Positions 1 through 64,000 of a DNA stretch of 64,000 nucleotides are shown here, piece by piece. The notes beneath the pieces were generated by a model, which ran no database searches, was not told the DNA's origin, and saw nothing but the letters and a program-made list of their open reading frames with translations. The position numbers and the translations under genes were made by a program. Position 1 is the first letter of the stretch; each line of letters starts with the position of its first letter. The stretch comes from Fimbriimonadales bacterium (GTDB lineage: Bacteria > Armatimonadota > Fimbriimonadia > Fimbriimonadales > GBS-DC): contig AP024673.1 in NCBI GenBank assembly GCA_025998675.1, positions 2,302,562-2,366,561 of the forward strand, given 5' to 3'.

Positions 1-705
1 GATGCGGTCGGAGAGCGCGGCGAAGTTTTCGATACGCCAGCGTTTCCACTCCCTGCCTGCGGAGGGGTTCATGCTGATAAACGGCGCGCCCTCGATGCCC
101 AGCTGCGCCAGTTTGCACGCCGCCTGCTGCTGCGCCTCCTCCGATACAAACAGCGGGAACTCCACGGGCGGTTCGGGCGACTGGGCGTCTTCGGGAGCGG
201 CGTAGAGGTCGGGGAACTCGCCCGATGCGCCCAGCCAGCGCGCCGCGTCCAGATACTGCTGCACCACATGGCGGTCGGCTCGGTCGGGGATGGGGATGCG
301 CCGCAGCAGCAGGGGGGTCAGCTCACGCATGCGGTGCGCCCCATAACGAATCGGCACGCCGCCCAGCACACCCCAGAGGGCGCTTTTGAGCAGCCCCTGC
401 AAATCCAGCGCGACCTGATAGCGTTCGGCGCGCAGCTCGCGGGCAATCCGAAGCACCGTCTGCCGCGCCTCGCGCCCGAAGGGACGCTCCCGAAGCACGC
501 GATGCGGGATGATGTGCAGCCGATCGATGCGCGGCGAGCCGACCAGCACACCCCCGTGGCGGTCTTCGGCAATCCAGCCAATCTGCAGGTGTGGAAACGC
601 CCGCTTCAGCGCCGCCGCCACCGGCGAGGCATGCACAATATCCCCCATCGAGGAGACCTTCAGGATGAGCAATCGCTCGACGCGGTTCAAATCTACGGGG
701 CGCAT
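1..705 (-). CDS. Glycosyltransferase family 9 (heptosyltransferase-like), partial at window edge
   Basis: The minus frame stays open from ATG at 705 to the window edge (235 codons, C-terminus missing). The protein begins MRPVDLNRVERLLILKVSSM and continues with GDIVHASPVAAALK, the N-terminal signature of GT9 heptosyltransferases: an ILKVSSMGDIVHA loop after the first strand of the GT-B fold. Later segments WIAEDRHGGVL, VALDLQGLLKSALW and FISMNPSAGREWKRW fit the acceptor-binding N-terminal half and the start of the NDP-sugar-binding half. GT9 enzymes add heptose or related sugars to LPS core at the inner membrane. The ATG lies inside the 3' end of hisH (13-nt overlap), so it should be translationally coupled to the his genes. 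That is an odd partner, because hisA or hisF would be expected here. The exact sugar cannot be told. Confidence 0.85.
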   Translation of the reverse strand, partial: MRPVDLNRVERLLILKVSSMGDIVHASPVAAALKRAFPHLQIGWIAEDRHGGVLVGSPRIDRLHIIPHRVLRERPFGREARQTVLRIARELRAERYQVALDLQGLLKSALWGVLGGVPIRYGAHRMRELTPLLLRRIPIPDRADRHVVQQYLDAARWLGASGEFPDLYAAPEDAQSPEPPVEFPLFVSEEAQQQAACKLAQLGIEGAPFISMNPSAGREWKRWRIENFAALSDRI

Positions 706-1331
706 AAGGCGGCTCCAGTGAGGCTCAGGAAGTTGCGCAGGATGTGCAAGCCCGTGTCGCTGCTCTTTTCGGGGTGGAACTGCACGGCGTGCAGGTTGCC
801 CGCGCCGACGGCGCACGCGAAGCGCAGCCCATAGTCGCAGTACGCCGTAATCACGCCGCTATCGTCGGGCGCGGGATAATACGAATGCACGAAGTAGACA
901 TACGCGCCGTCGGGCACGCCGCGCCAGAGCGGCGAGTCGGGCTGGGCGAGGCGCAGGCGGCTCCAGCCCATGTGGGGCACGCGCATCGGGAAGTCGGGCG
1001 TCTCCGCGAAGCTGACCACGCGCCCCTTCAGCACGCCCAGCCCCGCCACACCGGGCGACTCAGAACTGCTCTCGAACAGCAGCTGCAGTCCCAGGCAGAT
1101 GCCCAGAAACGGCTTACCCGATTCAATCACGCGCCTGAGTGCGGGCGTCAGCCCCGATTCGTCGAGTCGTTGCATCGCCGCGCCGAACGCGCCCACGCCG
1201 GGCAGCACGACCGCATCCGCCGCGTGCAGGTCGGCAGGCTCGCTGGTGATGTGCGCCGTCGCGCCGAGATGCTCCAGCGCCTTCTGCACACTGCGCAGGT
1301 TGCCCATCCCGTAGTTGACAATCGCAATCAT
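693..1331 (-). CDS. hisH: Imidazole glycerol phosphate synthase, glutamine amidotransferase subunit HisH
   Basis: 212 aa, the usual length for HisH. It hydrolyses glutamine and channels ammonia to HisF, which forms IGP and AICAR in histidine biosynthesis. The class I amidotransferase triad is visible: nucleophile Cys79 in KPFLGICLGLQLLF, and His186 and Glu188 in HAVQFHPEKSS. The N-terminus MIAIVNYGMGNLRSV and the segment PHMGWSRL are typical of the family. ATG at 1331 overlaps the hisB stop by 4 nt (ATGA). The partner HisF is not in the window; downstream of hisH comes a GT9 glycosyltransferase. Confidence 0.97.
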   Translation of the reverse strand: MIAIVNYGMGNLRSVQKALEHLGATAHITSEPADLHAADAVVLPGVGAFGAAMQRLDESGLTPALRRVIESGKPFLGICLGLQLLFESSSESPGVAGLGVLKGRVVSFAETPDFPMRVPHMGWSRLRLAQPDSPLWRGVPDGAYVYFVHSYYPAPDDSGVITAYCDYGLRFACAVGAGNLHAVQFHPEKSSDTGLHILRNFLSLTGAALCAP

Positions 1332-1960
1332 AGTCCGCCCGGAGGCTCCGCGCCCTCGATGTAGCCTTTGGTGGAGGGGGTTCCCGTGTGGCGCGGGTGG
1401 AAGCGTGTGGCGTGTTCGAGGGCTTTCGCGAACGCCTTGAACAGCGCCTCAATCGCGTGGTGGTCGTTGCCGCCCTGCAGCAGGCGCAGGTGCAGCGTGG
1501 TGTGCGCGTGGCTGACGAACGCGCGGAAAAATTCCGCCACCAGCTCGGTCGGTAGCTGCCCGACGCGCTCGCGCGTGAACGCCGCCTCGAACGCCAGCAG
1601 GGGACGCCCGCTGAAGTCGATCGCGCACAGCGCCAGCGATTCGTCCATCGGCACAATCGCCCAGCCGTAGCGGTTAATCCCGCGCATATCGCCCAGCGCC
1701 TGCTGCACCGCCTTGCCGAAACAGATGCCGACATCCTCCACCGTGTGGTGTTCATCCACCTGCAGGTCGCCCGTCGCGCTGATGACCAGGTCAATCACGG
1801 CGTGGCGGGCAATCTGGGTCAGCATGTGGTCGAAAAAGCCGACGCCCGTGCTGATTTGCGCATTGCCTGTGCCGTCCAGGTCTACCGACACATAGACGCG
1901 CGTTTCGTTCGTCTCGCGTTCGTACATCCCAAATCGGGAACCGGGGTTAGGCGTTCGCAT
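1328..1960 (-). CDS. hisB: Imidazoleglycerol-phosphate dehydratase HisB
   Basis: 210 aa from the chosen ATG at 1960, which has an AGGAG 6-8 nt upstream and overlaps the hisD stop by 14 nt. A longer open frame reaches 2080 but only shadows hisD. The enzyme dehydrates imidazole glycerol phosphate to imidazole acetol phosphate with a di-manganese centre. Metal-binding motifs are present twice, as the family's internal duplication predicts: GFFDHMLTQIARHAVIDL and DEHHTVEDVGICFGKA in the first half, and FVSHAHTTLHLRLLQGGNDH followed by HAIEALFKAFAKAL in the second. This is the monofunctional form without the HisB phosphatase domain of enterobacteria. Confidence 0.97.
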   Translation of the reverse strand: MRTPNPGSRFGMYERETNETRVYVSVDLDGTGNAQISTGVGFFDHMLTQIARHAVIDLVISATGDLQVDEHHTVEDVGICFGKAVQQALGDMRGINRYGWAIVPMDESLALCAIDFSGRPLLAFEAAFTRERVGQLPTELVAEFFRAFVSHAHTTLHLRLLQGGNDHHAIEALFKAFAKALEHATRFHPRHTGTPSTKGYIEGAEPPGGL

Positions 1961-3254
1961 CGTTCTCCTCGTGTTGTAGTCGAATCTGGACGGCGGCGGC
2001 GTGCGCTTCGAAGCCCTCCTCGTCGGCGAGGGCAAGGATGTCGGGCGCGAGCTGGCGCAGCGCGTCGCGGCTGAGCGCAATCACGCTGCTGCGCTTGAGG
2101 AAGGTCTCCACCGAGACGGGCGATTCGAAGCGCGCGGCGCGTCCTGTGGGCAGTGTGTGGCTGGGTCCCGCGAGGTAGTCGCCCGCCGACTGGGGCGTGT
2201 CGCTCCCCAGCAGGATGCAGCCTGCGTTGCGCACATGGCTGAGCCAGTGCATGGGCTGCTGCACCATCAGTGTCAGGTGTTCGGGCGCGGCGAGATTCGC
2301 CAGCTCGAACGCTTCGGGCAGGCTGCGCGTCAGCACGGCGAGGCTGTGCGCCAGCGACTCGCGCAGAATCGCCTGCCGCGCCCGCTCATGCAGTTGCGCC
2401 TCCAGCGCGGCGAGCGTCTCCTGCAGCACGCGCGCGCTCGGCGTGAACAGGTAGCCGACCGACTCCGCGCCGTGTTCCAGCTGGGTCAGCAAATCGGCGG
2501 CGATATAGGCGGGGTTCGCGTGCGCGTCGGCAATCACGGCGACCTCGCTCGGACCTGCCCAGAGGTCCACGCCCACCACGCCCCACAGCAGCCGCTTCGC
2601 CAGCGCCACATACAGGTTGCCCGGACCGACAATCTTCTCGACGGCGGGGAGGGTCTCTGTGCCATACGCCATCGCGGCGATAGCCTGCGCGCCGCCGACC
2701 TTGAACACGCGCTGCACGCCCGATTCGCGCGCGGCGACCAGCACGGAGGCGGGCACGCTCCCATCCTGCTGCGGCGGGGTGCAGAGGATAATCTCTTCCA
2801 CGCCTGCGACGCGGGCGGGCACAGCGTTCATAATCACCGTGCTGGGGTAGCGGGCGCGTCCGCCGGGCGCGTAGACGCCGACGCGCGCCAGCGGGCGCAC
2901 GATTTGTCCCAGCCAGCCCCCGTGCGCCTCCAGCACGTGCCACGACTGCGGGCGCATCGGTTTGTGGAAGCGGCGCACCCGCGCTGCCGCGTGCCGAATC
3001 GCGCTCAGGGTCGATTCCGAAACCTGCTGATAGGCGGCGTCGAACTCCTGCGCGGAGACCTCCAGCGCGTCCAGCGTGGGGCAGTCCCACTGGCGCGTGT
3101 AGTCCAGCAGGGCGCGGTCGCCTTCCGTGCGCACGCGCTCGCAAATCGCGCGTACCTGCGCCTCCATGTCGGGGGTGGGCTGGGGCGCGCCGTGCTGCAG
3201 ACGCGCATGAATCTGCTTGATTGGCGTCGCCCGCGCGTCCAGAACCGTCAGCAT
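1947..3254 (-). CDS. hisD: Histidinol dehydrogenase HisD
   Basis: 435 aa from ATG 3254, matching the usual length near 430. Catalyses the last two steps of histidine synthesis, histidinol to histidine, using NAD and a zinc ion. Signatures include VYAPGGRARYPSTVIMNAVP, KIVGPGNLYVALAKRLL, VDLWAGPSEVAVIAD, LLTQLEHGAES and the C-terminal GPSHTLPTG with ESPVSVETFLKRSSV. In-frame codons continue to 3380, but there is no initiation signal there, and a GGTATACT box ends 9 nt before ATG 3254, which points to a leaderless or near-leaderless transcript. First gene of the hisD-hisB-hisH group. Confidence 0.96.
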   Translation of the reverse strand: MLTVLDARATPIKQIHARLQHGAPQPTPDMEAQVRAICERVRTEGDRALLDYTRQWDCPTLDALEVSAQEFDAAYQQVSESTLSAIRHAAARVRRFHKPMRPQSWHVLEAHGGWLGQIVRPLARVGVYAPGGRARYPSTVIMNAVPARVAGVEEIILCTPPQQDGSVPASVLVAARESGVQRVFKVGGAQAIAAMAYGTETLPAVEKIVGPGNLYVALAKRLLWGVVGVDLWAGPSEVAVIADAHANPAYIAADLLTQLEHGAESVGYLFTPSARVLQETLAALEAQLHERARQAILRESLAHSLAVLTRSLPEAFELANLAAPEHLTLMVQQPMHWLSHVRNAGCILLGSDTPQSAGDYLAGPSHTLPTGRAARFESPVSVETFLKRSSVIALSRDALRQLAPDILALADEEGFEAHAAAVQIRLQHEENDANA

Positions 3255-3271
3255 CGCGCCGAGAGTATACC
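3254..3271 (-). promoter_or_regulatory. Extended -10 promoter (GGTATACT) of hisD, leaderless type
   Basis: On the minus strand GGTATACT occupies 3271-3264, and the ATG begins at 3254, 9 nt beyond the hexamer. Initiation 6-8 nt after a -10 box would put +1 at or just before the ATG. No Shine-Dalgarno is present. Confidence 0.55.
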
Positions 3272-3367
3272 TGTTTAGCCTGCACGACCCTCGCGCCTGT
3301 CGCTGGTGTTCGGAAGCGTTTTTGCCCCCCGCGAATCCTTTTGCCTCCCGCCCGCCTCTAACCAATC

Positions 3368-3412
3368 GGAAGCGCAACACAACGCTTCCACGACACTATC
3401 CTAACAGGGAGG
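3368..3412 (+). promoter_or_regulatory. Promoter, dyad and RBS of the sulfur-oxidation operon
   Basis: An inverted repeat GGAAGCG-N8-CGCTTCC spans 3368-3389, just upstream of a TATCCT -10 candidate (3397-3402). A strong GGGAGG Shine-Dalgarno (3407-3412) follows. Another GGAAGCG half-site lies at 3312-3318. The dyad sits where a -35 element would be, so it could be an operator for a sulfur-responsive repressor; that role is inference. Confidence 0.4.
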
Positions 3413-3419
3413 TATGATG

Positions 3420-4583
3420 ATGACGACACTGACTAAAACCGGTATTACGGTCGCAGAGCTGGACGAGATGATCGAGCGCGGCGAGTCGTTCCTGCTGCTC
3501 GATGTACGCAACCAGGACGAGTTTGAGCGCTGGAAGATAGAGGGGCGCAACCCCTTCGAGACGCTGCATATCCCCTACTTCCAGTTTATTGAGAATGAAG
3601 AAGCGAGCGCGAACCGCGTACCGAAAGGCAAGCGCGTGGTGGTGGTATGCGCGAAGGGCGGCTCGTCGGAGTATGTGGCGGGCGTACTGCGTGAGCGCGG
3701 CTACGATGCGCTGAGCCTCGAGGGCGGCATGATTGCATGGGGCAACTACTACCGCGTGCGCCGCGTGGATGCCGCGCAGGATGTCGCGCTGTACCAGATT
3801 ATGCGCGTGGCGCGCGGCGACCTCGCCTACGCCATCGTGAGCAACGGCGAGGGCATCCTGATTGACCCCACCCGCCATACCGAGCAATACACGAACCTTG
3901 CCGAGCGCGAGGGCTTCAAGATTGTCGCCATCTTCGACACGCACGCGCATGCCGACCACATCAGCGGCGGTCCAAAGCTGGCGAAGGAGCTGGGCGTGCC
4001 CTACTTCCTGCATCCCTACGACGGCATTCACCCGATCGACATGCTGCCCGCGACGATTGAGTACGAATACCTCAAGGATGGGTTCACCTTCCAGTTCGGC
4101 AACGCGACGCTGAAGGGCATCCACATTCCGGGGCACACGCTGGGCAACATGGCGTTCCTGGTGAATGACCGCTACCTATTCACGGGCGATTCGATCTTTA
4201 TCGTGTCTGTGGCGCGTCCTGACCTTGGCGGGCGCGGCGAAGCATGGGCGCCGATTCACTACGAATCGCTCTATAAGAAGCTACTCGTGCTGCCTGACGA
4301 GACGCTGGTGTTCCCCGCGCACTTCGCGACGGCGAGCCGCGAAGGACGACCCGACGGAACCTTCTACGACACGCTGGGCAACATCAAGCGCAACAACCCG
4401 CGCGAGTATCAGTCGCCGAGCAAGGAGGCGTTCATCGAGTTCATGCTCAGCACGCTGCCTGTGTTCCCGCCGCAGTATGTGGACATCAAGCGCGTGAACG
4501 CGGGGCTGCTCGTGCCCGATGAGGACAAGGCGCAGGAGCTGGAGCTGGGCAAGAATGTCTGCGCGCTCGCAGACGCTTACTGA
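3420..4583 (+). CDS. Rhodanese-persulfide dioxygenase fusion (MBL fold, ETHE1-like)
   Basis: 387 aa. Three ATG codons stand in a row (3414, 3417, 3420); the third has the best spacing (7 nt) from GGGAGG, so I start there. Residues 1-115 are a rhodanese domain with active-site Cys77 in VVVVCAKGGSS. The rest is a metallo-beta-lactamase fold with THAHADH (His175, His177, Asp179, His180), His239 in IPGHTLGN, Asp257 in FTGDS and His301 in FPAHF, the ETHE1/persulfide dioxygenase pattern. The predicted reaction is oxidation of glutathione- or protein-bound persulfide to sulfite, with sulfane sulfur handled by the rhodanese half. The usual order in known PDO-rhodanese fusions is MBL first; here the rhodanese is N-terminal. 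The downstream YeiH-type transporter fits removal of the oxidised product. Confidence 0.88.
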   Translation: MTTLTKTGITVAELDEMIERGESFLLLDVRNQDEFERWKIEGRNPFETLHIPYFQFIENEEASANRVPKGKRVVVVCAKGGSSEYVAGVLRERGYDALSLEGGMIAWGNYYRVRRVDAAQDVALYQIMRVARGDLAYAIVSNGEGILIDPTRHTEQYTNLAEREGFKIVAIFDTHAHADHISGGPKLAKELGVPYFLHPYDGIHPIDMLPATIEYEYLKDGFTFQFGNATLKGIHIPGHTLGNMAFLVNDRYLFTGDSIFIVSVARPDLGGRGEAWAPIHYESLYKKLLVLPDETLVFPAHFATASREGRPDGTFYDTLGNIKRNNPREYQSPSKEAFIEFMLSTLPVFPPQYVDIKRVNAGLLVPDEDKAQELELGKNVCALADAY

Positions 4584-4606
4584 TGGCTGTGTGAACCCCC
4601 TCTCCA

Positions 4607-4634
4607 CGGTTCCCCCTGTGTGCAGGGGGAACCG
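4607..4634. repeat. 12-bp-arm palindrome between persulfide dioxygenase and exporter
   Basis: Perfect arms CGGTTCCCCCTG and CAGGGGGAACCG around a TGTG loop. A near-identical palindrome lies at 17832-17860, so it is a dispersed repeat. In the operon mRNA it forms a strong hairpin 43 nt before the next start codon and could damp read-through or protect the message. There is no T-tract after it. Confidence 0.7.
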
Positions 4635-4676
4635 AACCTGCGGGAGGGGCGACTGTAAGACAGGAGGTAGACAGCG

Positions 4677-5882
4677 ATGGCAACCCAAACAAACACGATA
4701 GAAACCCAAATAGAGAAACCGAACTGGTTGCTGAACGCGCTGCTGGGCGTGCCCAACTGGGGCGGCGTGGTGAAGATTTTGCCCGGTTTTTTGCTGTCCG
4801 TGGCGATTATGCTGATCGCCATCCCGCTCACGAACACGCTGGGCGCGTGGGTGCTGAGCCTGCAGGGGATTGACCCGACGGGCAAGTCCAGCCCCATCTC
4901 GGCGGTGCTGACGGCGATAGTGATCGGCATCCTGCTGCGCAACCTGCTGCCGCTGCCGCAGAGCATCGAAGAAGGCATCAAGTTCAGCACGACCAAAATC
5001 CTGCGGCTGGGGATTATTCTGGTGGGGATAAAGCTCAGCCTGATGGATGTGTTCAAGCTGGGCGTGTGGGGCGTGCCGGTGGTTGTGGCGGCGATTTTCG
5101 GCGGGCTGATTTTCATTTCGTGGATTAACCGCAAGCTGAACCTGCCGGAGCGACTGGGCACGCTGATTGCGGCGGGCACGGGCATCTGCGGCGTCACGGC
5201 GATTGTGTCGGTCGCGCCCGCCATCAAAGCCGACCAGAAAGAGGTCGCCTACGCCGTCGCGAACATCACGCTGTTCGGGCTGCTGGGGATGTTCCTGTAT
5301 CCCTACCTCGCGCCGCACATTCTGCACACCTCCGAGCAGATTGGGCTGTTTCTGGGCACGGCAGTTCATGAGACCTCGCAGGTGGTCGGCGCCGCGCTGA
5401 CCTACAAGGAGGTGTTCAACGATGAGACGGTCCTCAAGGCGGCGACCGTGACGAAACTCACGCGCAACCTCTTCCTGGCGATTGTCGTACCGCTGCTGTC
5501 GTACCTCTACCTGCGCAATCAGGCGGCGGCAGGCAACGGCGAAGGCGGCAAGATTAACATCGCCAAACTGCTGCCTGCGTTCGTGCTGGGCTTCATCGCG
5601 ATGGCGGTGCTGCGCTCCATCGGCGACGCGCAGGCGCAGCAGGGGCTGGCGTTCGGAATCTGGAACGCGGACGCATGGAAGGAGTTCACCAAGGCAGTCG
5701 GCGAGACATGGGGCTCCCGCGCGCTGGGCACGGCGATGGCGGCGGTCGGTCTGGCGACCTCGTTCCGCGTGTTCAAGGGCGTCGGTCTCAAGCCGTTCCT
5801 GGTGGGATTGATTGGCGCGCTGCTGGTCGGTTTCATCGGCTGGGCGATGGCGCTCCTGCTGGGCGGCGCGGTGAAGCTGTAA
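4677..5882 (+). CDS. YeiH/UPF0324 family putative sulfate exporter
   Basis: 401 aa, hydrophobic, about 10 predicted membrane segments. Family hallmarks are ILRLGIILVGIKLSL, GTLIAAGTGICGVTAIVSV, VAPAIKADQKEVAYAVANI and LGTAVHETSQVVGAALTYKE, all typical of the UPF0324 (YeiH) group annotated as putative sulfate exporters. GGAGG lies 8 nt before the ATG. It is 93 nt downstream of the rhodanese/persulfide dioxygenase gene, in the same direction and separated only by a hairpin, so the pair probably forms a unit that oxidises sulfide-derived persulfide and exports the resulting anion. The substrate is inferred from family annotation and context. Confidence 0.88.
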   Translation: MATQTNTIETQIEKPNWLLNALLGVPNWGGVVKILPGFLLSVAIMLIAIPLTNTLGAWVLSLQGIDPTGKSSPISAVLTAIVIGILLRNLLPLPQSIEEGIKFSTTKILRLGIILVGIKLSLMDVFKLGVWGVPVVVAAIFGGLIFISWINRKLNLPERLGTLIAAGTGICGVTAIVSVAPAIKADQKEVAYAVANITLFGLLGMFLYPYLAPHILHTSEQIGLFLGTAVHETSQVVGAALTYKEVFNDETVLKAATVTKLTRNLFLAIVVPLLSYLYLRNQAAAGNGEGGKINIAKLLPAFVLGFIAMAVLRSIGDAQAQQGLAFGIWNADAWKEFTKAVGETWGSRALGTAMAAVGLATSFRVFKGVGLKPFLVGLIGALLVGFIGWAMALLLGGAVKL

Positions 5883-5887
5883 TCGCA

Positions 5888-5924
5888 ACTCCACCTGCGC
5901 AATCGATGTGCAGGTGGAGTTTTT
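5888..5924 (+). terminator. Rho-independent terminator after the sulfur operon
   Basis: Perfect 11-bp stem ACTCCACCTGC / GCAGGTGGAGT (5888-5898 and 5910-5920) with an 11-nt loop, followed directly by TTTT. It lies 6 nt after the exporter stop codon and is the clearest intrinsic terminator in the window. Confidence 0.9.
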
Positions 5925-6075
5925 AAGTTTTATACCGAACCGCCTTCGTTAAATAGAGGCGGCGTCGCGGAGATGACCCGAACTCCCTCCTCAGGGTTCC
6001 CACGCGGGCAGTTCAAAGGAGTAGTTTTTTGAGGCATGCGCCGTTGTGGGCGTTTCAGCGCGTGCAGCGGCGCGC

Positions 6076-7143
6076 CTACTCCGCCGCAGGGTACGACCCC
6101 AGCAGCACCACCTCCCGCGCGGAGCGGTCTAACGCCTCCAGCGCGGCTTTGACCGTCTCGTCCTGCCGATGCCCCTGCAGGTCGATGTAGAACAGGTACT
6201 CGAACATCCCGCGCGGGTTCGGGCGCGATTCGATCATCGTGAGGTTCACCCCGTGCGTATGGAACGCGCCCAGCGCATGGTACAGCTCGCCGGGGCGGTT
6301 GCGCAGGGTCATCACGAGCGAGGTCTTGTCGTTGCCCGTCGGCGCCGGCTCGTTGTAGCCAATCACCAGAAAGCGCGTGCGGTTGTGCGGGTTGTCCTCG
6401 ATATGCTCGCACAGGATGGGCACACCGTAGAGTTCGGAGGCGAGCGCGTTGCCGATAGCGGCGCCGTTGGGGTCTTCGGCGGCGAACTTGACCGCGCGCG
6501 CCGTCGGCACAGTCTCGACAATCTCCGCCGCGGGCAGGTGCAGGCGCAGCCAGCGACGACACTGCTGCAACGGCTGCGGTCCCGCGTACACCCGCACCAC
6601 CTGATTGAGGTTCCGACAGCGCGAGAGCAGGTGATGGGCAATCGGCACATAGACCTCCGCACAGATGCGCGCGTTGGTGAGGGGGAACATGTCCAGCGTT
6701 TCGGGCACGACGCCCGCTAAGGAGTTCTCCACAGGCACGACGCCGTAGTCCACATTTGATTGCTCCACTGCGGCGAACACATCGGCGATGCTCTCGACGG
6801 GGGTGAAGTGCGCGGCGCGTCCGAAGCACTTGAGCGCGGCGGCGTGCGTGTAAGTGCCCTCCGGACCCCAGTAGGCGACGGTCGGCGCCTTCTCCAGCGC
6901 GCGCGAGATGGAAATCACCTCGCGGAAGATGCCCACAATCTGCTCCTGCGTGAGCGGTCCGCGATTGAGCTGCTGCAGGCGGCGATAAATCATCTGCTCG
7001 CGTTCGGGCGTGAAGAAGGGCTTGTCGTCGCGCGACTTAATCTCGCCGATTTGCTTCGCCAGCTCTGCCCGCTCGTTCAGCAGGCGCAACAGTTGCTCGT
7101 CGATCTGGTCGATGCGCTTACGCAGTTCCGACAGTTTCCGCAT
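6076..7143 (-). CDS. pheA: Bifunctional chorismate mutase / prephenate dehydratase PheA
   Basis: 355 aa, three domains. Residues 1-85 form an AroQ chorismate mutase helix bundle (LRKRIDQIDEQLLRLLNERA, IGEIKS...PEREQMIYRRL). Residues about 87-265 form the prephenate dehydratase (VAYWGPEGTYTHAAAL, VPVENSLAGVV, ending with the catalytic-region NRTRFLVIG). Residues 275-355 form an ACT domain with the ESRPNPRG phenylalanine-binding motif, so feedback inhibition by phenylalanine is expected. It converts chorismate to phenylpyruvate. A GAGGGGAG Shine-Dalgarno lies just upstream of ATG 7143. Its 3' flank (5931-6075) holds no gene that I can support. Confidence 0.96.
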   Translation of the reverse strand: MRKLSELRKRIDQIDEQLLRLLNERAELAKQIGEIKSRDDKPFFTPEREQMIYRRLQQLNRGPLTQEQIVGIFREVISISRALEKAPTVAYWGPEGTYTHAAALKCFGRAAHFTPVESIADVFAAVEQSNVDYGVVPVENSLAGVVPETLDMFPLTNARICAEVYVPIAHHLLSRCRNLNQVVRVYAGPQPLQQCRRWLRLHLPAAEIVETVPTARAVKFAAEDPNGAAIGNALASELYGVPILCEHIEDNPHNRTRFLVIGYNEPAPTGNDKTSLVMTLRNRPGELYHALGAFHTHGVNLTMIESRPNPRGMFEYLFYIDLQGHRQDETVKAALEALDRSAREVVLLGSYPAAE

Positions 7144-7186
7144 AATGGCTCCCCTCTCAGGCGCGGGGCGTCGTTGCGCGCGCGTC

Positions 7187-7353
7187 TAAGTGTCGTTGCA
7201 GAAAGTTTTCAGCAACCTATCTACTCGCATGTGCGCATAATATGGAGTGCTGAAGCGGGAGCTTCAGCCTACGCGGAAGCTCCGCTTCCGCACTCCATAA
7301 TAATCGCGCTTCGCGCACATGTTGCAGTTGCAAATGTAGCGCAAAGGCACTTG
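7187..7353. repeat. MITE-like palindromic repeat, copy 1
   Basis: Begins TAAGTGTCGTTGCA and ends GCGCAAAGGCACTT, an imperfect terminal inverted repeat. Inside, CATGTGCGC and GCGCACATG form a second inverted pair, and TGGAGTGC / GCACTCCA enclose two small hairpins, GCTGAAGC-GGGA-GCTTCAGC and GCGGAAGC-TCC-GCTTCCGC. About 165 bp, no coding potential, between pheA and the MFS gene. Five copies share this plan (7187, 25477, 44094, 58407, 59860), plus a terminal fragment at 51119. Confidence 0.85.
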
Positions 7354-7407
7354 GCACACCGCTTCGGCAGTGAAGCGTGTGGATGTACACAGTGTACCCG
7401 AAGGGCG

Positions 7408-8763
7408 TCAGTGCCCGCTGATATTCACCGCCTGATAGCCGCCGCGCGCGCGATAATAGAAATACTGCGCTCCGAACAGGAACACCAGAATCAGGGGCAG
7501 AATCGCCACATAGCGGAAGGTCATCGCCGCGCCGTAGCGGAGCGCCTCGTCCAGCGCCGCTTTCTGCTGTTGCGCGACGGGGTCGCCCGCCTGCGCCTTC
7601 TGGATAATCTCCTGTGCGCGTTCGGGGCTGTACCTGCCGTCCACGACCACCAGCTGGCGCACTTCGGGGGTCAGCTTCTCGATAGTATGCAGGTCATAGA
7701 TGCGCCCCATGCTGGGTCCCGCGACGCCTGCGGCAATCATGCCCGCCGCGCCCATCACCGCCAGCAGGAACTCGCCCCCACGCGGATAGCGCTCCGACAC
7801 CACGCCCAGCATCGTCGGCCAGAAGTACGCCTTACCGATGCCGAATACCGTCGCCGCGAGGAACGCCGCGCCCGCCGTGAACGAGACGCTCAGCAAATAC
7901 AAGCCCACCGCCGCGAACGCCGCGCACACCGCCAGCAAGCCAATCGGCGTGAACACCCGCGCCACAGGACCCGCGACCAGACGCAACACGAACATCAAGC
8001 CCGAAGTGTAGACCAGAAACAGGATGCCGCGAATGCCCACCGTGTCAGTCAGCACCGAACCGACCCACTGGTCAGGTCCCAGCTCCGTGATGGCGGTCAT
8101 ACACATACACAGGATCAGCAGCAGCACGCCAGGGCGCAGAATCTGCATGAACATCTCGCCCATGCTCACGCCCGACGCCGCGCGCTCCGTTTCGGGGAAT
8201 TTCTCCGTCCAGATCATCGCGCCGTAAATCAGTGCAGGCACGATAATCGTGCCCAACCGCACCTGCCACGAGGCGTTCATGAACTCCGCCAGCGCGAAGG
8301 TCGCCAACCCGCCGATAATCAGCCCGCCCGGCCACCACGCATGCAACACATTCAATTTGTGCGTTTTGTCGTTGGGGTACATTGTCGCAGCGAGTGGGTT
8401 AATCACCGCCTCCACCGTGCCGTTTGCCAGACCGACCAGCAGCGTCGATAGCAGCAGCGCCACGAATCCGTAGTTCGGCGACAGGATAGTGAACACAATC
8501 CCCAGAATGTGCCCCAGACAGGCAAACTTGAGCAGGCGTCCCATCCCGAAGGTGTTTACCAGCGGACCCACAATCAGGATCGCTATCGGGAAGCCCCAGA
8601 TTCCCATCAGGTTCACCAGCCCCTGCTGCTCATGGCTGATGTCGAAGGTTGCGCCCAGCTCCTTCAGGATGTCGGCGCGTATCGAGAACGCCATCGCCGT
8701 CGTTACCAGCGCAATACAGCTGGCGATGAACAGTTTATTGTAGTTATAACTCCCCTGTGCCAT
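7408..8763 (-). CDS. MFS transporter, substrate unknown
   Basis: 451 aa from ATG 8763, which has GGAGG 6 nt upstream; an in-frame extension to 8817 has no such signal. The sequence has about 12 hydrophobic segments. An early motif FGMGRLLKFACLGHILG corresponds to the loop 2-3 signature of the major facilitator superfamily, and LHAWWPGGLIIGG resembles the FucP-like (sugar:proton) branch. A polar insert of about 45 residues (IEKLTPEVRQLVVVDGRYSP and onward) precedes the final membrane segment. The gene stands alone between a MITE and a divergent ABC operon, so the substrate cannot be inferred. Confidence 0.85.
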   Translation of the reverse strand: MAQGSYNYNKLFIASCIALVTTAMAFSIRADILKELGATFDISHEQQGLVNLMGIWGFPIAILIVGPLVNTFGMGRLLKFACLGHILGIVFTILSPNYGFVALLLSTLLVGLANGTVEAVINPLAATMYPNDKTHKLNVLHAWWPGGLIIGGLATFALAEFMNASWQVRLGTIIVPALIYGAMIWTEKFPETERAASGVSMGEMFMQILRPGVLLLILCMCMTAITELGPDQWVGSVLTDTVGIRGILFLVYTSGLMFVLRLVAGPVARVFTPIGLLAVCAAFAAVGLYLLSVSFTAGAAFLAATVFGIGKAYFWPTMLGVVSERYPRGGEFLLAVMGAAGMIAAGVAGPSMGRIYDLHTIEKLTPEVRQLVVVDGRYSPERAQEIIQKAQAGDPVAQQQKAALDEALRYGAAMTFRYVAILPLILVFLFGAQYFYYRARGGYQAVNISGH

Positions 8764-8887
8764 GTTGCCCTCCTTCAGGTAGGCAGAGTTTTCGCATCGG
8801 CGCGGCGATTCCTGCAAGTTTTTTTCTATCTTTCTAATTGCCCTCCCGACCCCAGAGACGCGGCTCTGAAAAATCGGCGACGCCGCC

Positions 8888-8904
8888 GATAATTATGCCT
8901 GATG
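8888..8904 (+). promoter_or_regulatory. -10 element GATAAT with start codon 8 nt downstream
   Basis: GATAAT at 8888-8893, then TATGCCTG, then ATG at 8902. No Shine-Dalgarno exists. An earlier ATG at 8895 is out of frame and meets a stop after five codons. The spacing fits leaderless initiation. Confidence 0.45.
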
Positions 8905-9663
8905 CTGCCGATTGAGGTCTCGCATCTGGTGGTGGCGTATCGTCGCTGGTTCAAGCCGCCGTTCCGCGCGGTGGACGACCTGAGCTTCGTGGTGCGTGAA
9001 GGCGAAATCGTCGGGTTTCTGGGTGTGAACGGCGCGGGGAAGACCAGCACCATCAAGACGCTGATGGGCTTCCAGCCGCCGACCGAGGGCGCGGTGCGTA
9101 TCTTCGGGATGGACGCCACGAACGCCCGCGCGCGGCAACTGGTCGGCTTCCTGCCAGAGACCGCGCTCTACTCGCCCTATCTGACCCCTTACGAAACGCT
9201 GCGCCTGTACGGGGAGCTGCACGGGCTGCGCGCGCGCCCGCTCAAGGCGCAGATTGACGCCCTGCTGGACGCGGTTAAGCTCACCCATAAGGCGCACACG
9301 CTGAACAAAAACCTCTCCAAAGGCATGCTGCAGCGCGTGGGGATTGCGCAGGCGCTACTGGGCGACCCGAAACTGCTGATTCTGGACGAGGTCTCATCAG
9401 GGCTGGACCCGATTGGCAAGCGCGAGTTGCGCGACCTGCTGGCGACTCAGCGCGCACGGGGCGTGACCATCTTCTTCTCGTCGCACGAGCTGGCGGAGGT
9501 TGCCTCTATCTGCGACCGTATTCTGGTGATTCATCAGGGGCGATTGATCGCCGAGCATCGGCTGAGCGAACTCACGGGGCGCGTGGAGTCGCTGGAGGAC
9601 TATTTCATCCGCACGGTACAGGCGGGACGCGATATTCTGCTGGAGGAGGCGCACGCGGCATGA
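8902..9663 (+). CDS. ABC transporter ATP-binding protein (ABC-2 type)
   Basis: 253 aa. Walker A GVNGAGKTS (41-49), signature LSKGM (138-142), Walker B LLILDE (158-163) and H-loop FFSSHE are all present, so it should hydrolyse ATP. The layout is that of DrrA/CcmA-like subunits of ABC-2 exporters. It overlaps the permease gene by ATGA, so the two are translated together. The start has no Shine-Dalgarno; a GATAAT box lies 8 nt upstream. What the pair exports cannot be deduced. Confidence 0.93.
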   Translation: MLPIEVSHLVVAYRRWFKPPFRAVDDLSFVVREGEIVGFLGVNGAGKTSTIKTLMGFQPPTEGAVRIFGMDATNARARQLVGFLPETALYSPYLTPYETLRLYGELHGLRARPLKAQIDALLDAVKLTHKAHTLNKNLSKGMLQRVGIAQALLGDPKLLILDEVSSGLDPIGKRELRDLLATQRARGVTIFFSSHELAEVASICDRILVIHQGRLIAEHRLSELTGRVESLEDYFIRTVQAGRDILLEEAHAA

Positions 9664-10439
9664 CGCACACATTGCAAATCACACGCGCGCTGATGACCGC
9701 GGGGCTGCTGGAGACCCTGCGGCGCAAGGACCTGTATGTGGTGCTGATTCTGACGCTGCTGCTCACGCTGGGCGCGTCGGCGTTCCGTGTGTTCGGCGTG
9801 CAGGGGCTGGAGATTTTCGTCAAAGATGTGGCGCTGACGACCATCGGCGTGATGACAACCGTGTTGACCGTGCTGATTGCCGCGCGCCAGATTCCCGAAG
9901 AGATGCAACGGCGCACGATTTACCCGCTGATGGCGCGCCCCATCACGCGCGGGCAGCTCCTGCTGGGCAAGTGGGCGACGGCGACCTTCACCGCCAGCCT
10001 GTGCTTTATGATACTCGCGCTCGCGACGCTGGGACTGCTGCTGATGCTGGGCATCGGCGTCAAGCCCATCTTCGTGCAGTATCTGATTCTGAAGCTGCTG
10101 GGGATTGGCTGGCTCTGCGCGATGGTGATTGCGTTCTCGCTCTACATGACGCCCGCCGCGAATGTGACCCTGTCGCTGATTCTGGCGTTCGGGTCGGGGC
10201 TGTTCGGACGGCTGCTGCTGATGGCGCATTGGGAGCATGACCTGAGCGCGCTCTGGCTGAATCTGCTGTACGGGCTGTTGCCGCACTACGACTATTTCGA
10301 TATGAGCAAGAAGGTCGTTTTTGACTGGGCGCTGGCGCCGTGGGGCGTGATTGGCGCGCTTGCGGGCTATGCCGTCCTCAGCGGGAGCGCGTGGTTGCTC
10401 ATGGGCTGGCTCCGCTTCCGAAAACAGACGATTGGTTAA
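9660..10439 (+). CDS. ABC-2 type transporter permease
   Basis: 259 aa with about six hydrophobic segments. The N-terminus ITRALMTAGLLETLRRKDLY followed by a long membrane helix, and the cytoplasmic RQIPEEMQRRTIYPLMARPI, are typical of ABC-2 membrane proteins that pair with one ATPase. Its start overlaps the stop of the ATPase gene (ATGA), indicating a two-gene exporter. The 165 nt after it contain a GGGTATCCT promoter candidate (10467-10475) for the next genes. Confidence 0.87.
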   Translation: MTHTLQITRALMTAGLLETLRRKDLYVVLILTLLLTLGASAFRVFGVQGLEIFVKDVALTTIGVMTTVLTVLIAARQIPEEMQRRTIYPLMARPITRGQLLLGKWATATFTASLCFMILALATLGLLLMLGIGVKPIFVQYLILKLLGIGWLCAMVIAFSLYMTPAANVTLSLILAFGSGLFGRLLLMAHWEHDLSALWLNLLYGLLPHYDYFDMSKKVVFDWALAPWGVIGALAGYAVLSGSAWLLMGWLRFRKQTIG

Positions 10440-10605
10440 TCGCGCACTTGATTTTTCGTCGATGGATTGGGTATCCTTTACTGACGCCGTATGGCATCAG
10501 CACATTGTGGGCATTTGTACGCACGCGGCGGGAGCGCGAACCGCTTCCGTGCGTGTCGACGCATTAAACAACCTTCCAGACCCAATTCAGGAGGACGGTG
10601 ACCGA

Positions 10606-10968
10606 ATGATTTATCCAGAGACAGACGAACTCAGTCAGTATCCACGCTACATTTTGACGCTGCTGGCAGCCGAGCGGGCGCGCCTGTTGCGCGAGGGCGC
10701 CAAACCGCTCGTGCCCGTCGACGGGCTGGACTTCAACCCGTTGACCGTCGCGCTGCAGGAAATCGCCGCAGGCAAAATCAAGCCCCGTATCATCGACGAG
10801 CGAACCGTCGAAGTGATTGTGCAGGGACCCGAACACACCTGGCAGGTCGCACGCGACCTCAAGCAATTGAGTCAACAGGCGGAGGAAGAGGAAGAAGAGA
10901 AAATGATGGAGCTGATGGAGTTCTATCAGCAGGAGACAACAGCGCGCGACTACGCGGAAGATGAGTAA
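10606..10968 (+). CDS. rpoZ: RNA polymerase omega subunit-like protein
   Basis: 120 aa. The N-terminal part ([20 protein letters not shown], then [16 protein letters not shown] and [17 protein letters not shown]) matches the RpoZ core, whose conserved features are SRYTLVxxAAKRAR and the ALxEIAxGKI helix. The C-terminal 45 residues are a strongly acidic tail (EEEEEEKMM), longer than in E. coli omega. Omega helps fold and hold the beta-prime subunit. ATG 10606 is chosen for CAGGAGGA 10-12 nt upstream; an open in-frame stretch back to 10351 overlaps the permease gene. It overlaps dnaJ by 8 nt, an unusual partner, since gmk and coaBC are the common neighbours. Confidence 0.72.
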
Positions 10969-12082
10969 ACCCGATTACTATGCGGTACTGGGCGTCGAGC
11001 GGGGCGCGAGCCAGGACGAAATCAAGGCGGCGTTTCGCAAACTGGCGCGCCAGTACCACCCCGATGTCAACAAAGACGATCCCCAAGCCGAAGAGAAGTT
11101 CAAATTGATTAACGAAGCCTACCAGGTGCTGTCGGACCCCGAATCGCGCGCGGTGTACGATCGGTTCGGGCATGCGGGCGCGGCGGGCGCGCCGACCGCC
11201 GACCCATTCAACATGGCGGAGAACCTGTTCCAGATGTTTTTTGGCGGCGGCGCGGGCGTGATGACGCGCGGTCCCATCGACGGCGCGGATCGGCGCGTGG
11301 ATCTGGTGATTACGCTGGAAGAGGTGCTGCACGGCGCGACGCACACGGTGGAGGTGGAGCGGCTGCGCCTGTGCGCGCGTTGCAAGGGCACGGGCGCGGA
11401 AACGGGCACAACCCCCGAACGCTGTCCTGATTGCGCTGGCTCCGGGCGCATGCGCTTCACGCAGACAACCATTCTGGGGACGGTGACGCGCGTCGCGCCG
11501 TGTGAACGCTGCCACGGCGAAGGCGAAATCGTGCGCACCCCATGCCGCGAGTGCCATGGGGAACGACTCGTGCGCCAGCGCGATGCAATCAGCGTCACGA
11601 TTCCGCCCGGCATCGAGGACGAGACCGCGCTGTTGCTGCGCGGGGAAGGCGATTCGGGACTGCGCGGTGGACGCGACGGCGACCTGTATGTCGTGGTGCG
11701 TATCGCGCCCCATACGCGCTTCAAACGGCGCGGGAACGACCTCGTCACGCAGCTCAATCTCACCTATCCCCAGCTCGCGCTCGGCGACGAGGTGGAACTC
11801 GAAACGCTGGACGGCAAGGCGACGCTCGAAATCCCCGAACTGACCGAGCCGTACAGTGAGCTGATGCTTCCGGGGCGCGGCTTGCCGCATCCGCGCACGG
11901 GCAAGCGCGGCGACCTCTATGTGCGAATCGGGCTGAAGATGCCCAAAACGCTCACCGACGCCCAGCGCAACCTGCTGCGCCAGTACGCCGAGCTGAGCGG
12001 GACGCGCCTCAAAAAGTACGCCAGCGCCGAGCCGACCAGCTTCTTCGAAAAAGTCAAACGCAGCGTCAAGGGGGAGGACTGA
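10961..12082 (+). CDS. dnaJ: Chaperone protein DnaJ
   Basis: 373 aa, full-length type I J-protein. The J domain (1-70) contains YHPDVNKDD with the HPD motif that stimulates DnaK. After a short glycine-rich linker, four zinc-binding motifs follow: [24 protein letters not shown] and CRECHGER, the last lacking the final glycine. The C-terminal substrate-binding beta domain ends with a typical region ([19 protein letters not shown]). It delivers unfolded clients to DnaK. DnaK and GrpE are not in the window. The start lies within the 3' end of the omega-like gene. Confidence 0.95.
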
Positions 12083-12085
12083 CCC

Positions 12086-13036
12086 ATGCGCCCGATTGCC
12101 TCGGTCGGCATTCTGGTCGCCGATGTGGTCGCCAAGCCCGTGAGCCATTATCCGGAGCGCGGCGTATGCGCCCATGTGGAGCGGATGGAACTCCATGTCG
12201 GCGGGTGCGCCTCCAACACGGGGCTGGCGCTGGCAAAGCTGGGGCTGCCCGTGCGCGTGGCGGGCAAGGTCGGACGCGACCCCTTCGGCGACTTCCTGCT
12301 CGATGAGTTGAGCCGTTACGGAGTCGACACGCGGGGCATTCGTCGCAGCGAAACCGCGGGCACTGCCAGCACGATGGTGATGGTGCATCCCGACGGGGAA
12401 CGCTCGTTTATTCACTATCGCGGGGCGAACGCCGAGTTCACGCCCGACGACATCGACTGGGAACTGATTGGCGATTGCGCGATCTTCCATCTGGCGGGGG
12501 CGTACCTGATGCCGCTGATGGACGGCGCGCCTGCCGCGCGTGTGCTGCAGGAGGCGAAACGGCGTGGGATGATGACCTGCCTCGATACGACATGGGACTC
12601 CAGCGGGCAGTGGATGCGCCTGCTGCAGCCCTGCCTGCCCCATCTGGACTATATCACGCCCAACTACGGCGAGGCGAGCATGCTCACGGGCGAGAGCGAC
12701 CCGCAGCGCATCGCCGACCGCTTGCTGGCGGAGGGCGTCGGCGCGGCGGTCATCAAGATGGACGCGCAGGGCTGTTTCGTCAAAACGCGCGAGACCGCGT
12801 TCCATCTGCCCGCCTGCAGGGTAGAGGTGGTGGACATGCTGGGCGCGGGCGACTGCTTCACGGCGGGCTGGCTGGCGGGCGTCTCGATGGGCTGGGAGTT
12901 GCGCCAGACTGCGCGGCTAGCGAACGCCGTGGGCGCGCTGTGCGTCTCCGCGCTTGGCGCCACCACAGGCGTGCGCCCGCTACAGGAAACGCTGGCGTTT
13001 ATGGAGCGGAACTGTCCGAAGGCGCCGGGCGATTGA
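12086..13036 (+). CDS. PfkB-family carbohydrate kinase (ribokinase-like)
   Basis: 316 aa. The N-terminal PfkB glycine motif appears as HVGGCASNTGLALAKLG, and the C-terminal signature as DMLGAGDCFTAGWLAG, where the aspartate of GAGD is the catalytic base. Substrate is likely a sugar or nucleoside; the sequence alone does not decide between ribokinase, fructokinase and KDG kinase. It starts 3 nt after the dnaJ stop and is convergent with the pyrimidine nucleoside phosphorylase gene, so a ribose- or nucleoside-salvage role is possible but unproven. Confidence 0.88.
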   Translation: MRPIASVGILVADVVAKPVSHYPERGVCAHVERMELHVGGCASNTGLALAKLGLPVRVAGKVGRDPFGDFLLDELSRYGVDTRGIRRSETAGTASTMVMVHPDGERSFIHYRGANAEFTPDDIDWELIGDCAIFHLAGAYLMPLMDGAPAARVLQEAKRRGMMTCLDTTWDSSGQWMRLLQPCLPHLDYITPNYGEASMLTGESDPQRIADRLLAEGVGAAVIKMDAQGCFVKTRETAFHLPACRVEVVDMLGAGDCFTAGWLAGVSMGWELRQTARLANAVGALCVSALGATTGVRPLQETLAFMERNCPKAPGD

Positions 13037-13147
13037 ACTATCCCACTGTCGATAGGTATTACTGCAAGGACACTCAGCCGCCGTGTTAGAGCAGGAGCGC
13101 AACTGTCAGAGCAAGCACCCCAGCGCGTCGACCAGAGCCGATGTTTT

Positions 13148-14446
13148 TCACGCCAGCAGCACGCCCTGCGGGGGGACAGGCGTTTCGAGAATGCGCAGGG
13201 CGCTCTGAAGTGTTGTCCGCGCCTGCTGCAGGCTCGATTCGGTACGGGCATGGATGCGGAACACTGGCTCGCCTGCCTGTACGGGGTCGCCGACGCACTT
13301 CAGCGCCTCCACGCCGACGGCAGGGTCGATGGCGTCCTCTTTTTTCTGCCTGCCTGCGCCGAGCTGGAGCGCGGCGAGCGCGACGGTGCGCGGCGCGACT
13401 TCCGCCACATAGCCCGACTCTGGCGCAGGATACTCGACGACAAGGGGCGCGCGAGGCAGAAGGTTCAAATCATCCACCACACGCGGGTCGCCGCCCTGCG
13501 CCTCCACCATCTGGCAGAACTTGTTTAGCGCGTCGCCGCTCTGGAGCAGTCGCTGGGCGCGCGCCTGTCCCTCTGCAGCGTCAGGCGATAGCCCGCACAG
13601 CGCGAACGCATGCCCTGCCAGCGCACACACGAGCGCCTCAAAGCGCGGATGGCTCGGCAGGTCAGGACGGAGGGTTTCAATCGCTTCGCGCACCTCCAGC
13701 GCGTTGCCGACTGTGTAGCCCAGCGGCTGGCTCATGTCGGTCAGCATCGCGTGCGTGCGGCGTCCCGCGCCCTCGCCAATACGCACGAGCGTACCCGCCA
13801 GCTGCTCGGCGCGTTCGCGCGTGGTCATAAACGCGCCCGCGCCCACCTTCACATCGAGCAGGATGTGCTGTGCGCCGCCCGCGAGCTTCTTGCTCATAAT
13901 GCTGGCGGCTATCAGCGGGATGCTCTCTACGGTCGCGGTGGCGTCGCGCAGGGCGTAGAGCAGCTTGTCGGCAGGCGCGAGGCTCGCCGATTGACCCGCC
14001 AGACAGCAGCCAATGCGTTGCACCTGCGCGAGCATCTCCTGCGCGGTCAGCTCCGTGCGGTAGCCAGGGATGCTTTCTAACTTGTCGACCGTGCCGCCCG
14101 TGAAGCCCAGCCCGCGCCCCGACATCTTGGCAATCGCGACGCCGCCCGCCGCCAGCAGCGGAACCAGCACGAGGCTCGTCTTGTCGCCGACGCCGCCCGT
14201 AGAGTGCTTGTCCAGAGTGGGCGCACCAATCGTCGAGAGGTCGAGCTGGTCGCCCGACGCCGCCATCACTTCGGTCAGCGCGAGCGTCTCAGCGTCGGTC
14301 AGCCCCCGCAGGTAGCACGCCATCAGCCACGCGGCGACCTGATAATCGGGCACTTCCCCGCGCACATAGCCCAGCACGATTTGCTCAATCTCCGCGCGGG
14401 TCAGCTCGCCCCCATCGCGCTTTTTGCCAATCAGCAGCGGTATCAC
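13148..14446 (-). CDS. Pyrimidine-nucleoside (thymidine) phosphorylase
   Basis: 432 aa from a proposed GTG at 14446 ([20 protein letters not shown]), matching the usual start of this family and its usual length of about 433. An open frame reaches 14524 but would run through the promoter of the divergent gene. Signatures: [13 protein letters not shown] (phosphate-binding), [20 protein letters not shown] and [12 protein letters not shown]. The reaction is phosphorolysis of thymidine, uridine or deoxyuridine to base and (deoxy)ribose-1-phosphate. The 110 nt between it and the convergent kinase gene show nothing notable. The symbol deoA or pdp depends on substrate preference. Confidence 0.92.
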
Positions 14447-14469
14447 GGTATTGCAGTGTACCCGACGGG

Positions 14470-14496
14470 TATAATTTAGCCACGCTAAACGCCATG
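14470..14496 (+). promoter_or_regulatory. GGTATAAT promoter of the DUF1028 gene with short leader
   Basis: TATAAT at 14470-14475, preceded by GG, with ATG at 14494. That leaves an 18-nt gap, so a leader of about 11 nt with no Shine-Dalgarno. The divergent nucleoside phosphorylase start is only 47 nt from this ATG. Confidence 0.5.
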
Positions 14497-15411
14497 AAAA
14501 ACGGGACACTGGCTTTTGGGACATTCTCTATTGTGGGCGCAGACCCGAAGACGGGTGAAGTGGGCGTCGCGGTCGCCTCGAAGTTTCTGGCGGTCGGCTC
14601 GGTGGTACCGTTTGCGCAGGCAGGCGTCGGCGCGGTTGCCACGCAATCCTACGCCAACACGACCTACGGACCGCGCGGGCTGGAGCTGCTGCGCCAGAAA
14701 GTCGCGCCGCAGGAGATTCTCCAGCGCCTCACGAAGGACGATCCCCAGCGCGAGCAGCGCCAGGTGGGGATTGTGGACGCCAGTGGGCGCAGCGCGACCT
14801 TCACGGGGCAACGCTGCCTGCGCTGGGCGGGCGGAATCGCGGGCAAACACTTCGCCGCGCAGGGCAATATCCTGACGGGCGAGGCGGTGGTGCAGGCGAT
14901 GGCAGAGGCGTTCCAGAAGACAGAGGGCGAACTCGCGCTCAAACTCATGGCGGCGCTGGAGGCGGGCGAGAAAGCGGGCGGCGACGCGCGCGGTAGACAG
15001 TCCGCCGCAATCCTCGTGGCGCGCAAAAACGGCGGCTACGGCGGCTTCGACGACCGCTACATCGACCTGCGCGTGGACGACCATCCCGAACCCATGCAGG
15101 AGCTACGCCGCCTGCTGACCCTGCAGCTGCGTTTTCGCACGCGCGAGCGCGCCTATCGCCTGTACGAACAGAAGCGCTACACGCAGGCGCTGCGCCTGCT
15201 GCAACAGATGGTCGCCGAAACGCCTGACGACGCCGCGATGCACTACGATTACGCCTGCGTGCTTGCCCTCACGGGCAGCCCACGCGCCGCGATGCGCCAC
15301 CTGAAACGCGCCCTCGAACTGGACAAGACGCTCGCCAGCTTCGCCAAAAACGACCCCGACCTGGCGAGCCTGCGCAACGACCCCGAATTTCAACGCCTTA
15401 CCACACGCTAA
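14494..15411 (+). CDS. DUF1028 family protein with C-terminal TPR-like region
   Basis: 305 aa. Residues 1-205 match DUF1028: the start [77 protein letters not shown] and [18 protein letters not shown]. The family has an Ntn-hydrolase-like fold and unknown substrate. Residues about 225-300 form two helical hairpins ([40 protein letters not shown]) typical of tetratricopeptide repeats, where many relatives instead carry a peptidoglycan-binding domain. No signal peptide. It is followed 18 nt later by the MoaD/E1 fusion gene. Confidence 0.85.
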
Positions 15412-15429
15412 CTATGGAGGAAACAGGTT

Positions 15430-16908
15430 ATGCCAACCATCTATATCCCAACGGCTCTGAGACCGTATGCAGACCACCAGGCGCAACTCACGGTGGACGC
15501 CGCCACCGTGCGTGAAGCCGTCGAGAAACTGACAGAAGCGTTCCCCAGGCTGAAGCAGCATCTGTTCAAAGAGGACGGTCAGCTGCGCAGTTTTGTGAAT
15601 CTGTATCTGGGCGATGAGGATGTGCGCCACCTGCAGGGGCTGGACACGCCGCTCGCTCCAGACGCCGAGCTGACGATTGTGCCGTCCGTGGCAGGCGGCG
15701 TCGCCACACTGGCGGATGCGCCTGCACGCCGCAGCATCATCGACGACGCACGCCTGCAGACCGTGAGCCTCTCGCAGGAAGAGGTGCTGCGCTACAGTCG
15801 CCACCTGATTATGCCCGAAGTCACGATGGAGGGGCAACGGCGTCTGAAGGCGGCGCGCGTGCTACTGATTGGCACGGGCGGGCTGGGGTCGCCCCTCGCC
15901 CTCTACCTCGCCGCCGCAGGCGTGGGAACCATAGGGCTGGTCGATTTCGATGTGGTCGATTACTCCAACCTGCAGCGGCAAGTCCTGCATTTTACCAGCG
16001 ATGTCGGACGCCCCAAACTGCAGTCCGCCATCGAGAAGATTCAGGCGATTAACCCGCATGTGCATGTGATTCCGTTCGAGACGCGCCTGACTTCGGAGAA
16101 CGCGCTGGAGATTCTGCGCGACTTCGATGTGATTGTGGACGGCACGGACAACTTCCCGACGCGCTATCTGGTGAACGACGCCTGCGTGTTGCTGGGCAAG
16201 CCGAATGTGTACGGCAGCATCTTCCGTTTTGAGGGTCAGGCGTCGGTGTTCTGGGCGGCGCAGGGACCGTGCTACCGCTGCCTGTACCCGGAGCCGCCGC
16301 CTCCGGGACTGGTGCCCAGCTGTGCAGAGGGCGGCGTGCTGGGTATCCTGCCCGGACTCATCGGGCTGGTGCAGGCGACGGAGACCATCAAGCTGATTCT
16401 GGGCGCGGGCGAGCCGCTGATTGGACGCCTGCTGCTGCTGGACGCGCTGGGGATGCGCTGGCGCGAGCTGAAACTGCGCAAAGACCCCAGCTGTCCCGTG
16501 TGCGGCGAGAACCCCACCGTGCGCGAGCTGATCGACTACGCGGAGTTTTGCGGTATGCGTGGGGAAGAGACGCCTCAGGATTTGCAGGGTATCCCCTGCC
16601 TGACCCCTCAGGAGCTGAAGCGGCGACTGGACGCGGGCGAGCCGCTGGTGCTGCTCGATGTGCGCGAACCGTATGAACTGGAGATCAGCCGCCTGCCCGC
16701 CGTCAAGCACATCCCGATGGCACAGGTCGCCGAGCGCGTGCATGAGCTGAACCCTGCGGACGAGATTGTGGTCATCTGCCGTTCCGGGGGGCGCAGCGGG
16801 CAAATCACGCGCCTACTGTTGCAGATGGGCTTTCGTCGGGTCAAAAACCTCACGGGCGGCATGAACGCCTACGCGCAGGAAGTAGACCCCAGCCTGCCCG
16901 TGTATTGA
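15430..16908 (+). CDS. MoaD/ThiS-like, MoeB/ThiF-like E1 and rhodanese triple fusion
   Basis: 492 aa, three domains. Residues 1-90 are a ubiquitin-like sulfur carrier of the MoaD/ThiS type (MPTIYIPTALRPYADHQAQL, ending VPSVAGG at 84-90). Residues about 112-375 are an E1-like adenylyltransferase with GTGGLGSP (148-155), DFDVVDYSNLQRQ, the acceptor-region SCAEGGVLG, and a zinc site formed by CYRC (281, 284) and CPVC (355, 358). Residues about 390-490 are a rhodanese domain with active Cys450 in VVICRSGGRSG. MoeB/ThiF adenylates the carrier C-terminus and a rhodanese can supply sulfur for thiocarboxylate formation, in molybdopterin, thiamin or cysteine synthesis. The carrier Gly-Gly is not a free C-terminus; it is followed by a linker, so it would need proteolysis or work in cis. 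An AGGAGG-like site (ATGGAGGAAAC) precedes the ATG. Confidence 0.9.
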   Translation: MPTIYIPTALRPYADHQAQLTVDAATVREAVEKLTEAFPRLKQHLFKEDGQLRSFVNLYLGDEDVRHLQGLDTPLAPDAELTIVPSVAGGVATLADAPARRSIIDDARLQTVSLSQEEVLRYSRHLIMPEVTMEGQRRLKAARVLLIGTGGLGSPLALYLAAAGVGTIGLVDFDVVDYSNLQRQVLHFTSDVGRPKLQSAIEKIQAINPHVHVIPFETRLTSENALEILRDFDVIVDGTDNFPTRYLVNDACVLLGKPNVYGSIFRFEGQASVFWAAQGPCYRCLYPEPPPPGLVPSCAEGGVLGILPGLIGLVQATETIKLILGAGEPLIGRLLLLDALGMRWRELKLRKDPSCPVCGENPTVRELIDYAEFCGMRGEETPQDLQGIPCLTPQELKRRLDAGEPLVLLDVREPYELEISRLPAVKHIPMAQVAERVHELNPADEIVVICRSGGRSGQITRLLLQMGFRRVKNLTGGMNAYAQEVDPSLPVY

Positions 16909-16939
16909 TTACACGAATAGCCTGCCCGCGCATGGAACG

Positions 16940-16967
16940 GGCGGGGACGCTGATAGGCGTCCCCGCC
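16940..16967. terminator. Bidirectional hairpin between convergent genes
   Basis: Perfect 11-bp stem GGCGGGGACGC / GCGTCCCCGCC with a 6-nt loop between the MoaD/E1 gene (+) and a PEP-CTERM gene (-). A close copy at 21951-21980 accompanies the second PEP-CTERM gene. No long T-run follows, so terminator function is likely but not certain. Confidence 0.6.
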
Positions 16968-16995
16968 TGCGTTTGTTCCGAGCGCTGGTAAGGGT

Positions 16996-17571
16996 TTACT
17001 TCTTGCGGCGGCGCAGCCCCAGCAGGCTGATCAGCCCAGTGCCCATCGCAATCAGGCTGCCCGGCTCCGGCGCGATGATTTTGCCCGACTCACCTGATGG
17101 GAGACCCTGAATATGCACCATCGCGCTGTTGTCCAGCCCCGCGAAGTCGGTGGTGGAGACGCCGAACAACTGGAAGGTGGAGGTTCCGCCAGGAAGCAGG
17201 CGCGATGCAGGGGGCGAACCTTTGAACCGCACCTGAGCGTTGAAGCCCAAACCCGCATCGGTGTAGCTGCCTAACGAGATTAACTGCACATACGGGTCGC
17301 CTGTGAAGTCAGACCCTGTCGGAGTCGTGTTGAAGAGCAGGTTCAGTTCACGGATGAACTGTCCCGCAGTGTTCGTCGGGCTGTTGGTCAGACTAATCTG
17401 CACGCCTCCCACGATGTCGCTGATGGTCATCGTCGCCCATGGCGCGGGACCAACGGGCGTGCCCCCAGTGTAAACCGTGTTGAAGTTAAACACGATAGAC
17501 GCTGAAGCCTGTGCAAGAGCGACTATACTTACGACACTCATCACGAACCAGCGATTTACGATGTTTCTCAT
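16996..17571 (-). CDS. PEP-CTERM exported protein, paralogue A
   Basis: 191 aa. An N-terminal signal peptide (MRNIVNRWFVMSVVSIVALA, cleavage near ASA) and a C-terminal sorting signal are visible: APEPGSLIA, a hydrophobic stretch GTGLISLLGL, and the basic end RRRKK. PEP-CTERM proteins are cut and anchored or released by an exosortase; none is in the window. The central 135 residues are a beta-rich domain of unknown function. It is about 75% identical by eye to the protein at 21345-21923, which lies in the opposite direction with the same downstream hairpin. Confidence 0.85.
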   Translation of the reverse strand: MRNIVNRWFVMSVVSIVALAQASASIVFNFNTVYTGGTPVGPAPWATMTISDIVGGVQISLTNSPTNTAGQFIRELNLLFNTTPTGSDFTGDPYVQLISLGSYTDAGLGFNAQVRFKGSPPASRLLPGGTSTFQLFGVSTTDFAGLDNSAMVHIQGLPSGESGKIIAPEPGSLIAMGTGLISLLGLRRRKK

Positions 17572-17887
17572 CTTGATACCCCCAGATTAAGCTCACAATC
17601 CGCCAGAGGCGGGCTTGTGGCAATGAGAGAGGGAGCAATTCGCGTGCCAAATACCCTGCGCCCTGCTGCGGTTAATACGAGTTTTAGCGAAAATTCAGTC
17701 TCTATTCAGGCGTGTCGCAGAGGGCACGGTATGGATGTTTGGATAGAAGTTATACCAATCGGCGTACCAGGCTTCGTAATCAGTGTGCGCCTGCAGCAAG
17801 AACTGCGCGCGTAGTATCCCCTGAATCAAGCGCGGTTCCCCTGTAAGTCAGGGGAACCGCCGCGAAGAGAAGAGTCTGCCGACAGGA
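17572..17887. other. Non-coding stretch between two exported-protein genes
   Basis: No supported gene. It contains the small inverted repeat CCGCCAGAGGCGGG just upstream of PEP-CTERM paralogue A and the 12-bp-arm palindrome at 17832-17860. One short open frame (17617-17814, +) has no initiation signals or recognisable composition. Confidence 0.6.
17832..17860. repeat. 12-bp-arm palindrome, second copy of the CGGTTCCCC family
   Basis: Arms GCGGTTCCCCTG and CAGGGGAACCGC around TAAGT; the counterpart is at 4607-4634. It lies 27 nt beyond the stop codon of the minus-strand gene at 17888 and may act as its transcription stop or 3' stabiliser. Confidence 0.7.
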
Positions 17888-19006
17888 TTACGGGCAGGAG
17901 CGTTTCAGGTGCGCCAGGGCGAACGCGCTCGGATCGCAATCGCCGTCGCCGTCCAAGTCATCGTGCAGCACGAAGTTGAGATGCTCCACGAGCTGGTTGA
18001 GCTGCCCGAAGGAAAGCCCGCAGAGAACATTCCCAGTGCCCAGCGCTGTGTTCGCTGCCTCCAGAATCTCCCGGATGGTCTTCCCGTTCAGGCAAGCCGC
18101 CTGCTCGGCGGTGAGGGCACTGCCTCCGAGTGCGGTGTTCCCCTCAGCAAACCCGCAGAGCACCATGTCAGCCAGCTCCGGGCACTGGCACAGGTTCAGC
18201 ACGAGGGTCAGCGTCTGGCGCGCGAGCGTGCCGCCGTCAGAGCGCTGTCTGTCAGGACCGCACTGCTGAATCTGCCTCGACGGTCCGCCGCCGCCCAGGA
18301 AGTTCTGCACCGCTGCAACGGTAGAGAAGGTCAGGCTGCGGCATGGGGCCGCGGGGTTGCCAAGCGTGATGGGCAGGCACGATTCAGGAACCCGCTCCGG
18401 GAAGTTGCCGTTCTGGTAGTAGCCCTGCGAGTAAGTGCAGCAGGCGGGGTATTCGTTCGTGGGCGGGCAAGCCGCCGTGGCGCAGAAGGCGTCTGCAGAG
18501 AAGTCGCTGCGCCCGCGCCTCCCTTTGCCCGGCTCGTTGTGCGCAAAGGCGCGGAACACATACTCCGTGCCGCATTCCAGCGCGCCTGGACAGGTAGTTG
18601 AAAAGCCAGGCCAGTTGTTTACCCAGTCGCCCAGCGAGCCGACTGTTATATCCCGGCACTCGTTCGGGCCGAGGTTCCAGAGGGTGCCGTTCGCCTGTCC
18701 GGAGAAGGACGCCTTGCAGATTCGCGGGTCGTCCGAAAGGGGCCAGGAGTAGTCATCCTCGGTGCCAGCGATGCCATCCGGTCCCGCTTCCCAGTCGGAT
18801 TTTTTAATCCACTGCAGGGAGAAGCCGCCCGACGCGCCAGAGGCGCCAGCACAAACGCGGACGGTGATGGTCGTTTCTGTGGAGCCAAGACACGCAATCG
18901 TCGGCGCGTCAAGCGGGGCGCGCTGGCTGAAGCTGGGGGTTGCTAACGCCAGCAGAAGCATCGTACACGACACGGTACAGTACCCATAGGACATTAAGCC
19001 TTTCAT
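17888..19006 (-). CDS. Secreted Cys-rich protein of unknown function
   Basis: 372 aa with a signal peptide (hydrophobic SYGYCTVSCTMLLLALATPS, cleavage near SFSQ). Residues 35-170 look like an immunoglobulin/FnIII-type beta domain (APTIACLGSTETTITVRVCA, and CGTEYVFRAFAHNEPGKGRR). The second half is rich in cysteines (about 20 in all), includes CCTYSQGYYQNGNFPER, and ends DDLDGDGDCDPSAFALAHLK. That DGDGDCD run resembles a calcium-binding loop but is a single copy, not a full dockerin. I do not recognise the family. GGAGG lies 7-8 nt before ATG 19006. It lies inside the block bounded by inverted PEP-CTERM genes. Confidence 0.75.
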   Translation of the reverse strand: MKGLMSYGYCTVSCTMLLLALATPSFSQRAPLDAPTIACLGSTETTITVRVCAGASGASGGFSLQWIKKSDWEAGPDGIAGTEDDYSWPLSDDPRICKASFSGQANGTLWNLGPNECRDITVGSLGDWVNNWPGFSTTCPGALECGTEYVFRAFAHNEPGKGRRGRSDFSADAFCATAACPPTNEYPACCTYSQGYYQNGNFPERVPESCLPITLGNPAAPCRSLTFSTVAAVQNFLGGGGPSRQIQQCGPDRQRSDGGTLARQTLTLVLNLCQCPELADMVLCGFAEGNTALGGSALTAEQAACLNGKTIREILEAANTALGTGNVLCGLSFGQLNQLVEHLNFVLHDDLDGDGDCDPSAFALAHLKRSCP

Positions 19007-19348
19007 GATATGAGCCTCCTCTGTTTGGAAACTTCCTTGTTGAAGTCAACCTTCCATGGCTGATGCCACAGCGACAACGCTGGACAAGTCGGTTATTCTG
19101 CCTTATGGGAAGAGTTTAACTCGTTCCCCTCTCGCTGACTATATTATATATCTGTTTGCAAGGTATTTTCAGAAGGTTGCCGACACATAGTCGGCAACCC
19201 GGCGGTACTTATTTGTTTAGATTCCTTAGCAAATTCTCGTCATGCTCCGGTGTCCACATGTCACGGCGTCAACAATAGCGGCGTTCCCGTGCCAGATAGC
19301 AGGAGAAATCCTTCGCATGGCGTACTGTGTTATCACGAGGTGTAAGCA
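19007..19348. other. Intergenic region with hairpin and AT-rich promoter-like stretch
   Basis: No gene seen. A perfect 10-bp hairpin GGTTGCCGAC-ACATA-GTCGGCAACC occupies 19175-19199. An AT-rich run at 19139-19152 reads TATAAT-like on the minus strand and may promote the 17888 gene, giving a leader of about 130 nt. GAGGTG before 19349 may be the ribosome site of the plus-strand gene. Confidence 0.45.
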
Positions 19349-20350
19349 ATGAAGCTGCGATTCGTTGCTGGGAACGAAGAAAGTGCTGTATCAAAGCAAA
19401 GCAGCGATTTAGAGGCGATGCTGCAAATAGCGCCGCAGGTCTTCTTTCACACACCTGTGACCGCGCGCACGCAATATCTCCACGCGCTCCGGGGGGTGCT
19501 GGCGGCTGGGAAGGCGCTGGCGGTCATTGTGGAAGACGACGCCGCTCAACCGCTCGCCTTCGGGATGAGCTGTTTCCTCTCCGATGAGGCGCGTCAGACC
19601 ATCCTGCGAGGAACCCATCACATCGGCTACCACCTGCTCAGGGGGCAGACGCGCGGAATCCTCTCGCCAAAAGATATCACAGGCGCTCATAAAGGCGGCG
19701 GGCTGAATCTGCTGGGCTTTTATGGCTGGAGTAACCATCTCGATGCGGCGCAGCTGCAAGCAGTGCGAGAACTTTTGCTGAAAAGCTTCCGCCATCTGCA
19801 CTGGGGCTATCACCTCAAGTCGTTCCTCAAGGAGGTTTACGGCGAAGAGGAAGCCGAGCTTTACAGGCGGATGGGCTGTGAGATTTATCGGCGTCCCGAG
19901 GACTACCAGCACCAGAGCTACCGCAAGCTGCGTCCCTTCCTGGTGGGGATTACGCGCAAGCAGGTGTGCTTTCCTGACAGGATAGCCGACCTGTTCACGG
20001 TGGGGCGCCCCAGCTTTATCCTGCCGAGAAGCCTGCGCCAGGTGGCTCAATTTCATTTTGTTATGGGGCTTAGCGCGCGCCATGCGGCTCAGTGTTGCGG
20101 CGTCGAGCCAGCGACCATCCATGTGAGCTGGAACCGAATCTACAACTGTGTGCGCACTCGTGTGAGTGATACTCTGGAGCCTGAAGCGGTGCTGCGCTAC
20201 CTGCATGAGAATCCTGCGGCGCTTTACCCGCTGGAGATTCCGCGCTTTTTTTACAGGCGCCCCGACCGTGCGCGCGCGTATCCAATTCTTGTGCGGCGGC
20301 CATCAGTTGCCCCGCCAGCGTCAGCAGACGAAATCCCGCGTCCCTCTTGA
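19349..20350 (+). CDS. Unknown protein with LuxR-like C-terminal HTH
   Basis: 333 aa, no signal peptide or membrane segment. I do not recognise residues 1-220; they begin MKLRFVAGNEESAVSK and include a mixed alpha/beta region (GKALAVIVEDDAAQPLAFGM, LGFYGWSNHLDAAQLQAVRE). Residues about 225-275 (LRQVAQFHFVMGLSARHAAQ, then CGVEPATIHVSWNRIY) follow the spacing of a LuxR/GerE helix-turn-helix, where a helix ending in GLS is followed by a recognition helix and an IY.K-type end. A DNA-binding role is plausible but weak, because the usual LTxRExEVL start is absent. The next feature is the tRNA-Asn promoter. Confidence 0.6.
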   Translation: MKLRFVAGNEESAVSKQSSDLEAMLQIAPQVFFHTPVTARTQYLHALRGVLAAGKALAVIVEDDAAQPLAFGMSCFLSDEARQTILRGTHHIGYHLLRGQTRGILSPKDITGAHKGGGLNLLGFYGWSNHLDAAQLQAVRELLLKSFRHLHWGYHLKSFLKEVYGEEEAELYRRMGCEIYRRPEDYQHQSYRKLRPFLVGITRKQVCFPDRIADLFTVGRPSFILPRSLRQVAQFHFVMGLSARHAAQCCGVEPATIHVSWNRIYNCVRTRVSDTLEPEAVLRYLHENPAALYPLEIPRFFYRRPDRARAYPILVRRPSVAPPASADEIPRPS

Positions 20351-20376
20351 CAATCGGGCGTGCGATATGGTAAAAT
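20347..20376 (+). promoter_or_regulatory. Canonical promoter of tRNA-Asn
   Basis: TTGACA (20347-20352), 18 nt spacer, TAAAAT (20371-20376); the tRNA begins 15 nt later. This is the best match to a housekeeping -35/-10 promoter in the window and contrasts with the -35-less GGTATAAT boxes at many protein genes. Confidence 0.85.
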
Positions 20377-20390
20377 ACCTACACCGACGC

Positions 20391-20466
20391 TCCTGGGTAG
20401 CTCAACTGGCAGAGCGGGTGGCTGTTAACCACCAGGTTGCAGGTTCGAGCCCTGCCCCAGGAGCCA
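20391..20466 (+). tRNA. tRNA-Asn (anticodon GTT), CCA encoded
   Basis: Full cloverleaf: acceptor TCCTGGG / CCCAGGA, discriminator G, encoded CCA (20464-20466), D-arm with GCTCAACTGGCAGAGC, anticodon arm GGTGGCTGTTAACCACC with GTT, and T-arm GCAGGTTCGAGCCCTGC. It is 73 nt plus CCA. The RluB-type gene begins 11 nt after the CCA, so both are likely on one transcript. Confidence 0.97.
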
Positions 20467-20477
20467 TTTGCGTTTCT

Positions 20478-21206
20478 ATGGAACCCCTGCGCGTGCAGAA
20501 GTGGCTGGCGCACTGTGGCTACGGCTCGCGACGCGCCTGCGAGCGGCTTATCCTGCAGGGGCGCGTGGCGGTGAACGGAGCGCCTGCCGCACTCGGCGCG
20601 AAAGTGGACCCCGCGCGCGATACGATTACTGTCGACGGCAAGCCCGTGTCGCCGCCCCAGCACGCGCCCGTGTACCTCATGCTCCACAAGCCGCGCGGCT
20701 ACATCACCACCTGCAAAGACCCCCACGCGCCCCGCACGGTGATGGAACTGCTCAGGGATGCGCCCGCGCCTGTGTTCCCCGTCGGCAGGCTGGACGCCGA
20801 TTCGGAGGGGTTGCTGCTGTTTACCAACGACGGCGCGTTCGCGAACCGCCTGATGCACCCGCGCTACAAGCTGCCCAAAACCTATCGCGTGTGGGTGGCG
20901 GGTACGCCGTCCGCGCGCGCCCTGCAACGCCTGCGGGAAGGCGTGCCGCTGGAAGATGGCATGACCGCACCCGCGCAGGTGAAACGCCTCCGCACCGAGA
21001 ACGGGCAGACCCTGCTCGAGGTGGCGCTGTACGAGGGACGCAAGCGCCAGATTCGACGCATGTGCCAGGCGGTGGGACATCCCGTGAAGCGGTTGGTGCG
21101 CATCGCCATCGGCGACCTGCGCCTGCCACGCGATCTCAAGCCCGGACAGTGGCGCGCCCTCACCCCTGCAGAACTGAAGCTGCTGACCCCTCAGCAACAG
21201 CCCTGA
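20478..21206 (+). CDS. rluB: Pseudouridine synthase, RluB/RsuA family
   Basis: 242 aa from ATG 20478; longer frames would read through the tRNA. An N-terminal S4 RNA-binding domain (RVQKWLAHCGYGSRRACERL ... GRVAVNG) precedes the catalytic domain with GRLDADSEGLLLFTNDG, whose aspartate is the catalytic residue, and the C-terminal EGRKRQIRRMCQAVGHPVKR. Members modify uridines in 23S (RluB, RluE/F) or 16S rRNA (RsuA). The length and S4 domain favour RluB. There is no Shine-Dalgarno between the tRNA and the ATG. tRNA 3' processing would leave a message with only about 11 nt ahead of the start codon. Confidence 0.9.
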   Translation: MEPLRVQKWLAHCGYGSRRACERLILQGRVAVNGAPAALGAKVDPARDTITVDGKPVSPPQHAPVYLMLHKPRGYITTCKDPHAPRTVMELLRDAPAPVFPVGRLDADSEGLLLFTNDGAFANRLMHPRYKLPKTYRVWVAGTPSARALQRLREGVPLEDGMTAPAQVKRLRTENGQTLLEVALYEGRKRQIRRMCQAVGHPVKRLVRIAIGDLRLPRDLKPGQWRALTPAELKLLTPQQQP

Positions 21207-21344
21207 ACGCACACGGAGTCCCTGCGTGCACTCCTGAAACAGGGGCGTTCCGCCAGATTCCGAGCCAATTGCCGCCGCCGTGCGCGACATGCTGTCCGCT
21301 TTCAGTAATTTTTCGAGTCTATATAGGGTGGAGGTGCAACAAGC

Positions 21345-21923
21345 ATGAAAAACTTACTGAAACGATGGATCGTGATGGGCGTACTGGGTCTTGCCGCGCT
21401 GTCGCAGGCGTCTGCCACGTCTATCCTGTTTGTCTTCAACACGGTGCACTCGGGCGATACGCCGGGTGGTCCCGCACCATGGGTGACGATGACCATCACC
21501 GACATTTCAGGCGGTGTTCAGGTGAGCCTGACCAACAACGCGACGAACACTGCGGGGCAGTTCATCAGCGAACTGAATCTGCTTTTCGACATGCTCCCGA
21601 CAGGGTCCAACTTCAGCGGTGATCCTTATGTGCAATCCATTTCGCTGGGCAGCTACACAGACGCGAGTTTGAGCTTCAATGTGGAGGTGCGGTTCAAAAA
21701 TGCACCACCCACAGCACGACTGCTTCCTGGTGATACATCCACCTTTAAGCTATTCGGCGTCTCCACTTCTGACTTCGCAGGGCTGAACGACAGCGCGATG
21801 GTGCATATTCAGGGGCTTCCCTTGGGCGAGTCCGGCAAAATCATCGCGCCGGAGCCGGGCAGCCTGATTGCTATCGGCACGGGGCTGATCAGCCTGCTGG
21901 GGCTGCGCCGCCGCAAGAAGTAA
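21345..21923 (+). CDS. PEP-CTERM exported protein, paralogue B
   Basis: 192 aa with signal peptide (MKNLLKRWIVMGVLGLAALS, cleavage near ASA) and the same C-terminal tag as paralogue A: APEPGSLIA, hydrophobic GTGLISLLGL, RRRKK. The shared core includes NTAGQFI.ELNLLF, GDPYVQ and MVHIQGLP.GESGK. GGAGG lies upstream of the ATG. Together with 16996-17571 it forms a head-out inverted duplication with a shared downstream hairpin. Surface or matrix location is expected if an exosortase exists elsewhere. Confidence 0.85.
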   Translation: MKNLLKRWIVMGVLGLAALSQASATSILFVFNTVHSGDTPGGPAPWVTMTITDISGGVQVSLTNNATNTAGQFISELNLLFDMLPTGSNFSGDPYVQSISLGSYTDASLSFNVEVRFKNAPPTARLLPGDTSTFKLFGVSTSDFAGLNDSAMVHIQGLPLGESGKIIAPEPGSLIAIGTGLISLLGLRRRKK

Positions 21924-21950
21924 ACCCTCACCAGCGCCCGGAACGAACGC

Positions 21951-21980
21951 AGGCGGGGATGCTGACAGGCGTCCCCGCTT
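21951..21980. terminator. Hairpin after PEP-CTERM paralogue B
   Basis: AGGCGGGGATGC-TGACAG-GCGTCCCCGCTT, nearly the same sequence as the hairpin at 16940-16967. It was duplicated with the gene and probably serves as its terminator. Confidence 0.55.
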
Positions 21981-22059
21981 ATGCGACGCAGATACCCGCT
22001 GTATCCGCCCGGAGACCCGCATACAGGAAACTCGCCTCTGAGGGCGAATCACTTCTGTG

Positions 22060-23283
22060 ATGGAACGCGAGCGGGAGTTTGTGTCCATACGCTGGGTTGT
22101 GGCGGGCATCCTGATAGGGATTGTCGGGGGCTTGCTGCTGTATCGCGCGGGCGGCGCGGAGTCGCCGCTGTTTGGCATTGTCGGGCTGGGCGCGGATTTG
22201 TTCATCCGCCTGCTGCGGATGGTGATTGTGCCGCTGGTGGTCGCCTCGCTGATTACGGCGGCGGCGGGGCTGGACACGCGCTATCTGGGGCGACTGGGCG
22301 TCATCACGCTGGTCTACTACACGACCACGACGGTGCTGGCGGCGGGGCTGGGGCTGGTGATTGTGAACCTCGTCGATCCGGGCGTTGGCGCGGTGCTGCA
22401 GGGCGCACAGACGCCCCAGGAGATTCTGGAGCGCGAGCCGCCGACCTTCGCCGATTTGCTGCGCAATCTCATTCCCGCGAACCCTGTAGACGCGCTCGCG
22501 CGCACGGACATGCTGCAGATTATCAGCTTCAGCCTGATTGTGGGCGTCGCGCTGAACTTGATGGGCGACCGCGCGCAGGCAATCAAAGGCTTCGTGAGCG
22601 AACTGCTGGAGCTTTCGATGGTCATCGTGCGCTGGGTGCTGTATCTGTTGCCTGTGGGCGTGGCGTTGTTGCTGGCGCGGGCGATTGGTCAGGCGGGCTG
22701 GGAGGTGTTCGCGCCGCTGGCGAAGTATATGGGCGCGGTGCTGGGCGGGCTGGCGGTGCATGGGCTGATTGTGCTGCCGCTGCTGGTGTGGCTGCTGGGC
22801 GGCGTCTCCCCGTGGCGCTTTTTGAAGGGCATCACGAACGCGATGATTACCGCGCTCAGCACCAGCTCCAGCGCGGCGACGCTGCCCGTGACGATGCGCA
22901 CCGTCGAACGCGAGTTGAAAGTGCCCGGCTATATCAGTCGGTTCTGCATCCCCATCGGCGCGACGGTGAATATGGACGGCACGGCGCTCTACGAGGCGGT
23001 CGCCGCGCTGTTTATTGCCCAGGCGTATGGCGTCCAGCTGGAGTTCACGCAGCAGATTGTGGTGCTGTTCACGGCGACCTTAGCGGCGATTGGCGCGGCG
23101 GGCATCCCCAGCGCGGGGCTGTTCACGATGGTTATCGTGCTACAATCGGTCGGGCTGCCGCTGGAGGGCATCGGACTGATCCTCGCGGTGGATCGCATTC
23201 TGGACATGTTCCGCACGATGGTGAATGTGGAGGGCGATGCAGGAGGCGCGGTGATACTGGCGAATATCGTCGGCAGGAAGTAG
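22060..23283 (+). CDS. Dicarboxylate/amino acid:cation symporter (DAACS family)
   Basis: 407 aa from ATG 22060 (a GTG lies directly before it). About eight membrane segments plus two re-entrant hairpins. Family motifs are complete: serine-rich STSSSAATLP in HP1, NMDGTALYE in TM7, AGIPSAG in HP2 and DRILDMFRTMVNVEGD in TM8, which carries the substrate and cation sites. In DAACS proteins an Asp or Arg in TM8 sets acidic-substrate preference. It should import C4-dicarboxylates, glutamate/aspartate or neutral amino acids with Na+ or H+. A hairpin-rich 50-nt gap separates it from the helicase gene. Confidence 0.92.
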   Translation: MEREREFVSIRWVVAGILIGIVGGLLLYRAGGAESPLFGIVGLGADLFIRLLRMVIVPLVVASLITAAAGLDTRYLGRLGVITLVYYTTTTVLAAGLGLVIVNLVDPGVGAVLQGAQTPQEILEREPPTFADLLRNLIPANPVDALARTDMLQIISFSLIVGVALNLMGDRAQAIKGFVSELLELSMVIVRWVLYLLPVGVALLLARAIGQAGWEVFAPLAKYMGAVLGGLAVHGLIVLPLLVWLLGGVSPWRFLKGITNAMITALSTSSSAATLPVTMRTVERELKVPGYISRFCIPIGATVNMDGTALYEAVAALFIAQAYGVQLEFTQQIVVLFTATLAAIGAAGIPSAGLFTMVIVLQSVGLPLEGIGLILAVDRILDMFRTMVNVEGDAGGAVILANIVGRK

Positions 23284-23334
23284 TGTGCGGTTCGCACTCG
23301 CCCCCGCGGCGGCGAACCGCGCGGGGGTGAACCG

Positions 23335-25479
23335 ATGCGAGAGACAGGACGCACGCTGGTGATAACGCGCCATTATGAGAAGGCGCGCCAACGATTGTCG
23401 CCCAATTACCACGCGGAGATTGACGATAAACTGCTGCTCTTTCGCCGCGACCCGCTCCACAACTCCCTGCGCTTTCATCAGCTGGACTTCCTGCCCTACA
23501 AGCACTGGTGGAGCTACAGCGTGACCATGGACATTCGCGTGATTGTCGCTGACCAGCAGGACAGCTGGGTGGTCTGTTATGTGAACCATCACGACAAAGC
23601 CTACGAATGGGCGAGACGACGGCGGTTCACGGCAGATATGACGAGCGGCAGCTATTTGATGGCGCCGCCGCCAGAAGAAGTTATTGACCCCACGCCCGCC
23701 CCTACGGAAGCACAGGTGGTCTATCGGGCGCCATTCAGTGGCTATACGCCCGACGATTTGATGAAGCTGGGCGTCGCCGACCGCGACTGGGCGGAGTTTC
23801 TGGCGCGCGCCACAGAAGAGCAGCTCGAACGCACGCTCCTGCAGGCGATGGACGAGGACTGGTTCCCTGAAGATGTGATTGAGCGGCTAATGCATCTTCG
23901 GGACGGAACTCAATCGTATCGCGAGTTGATTCCGCCGCAGGTGTCGGTGTTGATGCCGTCGGAGCTGTTTCGGCGTCGCCCGCGCGACTTCTGGACGCCT
24001 GAAAGCGAAGAGGCAATCCGCAAAGCTATCCAGCGCGACTGGCAGGAGTGGATTATCTTCCTGCACCCGGCGCAGCGGGAGGCAGTGGAGCGCGATTTGA
24101 GGGGCGCGATACGAATCGGCGGCGGCGCAGGCACGGGCAAAACGGTCGTCGCCGCGCATCGCACCGTCTGGCTGGCAAACCGCTATCCCAGCGAGCGAAT
24201 CCTGCTAACGACCTTCACGCGCGTGCTGGCGGACAGCCTCAAACAGCGTGTGGAGCAGATGATTGGACCCCTCCACGGAACGCCGATAGAGGTGATGACC
24301 CTGCACGCAGTGGCGTTGCGCGTGTTCAAACAACAGATGCAGCGTGTCGAGGACATCATATCTGATAAAGATATAAATGCACTGTTGCAAGAGGCAATCC
24401 GTCGCGCGAACTCTGGGTACGATCTCAATTTTGTGCGCCCGGAGTGGGAGACCATCATCGATGCATGGCATGTGCGCGATCGGGAGACCTACCTGAAGAT
24501 AGAGCGTACGGGACGCAAAATGCCCCTGCAGCCCAGCCAGCGCGAGAGCCTCTGGCAGGTGTTCGAGCAGGTGTGGCAGCTGCTGGAGGAGCGCCGCCAG
24601 ACCACCTACAGCGCTGTCTGCTACGCGGTCGCGGAGTATCTGCAGCAGCATCCTGAACACCGCTACCGCTGCGTGGTGGTCGATGAGGCGCAGGATTTTG
24701 GTCCTGCGGAACTCACGCTGATTCGCGCCCTCGCGCCTGAAGACCTCGACAACGCGCTGTTTCTGTGCGCCGACTCGCGTCAGCGCATCTATCGCCCCGC
24801 CGTGCCGTGGCTACGGTTCGGCATCGACACCCGCGGACGCAGCTACACCCTGCGCGTGAACTACCGCACCACACGCCAGATTCAGGACTTCGCGGAGAGC
24901 GTACTGCCCCACGCTATCGACGGCTTGCAGGAGGACGAGGCGCGTCTCCTTGCCGACCGCCCGATTGCGCTGATGCACGGCGTCGCGGTCGAGGCGCGCG
25001 GGTACGAAAACACCGACGCCGAAATGCGCGGTCTCAAGGAGTGGATCTATCGCTGCCTCAACGAGAACATCCAGCCCGGCGAGATAGCTATCTTCGCGCG
25101 CAGCGACAACGCCCTGAAAGAGGTGGAGGCGATGCTGCGCAACGAGGTGCTGCGCGAGCGTGCGATTCAGGCGCGCAAGCTCCAGCGCGAGACGCCACCC
25201 GTGCCCTACGAAATCAACTACGGCACGGCGCACAGTGCGAAGGGGCTTGAGTTCCGCGCGGTGGCGGTGGTGCGCGTCACAAGCGGCAACTTCCCCAGCT
25301 ACGCCGCCATCGTGGGCGTCACAGACCCTGCGGAGCGCCAGGCGAAAGAGGATCAGGAACGCCAGCTGCTTTATACGGTCTGCACCCGCGCGCGCGAACG
25401 GCTCTACATCAGCTGGTCGCCCACGGTCAGTCGCAGCGCCTTTGTTTCTGCAGAGCAAATCAAGCGGTCGCAGGTTTAA
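23335..25479 (+). CDS. RelE/ParE-like domain fused to UvrD/Rep superfamily 1 helicase
   Basis: 714 aa. Residues about 1-100 have the RelE/ParE toxin fold pattern: an N-terminal helix pair (TRHYEKARQRLSPNYHAEID), then beta strands WWSYSVTMDIRVIVADQ, SWVVCYVNHHDKAYEWARRR. The remainder is an SF1 helicase: Walker A GGAGTGKT (263-270), motif II VVVDEAQDF (447-455), LFLCADSRQRIYR, motif IV RVNYRTTRQI, motif V TAHSAKGLEF (631-640) and motif VI LLYTVCTRARERLYIS. No exonuclease domain is evident. UvrD-like enzymes move 3' to 5' on DNA; the toxin-like domain suggests ribosome or mRNA interaction instead. No RelB-like antitoxin gene lies next to it. Its TAA stop coincides with the end of MITE copy 2. 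Confidence 0.88.
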   Translation: MRETGRTLVITRHYEKARQRLSPNYHAEIDDKLLLFRRDPLHNSLRFHQLDFLPYKHWWSYSVTMDIRVIVADQQDSWVVCYVNHHDKAYEWARRRRFTADMTSGSYLMAPPPEEVIDPTPAPTEAQVVYRAPFSGYTPDDLMKLGVADRDWAEFLARATEEQLERTLLQAMDEDWFPEDVIERLMHLRDGTQSYRELIPPQVSVLMPSELFRRRPRDFWTPESEEAIRKAIQRDWQEWIIFLHPAQREAVERDLRGAIRIGGGAGTGKTVVAAHRTVWLANRYPSERILLTTFTRVLADSLKQRVEQMIGPLHGTPIEVMTLHAVALRVFKQQMQRVEDIISDKDINALLQEAIRRANSGYDLNFVRPEWETIIDAWHVRDRETYLKIERTGRKMPLQPSQRESLWQVFEQVWQLLEERRQTTYSAVCYAVAEYLQQHPEHRYRCVVVDEAQDFGPAELTLIRALAPEDLDNALFLCADSRQRIYRPAVPWLRFGIDTRGRSYTLRVNYRTTRQIQDFAESVLPHAIDGLQEDEARLLADRPIALMHGVAVEARGYENTDAEMRGLKEWIYRCLNENIQPGEIAIFARSDNALKEVEAMLRNEVLRERAIQARKLQRETPPVPYEINYGTAHSAKGLEFRAVAVVRVTSGNFPSYAAIVGVTDPAERQAKEDQERQLLYTVCTRARERLYISWSPTVSRSAFVSAEQIKRSQV

Positions 25480-25638
25480 GTGTCTTTGCAATGAATTTTC
25501 GGCGACTCCCCCCTGTCCGCGCATGCGCGTAATTTGGAGTGCTGAAGCGTGAGCTTCAGCCTCGCGGAAGCTCCGCTTCCGCACTCCATAAAGACGGTGC
25601 AGCGCGCGCATGTCGCAATCCTCGTGCAAAGACACTTA
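25477..25638. repeat. MITE-like palindromic repeat, copy 2 (best preserved)
   Basis: Ends are TAAGTGTCTTTGCA and TGCAAAGACACTTA, a perfect 14-bp terminal inverted repeat with TA at both ends. The centre has TTGGAGTGC / GCACTCCA around the GCTGAAGC and GCGGAAGC hairpins. 162 bp, no coding capacity. The left TAA is the stop codon of the helicase fusion gene. Confidence 0.9.
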
Positions 25639-25690
25639 GTGGATGCCCGAAGGTTTACATTTGTCTACCTGCGCGTCCCATGCAAGTGGG

Positions 25691-26152
25691 ATGAGCCGTT
25701 CGCTGTCGCGCGACTGGATTGCGCAGGAGATTGCGCACACTTTTCAGCTGCCGCTGGTGAGCCTGCCGGTACGGCTGGCGACGGAGGCGATTCACCATCT
25801 GGCGCGTCGCCAGCGCGAGAAACGCGCCCGCTCGCGCGCGCTGCCCCCACACCTCTGGCAAGCCGCCCGCGAGGAAGCCTGCCACTTCTGCCTGCAGACG
25901 CTGGCGCGCCTGATTCAGCTGGAGCGCGGTCCCGACGCCCTGCCGCCCGAGACGGCGGCGATGTACGACTCGTTTCTGAGCGCCATCCGTCAGTATCTGG
26001 AGACGCCGCCGCCCCAGCTGCCCGACAGCGCGCCTGAGCTTTCGCCTTCGGAACGGCTCAAGCAGGAGCAGCATCTGTGGCGTCAGGCGCGCGAGGCGTT
26101 GGAACTGTGCGAAAAATGGCGTCGCGCGCTGCAGACCCCGCGGGAGGATTGA
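25691..26152 (+). CDS. Hypothetical helical protein
   Basis: 153 aa from ATG 25691; an upstream in-frame ATG at 25643 directly follows the MITE and would add 16 residues. Neither has a clear Shine-Dalgarno. It is mostly helical and charged (RLATEAIHHLARRQREKRAR, LKQEQHLWRQAREALELCEK) with a proline-rich linker (YLETPPPQLPDSAPELSPSE) and no signal peptide. I do not recognise it. It ends 12 nt before the convergent nuoG stop. Codon use (GC-rich third positions) supports it being real. Confidence 0.6.
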   Translation: MSRSLSRDWIAQEIAHTFQLPLVSLPVRLATEAIHHLARRQREKRARSRALPPHLWQAAREEACHFCLQTLARLIQLERGPDALPPETAAMYDSFLSAIRQYLETPPPQLPDSAPELSPSERLKQEQHLWRQAREALELCEKWRRALQTPRED

Positions 26153-26164
26153 CCCTGAACGCGC

Positions 26165-28405
26165 CTACCCCAGCCGTGCGCCGTACTCGCCCAGCGCGTC
26201 GTAGCGGCATGGCTCGAACGCGGGAACCAGCGCCGCGATTTCGCGCATCACCTCGCCCGCGTTAAATGGCGGCGCCTGACGCTGCATGCGCAGCCACAAC
26301 TCGGCGAACACCTGCCAGTCGGCTTTCGCCTCGCCCTGCGGCGGATGCGCCTGCCAGAACCGCTGCACGCGCCGCTCCCAGCTGGTGAAAGTGCCCTCGT
26401 ACTCGGTGAACGGGCACGTGGGCAGCAGCAGGTCGGCGTAGCGCGCGGTCTCGGTCATGCGTACATCCTGCACAATCACGAACTCGCAGGCGCGCAGGGC
26501 GCGTTCCGCAAGGCTCGGCTCGTAATGCTCGCGCACGGGGTCCGCGCCTGCCACATAGAGCATTTGCACCTCGCCCTGCAGGCACGCCTGCAGGATGCCG
26601 TCCGTGCTGAGACCCGCCTCGCGAGGGATGGGTACGCGCCACGCCTGCTCAAATCGTTCCCGCGCGGCAGCGTCGCCAACAGGCGCGTAGCCTGGCAGCA
26701 GGTGCGGCGCAACGCCCAGCTCCAGCGCGCCCTGCTGATTCGCGCCCGTCGGCATCAGGTTCAAGCCGCCCTCCTCGCGCGCTTGGTTGCCCGTCAACCG
26801 ATTCAGCGTGTGCAGCAGCTCGATGACCTCCTCCGCGCGCGGGTGATCGCACGCCTTCTCGCCCGCCAGAATCAGCATGCTGGGCGCGTCGGCAATCTGT
26901 CGCGCGACGGCAAGCAGTGTCTCGGTGGGGACGCCCGTCTGATCCTGCGTCCACGCGGGCGTGCAGTCGGCAAGGCGCGCGCGCAGCCACGCCGCGTCGG
27001 GCAGATTCGCCTGCGCCTGCTCGGCAGGCAGCATATCCAGCAGCGTGTACAGCAGCCCTTTCAGCAGCGCGTCCTCGCTGCCCGCGCGGTAGCGCAGGCT
27101 GTGCGCGGCGAACTCCTCGACGGCGTTCTCCAGCGGGTAGGCGACGATGCACGCCACCCCGTAGCGCCGATTCGCCTTGCGCGTGCGCAGGAACACCATC
27201 GGCTGCTCGTCCGCCAGGTCGGACCCGAACACGAACACCAGCGACGCCGCCTCAAGGTCGCGATACTCGTTCTGCACGGGCGGCTCGATCAGCGCGCCCT
27301 GATAGCGCGTGAAGCGATGGTCGATGTGATTCGTCTGGAACGCCCCGCGCAGCAACTTCTGGAGCATATAGAGGGATTCGTTGCTCAGCCGATGTCCCGC
27401 CAGCCCGGCGACGGCGCGCCCGCCTGCCTGCTGGCTCAGCGCGCCCCAGCGTTGCAGAATCAACTCATAGGCGTCGCCCCATGAGAGGGGTTCCCACTCC
27501 TTGCCGCGCCGCGCCATCGGCTGCAAAATGCGGTCAGGCGCGTGCATATAGGTCTGCTCGAACTTGCCCCTGTCGCAGGTCCAGGTCTCGTTCACTTCGG
27601 GGTTCTCGCGGGCGTTGAAGCGCACCACCTTGCCCGAACGGCTGTCGGCGTACAGCGTGCAGCCGTTGGAACACATCGTGCAGACAGTCTTTTGCGTCGT
27701 GATGTCCCACGGGCGGGCGCGGAATCGGTAGGCGCGACTGGTCAGCGCGCCGACGGGACAGATTTCGATCACATTCCCGCTGAATCGGCTGGTGAACTCG
27801 GTCAGCTGGAAAGTGTGCGGCTGCGTCTGCGCCCCACGGAACAGGAACGCCAGCTGCGCGTCGCCCGACACCTCTTCCGTGAAGCGCACACACCGCCCAC
27901 ACTGAATGCACCGCTCCAGATCCAGCGCGACATATTTGGAAAGCGGGAACGCCTTCGGCAGGTGCCGCTTAATCTCGATGTAGCGGCTGGTCGAGGGACC
28001 GTAGAACTGGGTGTTGTTTTGCAGGGGGCACTCGCCGCCGCGGTCGCAAATCGGGCAGTCCAGCGGATGGTTAATCAGCAGGAACTCCAGCACGGCGCGG
28101 CGGTCTTTGATAATCTGCTCGGTCTCCGTCCATGCGACCAGCCCTTCGGTACACGGCAGGGTGCAGGACGCCTGCGGCTTGGGCATCTTGCGCACGCTGC
28201 CGTCGGGCTGCTTGTAGCCCACTTCCACCAGGCACATGCGGCACATCCCCACGGGCGCCATGTATTTATGGTAGCAGAAGATGGGGATGTCCGCCTGAAC
28301 GCGCTTCGCGGCTTCCACCAGCAGCTCGCCTTCGGGCACTTGCAGGGGAACGCCGTTAATCTCGATGTTCACGAGCTTCGGCTCGGCGTGCTTGGGCTTC
28401 GGCAT
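26165..28405 (-). CDS. nuoG: NADH-quinone oxidoreductase subunit G (complex I)
   Basis: 746 aa. The N-terminal 250 residues hold the iron-sulfur clusters: [2Fe-2S] ligands Cys44, Cys55, Cys58 and Cys81 or 85; N3 with His113, Cys117, Cys120, Cys126 (HPLDCPICDRGGEC); N4 with Cys166, Cys169, Cys172 and Cys216; and an additional CTMCSNGC (242-249) site like the N7 cluster of some NuoG proteins. The remainder is a molybdopterin-oxidoreductase-like domain. It passes electrons from NADH within the peripheral arm. No other nuo gene is near; the gene follows nadA and a Trm112-like gene. ATG 28405 has a TATAAT box only 9 nt upstream. Confidence 0.94.
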   Translation of the reverse strand: MPKPKHAEPKLVNIEINGVPLQVPEGELLVEAAKRVQADIPIFCYHKYMAPVGMCRMCLVEVGYKQPDGSVRKMPKPQASCTLPCTEGLVAWTETEQIIKDRRAVLEFLLINHPLDCPICDRGGECPLQNNTQFYGPSTSRYIEIKRHLPKAFPLSKYVALDLERCIQCGRCVRFTEEVSGDAQLAFLFRGAQTQPHTFQLTEFTSRFSGNVIEICPVGALTSRAYRFRARPWDITTQKTVCTMCSNGCTLYADSRSGKVVRFNARENPEVNETWTCDRGKFEQTYMHAPDRILQPMARRGKEWEPLSWGDAYELILQRWGALSQQAGGRAVAGLAGHRLSNESLYMLQKLLRGAFQTNHIDHRFTRYQGALIEPPVQNEYRDLEAASLVFVFGSDLADEQPMVFLRTRKANRRYGVACIVAYPLENAVEEFAAHSLRYRAGSEDALLKGLLYTLLDMLPAEQAQANLPDAAWLRARLADCTPAWTQDQTGVPTETLLAVARQIADAPSMLILAGEKACDHPRAEEVIELLHTLNRLTGNQAREEGGLNLMPTGANQQGALELGVAPHLLPGYAPVGDAAARERFEQAWRVPIPREAGLSTDGILQACLQGEVQMLYVAGADPVREHYEPSLAERALRACEFVIVQDVRMTETARYADLLLPTCPFTEYEGTFTSWERRVQRFWQAHPPQGEAKADWQVFAELWLRMQRQAPPFNAGEVMREIAALVPAFEPCRYDALGEYGARLG

Positions 28406-28422
28406 AGCGCGCGAATTATACC
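28403..28422 (-). promoter_or_regulatory. GGTATAAT box of nuoG containing the stop codon of the upstream gene
   Basis: On the minus strand GGTATAAT is read at 28422-28415. Its TAA (28418-28416) is the stop codon of the Trm112-like gene. The ATG of nuoG begins 9 nt after the hexamer; there is no Shine-Dalgarno. This fits an internal promoter giving a leaderless nuoG mRNA. Confidence 0.55.
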
Positions 28423-28625
28423 TGCTTGGGCGGCTCCTGCTCGCGTTCCATCTGCTCCAGCGGCAGGGCTTCCTCCACCAGCAGCGTCGGGATGTCGTCG
28501 CGGATCGGGTAGGCGCGACGGCACTGCGCGCACACCAGATAGTCGCCGCGCAGCTCCAGCGGCGGACGCTCCTCGCACGCGGGGCACGCCAGTATCGCCA
28601 GCAAATCGGGGTTCAGCGTCGCCAT
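28416..28625 (-). CDS. Trm112-like small zinc-ribbon protein
   Basis: 69 aa. Begins with LNPDLLAILACPACEERPPL and continues with LVCAQCRRAYPIRDDIPTLL, the Trm112/YcaR pattern with two CxxC pairs for zinc and the PIRDDIPxLL end. Trm112 proteins activate methyltransferases in eukaryotes and archaea; bacterial members are small proteins of unclear function. The start overlaps the nadA stop (TGATG), so it is coupled to nadA. Its stop codon lies inside the nuoG promoter. Confidence 0.9.
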   Translation of the reverse strand: MATLNPDLLAILACPACEERPPLELRGDYLVCAQCRRAYPIRDDIPTLLVEEALPLEQMEREQEPPKQV

Positions 28626-29707
28626 CAGACCACCTCCAGCATACGGTCAATTGCTTTGCGGGCGCGGCTGCGAATCGGCTCCTCCACGCGCACGGGGTAC
28701 ACCATGTCGCGCAGGGCGCGGTAGAGTTTCGGCAGCGTGATGGTCTTCATGTATTCGCAAATTGCGTCCGCCTTGACGGGGATGTATTGCTTGTGCGGCG
28801 CCTCTTTCTGCAGGCGATGGAGCATCCCCACCTCGGTCGCCACCAGATGGATGGGCGCGCGCGACTCGCGCACATGGCGCACCATCCCGCCCGTGCTGTG
28901 AACGAAGGTGCGCTCCGCAGGCAAGTCGCCCGCCGCCAGCGCGAACATACACTGGCTCACGCAGCCGCATTCGGGGTGCAGCAACAGGTCGGCGTCGGGG
29001 TACGACTCCAGCGCGCGCGCGATGTCCTCCGCGCGGAAGCCCGCATGCACATGGCACTCGCCCAGCCACAGGTGCACCTTGCGTCCCGTCATCCGCTGCA
29101 CATACAGCCCCAGAAACATATCGGGCAAAAACAGAATCTCCTTATCTTCGGGGATAGACTGAACTACCTTGACCGCGTTGCTGGAGGTGCAGCAGTAGTC
29201 CGCCTCCGCCTTCACATCGGCGTTGGTGTTTACATAGGCGACCACCACGCCGTCAGGATGGTTCTGTTTCCACTGGCGCACCTCCTCGGCAGTGACGGTC
29301 GCCGCCAGCGAACAGCCTGCTTCGGGGTCGGGAATCAGCACCGTGCGGTCGGGGCAAAGAATCGCCGCCGTCTCCGCCATGAAATGCACCCCGCAGAACA
29401 CAATCACGGGCGCGTCGGTCTGCGCCGCCTGCTGCGATAGCTGCAGCGAATCGCCCACGAAGTCCGCCAGGTCCTGAATGATGGGCAGCTGATAGTTGTG
29501 CGCCAGAATGACCGCGTTGCGCTCCTTGCGCAGTTGCTGGATGCGCTCGATAAGTTCCTGCTCGGTGAGGTAGGGGATTTCGGCGTCCTGTTCGATGGCG
29601 CGCTGGGCTTCGGTCAGGCGCACCGATGGGCGCGTTTTGGAGCGCGGCATAATCGTCGGCAGTTCCACCTGCACATCTAACTCGCTCGGCAAAGTCGGGT
29701 TCCTCAT
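28625..29707 (-). CDS. nadA: Quinolinate synthase NadA
   Basis: 360 aa from ATG 29707, chosen for AGGAG 10 nt upstream; codons continue to 29836 without a ribosome site. It condenses iminoaspartate with dihydroxyacetone phosphate to quinolinate using a [4Fe-4S] cluster, the committed step of NAD synthesis. Signatures: ILAHNYQLPIIQDLADFVGD, FCGVHFMAETA, ADVKAEADYCCTSSNAV, LFLPDMFLG, HPECGCVSQC and GTGG-like STGGMVRH. Three conserved cysteines of the cluster lie in YCCTS, ECGC and the earlier FCGV region. NadB and NadC are not in the window. A GGTATACT box at 29794-29787 could give a leader of about 70 nt. Confidence 0.94.
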   Translation of the reverse strand: MRNPTLPSELDVQVELPTIMPRSKTRPSVRLTEAQRAIEQDAEIPYLTEQELIERIQQLRKERNAVILAHNYQLPIIQDLADFVGDSLQLSQQAAQTDAPVIVFCGVHFMAETAAILCPDRTVLIPDPEAGCSLAATVTAEEVRQWKQNHPDGVVVAYVNTNADVKAEADYCCTSSNAVKVVQSIPEDKEILFLPDMFLGLYVQRMTGRKVHLWLGECHVHAGFRAEDIARALESYPDADLLLHPECGCVSQCMFALAAGDLPAERTFVHSTGGMVRHVRESRAPIHLVATEVGMLHRLQKEAPHKQYIPVKADAICEYMKTITLPKLYRALRDMVYPVRVEEPIRSRARKAIDRMLEVV

Positions 29708-29865
29708 GGTCGTTGCTCCTGCCGTTGCGGTGAACAGCGGGATTTCGCCCGCGGGGATGTTGTCCACCGCCCAGTGTAGCGCCATGAGTATACCCCACCC
29801 CCGCGCCAGAAGGCAAATTTTACAGGAATTTAACATGAAAGGCGTCAGAGAGCGACGAATTGCTT

Positions 29866-30152
29866 GACAGATTGGGGTATCCTACCGCTTCCGCTCAATC
29901 CATAAGAAGGAGGTGATAGCCAAAAGCACGGCAGCGCGCGCGAGGCGTTCATCGCAGTGCAGGTGTACCTGTCCCTGTGTAGCTTATCGAAAGAGGCATC
30001 GTGTACGCAAGAAACGAATGTGCAGAGCGCAGTTTCGCCCAGATCCCTCGAGCCAGCGTTGGAAGCGTGTGTCCTGGACGGTGATTGGGAAAGCCCTCTC
30101 CACAGTGGTTGAGAAGCTGATCACCGATTACCTGCTGTACTTCCTGAGATAG
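29866..30152 (+). other. Promoter-RBS segment with a doubtful small ORF
   Basis: TTGACA (29866-29871) lies close to GGTATCCT, too close for a -35/-10 pair, so the GGTATCCT box probably acts alone. AAGGAGGTGAT (29907-29917), a full match to the 16S anti-Shine-Dalgarno, follows 26 nt later. No ATG stands at the right distance; a GTG inside the site (29913) opens 79 codons, ending with a plausible TVIGKALSTVVEKLITDYLL. The first half of that frame is Arg/Cys-rich and looks like a shadow. In the frame two positions on, 29921-30111 reads HGSAREAFIAVQVYLSLCSL. A frameshifted or decayed small gene is my best guess. Confidence 0.3.
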
Positions 30153-30160
30153 TTGCAGAA

Positions 30161-30194
30161 GTATCCCCCGACCGCTGATGCAGGCGGGGGATAC
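30161..30194 (-). terminator. Hairpin after pspA
   Basis: 10-bp stem GTATCCCCCG / CGGGGGATAC (30161-30170, 30185-30194) with a 14-nt loop, 2 nt beyond the pspA stop codon. No T-tract follows. Confidence 0.5.
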
Positions 30195-30196
30195 GA

Positions 30197-31000
30197 TTAC
30201 GCCTTTTCCTGCGTCGTTCCTTCGCCCTGTGCGGCTTGCAGTTTGCGCTCCAGCTCCTCCAGTTCGCGCAGCGCGTCGGAATCGTCGACAGCCGTGGTGG
30301 GCGTGGCGGCGACCGAGTCGGCAGCGGGGCGCATGCCGAGCCGCTGCTCGATTTTGGCGAGTTCTTCTTCCGCCTCGTGGTCAATCTGGGCGTCTTGCAG
30401 GGCGGCGAGTCGTCCCTGCAGGCTCTGCGCCGCCATCTCCTGCCGCGCCGACGCTTCGGCTTCCGCGCGCTGGATGCGCTGCTCAGCGGACGACCAGCTT
30501 GACTCGATGTTCTCGACGGAGATGCCCTCCAGCGCCTTGTTGATGGCGGTCTGGATTTGCGCCTGTTTCCAGCGCGCCTTCATCGCCAGCGCCTGCGCGG
30601 TTTTGACGCGCACTTCCTCTTCCTGACGGCGGATGGCGAGTTTGATCGACTCGACGGTCTCGATGGCTTGCTGCAGCGAGGCGCGCATCGTCTCCAGCGC
30701 ACTCTCCTGCGCCTTTTTCTCGCGCACAATCTGCAGCGCGAGGTCGCGTTTGCCCTGTTGCAGCGCGAGTTCCGCCTTGCGTTCCAGATCGCGTACCGTG
30801 CGCTCCAGTTTCTCGACTTCCGCCTGCAGCATGTTCTTCTGCGTAATCGCCTGAATTGCGCGTTCGCGGTTGCGCGCGAGGGTCTGCTGCATCTCCCGAC
30901 GCGCCTGATCGAGCAGCACCTCCGGGTCCTCCAGCTGCTCCACCTTGCCCGTCACCCATGCGACCAGGTATCTCCAGAATCGTGCAATTGCCTTAAACAT
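30197..31000 (-). CDS. pspA: PspA/IM30 family membrane-stress protein
   Basis: 267 aa from ATG 31000 (MFKAIARFWRYLVAWVTGKV), the usual PspA start with its amphipathic helix; the frame continues to 31138 but without initiation signals. Nearly the whole protein is coiled coil: LLDQARREMQQTLARNRERA, VEKLERTVRDLERKAELALQ and the later SLQGRLAALQDAQIDHEAEE. PspA/Vipp1 proteins form ESCRT-III-like scaffolds on stressed inner membranes. The C-terminal 60 residues are a variable acidic tail. The GGGTACACTT sequence about 33 nt upstream also precedes the slipin gene. Divergent from the subtilase gene, 136 bp apart. Confidence 0.92.
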   Translation of the reverse strand: MFKAIARFWRYLVAWVTGKVEQLEDPEVLLDQARREMQQTLARNRERAIQAITQKNMLQAEVEKLERTVRDLERKAELALQQGKRDLALQIVREKKAQESALETMRASLQQAIETVESIKLAIRRQEEEVRVKTAQALAMKARWKQAQIQTAINKALEGISVENIESSWSSAEQRIQRAEAEASARQEMAAQSLQGRLAALQDAQIDHEAEEELAKIEQRLGMRPAADSVAATPTTAVDDSDALRELEELERKLQAAQGEGTTQEKA

Positions 31001-31136
31001 ATTTTCCGCGCCCCCTATCGTTGGCGTATCAAGTGTACCCAATTGCGTGTGTGCAATCGCATGCTCGGAGGGTACAACAGCAGGAAACAGGGAGCGTGCT
31101 GGCGTACTTAAAACCATTCCTTTCAGGAGGTACTGC

Positions 31137-32393
31137 ATGAATCAGATGCGATGGTTGCTTGGGATCGCGCTCCTCTGGAGCGTGTGGGCAATAAGCATGG
31201 CACAGGTGGTTGCGGAACCTGTGGATGTTGTGTCGCAGTTGGACGACCCGAAGGCGGAGTATGTCCCCAACGAGCTGATTGTTGGCGTGGAGCTGGGCAA
31301 GAGTGTCGCCTTAGCGCAGGCAGCGATGGAGTTCGTGGGCACGGTACAGGACTACAACCCCAGTATCGGCGCGTATGTGGTGCGCCTGGCGTCGCACATC
31401 GCGATGAAGGACGCTGCCGAGTTTCTGGAAACCCTGCCGGGCGTCAGTTATGTGGAGCCGAACTACATCTACCACGCGATTGCGACTCCCAACGACCCCG
31501 GCTATGCTCAGCAGTGGGCTTTGCCTAAAATTCAGGCGAATCTGGCATGGGATCTCTGGACGCCGCGCGCCGTCGTCTATATCGCCATCATCGACACGGG
31601 TGTAGACTACACCCACTCCGACCTGGTGAACAAGTTCCGCAGACTCTCGAACGGCGCGATTTACGGCTGGAACACCCTGCGCAACACCAACAACGCGAAC
31701 GACGATAACGGGCACGGCACCCATGTGGCAGGGATTGCCGCCGCCCAGATTAATAACGGCGTTGGCGTGGCTGGCGTCGCGGCATGGAACCCTGCGGTGT
31801 CGGGCTACAACGCCTATGTGCAGATTATGCCCGTGAAAGTGCTGGGCGCGTCAGGCTCTGGCTCCCTGAGCAGCATCGCGAACGGCATCACCTGGGCTGT
31901 CGATAACGGCGCGGATGTGCTGAACCTGAGCCTGGGTGGGGGTAGCGGCTCCCAGACGCTGGCGAACGCCGTCGCGTATGCGTGGAACGCAGGCTGTCTA
32001 ATCGTGGCGGCGGCGGGCAACAGCGGCAGCTCCACACCCCAGTACCCTGCCTACTACACGAACTGCATCGCGGTCGCTGCAACCGACTCCAGCGACCGAC
32101 TGGCGTCGTTTTCCCAGTTCGGCTCGTGGGTGGATATCGCTGCGCCCGGCGCGAACATCCTCTCCACCTATTATCGCAATCGGTACGCTACCTTGAATGG
32201 AACCTCGATGGCGTCTCCCTATGTGGCGGGCGCGGCGGCGCTTGTGTGGTCGAATAGCCCATGGCTGACCAATCAGCAGCTGCGTTCCATTCTGCAGACG
32301 AATGTGGATCCGTACTCCCCCTACGGAACCCGCACGATTGCGCCGGGGGCTGGACGCCTGAATGTCTATCGGGCGCTTCAGGCAGCGAACTAA
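31137..32393 (+). CDS. Secreted subtilisin-like serine protease (S8)
   Basis: 418 aa from ATG 31137, preceded by CAGGAGG at 7 nt. Signal peptide [20 protein letters not shown] (cleavage near AQ), then an inhibitor-I9-like propeptide ([20 protein letters not shown] ... [13 protein letters not shown]) and the catalytic domain. The triad is complete: Asp in [13 protein letters not shown], His in [13 protein letters not shown], Ser in [14 protein letters not shown], with oxyanion Asn in AAAGNSG. It resembles thermitase-type subtilases. It is expected to be exported and self-processed. Its stop overlaps the convergent dut stop by 4 nt. Confidence 0.95.
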
Positions 32394-32839
32394 ACCCCCG
32401 TATGTCCGAAGCCTCCTTCCCCGCGCTCTGTGGGGGGGAGGCTTTCTACTAATTGCCATTCGACGCGAACGATGGGCGCGACCACCAGCTGCGCGATTCG
32501 ATCGCCGCGCTGGATGGTGAACGGCTCCTGCCCCAGATTAATCAGGATCACCTGCACCTCGCCGCGATAGTCGCTGTCGATGGTGCCCGGCGCGTTCACC
32601 ATGCCGATCCCGTGTCGCCATGCCAGCCCGCTGCGGGGACGCACCTGCGCTTCGTAGCCGAGCGGCAGCGCGATTCGGATGCCCGTGGGCACGCGCGCAC
32701 GCTCGCCCGGCTGCAGCGTCAGCGGTTCCTTAACCGCTGCGTAAAGGTCAACCCCTGCCGAGCCAGCGGTCTGGTAGCTCGGCAGGGGTAGGTCGGTCGC
32801 GTCGGGTTCCTGCAGTATCGCCACGCGCACGACGCTCAT
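32390..32839 (-). CDS. dut: Deoxyuridine 5'-triphosphate nucleotidohydrolase (dUTPase)
   Basis: 149 aa, standard trimeric dUTPase. All five motifs are visible: [10 protein letters not shown] (1), [13 protein letters not shown] (2), [16 protein letters not shown] (3), [12 protein letters not shown] (4) and the C-terminal arm [10 protein letters not shown] (5). It hydrolyses dUTP to dUMP and pyrophosphate. ATG 32839 overlaps the sensor-kinase stop (ATGA), so it is the last gene of the DUF374-kdtA-slipin-kinase-dut unit. A hairpin (32408-32446) lies inside its 3' end and may stop transcription of the convergent protease gene. Confidence 0.97.
32408..32446 (+). terminator. Terminator-like hairpin after the subtilase gene, inside dut
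   Basis: AAGCCTCC and GGAGGCTT form the lower stem, with TTCCCC and GGGGGG extending it; TTTC then TACT follows. It lies 15 nt beyond the protease stop and encodes the C-terminal arm of dUTPase on the other strand. Confidence 0.5.
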
Positions 32840-34569
32840 TTCTCGACCTGCTCTTTGCCCTCCTTGACTGCAGGCGGCACTTTCGGCAGGCGCACATAGA
32901 AGGTCGAACCGACGCCCACCTCACTCTCGACCCAGATTTGACCGCCGTGAATCGCCTCCACAAGGTGCTTCACCAGGTACAAGCCCAGCCCTGTGCCGTA
33001 CTGCTTGCGCGTGTCGGTATTGTCCACGCGGTGGAACTTCTCGAACACCTTTGTCAGATGCTCTTTCGGGATGCCCATACCCTGGTCGGAGACATAGAAG
33101 ACGATGTGGTCGGCGTCCTCTTCCCACGCCTTGACGCGGATTTCACCGCCGTTGGGCGAGTATTTGATGGCGTTGCTCAGCAGGTTGGTGAGAATCTGAT
33201 CCACCTTGTCCTCGTCGGCGATGATTTTGGGCAGGTCTTCGGGCACTTCGTGGATAATCGTGTGCTTGGTCGTCGCCTGCCGCTGTATCATGACCACCTT
33301 CTTCGACAGCGCGTAGAAGTCGACATGCTTGTAGACGGGCTTGAGCGACTCGCCTGCCTCGATACGCGCGATGTTCAGCAGGTCGTTAATCAGGCGCGTG
33401 AGGCGGTCGGTCTCCTGATCGATGATGGAGTAGAACTCGCGTCGGTCTTCGGGGGTGAAGGCGTCTTCGGAGTCCATCAGCAGCGTGGAGACGAAGCCCT
33501 TGATGGCGGTCAGCGGCGTGCGCAGCTCGTGCGAGACGGTCGCCACGAACGCCGACTTCATGCGCTCCAGATTGCGGATGTCGGTGATGTCGTTGAAAAT
33601 CATCACCGTGCCCATTGGCTTCTGGTCTTCCCCGCGCACGATGGCGTTCTGCACCTGATAGATATGCTCCTTACCGTCAATCTGCACAGTGATTTCGACC
33701 AGCTCGCCCTCTCTCTCTTCTTCGAGGGCGGCGCGAATCATGGCGCGGATGGTGTCGTTATTGAGGATTTCGGTGTAGTTTTTGCCCAACACATCGGGTC
33801 CCAGTCCGAACACGCGCCGTGCGGCGGCGTTCATCTGGTTGATGCGCCCGTTGTGATGCACCAGCAGCAGCCCCGCGCGCAGGCTCTCGATGGTGTGAAC
33901 CAGCTCCTCCTTCTCTTCGAGGATGGCTTGATAGAGGCGCATGCCCGCAATCACGGCGGCGGCGTTGCGCGCCATGCGCTCCAGCAGGCGCACATCCTCG
34001 TCGATGAAGTGTCCCCCGCGTTGTTTGTTGAACGCATGCAGCACGCCGATGGTCTGGCGGTCAATCACGCGGTTTTCCTCGTCACGCTTTTCCAGAATCA
34101 GCGGCACGCACACGAGGTTGCGGATGTGCAGCATCGCCACATGCTCTTTGCTGGTGCGCGGGTCGGTAATAGCGTCGTGGATGATGATGGGTTTGCCCTC
34201 GCGGAACACCTCGCCGGAGACGCCCTGAGTCGCGCGCACGCGCAGCAGGCGAATCTCGTCTTCGGTCAGCCCATAGGCGGGCGGGTAGGCGCGCAGTTCG
34301 CCCTCTTCAGGGTCGTGCAGCATAAACACGACCTTCTCCGCCTGCAGAATCGCGCCGATTTGACGCACGAGGCGTTTGAGAGTCGCCTCGTAGTTGGCGG
34401 GGCTGGCGACATCGGCGGCGACCACTTCCGCTTTCGCGGCGGCGGCAGCGGACGCGCCATTACGCGGCTGACTCTCCAGCTCCTGAATGCGCTGGACGGC
34501 GCGCTCATATTCCGTTTTTACCTGGTTATACTGCTTCAGCAGCTCACGATAAGCTTGCTCCCAGTTCAT
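32836..34569 (-). CDS. Sensor histidine kinase with GAF and PAS domains
   Basis: 577 aa, no membrane segment, so cytosolic. Residues 1-35 are coiled coil. A GAF domain (about 55-210) includes [20 protein letters not shown] and [24 protein letters not shown] domain (about 220-330) ends [18 protein letters not shown]. The HisKA domain has phospho-acceptor His347 in [17 protein letters not shown]. The HATPase domain has N-box [15 protein letters not shown]1 DQGMGIP and G2 [14 protein letters not shown]. No response regulator gene is adjacent. GAGGAG lies 7-8 nt before the ATG. It overlaps dut by ATGA. The signal may be redox or ligand binding at GAF/PAS; the cognate output is unknown. Confidence 0.93.
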
Positions 34570-34659
34570 AGTTCGCTCCTCGCTAACAGGTTTCGATGAT
34601 GGCTATACGCTATGGCAATTATAGCACATCGAAGGTTCCCAGCAGGGCTGTTAATCCGC

Positions 34660-35460
34660 TCAGGATTTAGACGGCGGTTGGGACGCGCCGTTCTGGAACG
34701 CGCCGTCCATCAGCGGGCGTATCAGCTCCATCGGGATGGGGAACACCACCGTTGTGTTGCGTTCGCCCGTGATTTCCGCCAGCGTCTGCAGGTAGCGCAG
34801 CTGGAGCGCGGAGGGCTGTTGGGCAATCATTTGCGCCGCCTGCACCAGCTTCTCCGCCGCCTGATACTCGCCCTCGGCAGCGATGATTTTCGCGCGCCGC
34901 TCGCGCTCGCTCTCCGCCTGACGCGCCAGCGCACGCTTCATCTCCTCCGGCAGAATCACATCGCGCACCTCCACACTCGTGACCTTCACCCCGAACGCTT
35001 CGGTCTGTTCGTCGATAATCGTCTGCAGCTGCTGGTTAATCTTATCGCGTCGCGCCAGCAGGTCGTCCAGCTCCGCCTGACCAATCACGCTGCGCAGGGT
35101 CGTCTGCGCAATCAGGCTGGCGGTCTGGATATAGTCGGTAATCTGCACCACGGCGTCTTTGGGGTCCATCACCTTGAACAGCACGACGGCGTCCACGCTT
35201 ACCGACACATTGTCGCTGGTGATGGCTTCCTGACGGGGCACATTCATCGTTACGATGCGCGTGTCCACAATCCGCGCCGTATCGATAATCGGGATGAGGA
35301 AGATGATTCCCGGTCCTTTGACCGCCTGAAACCGCCCCAGCCGCAACACAACGGCGCGCTCCCATTCGGGCAGCACGCGCAACGCCGCACGCAACACGAC
35401 AATAATAAACAGAATAATCGCAATCCCTGTCGTTGAGAACGGATTGTCAAAAAAGTTCAT
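34660..35460 (-). CDS. SPFH/band 7 family protein (slipin/stomatin-like)
   Basis: 266 aa. One N-terminal membrane segment (TGIAIILFIIVVLRAALRVL) is followed by the band 7 core: EWERAVVLRLGRF, GPGIIFLIPIID, VPRQEAITSDNVSVSVDAVV, and a coiled-coil end with ERERRAKIIAAEGEYQAAEK. This is the p-stomatin/slipin type, usually paired with NfeD; no NfeD gene is present here. SPFH proteins assemble membrane microdomains and guard proteases. GGGAGG lies 7-8 nt before ATG. A palindrome overlaps its promoter. It lies between kdtA and the sensor kinase. Confidence 0.92.
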   Translation of the reverse strand: MNFFDNPFSTTGIAIILFIIVVLRAALRVLPEWERAVVLRLGRFQAVKGPGIIFLIPIIDTARIVDTRIVTMNVPRQEAITSDNVSVSVDAVVLFKVMDPKDAVVQITDYIQTASLIAQTTLRSVIGQAELDDLLARRDKINQQLQTIIDEQTEAFGVKVTSVEVRDVILPEEMKRALARQAESERERRAKIIAAEGEYQAAEKLVQAAQMIAQQPSALQLRYLQTLAEITGERNTTVVFPIPMELIRPLMDGAFQNGASQPPSKS

Positions 35461-35473
35461 TTTGTAGCCTCCC

Positions 35474-35493
35474 TACACTTCTTGAAGTGTACC
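35474..35493 (-). promoter_or_regulatory. GGTACACT box and palindrome upstream of the slipin gene
   Basis: Perfect 8-bp arms TACACTTC / GAAGTGTA with a 2-nt spacer (35474-35491). Read on the minus strand the first arm completes GGGTACACTT, a possible -10 variant also found upstream of pspA. The dyad would overlap +1, an operator-like position. It could also be a small terminator for kdtA, but lacks a T-run. Confidence 0.4.
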
Positions 35494-36774
35494 CTACAGC
35501 AGCCATTTTTTGACCGCTTCGGCGCATCGCGCCGCCGCGCCCTGATGTTTCTGGATGAGTTCGGACGCTTGCTGGGCAATCTGTTCGCGCAGTTTGGGGT
35601 CATGCAGCAGGCGGAGCATGCCCTCTGCAAGCTGCTCGGCAGTCGCGACTTCGAATCCGACGCCCGCCGTCTTTGCCAGCTGGGCAATATCGCGGAAGTT
35701 GTGCGTGTGCGGACCGAAGAAGACGGGTTTGCCGTGCGCCAGCGGCTGGAACAGATTCTGCCCGCCCAGCGGCGCGAACGCCCCGCCCACCACCACCACA
35801 TCGGCGACGCTATACAAACTCGCCAGCTCGCCGAAGGTGTCCACGATGACCACCTGTGCGTGCGCTCGGTTGGGCAGGGGCAGCTGACTGCGGCGGTGAG
35901 GGGTCAGTCCGTGCGCGTGTAGCAGGCGTTCCACCTCGCTCACGCGCTCTAAATGGCGCGGCGCCAGCGCCAGGCAGGTATCGGGCAGGCTCGTGCGCAC
36001 GCGCAGGTACGCCTCCACAACCAGCTGCTCCTCGTCGGGCGTGCGCGTGCTGCCCACTACAATCACGGGCGCGTGTTCGGGCAGCGACAGGGTGCGCCGC
36101 CACTCGTCGGCTGTGCGGTCTAACGCGCCCAGCGCCTGGTCGAACTTCGTGTTGCCGCACACCTCAACCCGTGAAGGGGATGCCCCCTGCTCGATGAACC
36201 GCGCCGCGTCAGTCGGCGACTGGGCGCAGATGTAGTCCACACAGCGCAGAATCGCCCCATAGATCGGGCGGGCGCGCGGCGCACGACGCGCCGTGCGGTC
36301 GCTCAGGCGCCCGTTCAGAATCAGCACGCGCCCCCCACGCTGATGCTGTTCGCAGATTAAATTCAGCCACAGCTCGGTCTCGAACAGCGCCAGCACGCGC
36401 GGCTGCACCCGCGCCAGCGCACGGCGCACCGCGAACGGCAAATCCAGTGGGAAGTAGATGAAGTAGTCCACGCAGTCGCGCAGAGCGGTCATCGCTGTCT
36501 GCTGCCCCGTGGGCGTGGTGGTGCTGAACACGATTTCGCAGTTGGGCAGCAGCTGGCGCAGGCGTTTGACGACGGGTTGCGCCGCCAGCGTCTCGCCGAC
36601 GGAGACGCAGTGAATCCACACACGCAGCTTGCCCGATGGGGGCGGCACAGGCACATACCCGAACCGCTCCCGCCAGCGGTCGCGCCATTTACCAAACAGG
36701 ATGCGCCACAGTACAAAGGGAACCCACACAGGCGCAAGCATCGCCAGCCAGAGGTTGTAAAACGCGCGGATCAC
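35494..36774 (-). CDS. kdtA: 3-deoxy-D-manno-octulosonic acid transferase (KdtA/WaaA)
   Basis: 426 aa from GTG 36774, which overlaps the stop of the preceding gene (GTGA). An N-terminal hydrophobic anchor (IRAFYNLWLAMLAPVWVPFV) is followed by the GT30 catalytic region: VSVGETLAAQPVVKRL, STTTPTGQQTA, FETELWLNLI with its essential Glu, and the C-terminal half with CGNTKFD, VVVGSTRTPDEE, and VVVGGAFAPLGGQNLFQPLA. It transfers Kdo to lipid A precursor at the inner membrane, evidence for true LPS. Coupled to a DUF374 acyltransferase gene. The frame extends to 36888 inside that gene and is not the start. Confidence 0.94.
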   Translation of the reverse strand: MIRAFYNLWLAMLAPVWVPFVLWRILFGKWRDRWRERFGYVPVPPPSGKLRVWIHCVSVGETLAAQPVVKRLRQLLPNCEIVFSTTTPTGQQTAMTALRDCVDYFIYFPLDLPFAVRRALARVQPRVLALFETELWLNLICEQHQRGGRVLILNGRLSDRTARRAPRARPIYGAILRCVDYICAQSPTDAARFIEQGASPSRVEVCGNTKFDQALGALDRTADEWRRTLSLPEHAPVIVVGSTRTPDEEQLVVEAYLRVRTSLPDTCLALAPRHLERVSEVERLLHAHGLTPHRRSQLPLPNRAHAQVVIVDTFGELASLYSVADVVVVGGAFAPLGGQNLFQPLAHGKPVFFGPHTHNFRDIAQLAKTAGVGFEVATAEQLAEGMLRLLHDPKLREQIAQQASELIQKHQGAAARCAEAVKKWLL

Positions 36775-37451
36775 GGTTTCGCCCCCCGCGCAATCGCCTC
36801 CGCGCGCGCCTGCAGGGCGTTGATGGCTTCCTCTAACTGCTCCGCCAGACGCGCGAAGTCGTCCTTGTCGGCGTCTTCGGGAACCCATACGGGGTCGCCA
36901 ATCAAAAACGCCGCCCGCGCGAACGGCAGCGGGATGAGATACCGATCCCAGGTGGGCAGCAGGATTCGCGGGTACGCCCCGATTCCAGCGGGGTAGATAG
37001 GCGCGCGCGCTTTCTGGGCGATCAGCAGCGCGCCGGGCTGGAACTTGCCGCTGGGTCCGCGCGGTCCGTCGGGCGTGAACGCCAGCACCGCGCCGTTGCG
37101 CACCTCGCGCGCCGCCTCCAGCGCCGCCCGCACCCCGCCCCGACTGGTCGAGCCGCGCAGTGTGCGGAAGCCGAACCGCGTGAATATCTCGTTCTGGATG
37201 TCGCCGTCGCGCGAGAGCGAAATCATCGCCAGAATGCCCCGATTGCGCATGTAGTTGGCGGGGATCAGCGTGCGCCCGTGCCAGGAGACCATCACCGCGC
37301 CCGTGCGCTGTTGCAGGTGCTGTTCAATCGGTTCCCAGCCCTCCACATACAGGCGCACCGTGCGTCCCAGCCCGCGCGCCAGCGTGTAGCCCAGCCAGCC
37401 CAACCGCTTCGCGCGTCGCACATCCCGCGCCGAACGCTCCACCACTGCCAC
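36771..37451 (-). CDS. DUF374 lysophospholipid acyltransferase-like protein
   Basis: 226 aa from GTG 37451. DUF374 signatures: MVSWHGRTLIPANYMRNRG, SLSRDGDIQNEIFTRFGF, LRGSTSRGGVRAALEAAREV and AFTPDGPRGPSGKFQPGAL. The family belongs to the LPLAT acyltransferase group and is found beside LPS genes such as kdtA and lpxK, so a role in lipid A acylation is likely. A GGTATAAT box ends 7 nt before the GTG, so the operon message is probably leaderless. First gene of a five-gene unit running to dut. Confidence 0.88.
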   Translation of the reverse strand: MAVVERSARDVRRAKRLGWLGYTLARGLGRTVRLYVEGWEPIEQHLQQRTGAVMVSWHGRTLIPANYMRNRGILAMISLSRDGDIQNEIFTRFGFRTLRGSTSRGGVRAALEAAREVRNGAVLAFTPDGPRGPSGKFQPGALLIAQKARAPIYPAGIGAYPRILLPTWDRYLIPLPFARAAFLIGDPVWVPEDADKDDFARLAEQLEEAINALQARAEAIARGAKP

Positions 37452-37466
37452 AACAGGGATTATACC
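37449..37466 (-). promoter_or_regulatory. GGTATAAT promoter with GTG start 7 nt downstream
   Basis: TATAAT at 37464-37459 preceded by GG on the minus strand, 7 nt, then GTG at 37451. No Shine-Dalgarno. Predicted leaderless start of the DUF374-kdtA-slipin-kinase-dut unit. Confidence 0.6.
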
Positions 37467-37554
37467 GACTGCGCGCGGCGAGCGTGCGTGTCGCCACGCG
37501 CGTGAGGCTTACACCAATCGGCGGGTCAGAGTTTTTGATAGCCCTCACCCCCAG

Positions 37555-37580
37555 CCCCTCTCCCGCAGGCGGGAGAGGGG
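37555..37580 (-). terminator. GC-rich palindrome after the HAF-repeat dockerin gene
   Basis: Perfect 12-bp arms CCCCTCTCCCGC / GCGGGAGAGGGG with a 2-nt centre, about 40 nt beyond the stop codon at 37620. Similar C-rich palindromes with CCCCAGCCCC flanks lie at 53757-53797 and 58345-58376. There is no T-run, so it could be a dispersed repeat with terminator activity. Confidence 0.5.
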
Positions 37581-37619
37581 AGTGAGCGTTTTCCACTACA
37601 TGGGGACTCGCGGGGCAGG

Positions 37620-38771
37620 TTAGCACCCACCCCCAAAGTTGAACAACACCACCAGCAGGTCGGCGTCGTCCACGATGCCGTCGTTGTTGAGGTCTTCTGC
37701 GCCGCCGCTGTTGCCGAACACGAACAGCACCGCCAGCAGGTCGGCATCGTCTACGCATCCGTCGCCGTTCACATCGCCCTCCTGAGGTGAAGTGCCCGTA
37801 TCCAGCAGATACGCCTCGATGCGCCATGTTATGGCGTTAAAGCCCCAGCCGACGATGTAGCGCCCGTCGGCGCTGGTGGCGTGGGCTGCAAACAGTTGCG
37901 AACCATCCGTGAGCAGGCTGGCGTAGGTGGCGTTCAGGTCTTCCAACCCGCCCCCAGAGGTCCAGCGAAAGGCGAAACTGTCCGACTCGCCGACGACGAC
38001 AGCGCCGTCCGCTGAAATGCCATGCGCCACGCCGCTGCCGAGATCCTGCATCCCTGTCGCCTGCGTCCAGCGAAAGGCGCGCCCATCCGACATGCCGACC
38101 ACAACAGTACCGTCCGCCGATACGCCATACGCCGCACTTGGTCCGAAATAGAGCGCGCCGAGGTTTTGCATACCATCATCCGCCGTCCAGCGAAAGGCGC
38201 GCGCACGATCCTGACCGAAGGTGTGGTATGTACCGCCCACGACCGCCATCCCGTCCGCCGAGATGCCATACGCCGCGCTACAGCAGTTGTCGTTCAGCAC
38301 GCCGAGGTCTTGCATCACCCCATTCTGCCAGCGAAAGGCGCGCCACTGATTGCTGGCGTTGAGCGCCTGCCCGACCACCACTCCACCGTCCGCCGAAACG
38401 CCATACGCCTCGCTCGCAGTTCCACCAAGCGCGCCAAGGTCCTGCATGCCCCCAGCCTGCGTCCAGCGAAAGGCACGACTACCCGACACGCCGATGACGA
38501 CTGACCCGTTCGCCGAGACGCCATAGGCGTAGCTCAGCCCGCCAAGCGTGCCGAGGTCTTGCATGCCTGTGTCCGTCGTCCAGCGAAACGCACTGTTGTC
38601 TGAAAAGCCCACTACCGCCACGCCGTTCGCTGAAACGCCGTAAGCGATACTTGTCTCGTCATAAAGGGTTCCTAACCAGGTCAAACTCTGCGACCAGCCT
38701 GCAGTCGCTGCTGCCGACACAATCCACGCGCTCATGAACGCGTATGCCCGACTACGAATGCCTCGTCTCAT
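37620..38771 (-). CDS. Secreted HAF-repeat protein with C-terminal dockerin-like module
   Basis: 383 aa from ATG 38771, with GGAGG 7 nt upstream. Signal peptide MRRGIRSRAYAFMSAWIVSA (cleavage near GWS). Residues 30-320 hold about eight HAF extracellular repeats of the form AYGVSADGxVVVG...AFRWT...GMQDLG. The last 55 residues are a dockerin-like pair of EF-hand loops, DVNGDGCVDDADLLAVLF and DLNNDGIVDDADLLVVLF, ending NFGGGC. No cohesin is visible, so the module may bind calcium and attach the protein by an unknown route. The same module ends the protein at 58547-59719. A paralogous system across the genome is likely. Confidence 0.88.
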   Translation of the reverse strand: MRRGIRSRAYAFMSAWIVSAAATAGWSQSLTWLGTLYDETSIAYGVSANGVAVVGFSDNSAFRWTTDTGMQDLGTLGGLSYAYGVSANGSVVIGVSGSRAFRWTQAGGMQDLGALGGTASEAYGVSADGGVVVGQALNASNQWRAFRWQNGVMQDLGVLNDNCCSAAYGISADGMAVVGGTYHTFGQDRARAFRWTADDGMQNLGALYFGPSAAYGVSADGTVVVGMSDGRAFRWTQATGMQDLGSGVAHGISADGAVVVGESDSFAFRWTSGGGLEDLNATYASLLTDGSQLFAAHATSADGRYIVGWGFNAITWRIEAYLLDTGTSPQEGDVNGDGCVDDADLLAVLFVFGNSGGAEDLNNDGIVDDADLLVVLFNFGGGC

Positions 38772-38941
38772 CGTGATGCCTCCTTCCATCGGTTCGGCTT
38801 GCCATACGCTCAGAGCGCATTGACGGACTCATTATAGCCCACTTTTTGGTAGATAACATGGTTCAAGAGCCAAAACAGGAGATTTTCGAGGGTAAATTTC
38901 AATTCAGCGCTTCACGGTTCGTAAATCGGCAATAAAGGCGC

Positions 38942-39361
38942 CTAATCGCGTCGTCGGGGCAGGTCGGGCTTTTCGAAGTAGGCGCGGTTGCGCTCGGTGA
39001 ACACCTGCGCGCGGAACGCCTCCAGCAAACGCTCCGCCTCGGACAGGAACCGAAACGAACCCGTCACATCGCCCTGCCACACATCCTCCACCACCCAGTC
39101 GGGCACAGGCATATATACAATCGGCTCAGGCGCGGGGATACGCACGCTCAGCACGGCGGGTCCCAGACTGGCGTCCTGAAAGATGAATTCCAGCACCACT
39201 GCATCGGGCAGGTACTGACTTGTGCCGACCTGCGGCTGAGCGCGGCGCAGGCACTCGCGTAGCGCGGCGGGGTCGTACTCGCCCACAGGAGGCGGGTTGC
39301 CTGCCTTCAGCGCGGCGAAGGTTGTCTCAATCTGTTCGCGCACAAACTCGCGCAGAGTCAT
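38942..39361 (-). CDS. Hypothetical protein
   Basis: 139 aa. Begins MTLREFVREQIETTFAALKA and ends KPDLPRRRD; no signal peptide, no membrane segment, no motif that I recognise. Predicted alpha/beta with an aromatic stretch (IVYMPVPDWVVEDVWQGDVT). ATG 39361 overlaps the stop of the RibD_C gene (ATGA), so it is the last gene of the accB-hom-RibD_C unit and is surely translated. Confidence 0.7.
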   Translation of the reverse strand: MTLREFVREQIETTFAALKAGNPPPVGEYDPAALRECLRRAQPQVGTSQYLPDAVVLEFIFQDASLGPAVLSVRIPAPEPIVYMPVPDWVVEDVWQGDVTGSFRFLSEAERLLEAFRAQVFTERNRAYFEKPDLPRRRD

Positions 39362-40083
39362 GCCTCCCTCCGATAGCGCAGGAACAGCTCGCTGCCGTTC
39401 AGGTAGGCGGAAATCAGCGTGTAGCGAGGCGCGCGTTCACGGGGCAGCCCGGCGCCGTCGACCATCGTCGGCAGGTGCGCCCCGCCCTTGACGCGCGGTG
39501 CAAGCGTCAGGAAAATCTCGTCCACCAGCCCCGCCTCGAAAAAGTAATAGTTCAGGTTGCCCCCGCCCTCCACCAGCAGGTAGCGCGCCTCGTAATGCGT
39601 GTGCAAAATCCGCACCACTTCGGGGATTTCCACGCGCGTCTCGCCCACCAGATGCACGGTCGCGACGCGCTCCAGCGCGAGTTTTTTGTCCGGGGGCAGG
39701 TGCGTCGGCGCAAACACCAGCGCGCGCCCGTCCTCGGACTTGCGGAAGAAATCATGTTCGGTGGGCAACTCGCCGCTGGTGGTCACCACGGCGCGATACA
39801 GGCGGGGCGGGTAGTTCATGTGCTGGTCGGCGCGCAGGGTGCTGCTGCCAATCACCACCGCGTCGGCGCAGGCTTCCAGACGGTGCATCAGCCGTTGATC
39901 CATCGCGCTGCCCAGTCCCGCCGCGCTGCTGCCTGGCTCGCCCAGAATCAGCTTCCCGTCCAGCGTCGTGACGGTGTTTGTGAAGATGTATGGGCGGTCG
40001 GGCGGCGGAGGCGGGAACACCACCGTCTCGTAGAGGTCTTCGGGGGCGCCCTCCCAGCCCGAATGGTCGAACAGGCGTATCAT
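39358..40083 (-). CDS. RibD C-terminal (dihydrofolate-reductase-like) domain protein
   Basis: 241 aa. The RibD_C fold is shown by RPYIFTNTVTTLDGKLILGE, the NADPH-binding IGSSTLRADQ, LLVEGGGNLNYYFFEAGLVD and EIFLTLAPRVKGG. In riboflavin synthesis this domain reduces the ribosylaminopyrimidine with NADPH; here it lacks the deaminase half. Stand-alone forms act as riboflavin-pathway reductases in archaea or as unknown oxidoreductases. A GGTATAAT box ends 10 nt before ATG 40083 and carries the stop codon of hom. It overlaps the downstream hypothetical gene by 4 nt. Confidence 0.87.
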   Translation of the reverse strand: MIRLFDHSGWEGAPEDLYETVVFPPPPPDRPYIFTNTVTTLDGKLILGEPGSSAAGLGSAMDQRLMHRLEACADAVVIGSSTLRADQHMNYPPRLYRAVVTTSGELPTEHDFFRKSEDGRALVFAPTHLPPDKKLALERVATVHLVGETRVEIPEVVRILHTHYEARYLLVEGGGNLNYYFFEAGLVDEIFLTLAPRVKGGAHLPTMVDGAGLPRERAPRYTLISAYLNGSELFLRYRREA

Positions 40084-40101
40084 AGATACGCAAATTATAC
40101 C
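40081..40101 (-). promoter_or_regulatory. GGTATAAT box containing the hom stop codon
   Basis: Minus strand: GGTATAAT (40101-40094), whose TAA (40097-40095) ends hom; the RibD_C gene starts 10 nt after the hexamer without a Shine-Dalgarno. Same arrangement as at the Trm112-like/nuoG junction. Confidence 0.55.
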
Positions 40102-41384
40102 GCGCTTAGCAGGCGAATGACCTGCACCGTCGCGTCGGGCTGCTCGCGCAGGCGGGCGATTTGCGTCTGGAACGCGCCCTCGTTCACGGGCGGGGTCAGC
40201 GCGACCTGCTCGACGCCCTGTTCCAGCGCCTCGGCGGGGTGAAACTCCGCGCCCAGCAGGTGCAGCGGCTCGCGCAGCGTGCGCAGGGCGTCCTCATCAG
40301 GGGCGACCAGCCGCACAAAGTAGCGCATACTCAGCGATTCAATCGGCGCGGTCTCCCCGGGGCGCAGCGACGGGTCTTCATAGCGCGGGGGCTTGGGGGA
40401 GCGCGCCACGGCAATCAGGTCGCCCAGCACCGCGCTGGCAGTCGCCCGTGCGCCCGCGCCGAAGCCGTGAAACGACATCTCCTGAAAGCCGTTGCCCTGC
40501 AGCCACACGCCGCTGAACGCGCCGCGCACCACATACAGCGGACACTCGCGCGGAATCAGCGTCGGATGCACCCGCGCGCACAGTCTGCCGTCGGGCAGCC
40601 GCTCGGAGATGCTCAGCAGTTTCAGCCCCATGTTCAGCCGTCGCGCCCACAGCAAATCGCGCCCGCTCAGGTGGGTAATCCCCTCGCGGTAGACGCTCTC
40701 CAGCGGCACATACTGCAGGAACGCCAGCCGCGCCAGAATCGCCGTTTTGTATTGCGCGTCGTAGCCCTCCACATCGCTGGTCGGGTCGGCTTCGGCGTAG
40801 CCGTTCTGCTGGGCTTTCTGCAGGGCGTTTGTATAGGCGGTCTCGGCGGGTTCGCCTGCGTCGAGGGCGCGCTCCATCTCGCGCAGGATGAAGTTCGTCG
40901 TGCTGTTCACGATGCCCACGGCGCGCTGGATACGGTTGCCCGCCAGTGCGCCCTGCAGCGCGTCCAGAATCGGCAGGCTGCCCGCGACGCTCGCCTCGTA
41001 CAGTAGCCGCACCCCGCGCTGGCGCGCCAGCCGCAGCAGTTCATCGCCCGACACTGCCATCACCAGCTTATTCGCGGTAATCACATGCTTGCCCGCCTGC
41101 AGCGCGTCGCGGATGAGCGTGCGTGCGGGTTCCAGCCCGCCCATCAGCTCCAGCACCACATGCACCTTCGGGTCGCAGAGGGCGCGCTGGGGGTCGGTCG
41201 TCAACAGTTTGGGCGGCACGGCGACGGCGCGGGGCTTGTCGGGATTGCGCACCAGCACATGGCGCACTTCGAACCGTTTGCCTGTCTGCGCCTCCAGCAG
41301 GTCGGCGTTCTCGCGCAGCAAGGTCAGCACGCCCCCGCCGACCGTGCCCGCGCCCAGAATCGACAGTCGCAGAATCTTACTCAT
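40095..41384 (-). CDS. hom: Homoserine dehydrogenase
   Basis: 429 aa. N-terminal NAD(P) fold with LSILGAGTVGGGVLTLL; catalytic domain with KHVITANKLVMA, YEASVAGSLPILDALQ, GIVNSTTNFILREME and the conserved ADPTSDVEGYDAQYK. The C-terminal 85 residues (SMRYFVRLVAPDEDALRTLR) form an ACT domain for threonine feedback. It reduces aspartate semialdehyde to homoserine for threonine and methionine. ATG 41384 overlaps the accB stop (ATGA). Aspartokinase is not in the window. Confidence 0.95.
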   Translation of the reverse strand: MSKILRLSILGAGTVGGGVLTLLRENADLLEAQTGKRFEVRHVLVRNPDKPRAVAVPPKLLTTDPQRALCDPKVHVVLELMGGLEPARTLIRDALQAGKHVITANKLVMAVSGDELLRLARQRGVRLLYEASVAGSLPILDALQGALAGNRIQRAVGIVNSTTNFILREMERALDAGEPAETAYTNALQKAQQNGYAEADPTSDVEGYDAQYKTAILARLAFLQYVPLESVYREGITHLSGRDLLWARRLNMGLKLLSISERLPDGRLCARVHPTLIPRECPLYVVRGAFSGVWLQGNGFQEMSFHGFGAGARATASAVLGDLIAVARSPKPPRYEDPSLRPGETAPIESLSMRYFVRLVAPDEDALRTLREPLHLLGAEFHPAEALEQGVEQVALTPPVNEGAFQTQIARLREQPDATVQVIRLLSAV

Positions 41385-41806
41385 TCAGGCGGCTCCAGCA
41401 GCATCAGCACCTCACCCTGTTGCACCAGGGTGGCGTTCTGCGCCACGATGCGCCGCACGATGCCAGTGATGGGTGAAGGCACTTCGTTGAACACCTTCAT
41501 CGCTTCGATCAGTCCGATTGTCTGCCCCTCGTACACGAGGTCGCCCTCTTCCACATAGGGCGGCTCGCTCGGCGAGGGACCGCGGTAGAACATGCCGGTC
41601 ATGGGCGATTCGATGGGCGTCCAGCCAGGCGTTTCCGCGGGGCGAGGCGGCTGGGATGGCTGCACGACAGCAACGGCAGGCGCGCTGGTCGGCTCGGCGC
41701 GTTCGATATGAATGCGCGTCTCGCCTACTGCAACCTCCAGCGCCTGCAATTGGTACCGTTCCATCAGCTGCAGGCAGCGCTTCACCGTCTCAATCGGCAC
41801 AGGCAC
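41381..41806 (-). CDS. accB: Biotin carboxyl carrier protein of acetyl-CoA carboxylase
   Basis: 141 aa from a GTG at 41806 (VPVPIETVKRCLQLMERYQL). The N-terminal helix pair and the Ala/Pro-rich linker (SAPAVAVVQPSQPPRPAETP) are followed by the biotinyl domain with ESPMTGMFYRGPSPSEPPYV and the biotin-attachment Lys in LIEAMKVFNEV. AccB carries carboxyl-biotin between carboxylase and transferase in fatty acid synthesis. AccC usually follows accB; here hom does. GGTATAAT lies 6 nt before the GTG. The frame is open further upstream, to 42316, but that overlaps the divergent gene. Confidence 0.92.
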   Translation of the reverse strand: MPVPIETVKRCLQLMERYQLQALEVAVGETRIHIERAEPTSAPAVAVVQPSQPPRPAETPGWTPIESPMTGMFYRGPSPSEPPYVEEGDLVYEGQTIGLIEAMKVFNEVPSPITGIVRRIVAQNATLVQQGEVLMLLEPPE

Positions 41807-41854
41807 ATCGGGATTATACCTGACGGGTGGGGACTGCCGATAATTGGGGGTATG
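41804..41854. promoter_or_regulatory. Back-to-back leaderless promoters of accB and a membrane-protein gene
   Basis: Minus: GGTATAAT at 41820-41813, 6 nt, then GTG 41806 (accB). Plus: GATAAT at 41839-41844, 7 nt, then ATG 41852. The two start codons are only 45 bp apart and neither gene has a Shine-Dalgarno. Confidence 0.55.
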
Positions 41855-42271
41855 GCACTGCCAGCGCCCGACCGTGAGTCGCGTGAGAAGCCGCCGCTGT
41901 GGATTATTCAGGAGGCGTTCGAGGGCGACGAGCCTGCCGAGCAGCCGCAGGATGTGTATATTCTGCACCTGTGGCGTGCGCTGCCGCCCGATTTGCTCGA
42001 ATCGCTCACGCCCGACCAGCGCCAGCGGCTCAAGCAGTCGCTGCACACCTATCACCGCCGTCATCTGCTCGATGTGCGCGGGGTCATCCCGTTCCTGTGG
42101 ACGCGCTACTACTTTGTGTTTTTGTTCGGCAGGGACACGCGCGCGGCGGCGCGTTCGGTCGAGTTCGAGCGGCGCGCAAGCGTGCGCTGGGCGGGCTGGC
42201 TGGTGATGGCGGCGATCATCGGGTTGCTGCTGATTGGCTTTCTGGGCGCGGCGCGCCTGTGGCGGGGGTAG
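41852..42271 (+). CDS. Hypothetical protein with one C-terminal membrane segment
   Basis: 139 aa. The start MALPAPDRESREKPPLWIIQ is chosen because GATAAT ends 7 nt upstream and earlier codons overlap accB. A soluble N-terminal part with a helical LTPDQRQRLKQSLHTYHRRH is followed by a basic/aromatic strip (RYYFVFLFGRDTRAAARSVE) and a membrane helix (VRWAGWLVMAAIIGLLLIGF) near the end, so it is tail-anchored. I do not recognise it. It stands alone between accB and the amidase gene; 42272-42383 shows nothing more. Confidence 0.65.
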   Translation: MALPAPDRESREKPPLWIIQEAFEGDEPAEQPQDVYILHLWRALPPDLLESLTPDQRQRLKQSLHTYHRRHLLDVRGVIPFLWTRYYFVFLFGRDTRAAARSVEFERRASVRWAGWLVMAAIIGLLLIGFLGAARLWRG

Positions 42272-42383
42272 GCGGCTAAAATTCCGCCTGTGTAGGGTTG
42301 GCGCGTCAAATCCCAATAATCAGCCCGTGTGACGCTTACAACAGAGACCGTTGAGGGATGATTTCTGCATCCGGCGTAGCACC

Positions 42384-44000
42384 CTACCGCCCTTCGACAT
42401 GCGCCTTGAGACCGCGCACAATTGCCTCCGCGATGCGCTTCTGGAAGTCGGGGTTGACGAGCTTCGCGCGGTCAAACGAGTGGTTCAGGTAGCCGACCTC
42501 GATCAGCACGGCGGGCATCTGGCTGGTGCGCAGCACGGCAAGCCCCGTCTGGTAGAGCATCGAGTCGGAGCGCACGCCGCGCGAGGGCAGCCCGCTCACC
42601 TTGACCATCTCGTTCAGGATGGCTTGCCCCAGCGCGCGGCTGTCGGCGTCGTCTTTGTGGTAGTAAATCGTCGTGCCCGACGCGGAGTTGGGGCGCGGGT
42701 TCGAATCGCAGTGCAGGCTGATGAAAAAGTGCGCGTTCGCGCCGTTCGCCAGCGCGGTGCGTTCGTACAGCCCAATCGCTTTGTCTTCCGCACGGGTCAG
42801 AATCACCTTCGCGCCCTCCCGCGAGAGTAGCTCGGCGATATGGAGCCCAATCGCCAGCACGATGGCTTTCTCTTCAATCACGGTTTTGCCCTCGCGCCAG
42901 CGTGCGCCGGGCTGCGCGCCGCCGTGTCCGGGGTCGATCACGATGACCTTCTCGCGCAGTTTGCCGCCGGTGTTGCGCGGGGCGCGCAGGGTGAGCGTGA
43001 CGCCGGTTTTGCCCGACAGGATTTGTGCGCCGACGGAGCGCGCCAGTTCCAGCGCCACGCGCACCATGCCGCCGTCGATGGGTGTGGCGCGCAGCGTGCG
43101 CACGAACATGCTGGGGTCGTCAATCGCCCGCTCGATGGGTTCGGGCAGGTAGCCGGGCACATCGATGGCGATGCGCATCGGGTCTTCCAGAAACAGCACG
43201 CGCGGGCGCACGCCTTCAGGCAGCGGCAGGGTCAGTTGCACAACGCCGTTTGCGCCGCGCTGCAGGGGCGGAATTTCGAGCGGCGGGGGCGGCGGCTCGA
43301 CGGGCGCGCCGGGCGGTTCGGCGGGTGTATCGGGCGTTTCGGGCGCGCTGGGGGGCGCAGCCGTCAGCGCGATTTGCCACTCGCTGTGCAGTCCCTGCGC
43401 GGGCGTTGCGGCAGGCGCGTCCATCTCCAGCACGATGCGCACTGTGTGCGGGTCGAACTGTCCCACGCGCGCCGCCTTCACCGCGCCCGACGGCTGGGGC
43501 ATCGACAACGGCGTATCGGGCAGCGTGCAGCCGATGAGGTCAATCACCAGGCGGCTGGGGTTCTCCAGCGTGAAGGCGCGCCATGCGACGGGTAGGCTGG
43601 TCCTGAGCGCGAGCGTGTCGGCGTCCAGACGCGCCTCTTGCAGGCGCGCCAGCACGGCGAGCGTTCCAGTCGCCTCGTCCCAGCGCGTGAAACCGCCCAG
43701 CCGACGCGCCAGATCGCGCAGGGGGACACACTGCACACCGCGCTTTGGTTCGATGGGCAGGTGCGCCGCAGGCTGATCCGCAGGCAAATGGGTGATGCGC
43801 ACGCGATGGTCGCCGACTTCGAGCGCGACGCCCAGCCGCTCTAAATGCGCGACCGGCAGCCACAACTCGCGCCCGTCCCACAGGGGCGGGGGCGTCAGAC
43901 TCTGCGGCTCGCCGCGCAGAACAAGGCTTGCCTCACGCAACTCATCCGCCTGCGCGAAGACCAGCAGCGCCGCCGCCAGCACAATCGCTATCCCTCGCAT
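42384..44000 (-). CDS. N-acetylmuramoyl-L-alanine amidase (AMIN + Amidase_3)
   Basis: 538 aa with signal peptide MRGIAIVLAAALLVFAQA. Residues 20-120 resemble the copper-amine-oxidase-like/stalk domain; two AMIN-like beta domains follow (AFTLENPSRLVIDLIGCTLP; then VLFLEDPMRIAIDVPGYLPE), separated by a Pro-rich linker. The C-terminal 190 residues are a zinc Amidase_3: KVIVIDPGHGGAQPGA, a Glu in TVIEEKAIVL, FFISLHCDSNPRP and PAVLIEVGYLNH. It cleaves the lactyl-alanine bond of peptidoglycan in the periplasm, as AmiC-type cell-separation enzymes do. Monocistronic; a TATCCT-like box lies near the ATG at 44000. Confidence 0.93.
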   Translation of the reverse strand: MRGIAIVLAAALLVFAQADELREASLVLRGEPQSLTPPPLWDGRELWLPVAHLERLGVALEVGDHRVRITHLPADQPAAHLPIEPKRGVQCVPLRDLARRLGGFTRWDEATGTLAVLARLQEARLDADTLALRTSLPVAWRAFTLENPSRLVIDLIGCTLPDTPLSMPQPSGAVKAARVGQFDPHTVRIVLEMDAPAATPAQGLHSEWQIALTAAPPSAPETPDTPAEPPGAPVEPPPPPLEIPPLQRGANGVVQLTLPLPEGVRPRVLFLEDPMRIAIDVPGYLPEPIERAIDDPSMFVRTLRATPIDGGMVRVALELARSVGAQILSGKTGVTLTLRAPRNTGGKLREKVIVIDPGHGGAQPGARWREGKTVIEEKAIVLAIGLHIAELLSREGAKVILTRAEDKAIGLYERTALANGANAHFFISLHCDSNPRPNSASGTTIYYHKDDADSRALGQAILNEMVKVSGLPSRGVRSDSMLYQTGLAVLRTSQMPAVLIEVGYLNHSFDRAKLVNPDFQKRIAEAIVRGLKAHVEGR

Positions 44001-44093
44001 GCGCCGCTCCCTCAGCGTAAGGATACCTTAATGATTGGAAAAACAAGGCGCGCCGTTCAGGAGCCATCTTTAATTTGCGAAGCGCCGTTTGTA

Positions 44094-44147
44094 TGGAGTG
44101 CGGAAGCGGAGCTTCCGCGACGCTGAAGCGCCCGCTTCAGCACTCCA
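44094..44147. repeat. MITE-like palindromic repeat, copy 3 (core only, reverse orientation)
   Basis: TGGAGTGCGGAAGC...GCTTCAGCACTCCA with the two inner hairpins in the reverse order to copies 1, 2 and 4. The flanks on both sides (44030-44190) are only faintly like the outer arms, and no terminal repeat remains. It lies between the amidase and the P-type ATPase genes. Confidence 0.75.
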
Positions 44148-44190
44148 AATTGTCGGCATCGGCATACGCGCGAACGACATTTTCGCCCCC

Positions 44191-46494
44191 TCAGCGAGAC
44201 GACGTCGGTCGGTAGAACAGCAGGCGTAGCCCGTTCAGCACCACCAGCAGTGTGCTGCCTTCGTGCCCCACCACGCCGAGCGGCAGGCGCAGGTTCGCGG
44301 CAAAGGTGAGAATCACCAGCGCGACAATCACGCCCGTCGCGAAGATCAGGTTCTGCTTCAGCACACGCATCGCCTGCCGACTGAGCGCAAGCGCGTAGGG
44401 CAGGTTGTTCAGGTCGTTGCCCACGAGCGCGACATCGGCGGTTTCGAGGGCGACATCGGTTCCCGCGCCCATCGCGACGCCCACTTCCGCCGCCGCCAGC
44501 GCAGGAGCGTCGTTCACCCCGTCGCCGACCATCGCGACGGCGCCGTACTCCGCGCTCAGCTGGCGCAGCACTTCCAGCTTCTCATCGGGCAGCAGGTCGG
44601 CGTAGACGCGCTCGATGCCCGTTTGCTGCGCGACGGCGCGGGCGATAGGCGCCGCGTCGCCCGTGAGCATGGCGACGCACGCAACGCCCTGCGCGCGCAG
44701 CTGGGCGACCGCTTGCGCCGCTTCGGGGCGTACCCTGTCCGCCGCCGCCGCAACCCCCAGAAACCGTCCCGCCGCCCAGACAATCATCGCCGTCTTGCCC
44801 GCCCCGCGCAGCGCGTGAACCGCCTGCTCAATGGCGTCGGGGATGGCGAGGTCTTCGAACAGGCGCAGGTTGCCAATCCGCGCTTCCGTACCGTCCTCCA
44901 GCGCGGCGACGATGCCCTTGCCTGGCACGGCGTCCACGCGCTGTACGGGGCGCGGCGTATAGCCCCGCGCCTGCGCCGCCTCCAGCAGCGCGTGCGCCAG
45001 CGGATGCTCCGAGCGCGACTCCACATCGGCTATCGTCTGCCATGCGTCCGCCTCCGACGCGCCCTCCGCCAGCACGAGGTCGGTGAACTCCAGCTTGCCT
45101 TCCGTGAGCGTGCCCGTCTTGTCGATGGCAATCGCGCGTACCGTCGCCAGCCGCTCGATGGGTTCCCCGCCCTTGAACAGCACGCCGCGCCGCGCGGCGT
45201 TGGCAATCGCGCTCAGCAGCGTGGCGGGCGTGCTAATCACCAGCGCGCAGGGCGAGGCGACCACCAGCAGCGTCATCGCGCGATAGAAGGCGTCAGGGAA
45301 GCTCCAGCCCATCAGCGGCAGCCCCAGCGCGACCGCCGCCGCGCCGCCAATCACCGCCAGCGCGTAGCGTTGTTCGAACCGTTCCAGCCAGCGTTGCGTG
45401 CGCGCCTTCTGCTCCTGCGCCTGCTCCACCAGTTGCAGAATACGCTGCAACAGCGTCTCGGTCGCGGGGGCGCGCACCTCAATTTCCAGCACGCCGTTGC
45501 CATTCACCGTGCCCGCGAACACTTTATCGCCGACGGTCTTATGCACGGGCACGCTCTCGCCCGTGATGGGCGACTGGTCGACATGCGACTCGCCCTGCAG
45601 CACGACCCCGTCGGTAGGGATGCGCTCGCCAGGGCGGGTCAACACGCGGTCGCCGACCTGCAGTTCCTCGACGGGCACGGTCTCGGCTCCTGTCGGGGTG
45701 AGGCGCGTCGCAGTATCGGGCTGAAGCGCCATCAGCGCGCGCACGGCTTTGCGGCTGCGGGCAAGCGCGTAGTTCTGCAGCGTGTTAGAAAGCGAGAACA
45801 GAAACAGGAGCGTCGCGCCTTCAGGCGCTTCGCCGACCAGCGCCGCGCCGATTGCGGCGGCAATCATCAGGAAGTTGACATCCAGCCGCCGCTCTTTGAG
45901 GGTCTGGTAGCCGTCCAGCACGCCGAAGTAGCCGCCTGCGAGGTAGGCGACGGCGTAGGCGAGGTTCGCCAGCGTCGCCTGCTCACCCCAGCGCAGCAGC
46001 CCGCCCGCGACAATCATCAGCAGGGTCAGCGCGGACAGGATCGGCTCCCAGAAGGCGCGGCTCTGCCAGCGCGGCGCGGGTCGCTCAATGGCTTTCACCC
46101 GCCGCAGGAATCGGTCGGTCGGCTCGTCGGGCGCGTTCTCCTGCTCGATGGTGAGCGTCTCGCCGTCGAATAGGGCGCGGTAGGCGACGCCGTTCACCTG
46201 CCAGCGTTTGCCGTGCTGGGCGACGCTGGGACACGCCGCGCATACGCCCTGTTGCGGGTCGCGCAGGCTACAATCGGGCGCACGCACGCCCAGCTCGCGC
46301 AGCAGCGGCTCGGCGGCTTGCTGGGCAGACTCGGCGCTGAGACGGCGCGGGTCGTACTCCACTTCCACCGTGTCGTCGCGATAGCGATAGCGGATGCGTC
46401 GGATGCCGTGATGCGTCCGCGCGACCTTCGCCATCTCGTCCACGCAGGAGTCGGCTTCGGCGATGCGCTGGCGCAGATAGCGCACGATGCCCAT
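44191..46494 (-). CDS. P1B-type heavy-metal ATPase (Zn/Cd/Pb-type)
   Basis: 767 aa, eight predicted membrane segments. Motifs: SPCALVIST in the metal-binding helix (P1B-2-like CPx variant SPC), phosphorylation site DKTGTLTEGK, TGES in the actuator domain, SEHPLA in the nucleotide domain and MVGDGVNDAPAL. The N-terminus has a degenerate HMA-like domain with single Cys (DSCVDEMAK) and a CAAC-containing linker (GVCAACPS). It should export Zn2+, Cd2+ or Pb2+. Its start overlaps the stop of the Fur-type regulator gene (TGATG), so regulator and pump form an operon. Confidence 0.92.
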   Translation of the reverse strand: MGIVRYLRQRIAEADSCVDEMAKVARTHHGIRRIRYRYRDDTVEVEYDPRRLSAESAQQAAEPLLRELGVRAPDCSLRDPQQGVCAACPSVAQHGKRWQVNGVAYRALFDGETLTIEQENAPDEPTDRFLRRVKAIERPAPRWQSRAFWEPILSALTLLMIVAGGLLRWGEQATLANLAYAVAYLAGGYFGVLDGYQTLKERRLDVNFLMIAAAIGAALVGEAPEGATLLFLFSLSNTLQNYALARSRKAVRALMALQPDTATRLTPTGAETVPVEELQVGDRVLTRPGERIPTDGVVLQGESHVDQSPITGESVPVHKTVGDKVFAGTVNGNGVLEIEVRAPATETLLQRILQLVEQAQEQKARTQRWLERFEQRYALAVIGGAAAVALGLPLMGWSFPDAFYRAMTLLVVASPCALVISTPATLLSAIANAARRGVLFKGGEPIERLATVRAIAIDKTGTLTEGKLEFTDLVLAEGASEADAWQTIADVESRSEHPLAHALLEAAQARGYTPRPVQRVDAVPGKGIVAALEDGTEARIGNLRLFEDLAIPDAIEQAVHALRGAGKTAMIVWAAGRFLGVAAAADRVRPEAAQAVAQLRAQGVACVAMLTGDAAPIARAVAQQTGIERVYADLLPDEKLEVLRQLSAEYGAVAMVGDGVNDAPALAAAEVGVAMGAGTDVALETADVALVGNDLNNLPYALALSRQAMRVLKQNLIFATGVIVALVILTFAANLRLPLGVVGHEGSTLLVVLNGLRLLFYRPTSSR

Positions 46495-46934
46495 CAGTGC
46501 GGCTCCTTACCGTTCGTTTCGGCGGCGCGGCAGTCGGGACACAGCCCGTAGTAGACTATCCGCGCGCCCTGCACCTCGTAGCCCGAACGCTGCTCGACCA
46601 CGCGCTGAACCTCATGCACCAGCCGCTCGTCGAAGTCCACCACACGATGGCAGCGCACGCACACGAGGTTGATATGCGGCGTTAAATCGGCGTCGAAATG
46701 CTCCGCGCCGTCACCCGCGTCGCCCAGCGCATGCACCAGCCCCATCGACTTCAGCACATGCAGCGTCTTGTAGACCGTCGCTAAGCTCAACGTCGGAAAC
46801 TGGGGCAGCAACTGATGGTAAATCATCATCGCGGTTGGGTGATCCTTGCTCTCCGCCAGCACCTGACAGATGGCGACGCGCTGCGGCGTCAGGCGCAGTC
46901 CCGCTTCCTTCAACCCGTTCGCCAGTCGATTCAT
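46494..46934 (-). CDS. Fur-family metal/peroxide regulator
   Basis: 146 aa. Winged-helix domain (GLRLTPQRVAICQVLAESKD, HPTAMMIYHQLLPQFPTLSL, then ATVYKTLHVLKSMGLV) and a dimerisation domain with a structural zinc site CVRC and CPDC plus metal ligands such as the HFDADLTPH histidines. This pattern fits Fur, Zur or PerR; the linked metal-export ATPase suggests metal sensing. ATG 46934 has CTGGAGG 5 nt upstream. A 20-bp dyad overlaps the predicted +1 and may be its own binding site. Confidence 0.93.
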   Translation of the reverse strand: MNRLANGLKEAGLRLTPQRVAICQVLAESKDHPTAMMIYHQLLPQFPTLSLATVYKTLHVLKSMGLVHALGDAGDGAEHFDADLTPHINLVCVRCHRVVDFDERLVHEVQRVVEQRSGYEVQGARIVYYGLCPDCRAAETNGKEPH

Positions 46935-46943
46935 TATTGCCTC

Positions 46944-46977
46944 CAGAGGAAAATTGTTCTCTGAAGCGAATTATACT
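46944..46977 (-). promoter_or_regulatory. Promoter and candidate autoregulatory operator of the Fur-type regulator
   Basis: TATAAT (-10) at 46975-46970 on the minus strand. Starting 6 nt downstream is an imperfect 20-bp dyad, CAGAGAACAATTTTCCTCTG (46963-46944), symmetric at 16 of 20 positions. It covers +1, the usual place for a Fur-family repressor site. Confidence 0.55.
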
Positions 46978-47132
46978 CCATAAGCAGGGCGGTTGTCAAG
47001 GGAGGCTATCAGCTGACGCGACCTGCGCACGATGCGCATCGTGCTGGAAGACCACCCGGTGGTCAAACTCATTTGATGGAATATGCCAAAATTCGGGAAC
47101 TCTTGGCAGTATCCCGCAGTATTAAGGGGCGT

Positions 47133-47753
47133 ATGGAAACGACGCTTTACCATATGACGCACATCGATAACCTGCCCGGCATCCTGCAGGCTGGGCGCAT
47201 TTTCTGCGACCGTCAGGCAGCGGCGCATCAGAAGCGCAGTGTCGCCTACCACAGCTACAAGCAGTGTCGTCGGGAGCGGGTCGTGCCCGTTGAGCCGGGC
47301 GGCATGATTGCGGACTATGTGCCGTTCTACTTCGCGCCGCTCTCGCCGATGCTGTATGTGATTCACATCGGGCGCGTCGACCCCAGCGTGCGCCAGTCGG
47401 AGATTGTCTACCTGACCACGACCGTGCGCACGATCGTGCAGGCGCAGAAGCCGTGCGTGTTCAGCGACCGCCATCCGCTCCGATTCAGCGCGCGCTTCAG
47501 CAACAATATCGACCAGCTCGACCAGTATGTGGACTGGAGCGTGATGCGTTCGGAGCGCTGGCACGACACTCCCCTGCAGCCCAACCGCAAGAGCCTGCGT
47601 CAGGCGGAGTTTCTGGTGCATCAGGCGGTGGAGTGGACGCTGGTTGAGCAGTTGGGCGTCTATAACGACGCGATGCAGCAGCGCGTCGAGGCGATTCTGC
47701 AGGCGTGCGACCATCGCCCGCCCGTTGTGGTGAAGCGCAACTGGTACTACTAA
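47133..47753 (+). CDS. darT: DarT-type DNA ADP-ribosyltransferase toxin
   Basis: 206 aa from ATG 47133, close to the length of characterised DarT (about 209); an in-frame ATG at 47076 would add 19 residues. The start METTLYHMTHIDNLPGILQA with the NAD-binding His, the following AYHSYKQCRRERVVPVEP, GGMIADYVPFYFAPLSPMLY, and catalytic Glu159 in LRQAEFLVHQ match DarT (DUF4433). DarT attaches ADP-ribose to thymidine in single-stranded DNA, blocking replication. The DarG gene starts 43 nt downstream. AAGGGG lies just before ATG. Confidence 0.92.
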   Translation: METTLYHMTHIDNLPGILQAGRIFCDRQAAAHQKRSVAYHSYKQCRRERVVPVEPGGMIADYVPFYFAPLSPMLYVIHIGRVDPSVRQSEIVYLTTTVRTIVQAQKPCVFSDRHPLRFSARFSNNIDQLDQYVDWSVMRSERWHDTPLQPNRKSLRQAEFLVHQAVEWTLVEQLGVYNDAMQQRVEAILQACDHRPPVVVKRNWYY

Positions 47754-47769
47754 ACCTTGCGCGTCGAGG

Positions 47770-47799
47770 TATCATATTCTCATGGAGGCAAAACGCATG
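47770..47799 (+). promoter_or_regulatory. Internal promoter and RBS of darG
   Basis: GGTATCAT (47768-47775) lies in the toxin-antitoxin gap. ATG 47782 is 6 nt after it (leaderless position); GGAGG (47784-47788) then stands 8 nt before a second in-frame ATG (47797). The antitoxin may therefore be made from its own promoter, with either start. Confidence 0.5.
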
Positions 47800-48699
47800 G
47801 TGCGGGTGGTTCGGGGCAATCTGTTCGACGCCGACGCCGACGCATGGGTCAACACGGTCAACACGGTCGGCGTGATGGGCAAGGGGCTGGCGTTCGAGTT
47901 CAAGAGGCGCTTCCCCGAAAACTATGAACTCTATCGTCAGGCGTGCGAATCGAAAACGCTTAAGGTCGGTAAGATGCTGGTGTTCTCTACACAACAGCTC
48001 CAGCCGCAGTATATCGTCAACTTCCCGACCAAACAGCACTGGCGCGGCAAGTCGAAGCTGGAATATATCCAGAAGGGGCTTGAAGACCTGAAGCAGGTAG
48101 TGCGTCAGCACAACATTCGTTCGATTGCGATGCCCGCGCTGGGATGTGGGCAGGGCGGACTGCGCCTCGAACAGGTGCTGCCCCTGATTGAGCAGGCGTT
48201 CGCGACGATGCCAGAGGTCGATGTGCAGGTGTTCGTGGCGGACGCGCCCGAAATCGCCCCCGAAGAAGCCGCCATGCTGCGCTTGCTGGAAGCCTACAGC
48301 GTGCTGAACCCTGTGATGACTGAGGCGGAGCTGCAACTGCTGGCGGAAATTCTGCTACTGCAGGAGACTGCCGCGCGACGGCGGGCGCGAGGCGCGCTGA
48401 CGCCGCACCAACTGGCGCAGTCGCTGATTCGCAAGCCGCTGATAGAAAAGTCAATGCTGGGCGACACGCCGATGTTCTGGGTGGGGACGAAGGAGCGGTA
48501 TGAGCAGGCGCGCGCCGCGCTGGAGTCGGCGCCCGACTGGCGCGCCCGCGCGGAACGGCTCGCGCCCCTCATCGAAGAGTGCGACGGGCTGGCGGCGCTA
48601 CAAGCCGTGTACGACTATCTGCAAATTAACTCCAGTCCTGTGCGCCGACGCTACTTCGTCGAGCTGTGGCGGCGTCAGAATTCGGCGTCTGGGGCGTAG
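47797..48699 (+). CDS. darG: DarG-type macrodomain antitoxin
   Basis: 300 aa from ATG 47797, or 305 from ATG 47782. Residues 1-155 are a macrodomain of the DNA ADP-ribosylglycohydrolase type: RVVRGNLFDADADAWVNTVN, TVGVMGKGLAFEFKRRFPEN, VNFPTKQHWRGKSKLEYI and MPALGCGQGGLRLEQVLPLI. It removes ADP-ribose from DNA, reversing DarT. The C-terminal part (about 165-300) is helical and corresponds to the DarT-binding region. DarTG systems act as toxin-antitoxin modules and in anti-phage defence. Confidence 0.93.
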   Translation: MVRVVRGNLFDADADAWVNTVNTVGVMGKGLAFEFKRRFPENYELYRQACESKTLKVGKMLVFSTQQLQPQYIVNFPTKQHWRGKSKLEYIQKGLEDLKQVVRQHNIRSIAMPALGCGQGGLRLEQVLPLIEQAFATMPEVDVQVFVADAPEIAPEEAAMLRLLEAYSVLNPVMTEAELQLLAEILLLQETAARRRARGALTPHQLAQSLIRKPLIEKSMLGDTPMFWVGTKERYEQARAALESAPDWRARAERLAPLIEECDGLAALQAVYDYLQINSSPVRRRYFVELWRRQNSASGA

Positions 48700-48736
48700 G
48701 CGCAGGGACGCTACAGGTATAGCCTCTCCAGTCGGG

Positions 48737-48755
48737 TATCCTAACCTGCAGGATG
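48737..48755 (+). promoter_or_regulatory. GGTATCCT box 10 nt before the OCD-family start
   Basis: TATCCT at 48737-48742 preceded by GG; ATG 48753. A weak CAGG is the only ribosome-site candidate. Probably leaderless or nearly so. Confidence 0.45.
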
Positions 48756-49709
48756 CTGGAGCGTGTAGCGCTGGGCGACGGGCAGCCGCTTGTGATACGC
48801 GAGGCGCAGGTGCGTGAAATCCTCACGATGCCCCGCGCAATCGACGCGCTGGAGTCGGCGTTCCGCGACTGGGCGCACGGCAGGGCGACCAACCAGCCGC
48901 GTCAGCGCGTGCATACCCCGCAAGGCACACTGCACCTGATGGGCGCGGCGTGGCACAGCAAAGGCTACATCGGCTACAAGGCGTACTTCTCGTTCCCGAC
49001 GGGCACGCGCTTTCATGTGGCGCTGGCGTCGGCGCACACGGGCGAACTGCTCGCGCTGATAGAGGCGGACTGGCTGGGGCGCATCCGCACAGGCGCAGCG
49101 TCGGGGCTGGCGACGAAGTACCTCGCCCGCGCAGACGCCGCGACGGTCGCGATTCTGGGCGCGGGCGCACAGGCGGAGACGCAACTGCAGGCGGTGTGCG
49201 CCGTGCGCTCCATCCAGCAGGCGTTTGTGTTCAGCCGCACGCCCGAAACGCGCGCCGCCTTCGCCGAACGCATGCATGCGCAACTGGGGATACCCGTCCA
49301 TCCCGCTGAGAGCGTCGAACAGGCAGTCGCTGAGGCGGAGGTGATTTGCACAATCACTACCGCGCGCGAGCCGATTCTGCCCGGCGCGCTGCTCAAGCCT
49401 GGCATGCACCTCAACGCGGCGGGCGCGAACTCGCTGGCGCGACGCGAGCTGGACGCCTTCGCCGTCGGACGCTGCGAGCGCATCTTCGTGGACGATGTGG
49501 CGCAGGCGCGCCTCGAAGCCGCCGAGCTGATTGCGCCCATCGAGATGCGAAAACTGAGCTGGGAGCGCGTACATCCGCTGGCGCACCTGATTGGCGGGCT
49601 GCTCCCGCCGCGCCAGTCCGCCGAGGAGATTACCCTGTTCAAGTCGCTGGGGATTGCGCTGGAAGATATTGCCGCCGCCGCGGTGGTGTACGAAGCGCTC
49701 GCCTGTTGA
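48753..49709 (+). CDS. Ornithine cyclodeaminase/mu-crystallin family protein
   Basis: 318 aa. The family pattern is clear: QGTLHLMGAAWHSKGYIGYK, LIEADWLGRIRTGAASGLAT, a Rossmann motif VAILGAGAQAETQLQAVCAV, TTAREPILPGALLKPGMHLN and AAGANS followed by a metal-free catalytic Asp region (FVDDVAQARLEA). Members include ornithine cyclodeaminase, alanine dehydrogenase and ketimine reductases; substrate is not evident. It follows darG by 53 nt but has its own promoter box. Confidence 0.9.
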   Translation: MLERVALGDGQPLVIREAQVREILTMPRAIDALESAFRDWAHGRATNQPRQRVHTPQGTLHLMGAAWHSKGYIGYKAYFSFPTGTRFHVALASAHTGELLALIEADWLGRIRTGAASGLATKYLARADAATVAILGAGAQAETQLQAVCAVRSIQQAFVFSRTPETRAAFAERMHAQLGIPVHPAESVEQAVAEAEVICTITTAREPILPGALLKPGMHLNAAGANSLARRELDAFAVGRCERIFVDDVAQARLEAAELIAPIEMRKLSWERVHPLAHLIGGLLPPRQSAEEITLFKSLGIALEDIAAAAVVYEALAC

Positions 49710-49770
49710 ACCTTGCCAAAACTGGCGCGTCTATCAGGGGTGAAACCTGCATCCGCGATGCGGTGTAGGC

Positions 49771-49776
49771 TATAAT
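49771..49776 (+). promoter_or_regulatory. TATAAT box of the DUF1501 gene
   Basis: TATAAT at 49771-49776, 19 nt before ATG 49796, with AGGGGG in between as a possible ribosome site. A leader of about 12 nt is expected. Confidence 0.5.
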
Positions 49777-49795
49777 AGGCGTACAGGGGGCTACT

Positions 49796-51088
49796 ATGCA
49801 GGAACGCAAGGAGCAGGGCGCGCCGTTATGTGAGCGCGCCGCAGGCGAGTTCTGGGCGGCGGAGATGTCGCGCCGACAGTTTCTACGCGCAGGCTTGACG
49901 CTGGTCGCTGTCGGGCTGGCGGCGCCGCCATGGCTGGCGCAAATCGCACACGCCGACGCACAGAAACTGCGTCGGGGCGAAAAACTGCCCAACGACCATA
50001 TCCTCGTGGTCGTGCAGCTCACGGGCGGCAACGATGGGCTGAACACGATTATCCCCTACCGCGACGAGCTGTATTACCAGGCGCGCCCGACGCTGGCAAT
50101 CCCCGACGCGCAGGTCGTCCCGCTCGACGACCGACTGGGGCTACACCCCGCGCTCGCGCCCATCAAACCGCTGTATGACCAGCGCGCGCTCGCGATTCTG
50201 CAAAATGTCGGCTATCCGAACCCGAACCGCTCGCACTTCCGCTCGATGGAAATCTGGCAGACCGCCGACCCCGACGGGTACAGTCGCTACGGGTGGCTGG
50301 GCAAGTATCTGGACACGCTCACCGACGCCGCCGCGAACCCTGTGATGGCGCTCAGCTTCACGCAGGAGCTGCCGCTGGCGCTGCATGGCAAAAGGGCGCA
50401 GGTGCCCTGCTTTGCGAGCCTTGCCGACCTGCAGATGATGACGCGCGATCCTGAGCTGGAGCGCACGCTGAAGAGCCTGACCGAAGCCGACGAGCGCAAG
50501 ATGGACAGTCCCGCGACCGTCGTGCGCCAGTCGACGCGCACCGCGCTGGAGGCGATGGAGCAGCTGCGCGAGCGCGTGCGCCAGTACCAGCCACAGGCGC
50601 AGTACGCCAACGACGCCTTCGCGCGCGGGCTGCAGCAGGCGGCGCAGATTATCGCGACCTCGCCCCAGACGCGTATCCTGTATGTGTCGGTGAACGGCTT
50701 CGACACGCACGCGGGACAGGCGAACACCCATCAGCGGCTGCTGAGCCAGTTCGCAGGCGCAATCAGCGCATTCTACAGCGAGCTGCAGGCGCTGGGCAAG
50801 GCGGACAAGACGCTGCTGATGGTCTTCTCCGAGTTCGGCAGGCGCGTGCGCGAAAACGGCAGTCTGGGCACCGACCACGGCGCCGCTGCGCCGATGTTCC
50901 TGCTGGGCGGGCGCGTCAAGGGCGGACTGCACGGCGAGCCGCCTGACCTGCGCAATCTGGACGGCAACAACGACCTGCGCATGCAGCTCGACTTTCGGCG
51001 CGTGTACGCGACCGTGCTGGAGTGGCTGGGCGGCGACCCCGAAGCTGTGCTGGGCAAAGCCTTTGCGCCCCTGCCCATGACAGGGTGA
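49796..51088 (+). CDS. Tat-exported DUF1501 family protein
   Basis: 430 aa. A twin-arginine signal, SRRQFLRAGLTLVAVGLAAP (residues 25-44), follows an unusually long n-region. The mature domain shows DUF1501/sulfatase-like features: LVVVQLTGGNDGLNTIIPYR, DDRLGLHPAL, NPNRSHFRSMEIWQTADPDG, VNGFDTHAGQANTHQ, MVFSEFGRRVRENGSLGTDH and GAAAPMFLLGG. The family has an alkaline-phosphatase-like fold with unknown substrate and often sits beside DUF1800 genes; none here. Periplasmic and folded before export. Confidence 0.9.
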   Translation: MQERKEQGAPLCERAAGEFWAAEMSRRQFLRAGLTLVAVGLAAPPWLAQIAHADAQKLRRGEKLPNDHILVVVQLTGGNDGLNTIIPYRDELYYQARPTLAIPDAQVVPLDDRLGLHPALAPIKPLYDQRALAILQNVGYPNPNRSHFRSMEIWQTADPDGYSRYGWLGKYLDTLTDAAANPVMALSFTQELPLALHGKRAQVPCFASLADLQMMTRDPELERTLKSLTEADERKMDSPATVVRQSTRTALEAMEQLRERVRQYQPQAQYANDAFARGLQQAAQIIATSPQTRILYVSVNGFDTHAGQANTHQRLLSQFAGAISAFYSELQALGKADKTLLMVFSEFGRRVRENGSLGTDHGAAAPMFLLGGRVKGGLHGEPPDLRNLDGNNDLRMQLDFRRVYATVLEWLGGDPEAVLGKAFAPLPMTG

Positions 51089-51118
51089 ATGCAAGCATCG
51101 TACTAACCGTGCATTCTT

Positions 51119-51155
51119 AAGTGCCTTTGCGCTAAGACTGCAACACTGGCGTCTC
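51119..51155. repeat. Terminal fragment of the MITE-like repeat, copy 6
   Basis: TTAAGTGCCTTTGCGC at 51117-51132 is the reverse complement of the right end of copy 1 (GCGCAAAGGCACTT), and GACTGCAACA continues the match. The central palindrome and the other end are missing. Confidence 0.6.
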
Positions 51156-51318
51156 TCCGCTCCCGCCTGCGGGAGCGGGCTAAAAAAACGCGCGGCTCCT
51201 GGTGTATGCGCACCACAATCCTGTACGAAGCCTGACGCGCGGATTGGCAGCACACGCAGAATGCATCGACAATCTCTGGAAACGCTCCGCCCACAAAGAC
51301 AAACCAGCAATTTTGTCC

Positions 51319-51348
51319 CTGACACTTTCCGAAAAAGTGTGCTATAAT
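51319..51348 (+). promoter_or_regulatory. Promoter with dyad spacer for the 750-aa repeat protein
   Basis: CTGACA (51319-51324), 18-nt spacer, TATAAT (51343-51348). Between them, ACACTTT-CCGAA-AAAGTGT (51322-51340) is a perfect 7-bp-arm dyad, an operator-like position. Unlike most genes here it uses a -35 element and a long leader. Confidence 0.6.
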
Positions 51349-51494
51349 GGTGTTGGTATCGCCCAGAGAGGAATGCTCTGATTGAACTGGACACTCAGAA
51401 CGCCCGGAGGCAGTTTCCTGAACCCTGAGCCAGATGCCCTCAGACCTTCCCCTGTGAACCGATGCTCCATCTGAAACAAACGGAGGACGCTTCC

Positions 51495-53747
51495 ATGCGA
51501 ACGATTGGATGCGCGATAGGGCTTGTAATCATGCTGGCGCTTGCGAGCGCCCAGCCGTTTACCTATCAGGGGTTCCTGCGCGTGAGCGGCAACCCCGCCA
51601 GCGGCGCTTACGACTTTCGCTTCCGACTGTACGACGCCCCCTCAGGAGGCGCGCAGATTGGCACAGACCAGTTTGCGAACGACCTGAATGTGCAGAACGG
51701 CTTGTTCACGACGGCGATCGACTTTGGCGCGTCGGTGTGGACAGGCGCGGACCGGTATCTGGAGATTGCGGTGCGTCCGGGCAGCAGCACAGGCGCGTAC
51801 ACGGCGCTCACTCCCCGTGTGAGGGTTAGCCCGACGCCGTATGCGATTCGCGCGGCGACGGCGGGCACGGCGAACCCGATTGGCGCGGCGGGGGGCGATT
51901 TGAGCGGCAGCTACCCGAACCCGACGGTGGCGCGGTTGCAGGGGCGCGCGGTGTCGTCGGCGGCGCCCAGCAGTGGACAGGTGCTGAAGTGGGACGGCAG
52001 CGCGTGGACGCCTGCTGCGGACGCAGATGGCGGTTTGACCCTGCCGTTTTCAGGGAGCGCAGCTGCAGTGGGACCTGTGTTTTCCCTCACAAACACAGAA
52101 ACTACCAATACTGCTTATGGTTTGTATGCGTTGAGCAATAGCACTAATGGTGTAGGCGTGTACGGTGAGACAATCGCCTCCAGCGGATTCGCCTACGGCG
52201 TGATAGGGCGAAGCGCCAGCAGTGCTGGTACAGGCGTGTTCGGCTTTGCAACAGCCACCAGCGGCGGGACATTCGGCGTGCATGGGCGAAGCGCCAGCAC
52301 CGCTGGCAGGGGCGTGTACGGCGAGGCAACCGCGACCAGCGGTACAACCTTCGGCATGTATGGGCAAAGCCAAAGCACGGAGGGAATCGGCGTGTTCGGC
52401 TTTGCAACTGCGGCCGGCGGTACGACCTACGGTGTGTTCGGGCGAAGCGCCAGCGATGCTGGCACGGGCGTGTACGGCAGGGCAAGCGCGACCAGCGGTA
52501 CGACCTATGGCGTGTTCGGGCGAAACGATAGCACCGCTGGCAGGGGCGTGTACGGCGAGGCAACCGCGACCAGCGGCACAACCTACGGCGTGTATGGGGA
52601 AAGCCGCAGCACCACTGGCAGGGGCGTGTACGGCGAGGCAACCGCGACCAGCGGTACGACTTATGGCGTGTATGGACTCAACAACAGCACAAGTGGCGCA
52701 GGCGTGTTCGGTAAAGCGACTGCGACCACTGGTGTTAGCTACGGCGTGTGGGGGCAAAGCGCCAGCACCGCTGGCAGGGGCGTGTACGGCGAGGCAACCG
52801 ATTCCAGCGGCTTCGCCTACGGCGTGTGGGGGCAAAGCGCGAGCACTGCTGGCACGGGCGTGTACGGTTGGGCAACCGCCACCAGCGGCTTGACCTATGG
52901 CGTGTATGGGGAAAGCCGCAGCATCGCTGGCAGGGGTGTGTACGGCGTCGCAACCGCTTCCAGCGGCACCAACTACGGCGTATATGGGTGGAGCAGTAGT
53001 CCGCAAGGATATGGCGGCTACTTTGAGGGCAGAGGCGCCGACGCCGCATACATCGAAAACACAGGCTCAGGCAGAGGACTGCGGGTCATTGCCTCCGCCG
53101 ATACCGCCCTCTTCGCAACGACCGCCACAGGGTTTGCAGGGGTGGACGGACGCGGCAACAGTCGCGGCGTGTACGGCTTCGCAACCGCGACCAGCGGCAC
53201 GACCTACGGCGTGTTCGGGCTAACCAACAGCTCCAACGGCTACGGCGTCTACTCATCTGGAAACTTCGCCGCCTCAGGCAACAAGTCGTTCCAGATCGAC
53301 CATCCCCTCCGCCCTGAAACGCACTTCCTCAACCACTTCTGCACGGAAGCGCCCGAACCGCTGAACGCCTACTCCGGCAATGTCACCACCGACGCGCAGG
53401 GCTACGCCGTCGTGCAACTGCCCGACTACTTCGAGGCGGTCAACCGCGACTTCCGCTATCAACTCACGGTCATCGGGCAGTTCGCGCAGGCGATTGTCGC
53501 GGAGGAGATTCGCGCCAATCGGTTCGTGATTCGCACGGACAAGCCCCATGTGAAGGTCTCCTGGCGCGTGGAAGCCATTCGCAACGACCGCTGGGTGCAG
53601 CAGTACGGCTACCAGACCGAGCAGGAGAAGCCCGACCACTATCGGGGCAAGTACCTGCACCCTGAGCTGTACGGGCAGCCCAAAGAGCGCGGGATTCACT
53701 ATCGTCCTGACCCCCAACCCGCGCCGAATGAGCAGAGCAAGCCATAA
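51495..53747 (+). CDS. Secreted repeat protein with 26-residue beta-like repeats
   Basis: 750 aa from ATG 51495, with GGAGG 8 nt upstream. Signal peptide MRTIGCAIGLVIMLALASAQ. Residues 20-110 are a beta domain (PFTYQGFLRVSGNPASGAYD), then GAAGGDLSGSYPNPTVARLQ, a linker seen in tail-fibre-like and collagen-like surface proteins. Residues about 210-500 are 11-12 tandem 26-residue units of the form GVYGEATATSGTT + YGVxGxSxSTAGR, encoded by 78-bp repeats of high DNA identity. Residues 595-750 are a conserved C-terminal domain (QIDHPLRPETHFLNHFCTEA) found in other bacterial repeat proteins. Likely a fibrous cell-surface protein; function unknown. Confidence 0.85.
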   Translation: MRTIGCAIGLVIMLALASAQPFTYQGFLRVSGNPASGAYDFRFRLYDAPSGGAQIGTDQFANDLNVQNGLFTTAIDFGASVWTGADRYLEIAVRPGSSTGAYTALTPRVRVSPTPYAIRAATAGTANPIGAAGGDLSGSYPNPTVARLQGRAVSSAAPSSGQVLKWDGSAWTPAADADGGLTLPFSGSAAAVGPVFSLTNTETTNTAYGLYALSNSTNGVGVYGETIASSGFAYGVIGRSASSAGTGVFGFATATSGGTFGVHGRSASTAGRGVYGEATATSGTTFGMYGQSQSTEGIGVFGFATAAGGTTYGVFGRSASDAGTGVYGRASATSGTTYGVFGRNDSTAGRGVYGEATATSGTTYGVYGESRSTTGRGVYGEATATSGTTYGVYGLNNSTSGAGVFGKATATTGVSYGVWGQSASTAGRGVYGEATDSSGFAYGVWGQSASTAGTGVYGWATATSGLTYGVYGESRSIAGRGVYGVATASSGTNYGVYGWSSSPQGYGGYFEGRGADAAYIENTGSGRGLRVIASADTALFATTATGFAGVDGRGNSRGVYGFATATSGTTYGVFGLTNSSNGYGVYSSGNFAASGNKSFQIDHPLRPETHFLNHFCTEAPEPLNAYSGNVTTDAQGYAVVQLPDYFEAVNRDFRYQLTVIGQFAQAIVAEEIRANRFVIRTDKPHVKVSWRVEAIRNDRWVQQYGYQTEQEKPDHYRGKYLHPELYGQPKERGIHYRPDPQPAPNEQSKP
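52144..53000 (+). repeat. Tandem 78-bp coding repeats
   Basis: The unit GGCGTGTACGGCGAGGCAAC, followed by GCGACCAGCGGTACGACCTA, recurs about every 78 bp with few changes, in frame, inside the 750-aa gene. A displaced unit lies at 53163-53235. Near-identical units make copy number prone to change by recombination or slippage. Confidence 0.85.
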
Positions 53748-53756
53748 TGCGCTCGC

Positions 53757-53797
53757 CCCAGCCCCTTTCCCGAAGGTTCGGGAGAGGGGCTGGGGCT
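53757..53797. repeat. Long C-rich palindrome after the repeat-protein gene
   Basis: 19-bp arms CCCCAGCCCCTTTCCCGAA / TTCGGGAGAGGGGCTGGGG with one mismatch and a 3-nt loop, 10 nt after the stop codon. Shares CCCCAGCCCC with the palindrome at 37555-37580. Probably terminates or stabilises the message. Confidence 0.65.
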
Positions 53798-53889
53798 GAG
53801 GGTTTACGATACGCAAGCGCCCCTCGACGCCCAGCCATGTGCCGCCGCATGCTATAATTTGCCATCACACGATAGGGAGGTATTCCACG

Positions 53890-55089
53890 ATGCCGTGGTA
53901 TGTACGCATGGGACAGGTGCCGCCGAAGCGGCATATCCAGTTTCGCCGACCTGACGGCGGACTGTACGCCGAAGAGGTGCTGGGCACAGAAGGCTTTTCA
54001 GGCATCCAGTCGATTCTGTATCACTACTACCCGCCGACGCGCGTGAAGGAGTTCCACACCTGCTATGAGCGACGCATCGAGCCCATCGATGAACCCATCC
54101 TGCAACATCGCCACTTCCGCACGGGCGAGATGCCCCCGTCGGGCGACGCCGTCACCGGGCGCGTGGAGTTGATGTTCAACGAGAATGTGATCTTCTCCGT
54201 GGCGCGCCCCATCGAACAGATGGACTACTTCTACAAAAACGCCGACGGCGACGATCTGGTGTTCATCCACGAGGGCACAGGTACGCTCGAAACCCAGTTC
54301 GGGCATCTGCGCTTCCGTGAGGGCGACTACCTGATTATCCCGCACGGCGCCATCTGGCGACTGGTGTTCGACGCGCTGCCCGCGAAGCTGGTCTGGATTG
54401 AGGCGATTGGCGGGCAGATCGAGACGCCCAAACGCTACCGCAACGAATACGGGCAACTGATGGAGCATTCGCCGTACTGCGAGCGCGACATTCGCGTCCC
54501 GGAGACGCTGGAGACGCGCACCGATATTGGCGATTTCGAGGTGCGCATCCACCGACGCGGGCGAGTCTACGCCTACCACTATGAACACCACCCGTTCGAT
54601 GTGGTGGGCTGGGACGGCTATGTCTATCCGTGGGCGTTCAACATCCACGATTTCGAGCCGATTACAGGGCGCATCCACATGCCGCCGCCTATCCATCAGA
54701 CCTTCGAGGGACCGGGCTTCGTCGTTTGTTCGTTCTGCCCGCGCATGCTGGACTACCATCCGCAGGCGGTTCCCGTGCCCTACAACCACAGCAACCTCGA
54801 CAGCGACGAGGTGCTGTATTATGTCAATAAGAAGTTCGGCAGTCGGCGCGGGATCGAGGTCGGCTCCATCACCCTGCACCCGTCGGGAATCCCGCACGGT
54901 CCGCAGCCGGGCGCAGTGGAGGCGAGTCTGGGCGCGACCCACACCGAAGAGATGGCGGTGATGATGGACACCTTCCGCCCGTTGCATGTCGCCAAAGCCG
55001 CGCTGGAGCTGGAAGACCCCAGCTACCCGTTCTCCTGGCTGGGCGCGCCCATTCAGCCCGATTCGTCAGGCACGACGGACACCTGGTGA
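53890..55089 (+). CDS. hmgA: Homogentisate 1,2-dioxygenase
   Basis: 399 aa from ATG 53890, with GGGAGG 8-9 nt upstream. Cupin-type homogentisate dioxygenase: start RMGQVPPKRHIQFRRPDGGL, YAEEVLGTEGFSGIQSILYH, then ETLETRTDIGDFEVRIHRRG, EHHPFDVVGWDGYVYPWAFN, IHDFEPITGRIHMPPPIHQT and SITLHPSGIPHGPQPGAVEA, containing the iron-ligand His and Glu region. It opens the homogentisate ring to maleylacetoacetate in tyrosine/phenylalanine catabolism. No other gene of that pathway (hppD, fah) is in the window. Its stop lies 7 nt from the convergent Tricorn-like gene. A TATAAT box at 53855-53860 probably drives it. Confidence 0.92.
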   Translation: MPWYVRMGQVPPKRHIQFRRPDGGLYAEEVLGTEGFSGIQSILYHYYPPTRVKEFHTCYERRIEPIDEPILQHRHFRTGEMPPSGDAVTGRVELMFNENVIFSVARPIEQMDYFYKNADGDDLVFIHEGTGTLETQFGHLRFREGDYLIIPHGAIWRLVFDALPAKLVWIEAIGGQIETPKRYRNEYGQLMEHSPYCERDIRVPETLETRTDIGDFEVRIHRRGRVYAYHYEHHPFDVVGWDGYVYPWAFNIHDFEPITGRIHMPPPIHQTFEGPGFVVCSFCPRMLDYHPQAVPVPYNHSNLDSDEVLYYVNKKFGSRRGIEVGSITLHPSGIPHGPQPGAVEASLGATHTEEMAVMMDTFRPLHVAKAALELEDPSYPFSWLGAPIQPDSSGTTDTW

Positions 55090-55096
55090 ACCGCCG

Positions 55097-58000
55097 CTAC
55101 CGCCGCTGGATGACCTCGATGGCTTTGTCCAGCTGCGGGTCGCGTGCGGCGGCTTCATCGTCGGGCGTGATGTCCACGATGTGATCGGGAACCGCGCCGT
55201 TCCCCTCCAGGTTCACGCCCTTATCGATGGTGAACCAGCCGCGCCCGGGCGTGCTGACTGTGCTGCCGTCCATCAGGCGGCGTTGCCCCGTGCTGATGAC
55301 GCCGCCCGCCGTCGGGACGCCCACCAGCGGACCGCGCTTGAGCGTCTTGATGGCGTGCGAGAAGATTTCGGCGTTGCTGAAGCTGCGCTCGTTGCACAGC
55401 ACGGCGACGGGCTGATGCCAGCCAATCACGGGCAGGCGATCCTGCGGGTAGCCGCGCTGTCCGTTGCGCCCGATGGTGTAGGCGTGCCGCGCGGGATGGA
55501 GCATCGTCAGCAGGTAGTCGGCGGTGCGTCCACCCCCGTTGAAGCGCACATCGATAATCAGCGCGTCCTTACCGTAGGCGACGGCGTACAGGTCGCGCTC
55601 GAACTCGCGCAGGCTCGCCTCGCCCATCGCCTGAATATGCACATAGCCGACGCGCCCGCCCGTACGCTCCTCCACATACCGACGGTTGCGCTCCACCCAG
55701 TCGCGATAGACGGCGTTGTTGAACTCGCCCAGCGAAATCGGACGCAGGGACACCGTGCGCTCGCTGCCGTCCTTGCCGCGCACCTTCAGCTCGATTCGCC
55801 TGCCGACCGTGTTGTCCAGCAGCTGGTAGGGGTTCGTCGTGCGCGTGAGCGGCTTGCCATCGATGGCGAGGATGCGCTCGCCCGGCTGCAGGTTCACATC
55901 GCGCCGCGCGGCGGGCGTGTCGGGCAGCACGCGCTCAATCAGCAGCCCGTCGCCGTCGCGCGAGTCGCTGAAGACCACGCCCAGCATGCCCGTGCTGGAC
56001 GGCGCGTCGGTACTCTCGCTGCGCGCCAGTGAGAAGCTCAGGTGCGAGGCGCGCAGCTCGCCCAGCATCATCAGCACGACGGCAGTGAAGTCGCGGTCGC
56101 TCTGCGCATAGGGCAGGTACGGGCGATACTTTTCGCGCATCGCCGCCCAGTTCACGCCGTGAAAGTTGGGGTCGTAGAAGGTCTCGTTCAGCGTGCGCCA
56201 CGCGGCGTCATAGAGGTACTCGCGCTCGCGGGGCAGGTGCAGGGTAATCTCGGCGTCGGTGCGCGTCGCCTGCGGGCTGCCCCCAGCGGCGGCGATGCGC
56301 TGCAGGCGTCCCCGACTGAGAAAGTAAATCGTCTTACCGTCCTTGCTCCAGAGCAGGTTGCCTGGCGCTAGTCCGCCCGTGGTCAGGCGCCGCTCGTCGC
56401 TGCCGTCCCACTTGATTACATACAAATCTGCCTGCCCCTGATACGCGCTGCGGAAGGCAATCTGTTCGCCGTCGGGCGCGACGACCGCCTCCTGCACGCC
56501 CGCCGCGTAGCGCGTCACGAGTCGCACGCGCAGGTGTATCTCCTCGAAGTCTATCTCCACGCGCAGGGGGTCTTTCTTCTCGTCGGCTTTTTTGGGCGCG
56601 TCGTGCTTATCGTCTTCTTCGTCCTCGCGGTCAGCGCGGGTGCGTTCGTAATCCGCGCGACGCAGCCACACATGGCAAATGTTCAGCGTGTCGGTCTCGC
56701 GCTCCGAGAGGAACACCAGCGCGCGCCCATCCGCCGACCAGCTGGGCGCAAAGTCGTTGCGCGGATGGCGGGAGAGGTTATAGACGGTTGGCGTCTCGTC
56801 CGCAGTGTCGCCTGCGCCAGAGGCTTCCGTATCGGGCTTGGGCGTCTCGAACGCGGGCACATGCACCACAAATACATCCGAATTGTAGTTCTCGTCGTAG
56901 CGGTCGAACGCAATCCAGCGGCTATCGGGCGACCAGGCAATCGTGCCCAGATTCCATGAGTCGGTGAGCGTGCGCTCCTGCCCGCTTTCCAGATGCCGCA
57001 CGACCAGCTCGCCCAGCCCGCGCTGGTAGGCGAGCAGTTTGCCGTCGGGCGAGAGACGCGGCTTGCTTACGCCCTGCGCCGCCTGCGTGAGGGGTTCCAC
57101 TTTGTGTGTACGGGCGCGTCGCAGGCGCGGCTCCTCCGAATCGGCGGAGGTCAGGCGGTAAATCTGCGTTGCGCCGTCCCGCTCGGCGGCGAAGTAGAGC
57201 GTCTTGCCGTCGGGCGAGAGCTGCGGCTCGCCCTCTGGCTCCACCGTCTGGGTCAGGTTGCGCGAGGGACCGCCGTCGGGGAAACGCGCGGCAAACAGCT
57301 CCCCGCGCACGGCGAACACGAACTCTTTGCCGTCGGAGGCAATCGCATAGTCGTCCACATTGGCGCTGAAGGTGCGGCGCACGGTCTCCGCGGCGCGGGC
57401 GTCCTGTGCGGGAACCTGCAACGCGATGGGCTGCATCGCGCCTGTCGCCGTGTCCAGTCGGTACACATCCATCCCCTGCTCGAAGGTAATCACCGCGCCG
57501 TTCGCGCTGATTTGTGGGAAGCGCACGCCGTCGTCGCGGAAGCGGGTGAGCGGGCGCACGCGGCGCGAGGCGATGTCCATCGCGTAGAGGTTCGCCGCGC
57601 CGTCGCGCTCCGACACGAAGTAGAGCGTGCGCCCGTCCGCGCCCCACAACGGGAAGGTGTCGGGCGTGTCGGTGTTGGTCAGGCGCACATAGCGGTTGGC
57701 GTCGCGCTCCAGCAGCCACAGGTCGCCCTGCGCGCTGCCTTTGTAGCCCTTGCGCCACCACGCGCTGTCGCGGCGCACGAACGCCAGCCGCTTACCGTCG
57801 GGCGAGAGGGCGAACGGCGAGCCAGAGGCTTTGTGCAGGCGATACGGCGCGCCGCCCTCCAGCGGGGCGACATACGCGCTGAAGTCCGCTCCATACGGCT
57901 CGCTCTCACGGCGCGACTCGAACAGCACCGCGCGGCTATCCGAAGTCCAGCCGTAGGCGCGATCGCGCCCCGAAAAGTAAGTGAGCCGCTGCACCGCGCC

Positions 58001-58297
58001 CGTGTCGAGGTGTAGCACGAACACATCGTCGTTGCCGTGTCGGTCGGAAGTGAAGGCTATCTTTTTGCCGTCGGGCGACCAGATGGGGGCGAAGTCATAC
58101 GCAGGATGAACGGTCAGCCGCTGCGCGACGCCCCCTGTCATCGGCGCGAGCCACAAATCGCCCTGCCAAGAGAAGGCAATCTGCCTACCGTCGGGCGACG
58201 GCGCAGGAAACCGCGCAAATCGAATCGTCGATTGAGAAACGCTACTTGCAAGCAGCACGCTGCACAAACTCGCCAGAAGGAACGCACGAATCCACAT
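55097..58297 (-). CDS. Tricorn-like S41 protease with PD40 beta-propeller and PDZ
   Basis: 1066 aa, exported (MWIRAFLLASLCSVLLASSV). Residues 25-660 hold about 12 WD40-like PD40 blades of the SPDGKxIAFxSDR type, as in Tricorn and TolB. An acidic/lysine-rich insert (DREDEEDDKHDAPKKADEKK) lies near 560. The C-terminal part has the Tricorn core (LGELRASHLSFSLARS, with the Ser-His pair), a PDZ domain (MLGVVFSDSRDGDGLLIERV, PGERILAIDGKPLTR) and an S41 serine protease with NERSFSNAEIFSHAIKTLKR (nucleophile Ser) and VGVPTAGGVISTGQRRLMDG. It should degrade peptides in the periplasm or outside. Confidence 0.94.
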   Translation of the reverse strand: MWIRAFLLASLCSVLLASSVSQSTIRFARFPAPSPDGRQIAFSWQGDLWLAPMTGGVAQRLTVHPAYDFAPIWSPDGKKIAFTSDRHGNDDVFVLHLDTGAVQRLTYFSGRDRAYGWTSDSRAVLFESRRESEPYGADFSAYVAPLEGGAPYRLHKASGSPFALSPDGKRLAFVRRDSAWWRKGYKGSAQGDLWLLERDANRYVRLTNTDTPDTFPLWGADGRTLYFVSERDGAANLYAMDIASRRVRPLTRFRDDGVRFPQISANGAVITFEQGMDVYRLDTATGAMQPIALQVPAQDARAAETVRRTFSANVDDYAIASDGKEFVFAVRGELFAARFPDGGPSRNLTQTVEPEGEPQLSPDGKTLYFAAERDGATQIYRLTSADSEEPRLRRARTHKVEPLTQAAQGVSKPRLSPDGKLLAYQRGLGELVVRHLESGQERTLTDSWNLGTIAWSPDSRWIAFDRYDENYNSDVFVVHVPAFETPKPDTEASGAGDTADETPTVYNLSRHPRNDFAPSWSADGRALVFLSERETDTLNICHVWLRRADYERTRADREDEEDDKHDAPKKADEKKDPLRVEIDFEEIHLRVRLVTRYAAGVQEAVVAPDGEQIAFRSAYQGQADLYVIKWDGSDERRLTTGGLAPGNLLWSKDGKTIYFLSRGRLQRIAAAGGSPQATRTDAEITLHLPREREYLYDAAWRTLNETFYDPNFHGVNWAAMREKYRPYLPYAQSDRDFTAVVLMMLGELRASHLSFSLARSESTDAPSSTGMLGVVFSDSRDGDGLLIERVLPDTPAARRDVNLQPGERILAIDGKPLTRTTNPYQLLDNTVGRRIELKVRGKDGSERTVSLRPISLGEFNNAVYRDWVERNRRYVEERTGGRVGYVHIQAMGEASLREFERDLYAVAYGKDALIIDVRFNGGGRTADYLLTMLHPARHAYTIGRNGQRGYPQDRLPVIGWHQPVAVLCNERSFSNAEIFSHAIKTLKRGPLVGVPTAGGVISTGQRRLMDGSTVSTPGRGWFTIDKGVNLEGNGAVPDHIVDITPDDEAAARDPQLDKAIEVIQRR

Positions 58298-58344
58298 ATC
58301 AAAGGCGACGATTCGCCCCCATGCGCACGAATCCTGCAGGGAGG

Positions 58345-58376
58345 CTCCCCTTCCCCAACGCGTTGGAGAAGGGGAG
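58345..58376. repeat. C-rich palindrome upstream of the Tricorn-like gene
   Basis: CTCCCCTTCCCCAACG / CGTTGGAGAAGGGGAG, 16-bp arms with one mismatch and no loop. Similar in style to 37555-37580 and 53757-53797. Confidence 0.55.
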
Positions 58377-58406
58377 GGAGGTGAGGATGAACCGGGGCTA
58401 TTGCAC

Positions 58407-58549
58407 TAAGTTTTCAACAGCGCCCAGTCTGCGCATGCGCTTCTTTTGGAGTGCTGAAGCGGGAGCTTCAACATGCGGAAGCTCCGCTTCCGCACTCCAT
58501 GCAGACGGCAATTAGCGCACATGTTGCAAATGTCGCGCAAACGCGCTTA
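58407..58549. repeat. MITE-like palindromic repeat, copy 4
   Basis: Left end TAAGTTTTCAACAG (shortened), right end GCGCAAACGCGCTTA, core TTGGAGTGCTGAAGC...GCTTCCGCACTCCA. 143 bp with TA at both ends. Its right-end TAA, read on the minus strand, is the stop codon of the dockerin gene at 58547-59719. Confidence 0.85.
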
Positions 58550-59719
58550 GCAGCCGTTGCCGAAGTTGAACAGCACCTCGAGCAGGTCGGCGTCGTCCAC
58601 CGTGCCGTCGCTGTTCACATCGGCGGGGGTAATCGCCGTGCTGCCGAACTCGAACAGCACTGTGAGCAGGTCGGCGTCATCCACGCAGCCGTCGCAGTTC
58701 ACATCGCCCGCCACCTGCGCGCGGTAGATGCGGATGTTGTCCACCTCGATGGTCATCGGTCCGCCGGAGTTAATCCCGAGATTCAGCAGGCAGTATGCGG
58801 GGTTGTCGTCCGTTGGCAGGCTGGCGTCGCGATAGTCGATCGCAATCGTGCGCGTGAAGGTGTTGTTGCCAGCCGCGACTTCGGCGGTGTAGTTTGATTG
58901 CCCCCAGCCGCCCGTGTCGCTGTTGATGGAGATAATCATGTTGCCCCATCCTGCCGGCGGCGGGGAGACCACCGTGACATCCATCACCACGAGCGCGCCG
59001 CGGCGCACCATCGCCGCCAGCCCGGGCACAGTGCCGTTGAAAATCCAGTGGAAACCGCCTGTGGACTGGATGCGCATCTTGCCGTCGTTCCAGCTGACCG
59101 TGACGCCCAGATCGTTCGGGTCGGGCGCGAACCCATGCACATCGCTGTCGAAGGTCATCGCGACCATCTCACAGTCGGAGCGATACAGGCGCAGCTGGTC
59201 GAAGTAAATCTGATGCGACGCGCCTGCGTTCATGCCGAAGTTAATCTGGAACCACTCCGTATCGGGGTCGGGCAGCGGCAGCGACTCAAGGTCTATCAGG
59301 ATCGTGCGCGTCCCTTCAACGCGCGGTAAGCCGACTGCGCCTATGAGCTGATTCCAGCCATAAGGGTCGGGACCATTCAGTGAGAAGGTGACATTCGCCC
59401 ACGGGACGCTCACGCCCGCTGGAACCGTCGCGTCCAGCAGCAGCTTCTTGCTGACTTGCAGGTAGGGCAGCAGCTCGTCGCGCACGCCGTTGCCGAACAG
59501 CCAGCGGAAACCGCCGCTTGTGGACGGCCACTGAACGCCCATCGAGTAGTCGCCATGGGTAACGCCCGTCGTGGCGCGGAACACCTGCCAGCCGTCGCCA
59601 GCGCTGCCAGCGAAGCCATGCAGGTCTTCAGGCTCGAACGAGTAGACAATTTGCGCAGGGGCGGTCGCGAGTGTCAGTGCGCCCGCCAGAATGCTCAGTG
59701 CGAATAGGGTACGCTTCAT
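58547..59719 (-). CDS. Secreted protein with two beta-sandwich repeats and C-terminal dockerin-like module
   Basis: 390 aa with signal peptide MKRTLFALSILAGALTLATA. Two homologous carbohydrate-binding-like beta domains: residues 25-175 (IVYSFEPEDLHGFAGSAGDG, ending IYFDQLRLYRSDCE) and 180-330 (MVAMTFDSDVHGFAPDPNDL, ending IEVDNIRIYRAQ). The final 57 residues are a dockerin-like pair of EF-hand loops, DVNCDGCVDDADLLTVLF and DVNSDGTVDDADLLEVLF, ending NFGNGC. That end nearly equals the C-terminus of the 37620 protein. Its stop codon is provided by MITE copy 4, and another MITE core lies 140 bp upstream of its start. Possible glycan-binding surface protein. Confidence 0.88.
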   Translation of the reverse strand: MKRTLFALSILAGALTLATAPAQIVYSFEPEDLHGFAGSAGDGWQVFRATTGVTHGDYSMGVQWPSTSGGFRWLFGNGVRDELLPYLQVSKKLLLDATVPAGVSVPWANVTFSLNGPDPYGWNQLIGAVGLPRVEGTRTILIDLESLPLPDPDTEWFQINFGMNAGASHQIYFDQLRLYRSDCEMVAMTFDSDVHGFAPDPNDLGVTVSWNDGKMRIQSTGGFHWIFNGTVPGLAAMVRRGALVVMDVTVVSPPPAGWGNMIISINSDTGGWGQSNYTAEVAAGNNTFTRTIAIDYRDASLPTDDNPAYCLLNLGINSGGPMTIEVDNIRIYRAQVAGDVNCDGCVDDADLLTVLFEFGSTAITPADVNSDGTVDDADLLEVLFNFGNGC

Positions 59720-59859
59720 TGCTTGAACCTCCTTCGCGTTGATTTGAAGCGCTTCAACGCATGTCTATTATACACCAGTTTTTGCGCAGATTCCTGCCAT
59801 GGGCGCGCGAATTGGGGGCAATTTCACGGGAATTGATTGGAGGCAAAGTATCGTGTGTA

Positions 59860-59913
59860 TGGAATGCGGAGGCGGAGCTTCCGCGAGGCTGAAGCTCCCG
59901 CTTCAGCACTCCA
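59860..59913. repeat. MITE-like palindromic repeat, copy 5 (core, reverse orientation)
   Basis: TGGAATGCGGAGGCGGAGC...GCTTCAGCACTCCA, the same two hairpins in reversed order relative to copy 4. Outer arms are not recognisable. With copy 4 it brackets the dockerin gene in inverted orientation and ends 88 nt before trpD. Confidence 0.8.
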
Positions 59914-59987
59914 AACTGGGCTGCAGACTGATAGCTCTCCGACGCAAGAGGGCAGCTGAAAACAGAACGCAAAGATGCGTAAAAACG

Positions 59988-60004
59988 GGTATATTTACGG
60001 TATG
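59988..60004 (+). promoter_or_regulatory. GGTATATT promoter of trpD, leaderless type
   Basis: TATATT at 59990-59995 preceded by GG, then 6 nt, then ATG 60002; no Shine-Dalgarno. A typical case of the leaderless layout. Confidence 0.6.
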
Positions 60005-61033
60005 GAGCTTGCCAGCCTACTACGGCGTGTGCTGGAAGGAGAAGATTTAGATTCGGCGCAGGCAGAGACGCTGATGGACGCCATGATGGAGGGCGCACTG
60101 ACGCCTGTGCAGATTGCGGGCGCGCTGATGACGCTCCGCACACGGGGGGAGACGCTGCAGGAACTGATTGGCTTTGCCCGCGCCATGCGCGCGCACTCGG
60201 TGAAAGTTCCTATCGAGAATCCCGACCTGCTGGACACCTGCGGCACGGGGGGCGACACGCTGAAGACATGGAACCTCTCGACGGCGACGGCGTTCGTGGT
60301 CGCGGCGGCAGGCGTACCCGTCGCCAAGCATGGCAACCGCGCCGTGAGCAGCAAGTGCGGCAGCGCAGATGTGCTGGAGGCGCTCGGCGCGAATTTGAAC
60401 CTGACGCCCGAACAAATTGCGCAGGGCATCGATCGGGTGGGCGTGGGCTTTATGTTCGCGCCGCTGCACCATCCTGCGATGCGCCATGTCGCGCCTGTGC
60501 GGCGCGAGCTGGGCGTGCGCACGGTGTTCAATCTGCTGGGACCACTGACCAACCCCGCGAATGCGCGCAAGCAGCTATTGGGCGTGTTCAGCTGGGAATG
60601 GCTGACGCTGATTGCTGAAGCGCTGGCGCAGCTGGGCACGGAACGCGCCCTGATTGTGCATGGCATGGACGGGCTGGACGAGGTCTCGCCTATCGGCGTA
60701 ACGGTCGCCGCGCATCTCAAGCCCGACGGCTCGGTAGAGACTTTCGAGTTCACGCCTCAGGATCTGGGGCTGGAGCCTGCGCCGCCCGACGCGCTGACGC
60801 CCGGCGAAACGCCCCAGGAGAACGCGCGGATTCTGCGCGCCGCCCTCACAGGCGACGACGAGCGGCGCATGCAGGCGATTCTGCCGAGCGCAGGCGCGGC
60901 GCTGTGGGTCGCCGGGCGCGTCGACGACATCCGCGACGGCATCCTGCTCGCCATCCGCGCCATCGAATCGGGACGCGCCGAAGAGGTGCTGGACGACTAC
61001 ATCGCCTACACGCAGAGTCTGCGTACAGAATAG
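60002..61033 (+). CDS. trpD: Anthranilate phosphoribosyltransferase
   Basis: 343 aa from ATG 60002; the frame runs back to 59975 but through the promoter. The PRPP-binding GTGGD (81-85) follows LLDTC, and KHGNRAVSSKCGSADVLEAL (109-128), FAPLHHPAMRHVAPVRRELG, RTVFNLLGPLTNPA and HGMDGLDEVSPIG complete the family pattern. It joins anthranilate to PRPP in tryptophan synthesis. It is not in a trp operon here; it stands alone between a MITE core and a convergent gene. Confidence 0.96.
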   Translation: MELASLLRRVLEGEDLDSAQAETLMDAMMEGALTPVQIAGALMTLRTRGETLQELIGFARAMRAHSVKVPIENPDLLDTCGTGGDTLKTWNLSTATAFVVAAAGVPVAKHGNRAVSSKCGSADVLEALGANLNLTPEQIAQGIDRVGVGFMFAPLHHPAMRHVAPVRRELGVRTVFNLLGPLTNPANARKQLLGVFSWEWLTLIAEALAQLGTERALIVHGMDGLDEVSPIGVTVAAHLKPDGSVETFEFTPQDLGLEPAPPDALTPGETPQENARILRAALTGDDERRMQAILPSAGAALWVAGRVDDIRDGILLAIRAIESGRAEEVLDDYIAYTQSLRTE

Positions 61034-61064
61034 GCGCGAGCCTTTCGCCCGCGCCCGTGTGCCT

Positions 61065-61820
61065 TCACACCTTGCCCATGCGTCGCATCGCCTCGAAACA
61101 GAGGCGGATAGTCTCCAGCGGCGGGTGCGCGTAGGTCTCCTGCTCGACGATGTACCATTCCGTGCCGCCGACCGTCTCGCAGGCGTCGAAAAAGTCCGCC
61201 CAGTTCACCTCGCCTTCGCCAATCACCGCGCTGTTGTTCGTGCTGGAGAACTCCTTGCAGTGGACGGTGACGGCGCGCCCGGCGTATTTGCGCACGAACG
61301 GCGCGGCGTGCGCCCCGCCATGCAGCGCGTTGCCCGTATCGATTTGCATAATCACTTCAGGCGTCGTGTTGCTGAAAAACACATCCCACGGCAGCGCGCC
61401 GTCCTCGAACGGCTGGAACTCAACCCAGTGGTTGTGGTAGCCCGTGCGGAAGCCATACGGCTTGAGCTGTTCGGCGATTTCGTTGAAGATTCGCGCGGTT
61501 TCCAGCCACGCCTCGCGCGAGGCGGTGCGCTCAGGGGACAGCCCCGGCACAATCAGGTAGGGACACCGCAGGGTCTGATGGAACTCGATGGTTCGTTTCA
61601 GGTTGTCGCCCAGCAGCGCGTCCAGCCCGATGTGCGTGCCGCAGCACTCCAGCCCGTTCTCGTCGAGCATCTTGCGCAGGGTCGCCGCGTCGAAGTCGTA
61701 GTAGCCTGCGAACTCCACGCCCTGATAGCCGATCTTTGCGACCTCCGCCAAGGTGTGGGGCAGGTCGCGCTTGCAATCCTCGCGCACTGAATAGAGTTGC
61801 ACTCCGACCTTGATAGCCAT
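61065..61820 (-). CDS. Sugar phosphate isomerase/epimerase family protein (xylose-isomerase-like TIM barrel)
   Basis: 251 aa from ATG 61820 (MAIKVGVQLYSVREDCKRDL). TIM-barrel AP-endonuclease-2 family: IGYQGVEFAGYYDFDAATLR, GLECCGTHIGLDALLGDNLK, GYHNHWVEFQPFEDG, MQIDTGNALHGG, VHCKEFS and WYIVEQETYAHPP give the metal-binding His/Asp/Glu set of IolE/hydroxypyruvate-isomerase-like enzymes. Substrate unknown, probably a sugar or inositol derivative. The gene lies 42 nt downstream of the MacB-type permease gene on the same strand, but a shared role is doubtful. Confidence 0.88.
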   Translation of the reverse strand: MAIKVGVQLYSVREDCKRDLPHTLAEVAKIGYQGVEFAGYYDFDAATLRKMLDENGLECCGTHIGLDALLGDNLKRTIEFHQTLRCPYLIVPGLSPERTASREAWLETARIFNEIAEQLKPYGFRTGYHNHWVEFQPFEDGALPWDVFFSNTTPEVIMQIDTGNALHGGAHAAPFVRKYAGRAVTVHCKEFSSTNNSAVIGEGEVNWADFFDACETVGGTEWYIVEQETYAHPPLETIRLCFEAMRRMGKV

Positions 61821-61862
61821 AGCGCGCCTTCGATTCCCCACGCGCGCGGGGCTTCCTGCCGT

Positions 61863-63080
61863 CTATTCGTAGCGCAGGGCTTCAATCGGCTGGAGCTGCG
61901 CTGCGCGCCACGCGGGGTACAGCCCGAAGAAGACGCCGATGAACGCCGCGAAGCCAAACGCCAGCAGCACGCCCTCGACGGGAATCAGCACCTTCCAGTT
62001 CGCCTGCGTACTGATGTAGCCCGCCGCCCAGTAGCCCAGCGCGATCCCCATCAGCCCGCCCAGCACGCTTACCACGACCGACTCGATGAGAAACTGCAGC
62101 AGGATGTTGAATTTTGTTGCGCCGATGGCTTTGCGCAAGCCGATTTCGCGCGTGCGCTCCGTGACGGAGACCAGCATGATGTTCATAATGCCGATGCCGC
62201 CAACAATCAGCGACACGAGCGCGACGCCCGCCAGCAGGAAGGTGAAGGTCTGCGCGGTCGCCTCGACGGTCTCCACAAAGTCGCCCTGATTGAACACGCG
62301 GAAGTCGGGGTCGCCGTCGGGCGGGATGTTGTGCGCGCGCATCAGGGCTTCCTCGACGCAGGTCTGTGTGTCGCTCATTTTGTCGGAGGCGCGCGCCTGA
62401 ATGTTGAGCGCGTCCAGATGGCGTTGCCCTGCCAGGCGTCGCATAGCGGTCGGCAGAGGGATATAGACGCGGTCGTCGAAGCTGCGGAAGCCTGTGTCGC
62501 CCTTGTAGGCGAGGCGCCCGATGACTTCGTAGCTCTGCCCGCCGATGCGGATGGTCTTGCCCACGCACGCGCCGCCCTGAAACAGCTCTTGCCACACCGT
62601 GTGCCCAATCACCGCCACACGCGCCATCGCCTCCAGATCCTGCTCGGTGACGAACCTGCCCTCTTCCAGCACGAGGTTGCGGATGGGCTGCAGTTCGGGC
62701 GTCACGCCTGAGATGCTGGTGCGCATGTTGCGGTTGAGGTACTTGACCTGCTGGGTGGTCCACACTTCGGGGGAGACGCGGGCGACCAGTTCGCCGCACG
62801 ATTTCATAATCGCGTCGCCGTCTTCGATTTTGAGGCTCTGCACGCTGCCGAAGCCCAGAAACGCGCCGCCGCGCCGCGCCTGACCGGGGCGCACGGTCAG
62901 CACATTCGCGCCGAGCCGCTGCACCTGCTCTAGAGTCGCCTGCCGTGCGCCCTGCGCAATGCCAATCATCGTGATGACCGCCGCCACGCCGATAATCACG
63001 CCCAGCATGGTCAGCAGCGTGCGCATCTTGTTCGCGCGCAGGCTATCGATGGCGGTAAGGAAGTTTTCGAAAACGCTCAT
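61863..63080 (-). CDS. MacB-type ABC transporter permease (FtsX-like)
   Basis: 405 aa. N-terminal membrane segment (RTLLTMLGVIIGVAAVITMI), a large periplasmic MacB-PCD-like domain (residues 45-270) and three C-terminal segments (FTFLLAGVALVSLIVGGIGI; the FtsX signature NIMLVSVTERTREIGLRKAI; then VLGGLMGIALGYWAAGYIST and LLAFGFAAFIGVFFGLYPAW). This is the MacB/LolC-like permease fold without its own ATPase domain. ATGA overlap with the upstream membrane-fusion gene. The ATPase is expected beyond the right edge. Such systems export peptides, macrolides or lipoproteins. Confidence 0.9.
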   Translation of the reverse strand: MSVFENFLTAIDSLRANKMRTLLTMLGVIIGVAAVITMIGIAQGARQATLEQVQRLGANVLTVRPGQARRGGAFLGFGSVQSLKIEDGDAIMKSCGELVARVSPEVWTTQQVKYLNRNMRTSISGVTPELQPIRNLVLEEGRFVTEQDLEAMARVAVIGHTVWQELFQGGACVGKTIRIGGQSYEVIGRLAYKGDTGFRSFDDRVYIPLPTAMRRLAGQRHLDALNIQARASDKMSDTQTCVEEALMRAHNIPPDGDPDFRVFNQGDFVETVEATAQTFTFLLAGVALVSLIVGGIGIMNIMLVSVTERTREIGLRKAIGATKFNILLQFLIESVVVSVLGGLMGIALGYWAAGYISTQANWKVLIPVEGVLLAFGFAAFIGVFFGLYPAWRAAQLQPIEALRYE

Positions 63081-64000
63081 CGTCCACCTCCTCCGCCGCC
63101 GGGCGGTCCGCCCTGTCCGCCGCCGCGCGGCGAGCTACCGCCCATGCGCGGTCCGAACGGGCGACCAAACGGCGAGCCAGGTCCATCTTGCTGCTGGTTG
63201 AAAATGCGTCCTGTGATGACCACTTCGCCGGGCTGGAGACCGTCGACAATCTCGGTCTTCGTATTGCCCTGCAGTCCTGCCTTCACTTCGCGGCGCTGGG
63301 GCTGTCCGTTCACCATTACCTCCACGAACGCGCCCTGCGGCGATTCGTTAACTGCCTCGTTGGGCACGGCGACCACATCGTTTTTACGCGCCACCAGAAA
63401 TTCGCAGGTCGCGTTCATGCCGGGCTTCAGGCGCGAGTCGGGCTTCTCGATCTCCACGCGCACCTTGATGACCGTCACATTCTGCTCCAGCACCGCCTGC
63501 GGGTCGATTCGGCTGACCTTGCCTTTGAATCGCTCGCGTCGGAAGGCGTCTACGCGGATGTCCACGGGTTGCCCGATGCGCACGCTGCCGATGTCCGCCT
63601 CGTCGACGGAGACCTCCACATACATACGGCTGGTGTCGGCAATCTGCAGGAGCGTGTTGCCCTGTGAGAAGAGCGAGGTACCTGGGGGCACGATGGTTCC
63701 CTGCTCCACGAATCGGGCAATCACCACGCCGTTGAGGGGGGCGGTAATCGTTGTGCTGTCGAGTTGCACTTTGGCGTTGTAGAGCTGGGCGTCGGCGCGG
63801 GCGCGTTGCGCTTTCGCGGTCGCGATGTCCGCCTCGCGCAGGCGAATCTGACGCAGGTTGGAGCGGGCTTGTGCGAGGGACGCCTGCGCCTGCTGGTACT
63901 GGGCGCGCGCCTCTCGCAGAGCTTGTTGCGCGACTTCAATCTGCACGCGGTTCGCCTCCGCCGAGCGCAGGTTCGCCTCCGCCTCCTGCACGCGGGCGCG
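63077..64000 (-). CDS. Periplasmic membrane-fusion protein (HlyD/MacA/RND type), partial
   Basis: Open to the right edge, so the N-terminus is missing; 307 residues are visible. A helical hairpin (EAEANLRSAEANRVQIEVAQ ... LRQIRLREADIATAKAQRAR) is followed by a lipoyl/beta-barrel region (STTITAPLNGVVIARFVEQG, VEVSVDEADIGSVRIGQPVD) and a membrane-proximal domain. It ends with a Gly/Arg-rich tail (GGSSPRGGGQGGPPGGGGGG). MacA-like proteins link an inner-membrane ABC exporter to an outer-membrane channel, again pointing to a diderm cell. It overlaps the permease gene by ATGA. Confidence 0.9.
   Translation of the reverse strand, partial: RARVQEAEANLRSAEANRVQIEVAQQALREARAQYQQAQASLAQARSNLRQIRLREADIATAKAQRARADAQLYNAKVQLDSTTITAPLNGVVIARFVEQGTIVPPGTSLFSQGNTLLQIADTSRMYVEVSVDEADIGSVRIGQPVDIRVDAFRRERFKGKVSRIDPQAVLEQNVTVIKVRVEIEKPDSRLKPGMNATCEFLVARKNDVVAVPNEAVNESPQGAFVEVMVNGQPQRREVKAGLQGNTKTEIVDGLQPGEVVITGRIFNQQQDGPGSPFGRPFGPRMGGSSPRGGGQGGPPGGGGGGR

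Follow-up and report, generated by a model that had tools for sequence, protein, structure and literature searches.

The window analysed here is a stretch of 64,000 nt and forms part of the single-contig genome (2.99 Mb) of a Fimbriimonadales bacterium. It carries a tRNA-Asn gene that is followed closely by rluB, a gene for an rRNA pseudouridine synthase (Table 1). The nearest named relatives of the rluB product are Armatimonadetes/Fimbriimonadales MAGs, and the group presumably inhabits hot springs. From the whole genome 48 tRNAs were collected, 45 of which encode CCA according to ARAGORN, and tRNA-Asn is present among these 48 as a single copy. Directly 5' of the tRNA-Asn promoter lies an ORF of 333 aa (19349-20350) for which neither Pfam nor NCBIfam gives a match at E 0.001. 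The region is flanked by a pair of closely similar secreted proteins of about 191 aa, encoded on opposite strands (16996-17571, minus; 21345-21923, plus). We take these to be of the PEP-CTERM type, judging by their C-terminal motif.

Table 1. Features of the tRNA-Asn-rluB junction and of the related tatD locus
Feature	Position	Strand	Basis and remarks
Sigma-70-type promoter of tRNA-Asn	20347-20376	+	Consensus scan; TTGACA 20347-20352, 18 nt, TAAAAT 20371-20376, TG before the -10 box
tRNA-Asn (anticodon GTT/GUU), CCA encoded	20391-20466	+	ARAGORN; Rfam RF00005, 66 bits
AGGAG, SD-like, 3' strand of the acceptor stem	20459-20463	+	Base-paired within the folded tRNA; distance to the ATG 14 nt
T-rich spacer, 11 nt, TTTGCGTTTCT	20467-20477	+	Putative cleavage tract; would be the entire leader of a processed mRNA
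RluB/RsuA-family rRNA pseudouridine synthase, 242 aa, ATG 20478	20478-21206	+	S4 and PseudoU_synth_2 domains
tRNA-Arg, tRNA-Arg, tRNA-Ser(CGA), tatD, one direction	L039:2018-3053 (G000:C1 about 41017-42052)		

A consensus scan of positions 20200-21400 returned a single promoter-like site, the one in front of tRNA-Asn. It matches the consensus at 11 of 12 positions, and 0.2 such sites are expected in the scanned segment. Transcription would start near 20383. An earlier note on this DNA had described a gap of 11 nt between the CCA and the rluB ATG, with neither a ribosome-binding site nor a second promoter. The gap was confirmed. The scan gave no second promoter-like site in 20380-20478, and a search for Shine-Dalgarno (SD) 4-mers found none inside the spacer. 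A terminator between the two genes, which the note had named as evidence against its proposal, was likewise not found, the scan having returned no terminator-like site in 20200-21400. The arrangement is that of a tRNA-mRNA operon, with the tRNA and the coding sequence on one strand, a promoter 5' of the tRNA and neither promoter nor terminator detected in between.

The product of the ORF at 20478-21206 scored 177.8 bits against TIGR00093 (cut-off 109.3) and matched PF01479 and PF00849, and thus has the S4-containing architecture of the RsuA/RluB type. Its best solved relative is RluB 4lab. The equivalog PRK10700 (RluB) was not passed, with 153.3 of 290 bits, yet it was the best-scoring equivalog. 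Therefore, we use the label RluB/RsuA family, with 23S rRNA pseudouridine 2605 as a putative target base. As the S4 domain starts no further in than residue 5, the ATG at 20478 is the natural start. A longer protein read through the tRNA, formally an ORF of 346 aa from a GTG at 20166, was rejected for the same reason and because the spacers in relatives measure 7, 9, 10, 11, 12 and 13 nt. These varying lengths break the frame and exclude a conserved reading frame across the tRNA.

We then compared the junction across related genomes. rluB was present in 60 of the 61 genomes searched, and 30 loci were fetched and scanned for tRNAs. Eleven of these carry tRNA-Asn directly upstream, 7-13 nt from the ATG, and 18 have no tRNA-Asn upstream. 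In the one further case, G017, the distance is 51 nt. There, the tRNA-Asn is followed by a hairpin and a T run, and the rluB ATG lies a few nucleotides past the T run, an attenuator-like variant (L162). Within the genus, 10 of the 12 genomes with rluB have tRNA-Asn at 7-13 nt, and among the other genera of the family one of five genomes is linked (G014, 11 nt). Seen from the tRNA, a full-length tRNA-Asn match exists in 12 of 13 genus genomes, with rluB next to it in 10 of the 12. In G001, nine T follow the tRNA-Asn and rluB is found elsewhere, behind another ORF. G005 (65% complete) has rluB behind an ORF similar to that of G001 and lacks a full tRNA-Asn. In G012, the tRNA-Asn has no rluB behind it, and rluB was not found in that genome. 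The link is therefore dispensable, as two of 12 genus genomes with rluB carry it elsewhere and two of 12 tRNA-Asn genes lack it downstream. On the rluB tree the label 'linked' needs three changes, with many branches being weak. Among GTDB genomes, a tRNA within 200 nt upstream was seen in five of 80 rluB loci (the best 80 of 362 confirmed), and we judge all five to be genus genomes that had already been counted. Retention in 10 of 12 genomes confirms that the adjacency in the genus exceeds chance.

Both a TTGACA and a GGTAnnnT element are found 5' of tRNA-Asn in all 11 linked genomes. Pairwise identity across the genus is 98% for the tRNA and 84% for the first 90 coding nucleotides (G003 excluded from the coding figure). 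The spacer in between has diverged, with a column identity of 0.25-0.80. Its composition is biased, since T makes up 62 of the 103 bases over the ten genus rluB spacers. Nine of these ten spacers show five or more T among the ten bases that precede the ATG. Among other ORFs such a T content was seen in one of 69 from genus relatives and in seven of 157 from this genome. Because of the kinship of the genomes these counts are not independent. The control set consisted of ORFs with 120 aa or more, taken at their first ATG and excluding tRNA-linked ones. In two rluB spacers shorter than ten bases, the CCA end was counted into the T tally. What is conserved is thus spacer length and T-richness rather than any motif.

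No usable SD is present in the 11 linked spacers, as would be expected of a leaderless or short-leader mRNA. None of them has an SD 4-mer at 3-13 nt, and two carry AAGG abutting the ATG. The 16S tail with CCTCCTTT is intact. The AGGAG in the acceptor stem was rejected as a working SD, being paired in the tRNA and separated from the ATG by 10-16 nt across the genus. Moreover, the tRNA-Asn genes of G001 and G012, which have no rluB behind them, carry it unchanged.

Translation signals in the genome were surveyed in the window and 26 further stretches. ORFs and starts were taken mechanically, and one of 149 ORFs was dropped for want of upstream sequence. Among 148 first starts, 50 have an SD of 4 nt or longer in front of them, compared with 31 of 148 internal start-like codons; for an SD of 5 nt or longer the numbers are 28 and eight (n = 148 each). 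The earlier note had referred to a leaderless habit elsewhere in the window. Of 164 ORFs, 11 do have GGTAnnnT 3-9 nt upstream of a possible start. The following 7-nt bins hold 9, 12, 6, 6 and 6 cases, and a control word gives 0, 0, 2, 2, 2 and 4 from the 3-9 nt bin onwards. The distance bins therefore indicate that promoters very near to starts exist, and they have no clear leaderless peak. The short distance has no clear advantage over greater distances, and the counts hint at a leaderless habit of modest extent.

Two further tRNAs of the genus have a protein gene at a similarly close distance. In this genome, tatD (PF01026) starts 10 nt behind tRNA-Ser(CGA), and all 10 genus loci, our own included, keep precisely this spacing. 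Three genus genomes gave no match in this survey, and two of 30 loci were without a readable motif. In three other genera, tatD lies 8, 11 and 9 nt behind tRNA-Ser(CGA), and in a fourth genus (G013) a tRNA 3' end that ARAGORN did not call is visible 14 nt before the tatD ATG. No tRNA was found upstream of tatD in G015 or in 13 readable order-level loci. The second case is tRNA-Ser(GCT), which is followed at 15 nt by an ORF of 455 aa for a CAAX-protease-like membrane protein (PF02517; L062:1576-3054). Here, all 10 genus loci keep a distance of 9-19 nt. Nine were called by ARAGORN and the tenth (L212) was read by eye since its contig ends within the tRNA; three genus genomes were without a match. 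Spacers at this junction are mostly T-rich in the genus, with no T at all in this genome. The tatD spacers are purine-rich, not T-rich, and three of 13 carry an SD-like 4-mer at 5-6 nt, so that a U-rich cut would not be common to all three junctions. Four further tRNAs have an ORF start 19-23 nt behind them, some with an SD. One of these ORFs is PIG-L-like (PF02585), and the remaining ones are presumably tal-, tig- and accD-like, judging by their proteins. Three apparent junctions were not counted after inspection by eye. The EF-G-like gene at -1 nt from tRNA-Val seems to have its natural start about 125 nt downstream, the ORF with a GTG at 0 nt from tRNA-Pro looks spurious, and the ORF with a GTG 2 nt behind tRNA-Thr seems to start further downstream.

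That tRNA-Asn and rluB share a transcript, as the earlier note had proposed, is well supported by these sequence comparisons. Adjacency and tRNA promoter are conserved, no terminator or second promoter was found, and tRNA-Asn was found as a single gene. As the only tRNA-Asn found, it must be matured, and a read-through transcript must therefore be cut at or just behind the CCA. It follows from such an obligatory cut that the rluB mRNA would begin about 0-11 nt from the ATG (about 0-13 nt across the relatives). We infer the cut behind the CCA, the enzyme and the translation route of the cut product as follows. The promoter of tRNA-Asn would drive a single transcript of both genes. The tRNA would fold in the nascent RNA, and RNase P would generate its 5' end. 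An endonuclease, most likely of the RNase E/G type, would cut the U-rich single-stranded tract right behind the CCA, and an exonuclease would subsequently trim the tRNA 3' end. The downstream product would be an rluB mRNA with a 5'-monophosphate and a leader of about 0-11 nt without an SD, translated by a leaderless or short-leader route. The tRNA would thus form the 5' boundary of the rluB message.

The genome encodes RNase E/G (G000:C1:2891518-2892765; 507.9 bits, above the cut-off) and RNase J. No RNase Z above the model cut-off was found in the whole genome, the best hit reaching 40.3 bits over positions 7-71. According to the available parts of the sources, Escherichia coli RNase E matures tRNAs by cutting adjacent single-stranded segments (PMC3985628), and in Propionibacterium acnes cuts have been mapped a few nucleotides downstream of CCA-encoding tRNAs (PMC3848588). 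By analogy, an RNase E/G-type cut in the T-rich tract is plausible. In the predicted precursor fold the acceptor stem is intact and the first bases behind the CCA are single-stranded. Against the model, the predicted fold of the processed RNA places the start codon within a short hairpin, partly in its loop and partly in an arm, and RNase J could degrade an rluB mRNA with a 5'-monophosphate. The modest extent of the leaderless habit also counts against it. A special structure of the start region was rejected, since the precursor and processed folds are no more stable than shuffled sequences (z -0.52 and 0.39). The earlier proposal that processing yields a leaderless rluB mRNA would follow if read-through occurs, and it fits the T-rich spacers and the presence of RNase E/G; with 11 nt, however, compared with a limit of about 10 nt for such mRNAs, the predicted leader only borders on leaderless. 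The complete series of shared transcript, cut behind the CCA and translation of a short-leader rluB mRNA is, in our estimation, moderately probable.

Three other explanations were weighed against it. Ribosomes may load on the uncut co-transcript, with the U-rich tract behind the tRNA acting as a site for ribosomal protein S1 or as a standby site. Maturation would then play no part in rluB expression or even destroy it. The T-rich spacers, the single-stranded bases after the CCA in the precursor fold and the moderate SD use of the genome would all suit such loading. We nevertheless regard it as unlikely, because the tRNA needs maturing and its precursor should be short-lived, and because 7-13 nt behind a folded tRNA would leave little room for the 30S subunit upstream of the ATG. 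The main role of the T tract could also be that of a weak terminator or attenuator, with rluB expressed from rare read-through and leader length being a by-product. Such a role is suggested by the nine T behind the rluB-less tRNA-Asn of G001, by the hairpin and T run before rluB in G017 and by nine T that follow one tRNA-Met of this genome. At the junction itself, however, discriminator and CCA lie between the acceptor stem and the T tract, an interruption that a normal terminator does not have. The scan detects no terminator here, and several linked genomes have short or interrupted T runs, which makes this explanation improbable.

Even less probable is a start site of rluB's own, inside the tRNA gene or from another promoter, with the adjacency reflecting inertia of gene order. 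The segment 20380-20478 has no promoter-like site, the spacing stays at 7-13 nt despite the diverged spacer sequence, and the same close junction recurs at two other tRNAs across the genus. A promoter could still hide within the conserved tRNA, and G001, G005 and other genera, in which the link is lost, indicate that rluB can be expressed otherwise.

Beyond the preferred reading for rluB, in which a cut behind the CCA sets the mRNA 5' end, the genus might use tRNA excision regularly for this purpose. At least three genes (rluB, tatD and the CAAX-protease-like gene) lie 7-19 nt behind tRNAs; in each case a short-leader cut product would be translated and output tied to tRNA maturation. This extension is a tentative one, and we lean slightly towards doubting it.

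The proposed scheme has parallels in known systems. In animal mitochondria, tRNA punctuation, that is tRNA excision, defines mRNA 5' ends. The likeness is that a leaderless or nearly leaderless mRNA would begin where a tRNA has been excised. The present case differs in concerning a bacterial chromosome, in leaving 7-13 nt, in an encoded CCA and in having one gene per tRNA rather than a genome-wide arrangement, with processing predicted here from sequence. The thrU-tyrU-glyT-thrT-tufB operon of E. coli is a known tRNA-mRNA operon and likewise has tRNA and protein genes on one strand behind a tRNA promoter. Our genome contains a tRNA-Tyr-tRNA-Thr-tuf arrangement, in which 42 nt separate the tRNA from the start of a gene that we take to be tuf from its protein and that is preceded by an SD (GAGGAG) of its own. 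In contrast, the rluB leader would measure 11 nt and lacks an SD.

In the archaeon Thermococcus kodakarensis, a tRNA-Lys lies within the 159-nt 5' UTR of TK0306, a DEAD-box helicase gene (PMC4247193). There, too, a co-transcribed tRNA serves as leader to an RNA-related gene; about half of that UTR is non-tRNA, however, and the available part of the paper describes no processed leaderless product (PMC4247193). The leaderless mRNAs of actinobacteria (PMC3848588, PMC4633059, PMC4681348) share the short or absent leader and the missing SD. According to the accessible portions of these papers their 5' ends are start sites, and PMC4633059 argues that transcription rather than processing gives rise to them, whereas processing is proposed here. 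Our literature search, which covered mainly papers outside subscription journals, found no bacterial leaderless mRNA made by tRNA processing. Each component has been described separately, namely bacterial operons of tRNA and protein genes, leaderless mRNAs and tRNA punctuation in mitochondria; their combination in a bacterium would be new.

If the model holds, a bacterium would make translatable leaderless or nearly leaderless messages by tRNA excision, following the mitochondrial scheme from a bacterial chromosome. Output of rluB would then follow tRNA output, as the earlier note had suggested, and an rRNA-modifying enzyme would be coupled to tRNA supply without any regulator. The junction would also provide a natural test of whether short-leader mRNAs with a 5'-monophosphate are translated.
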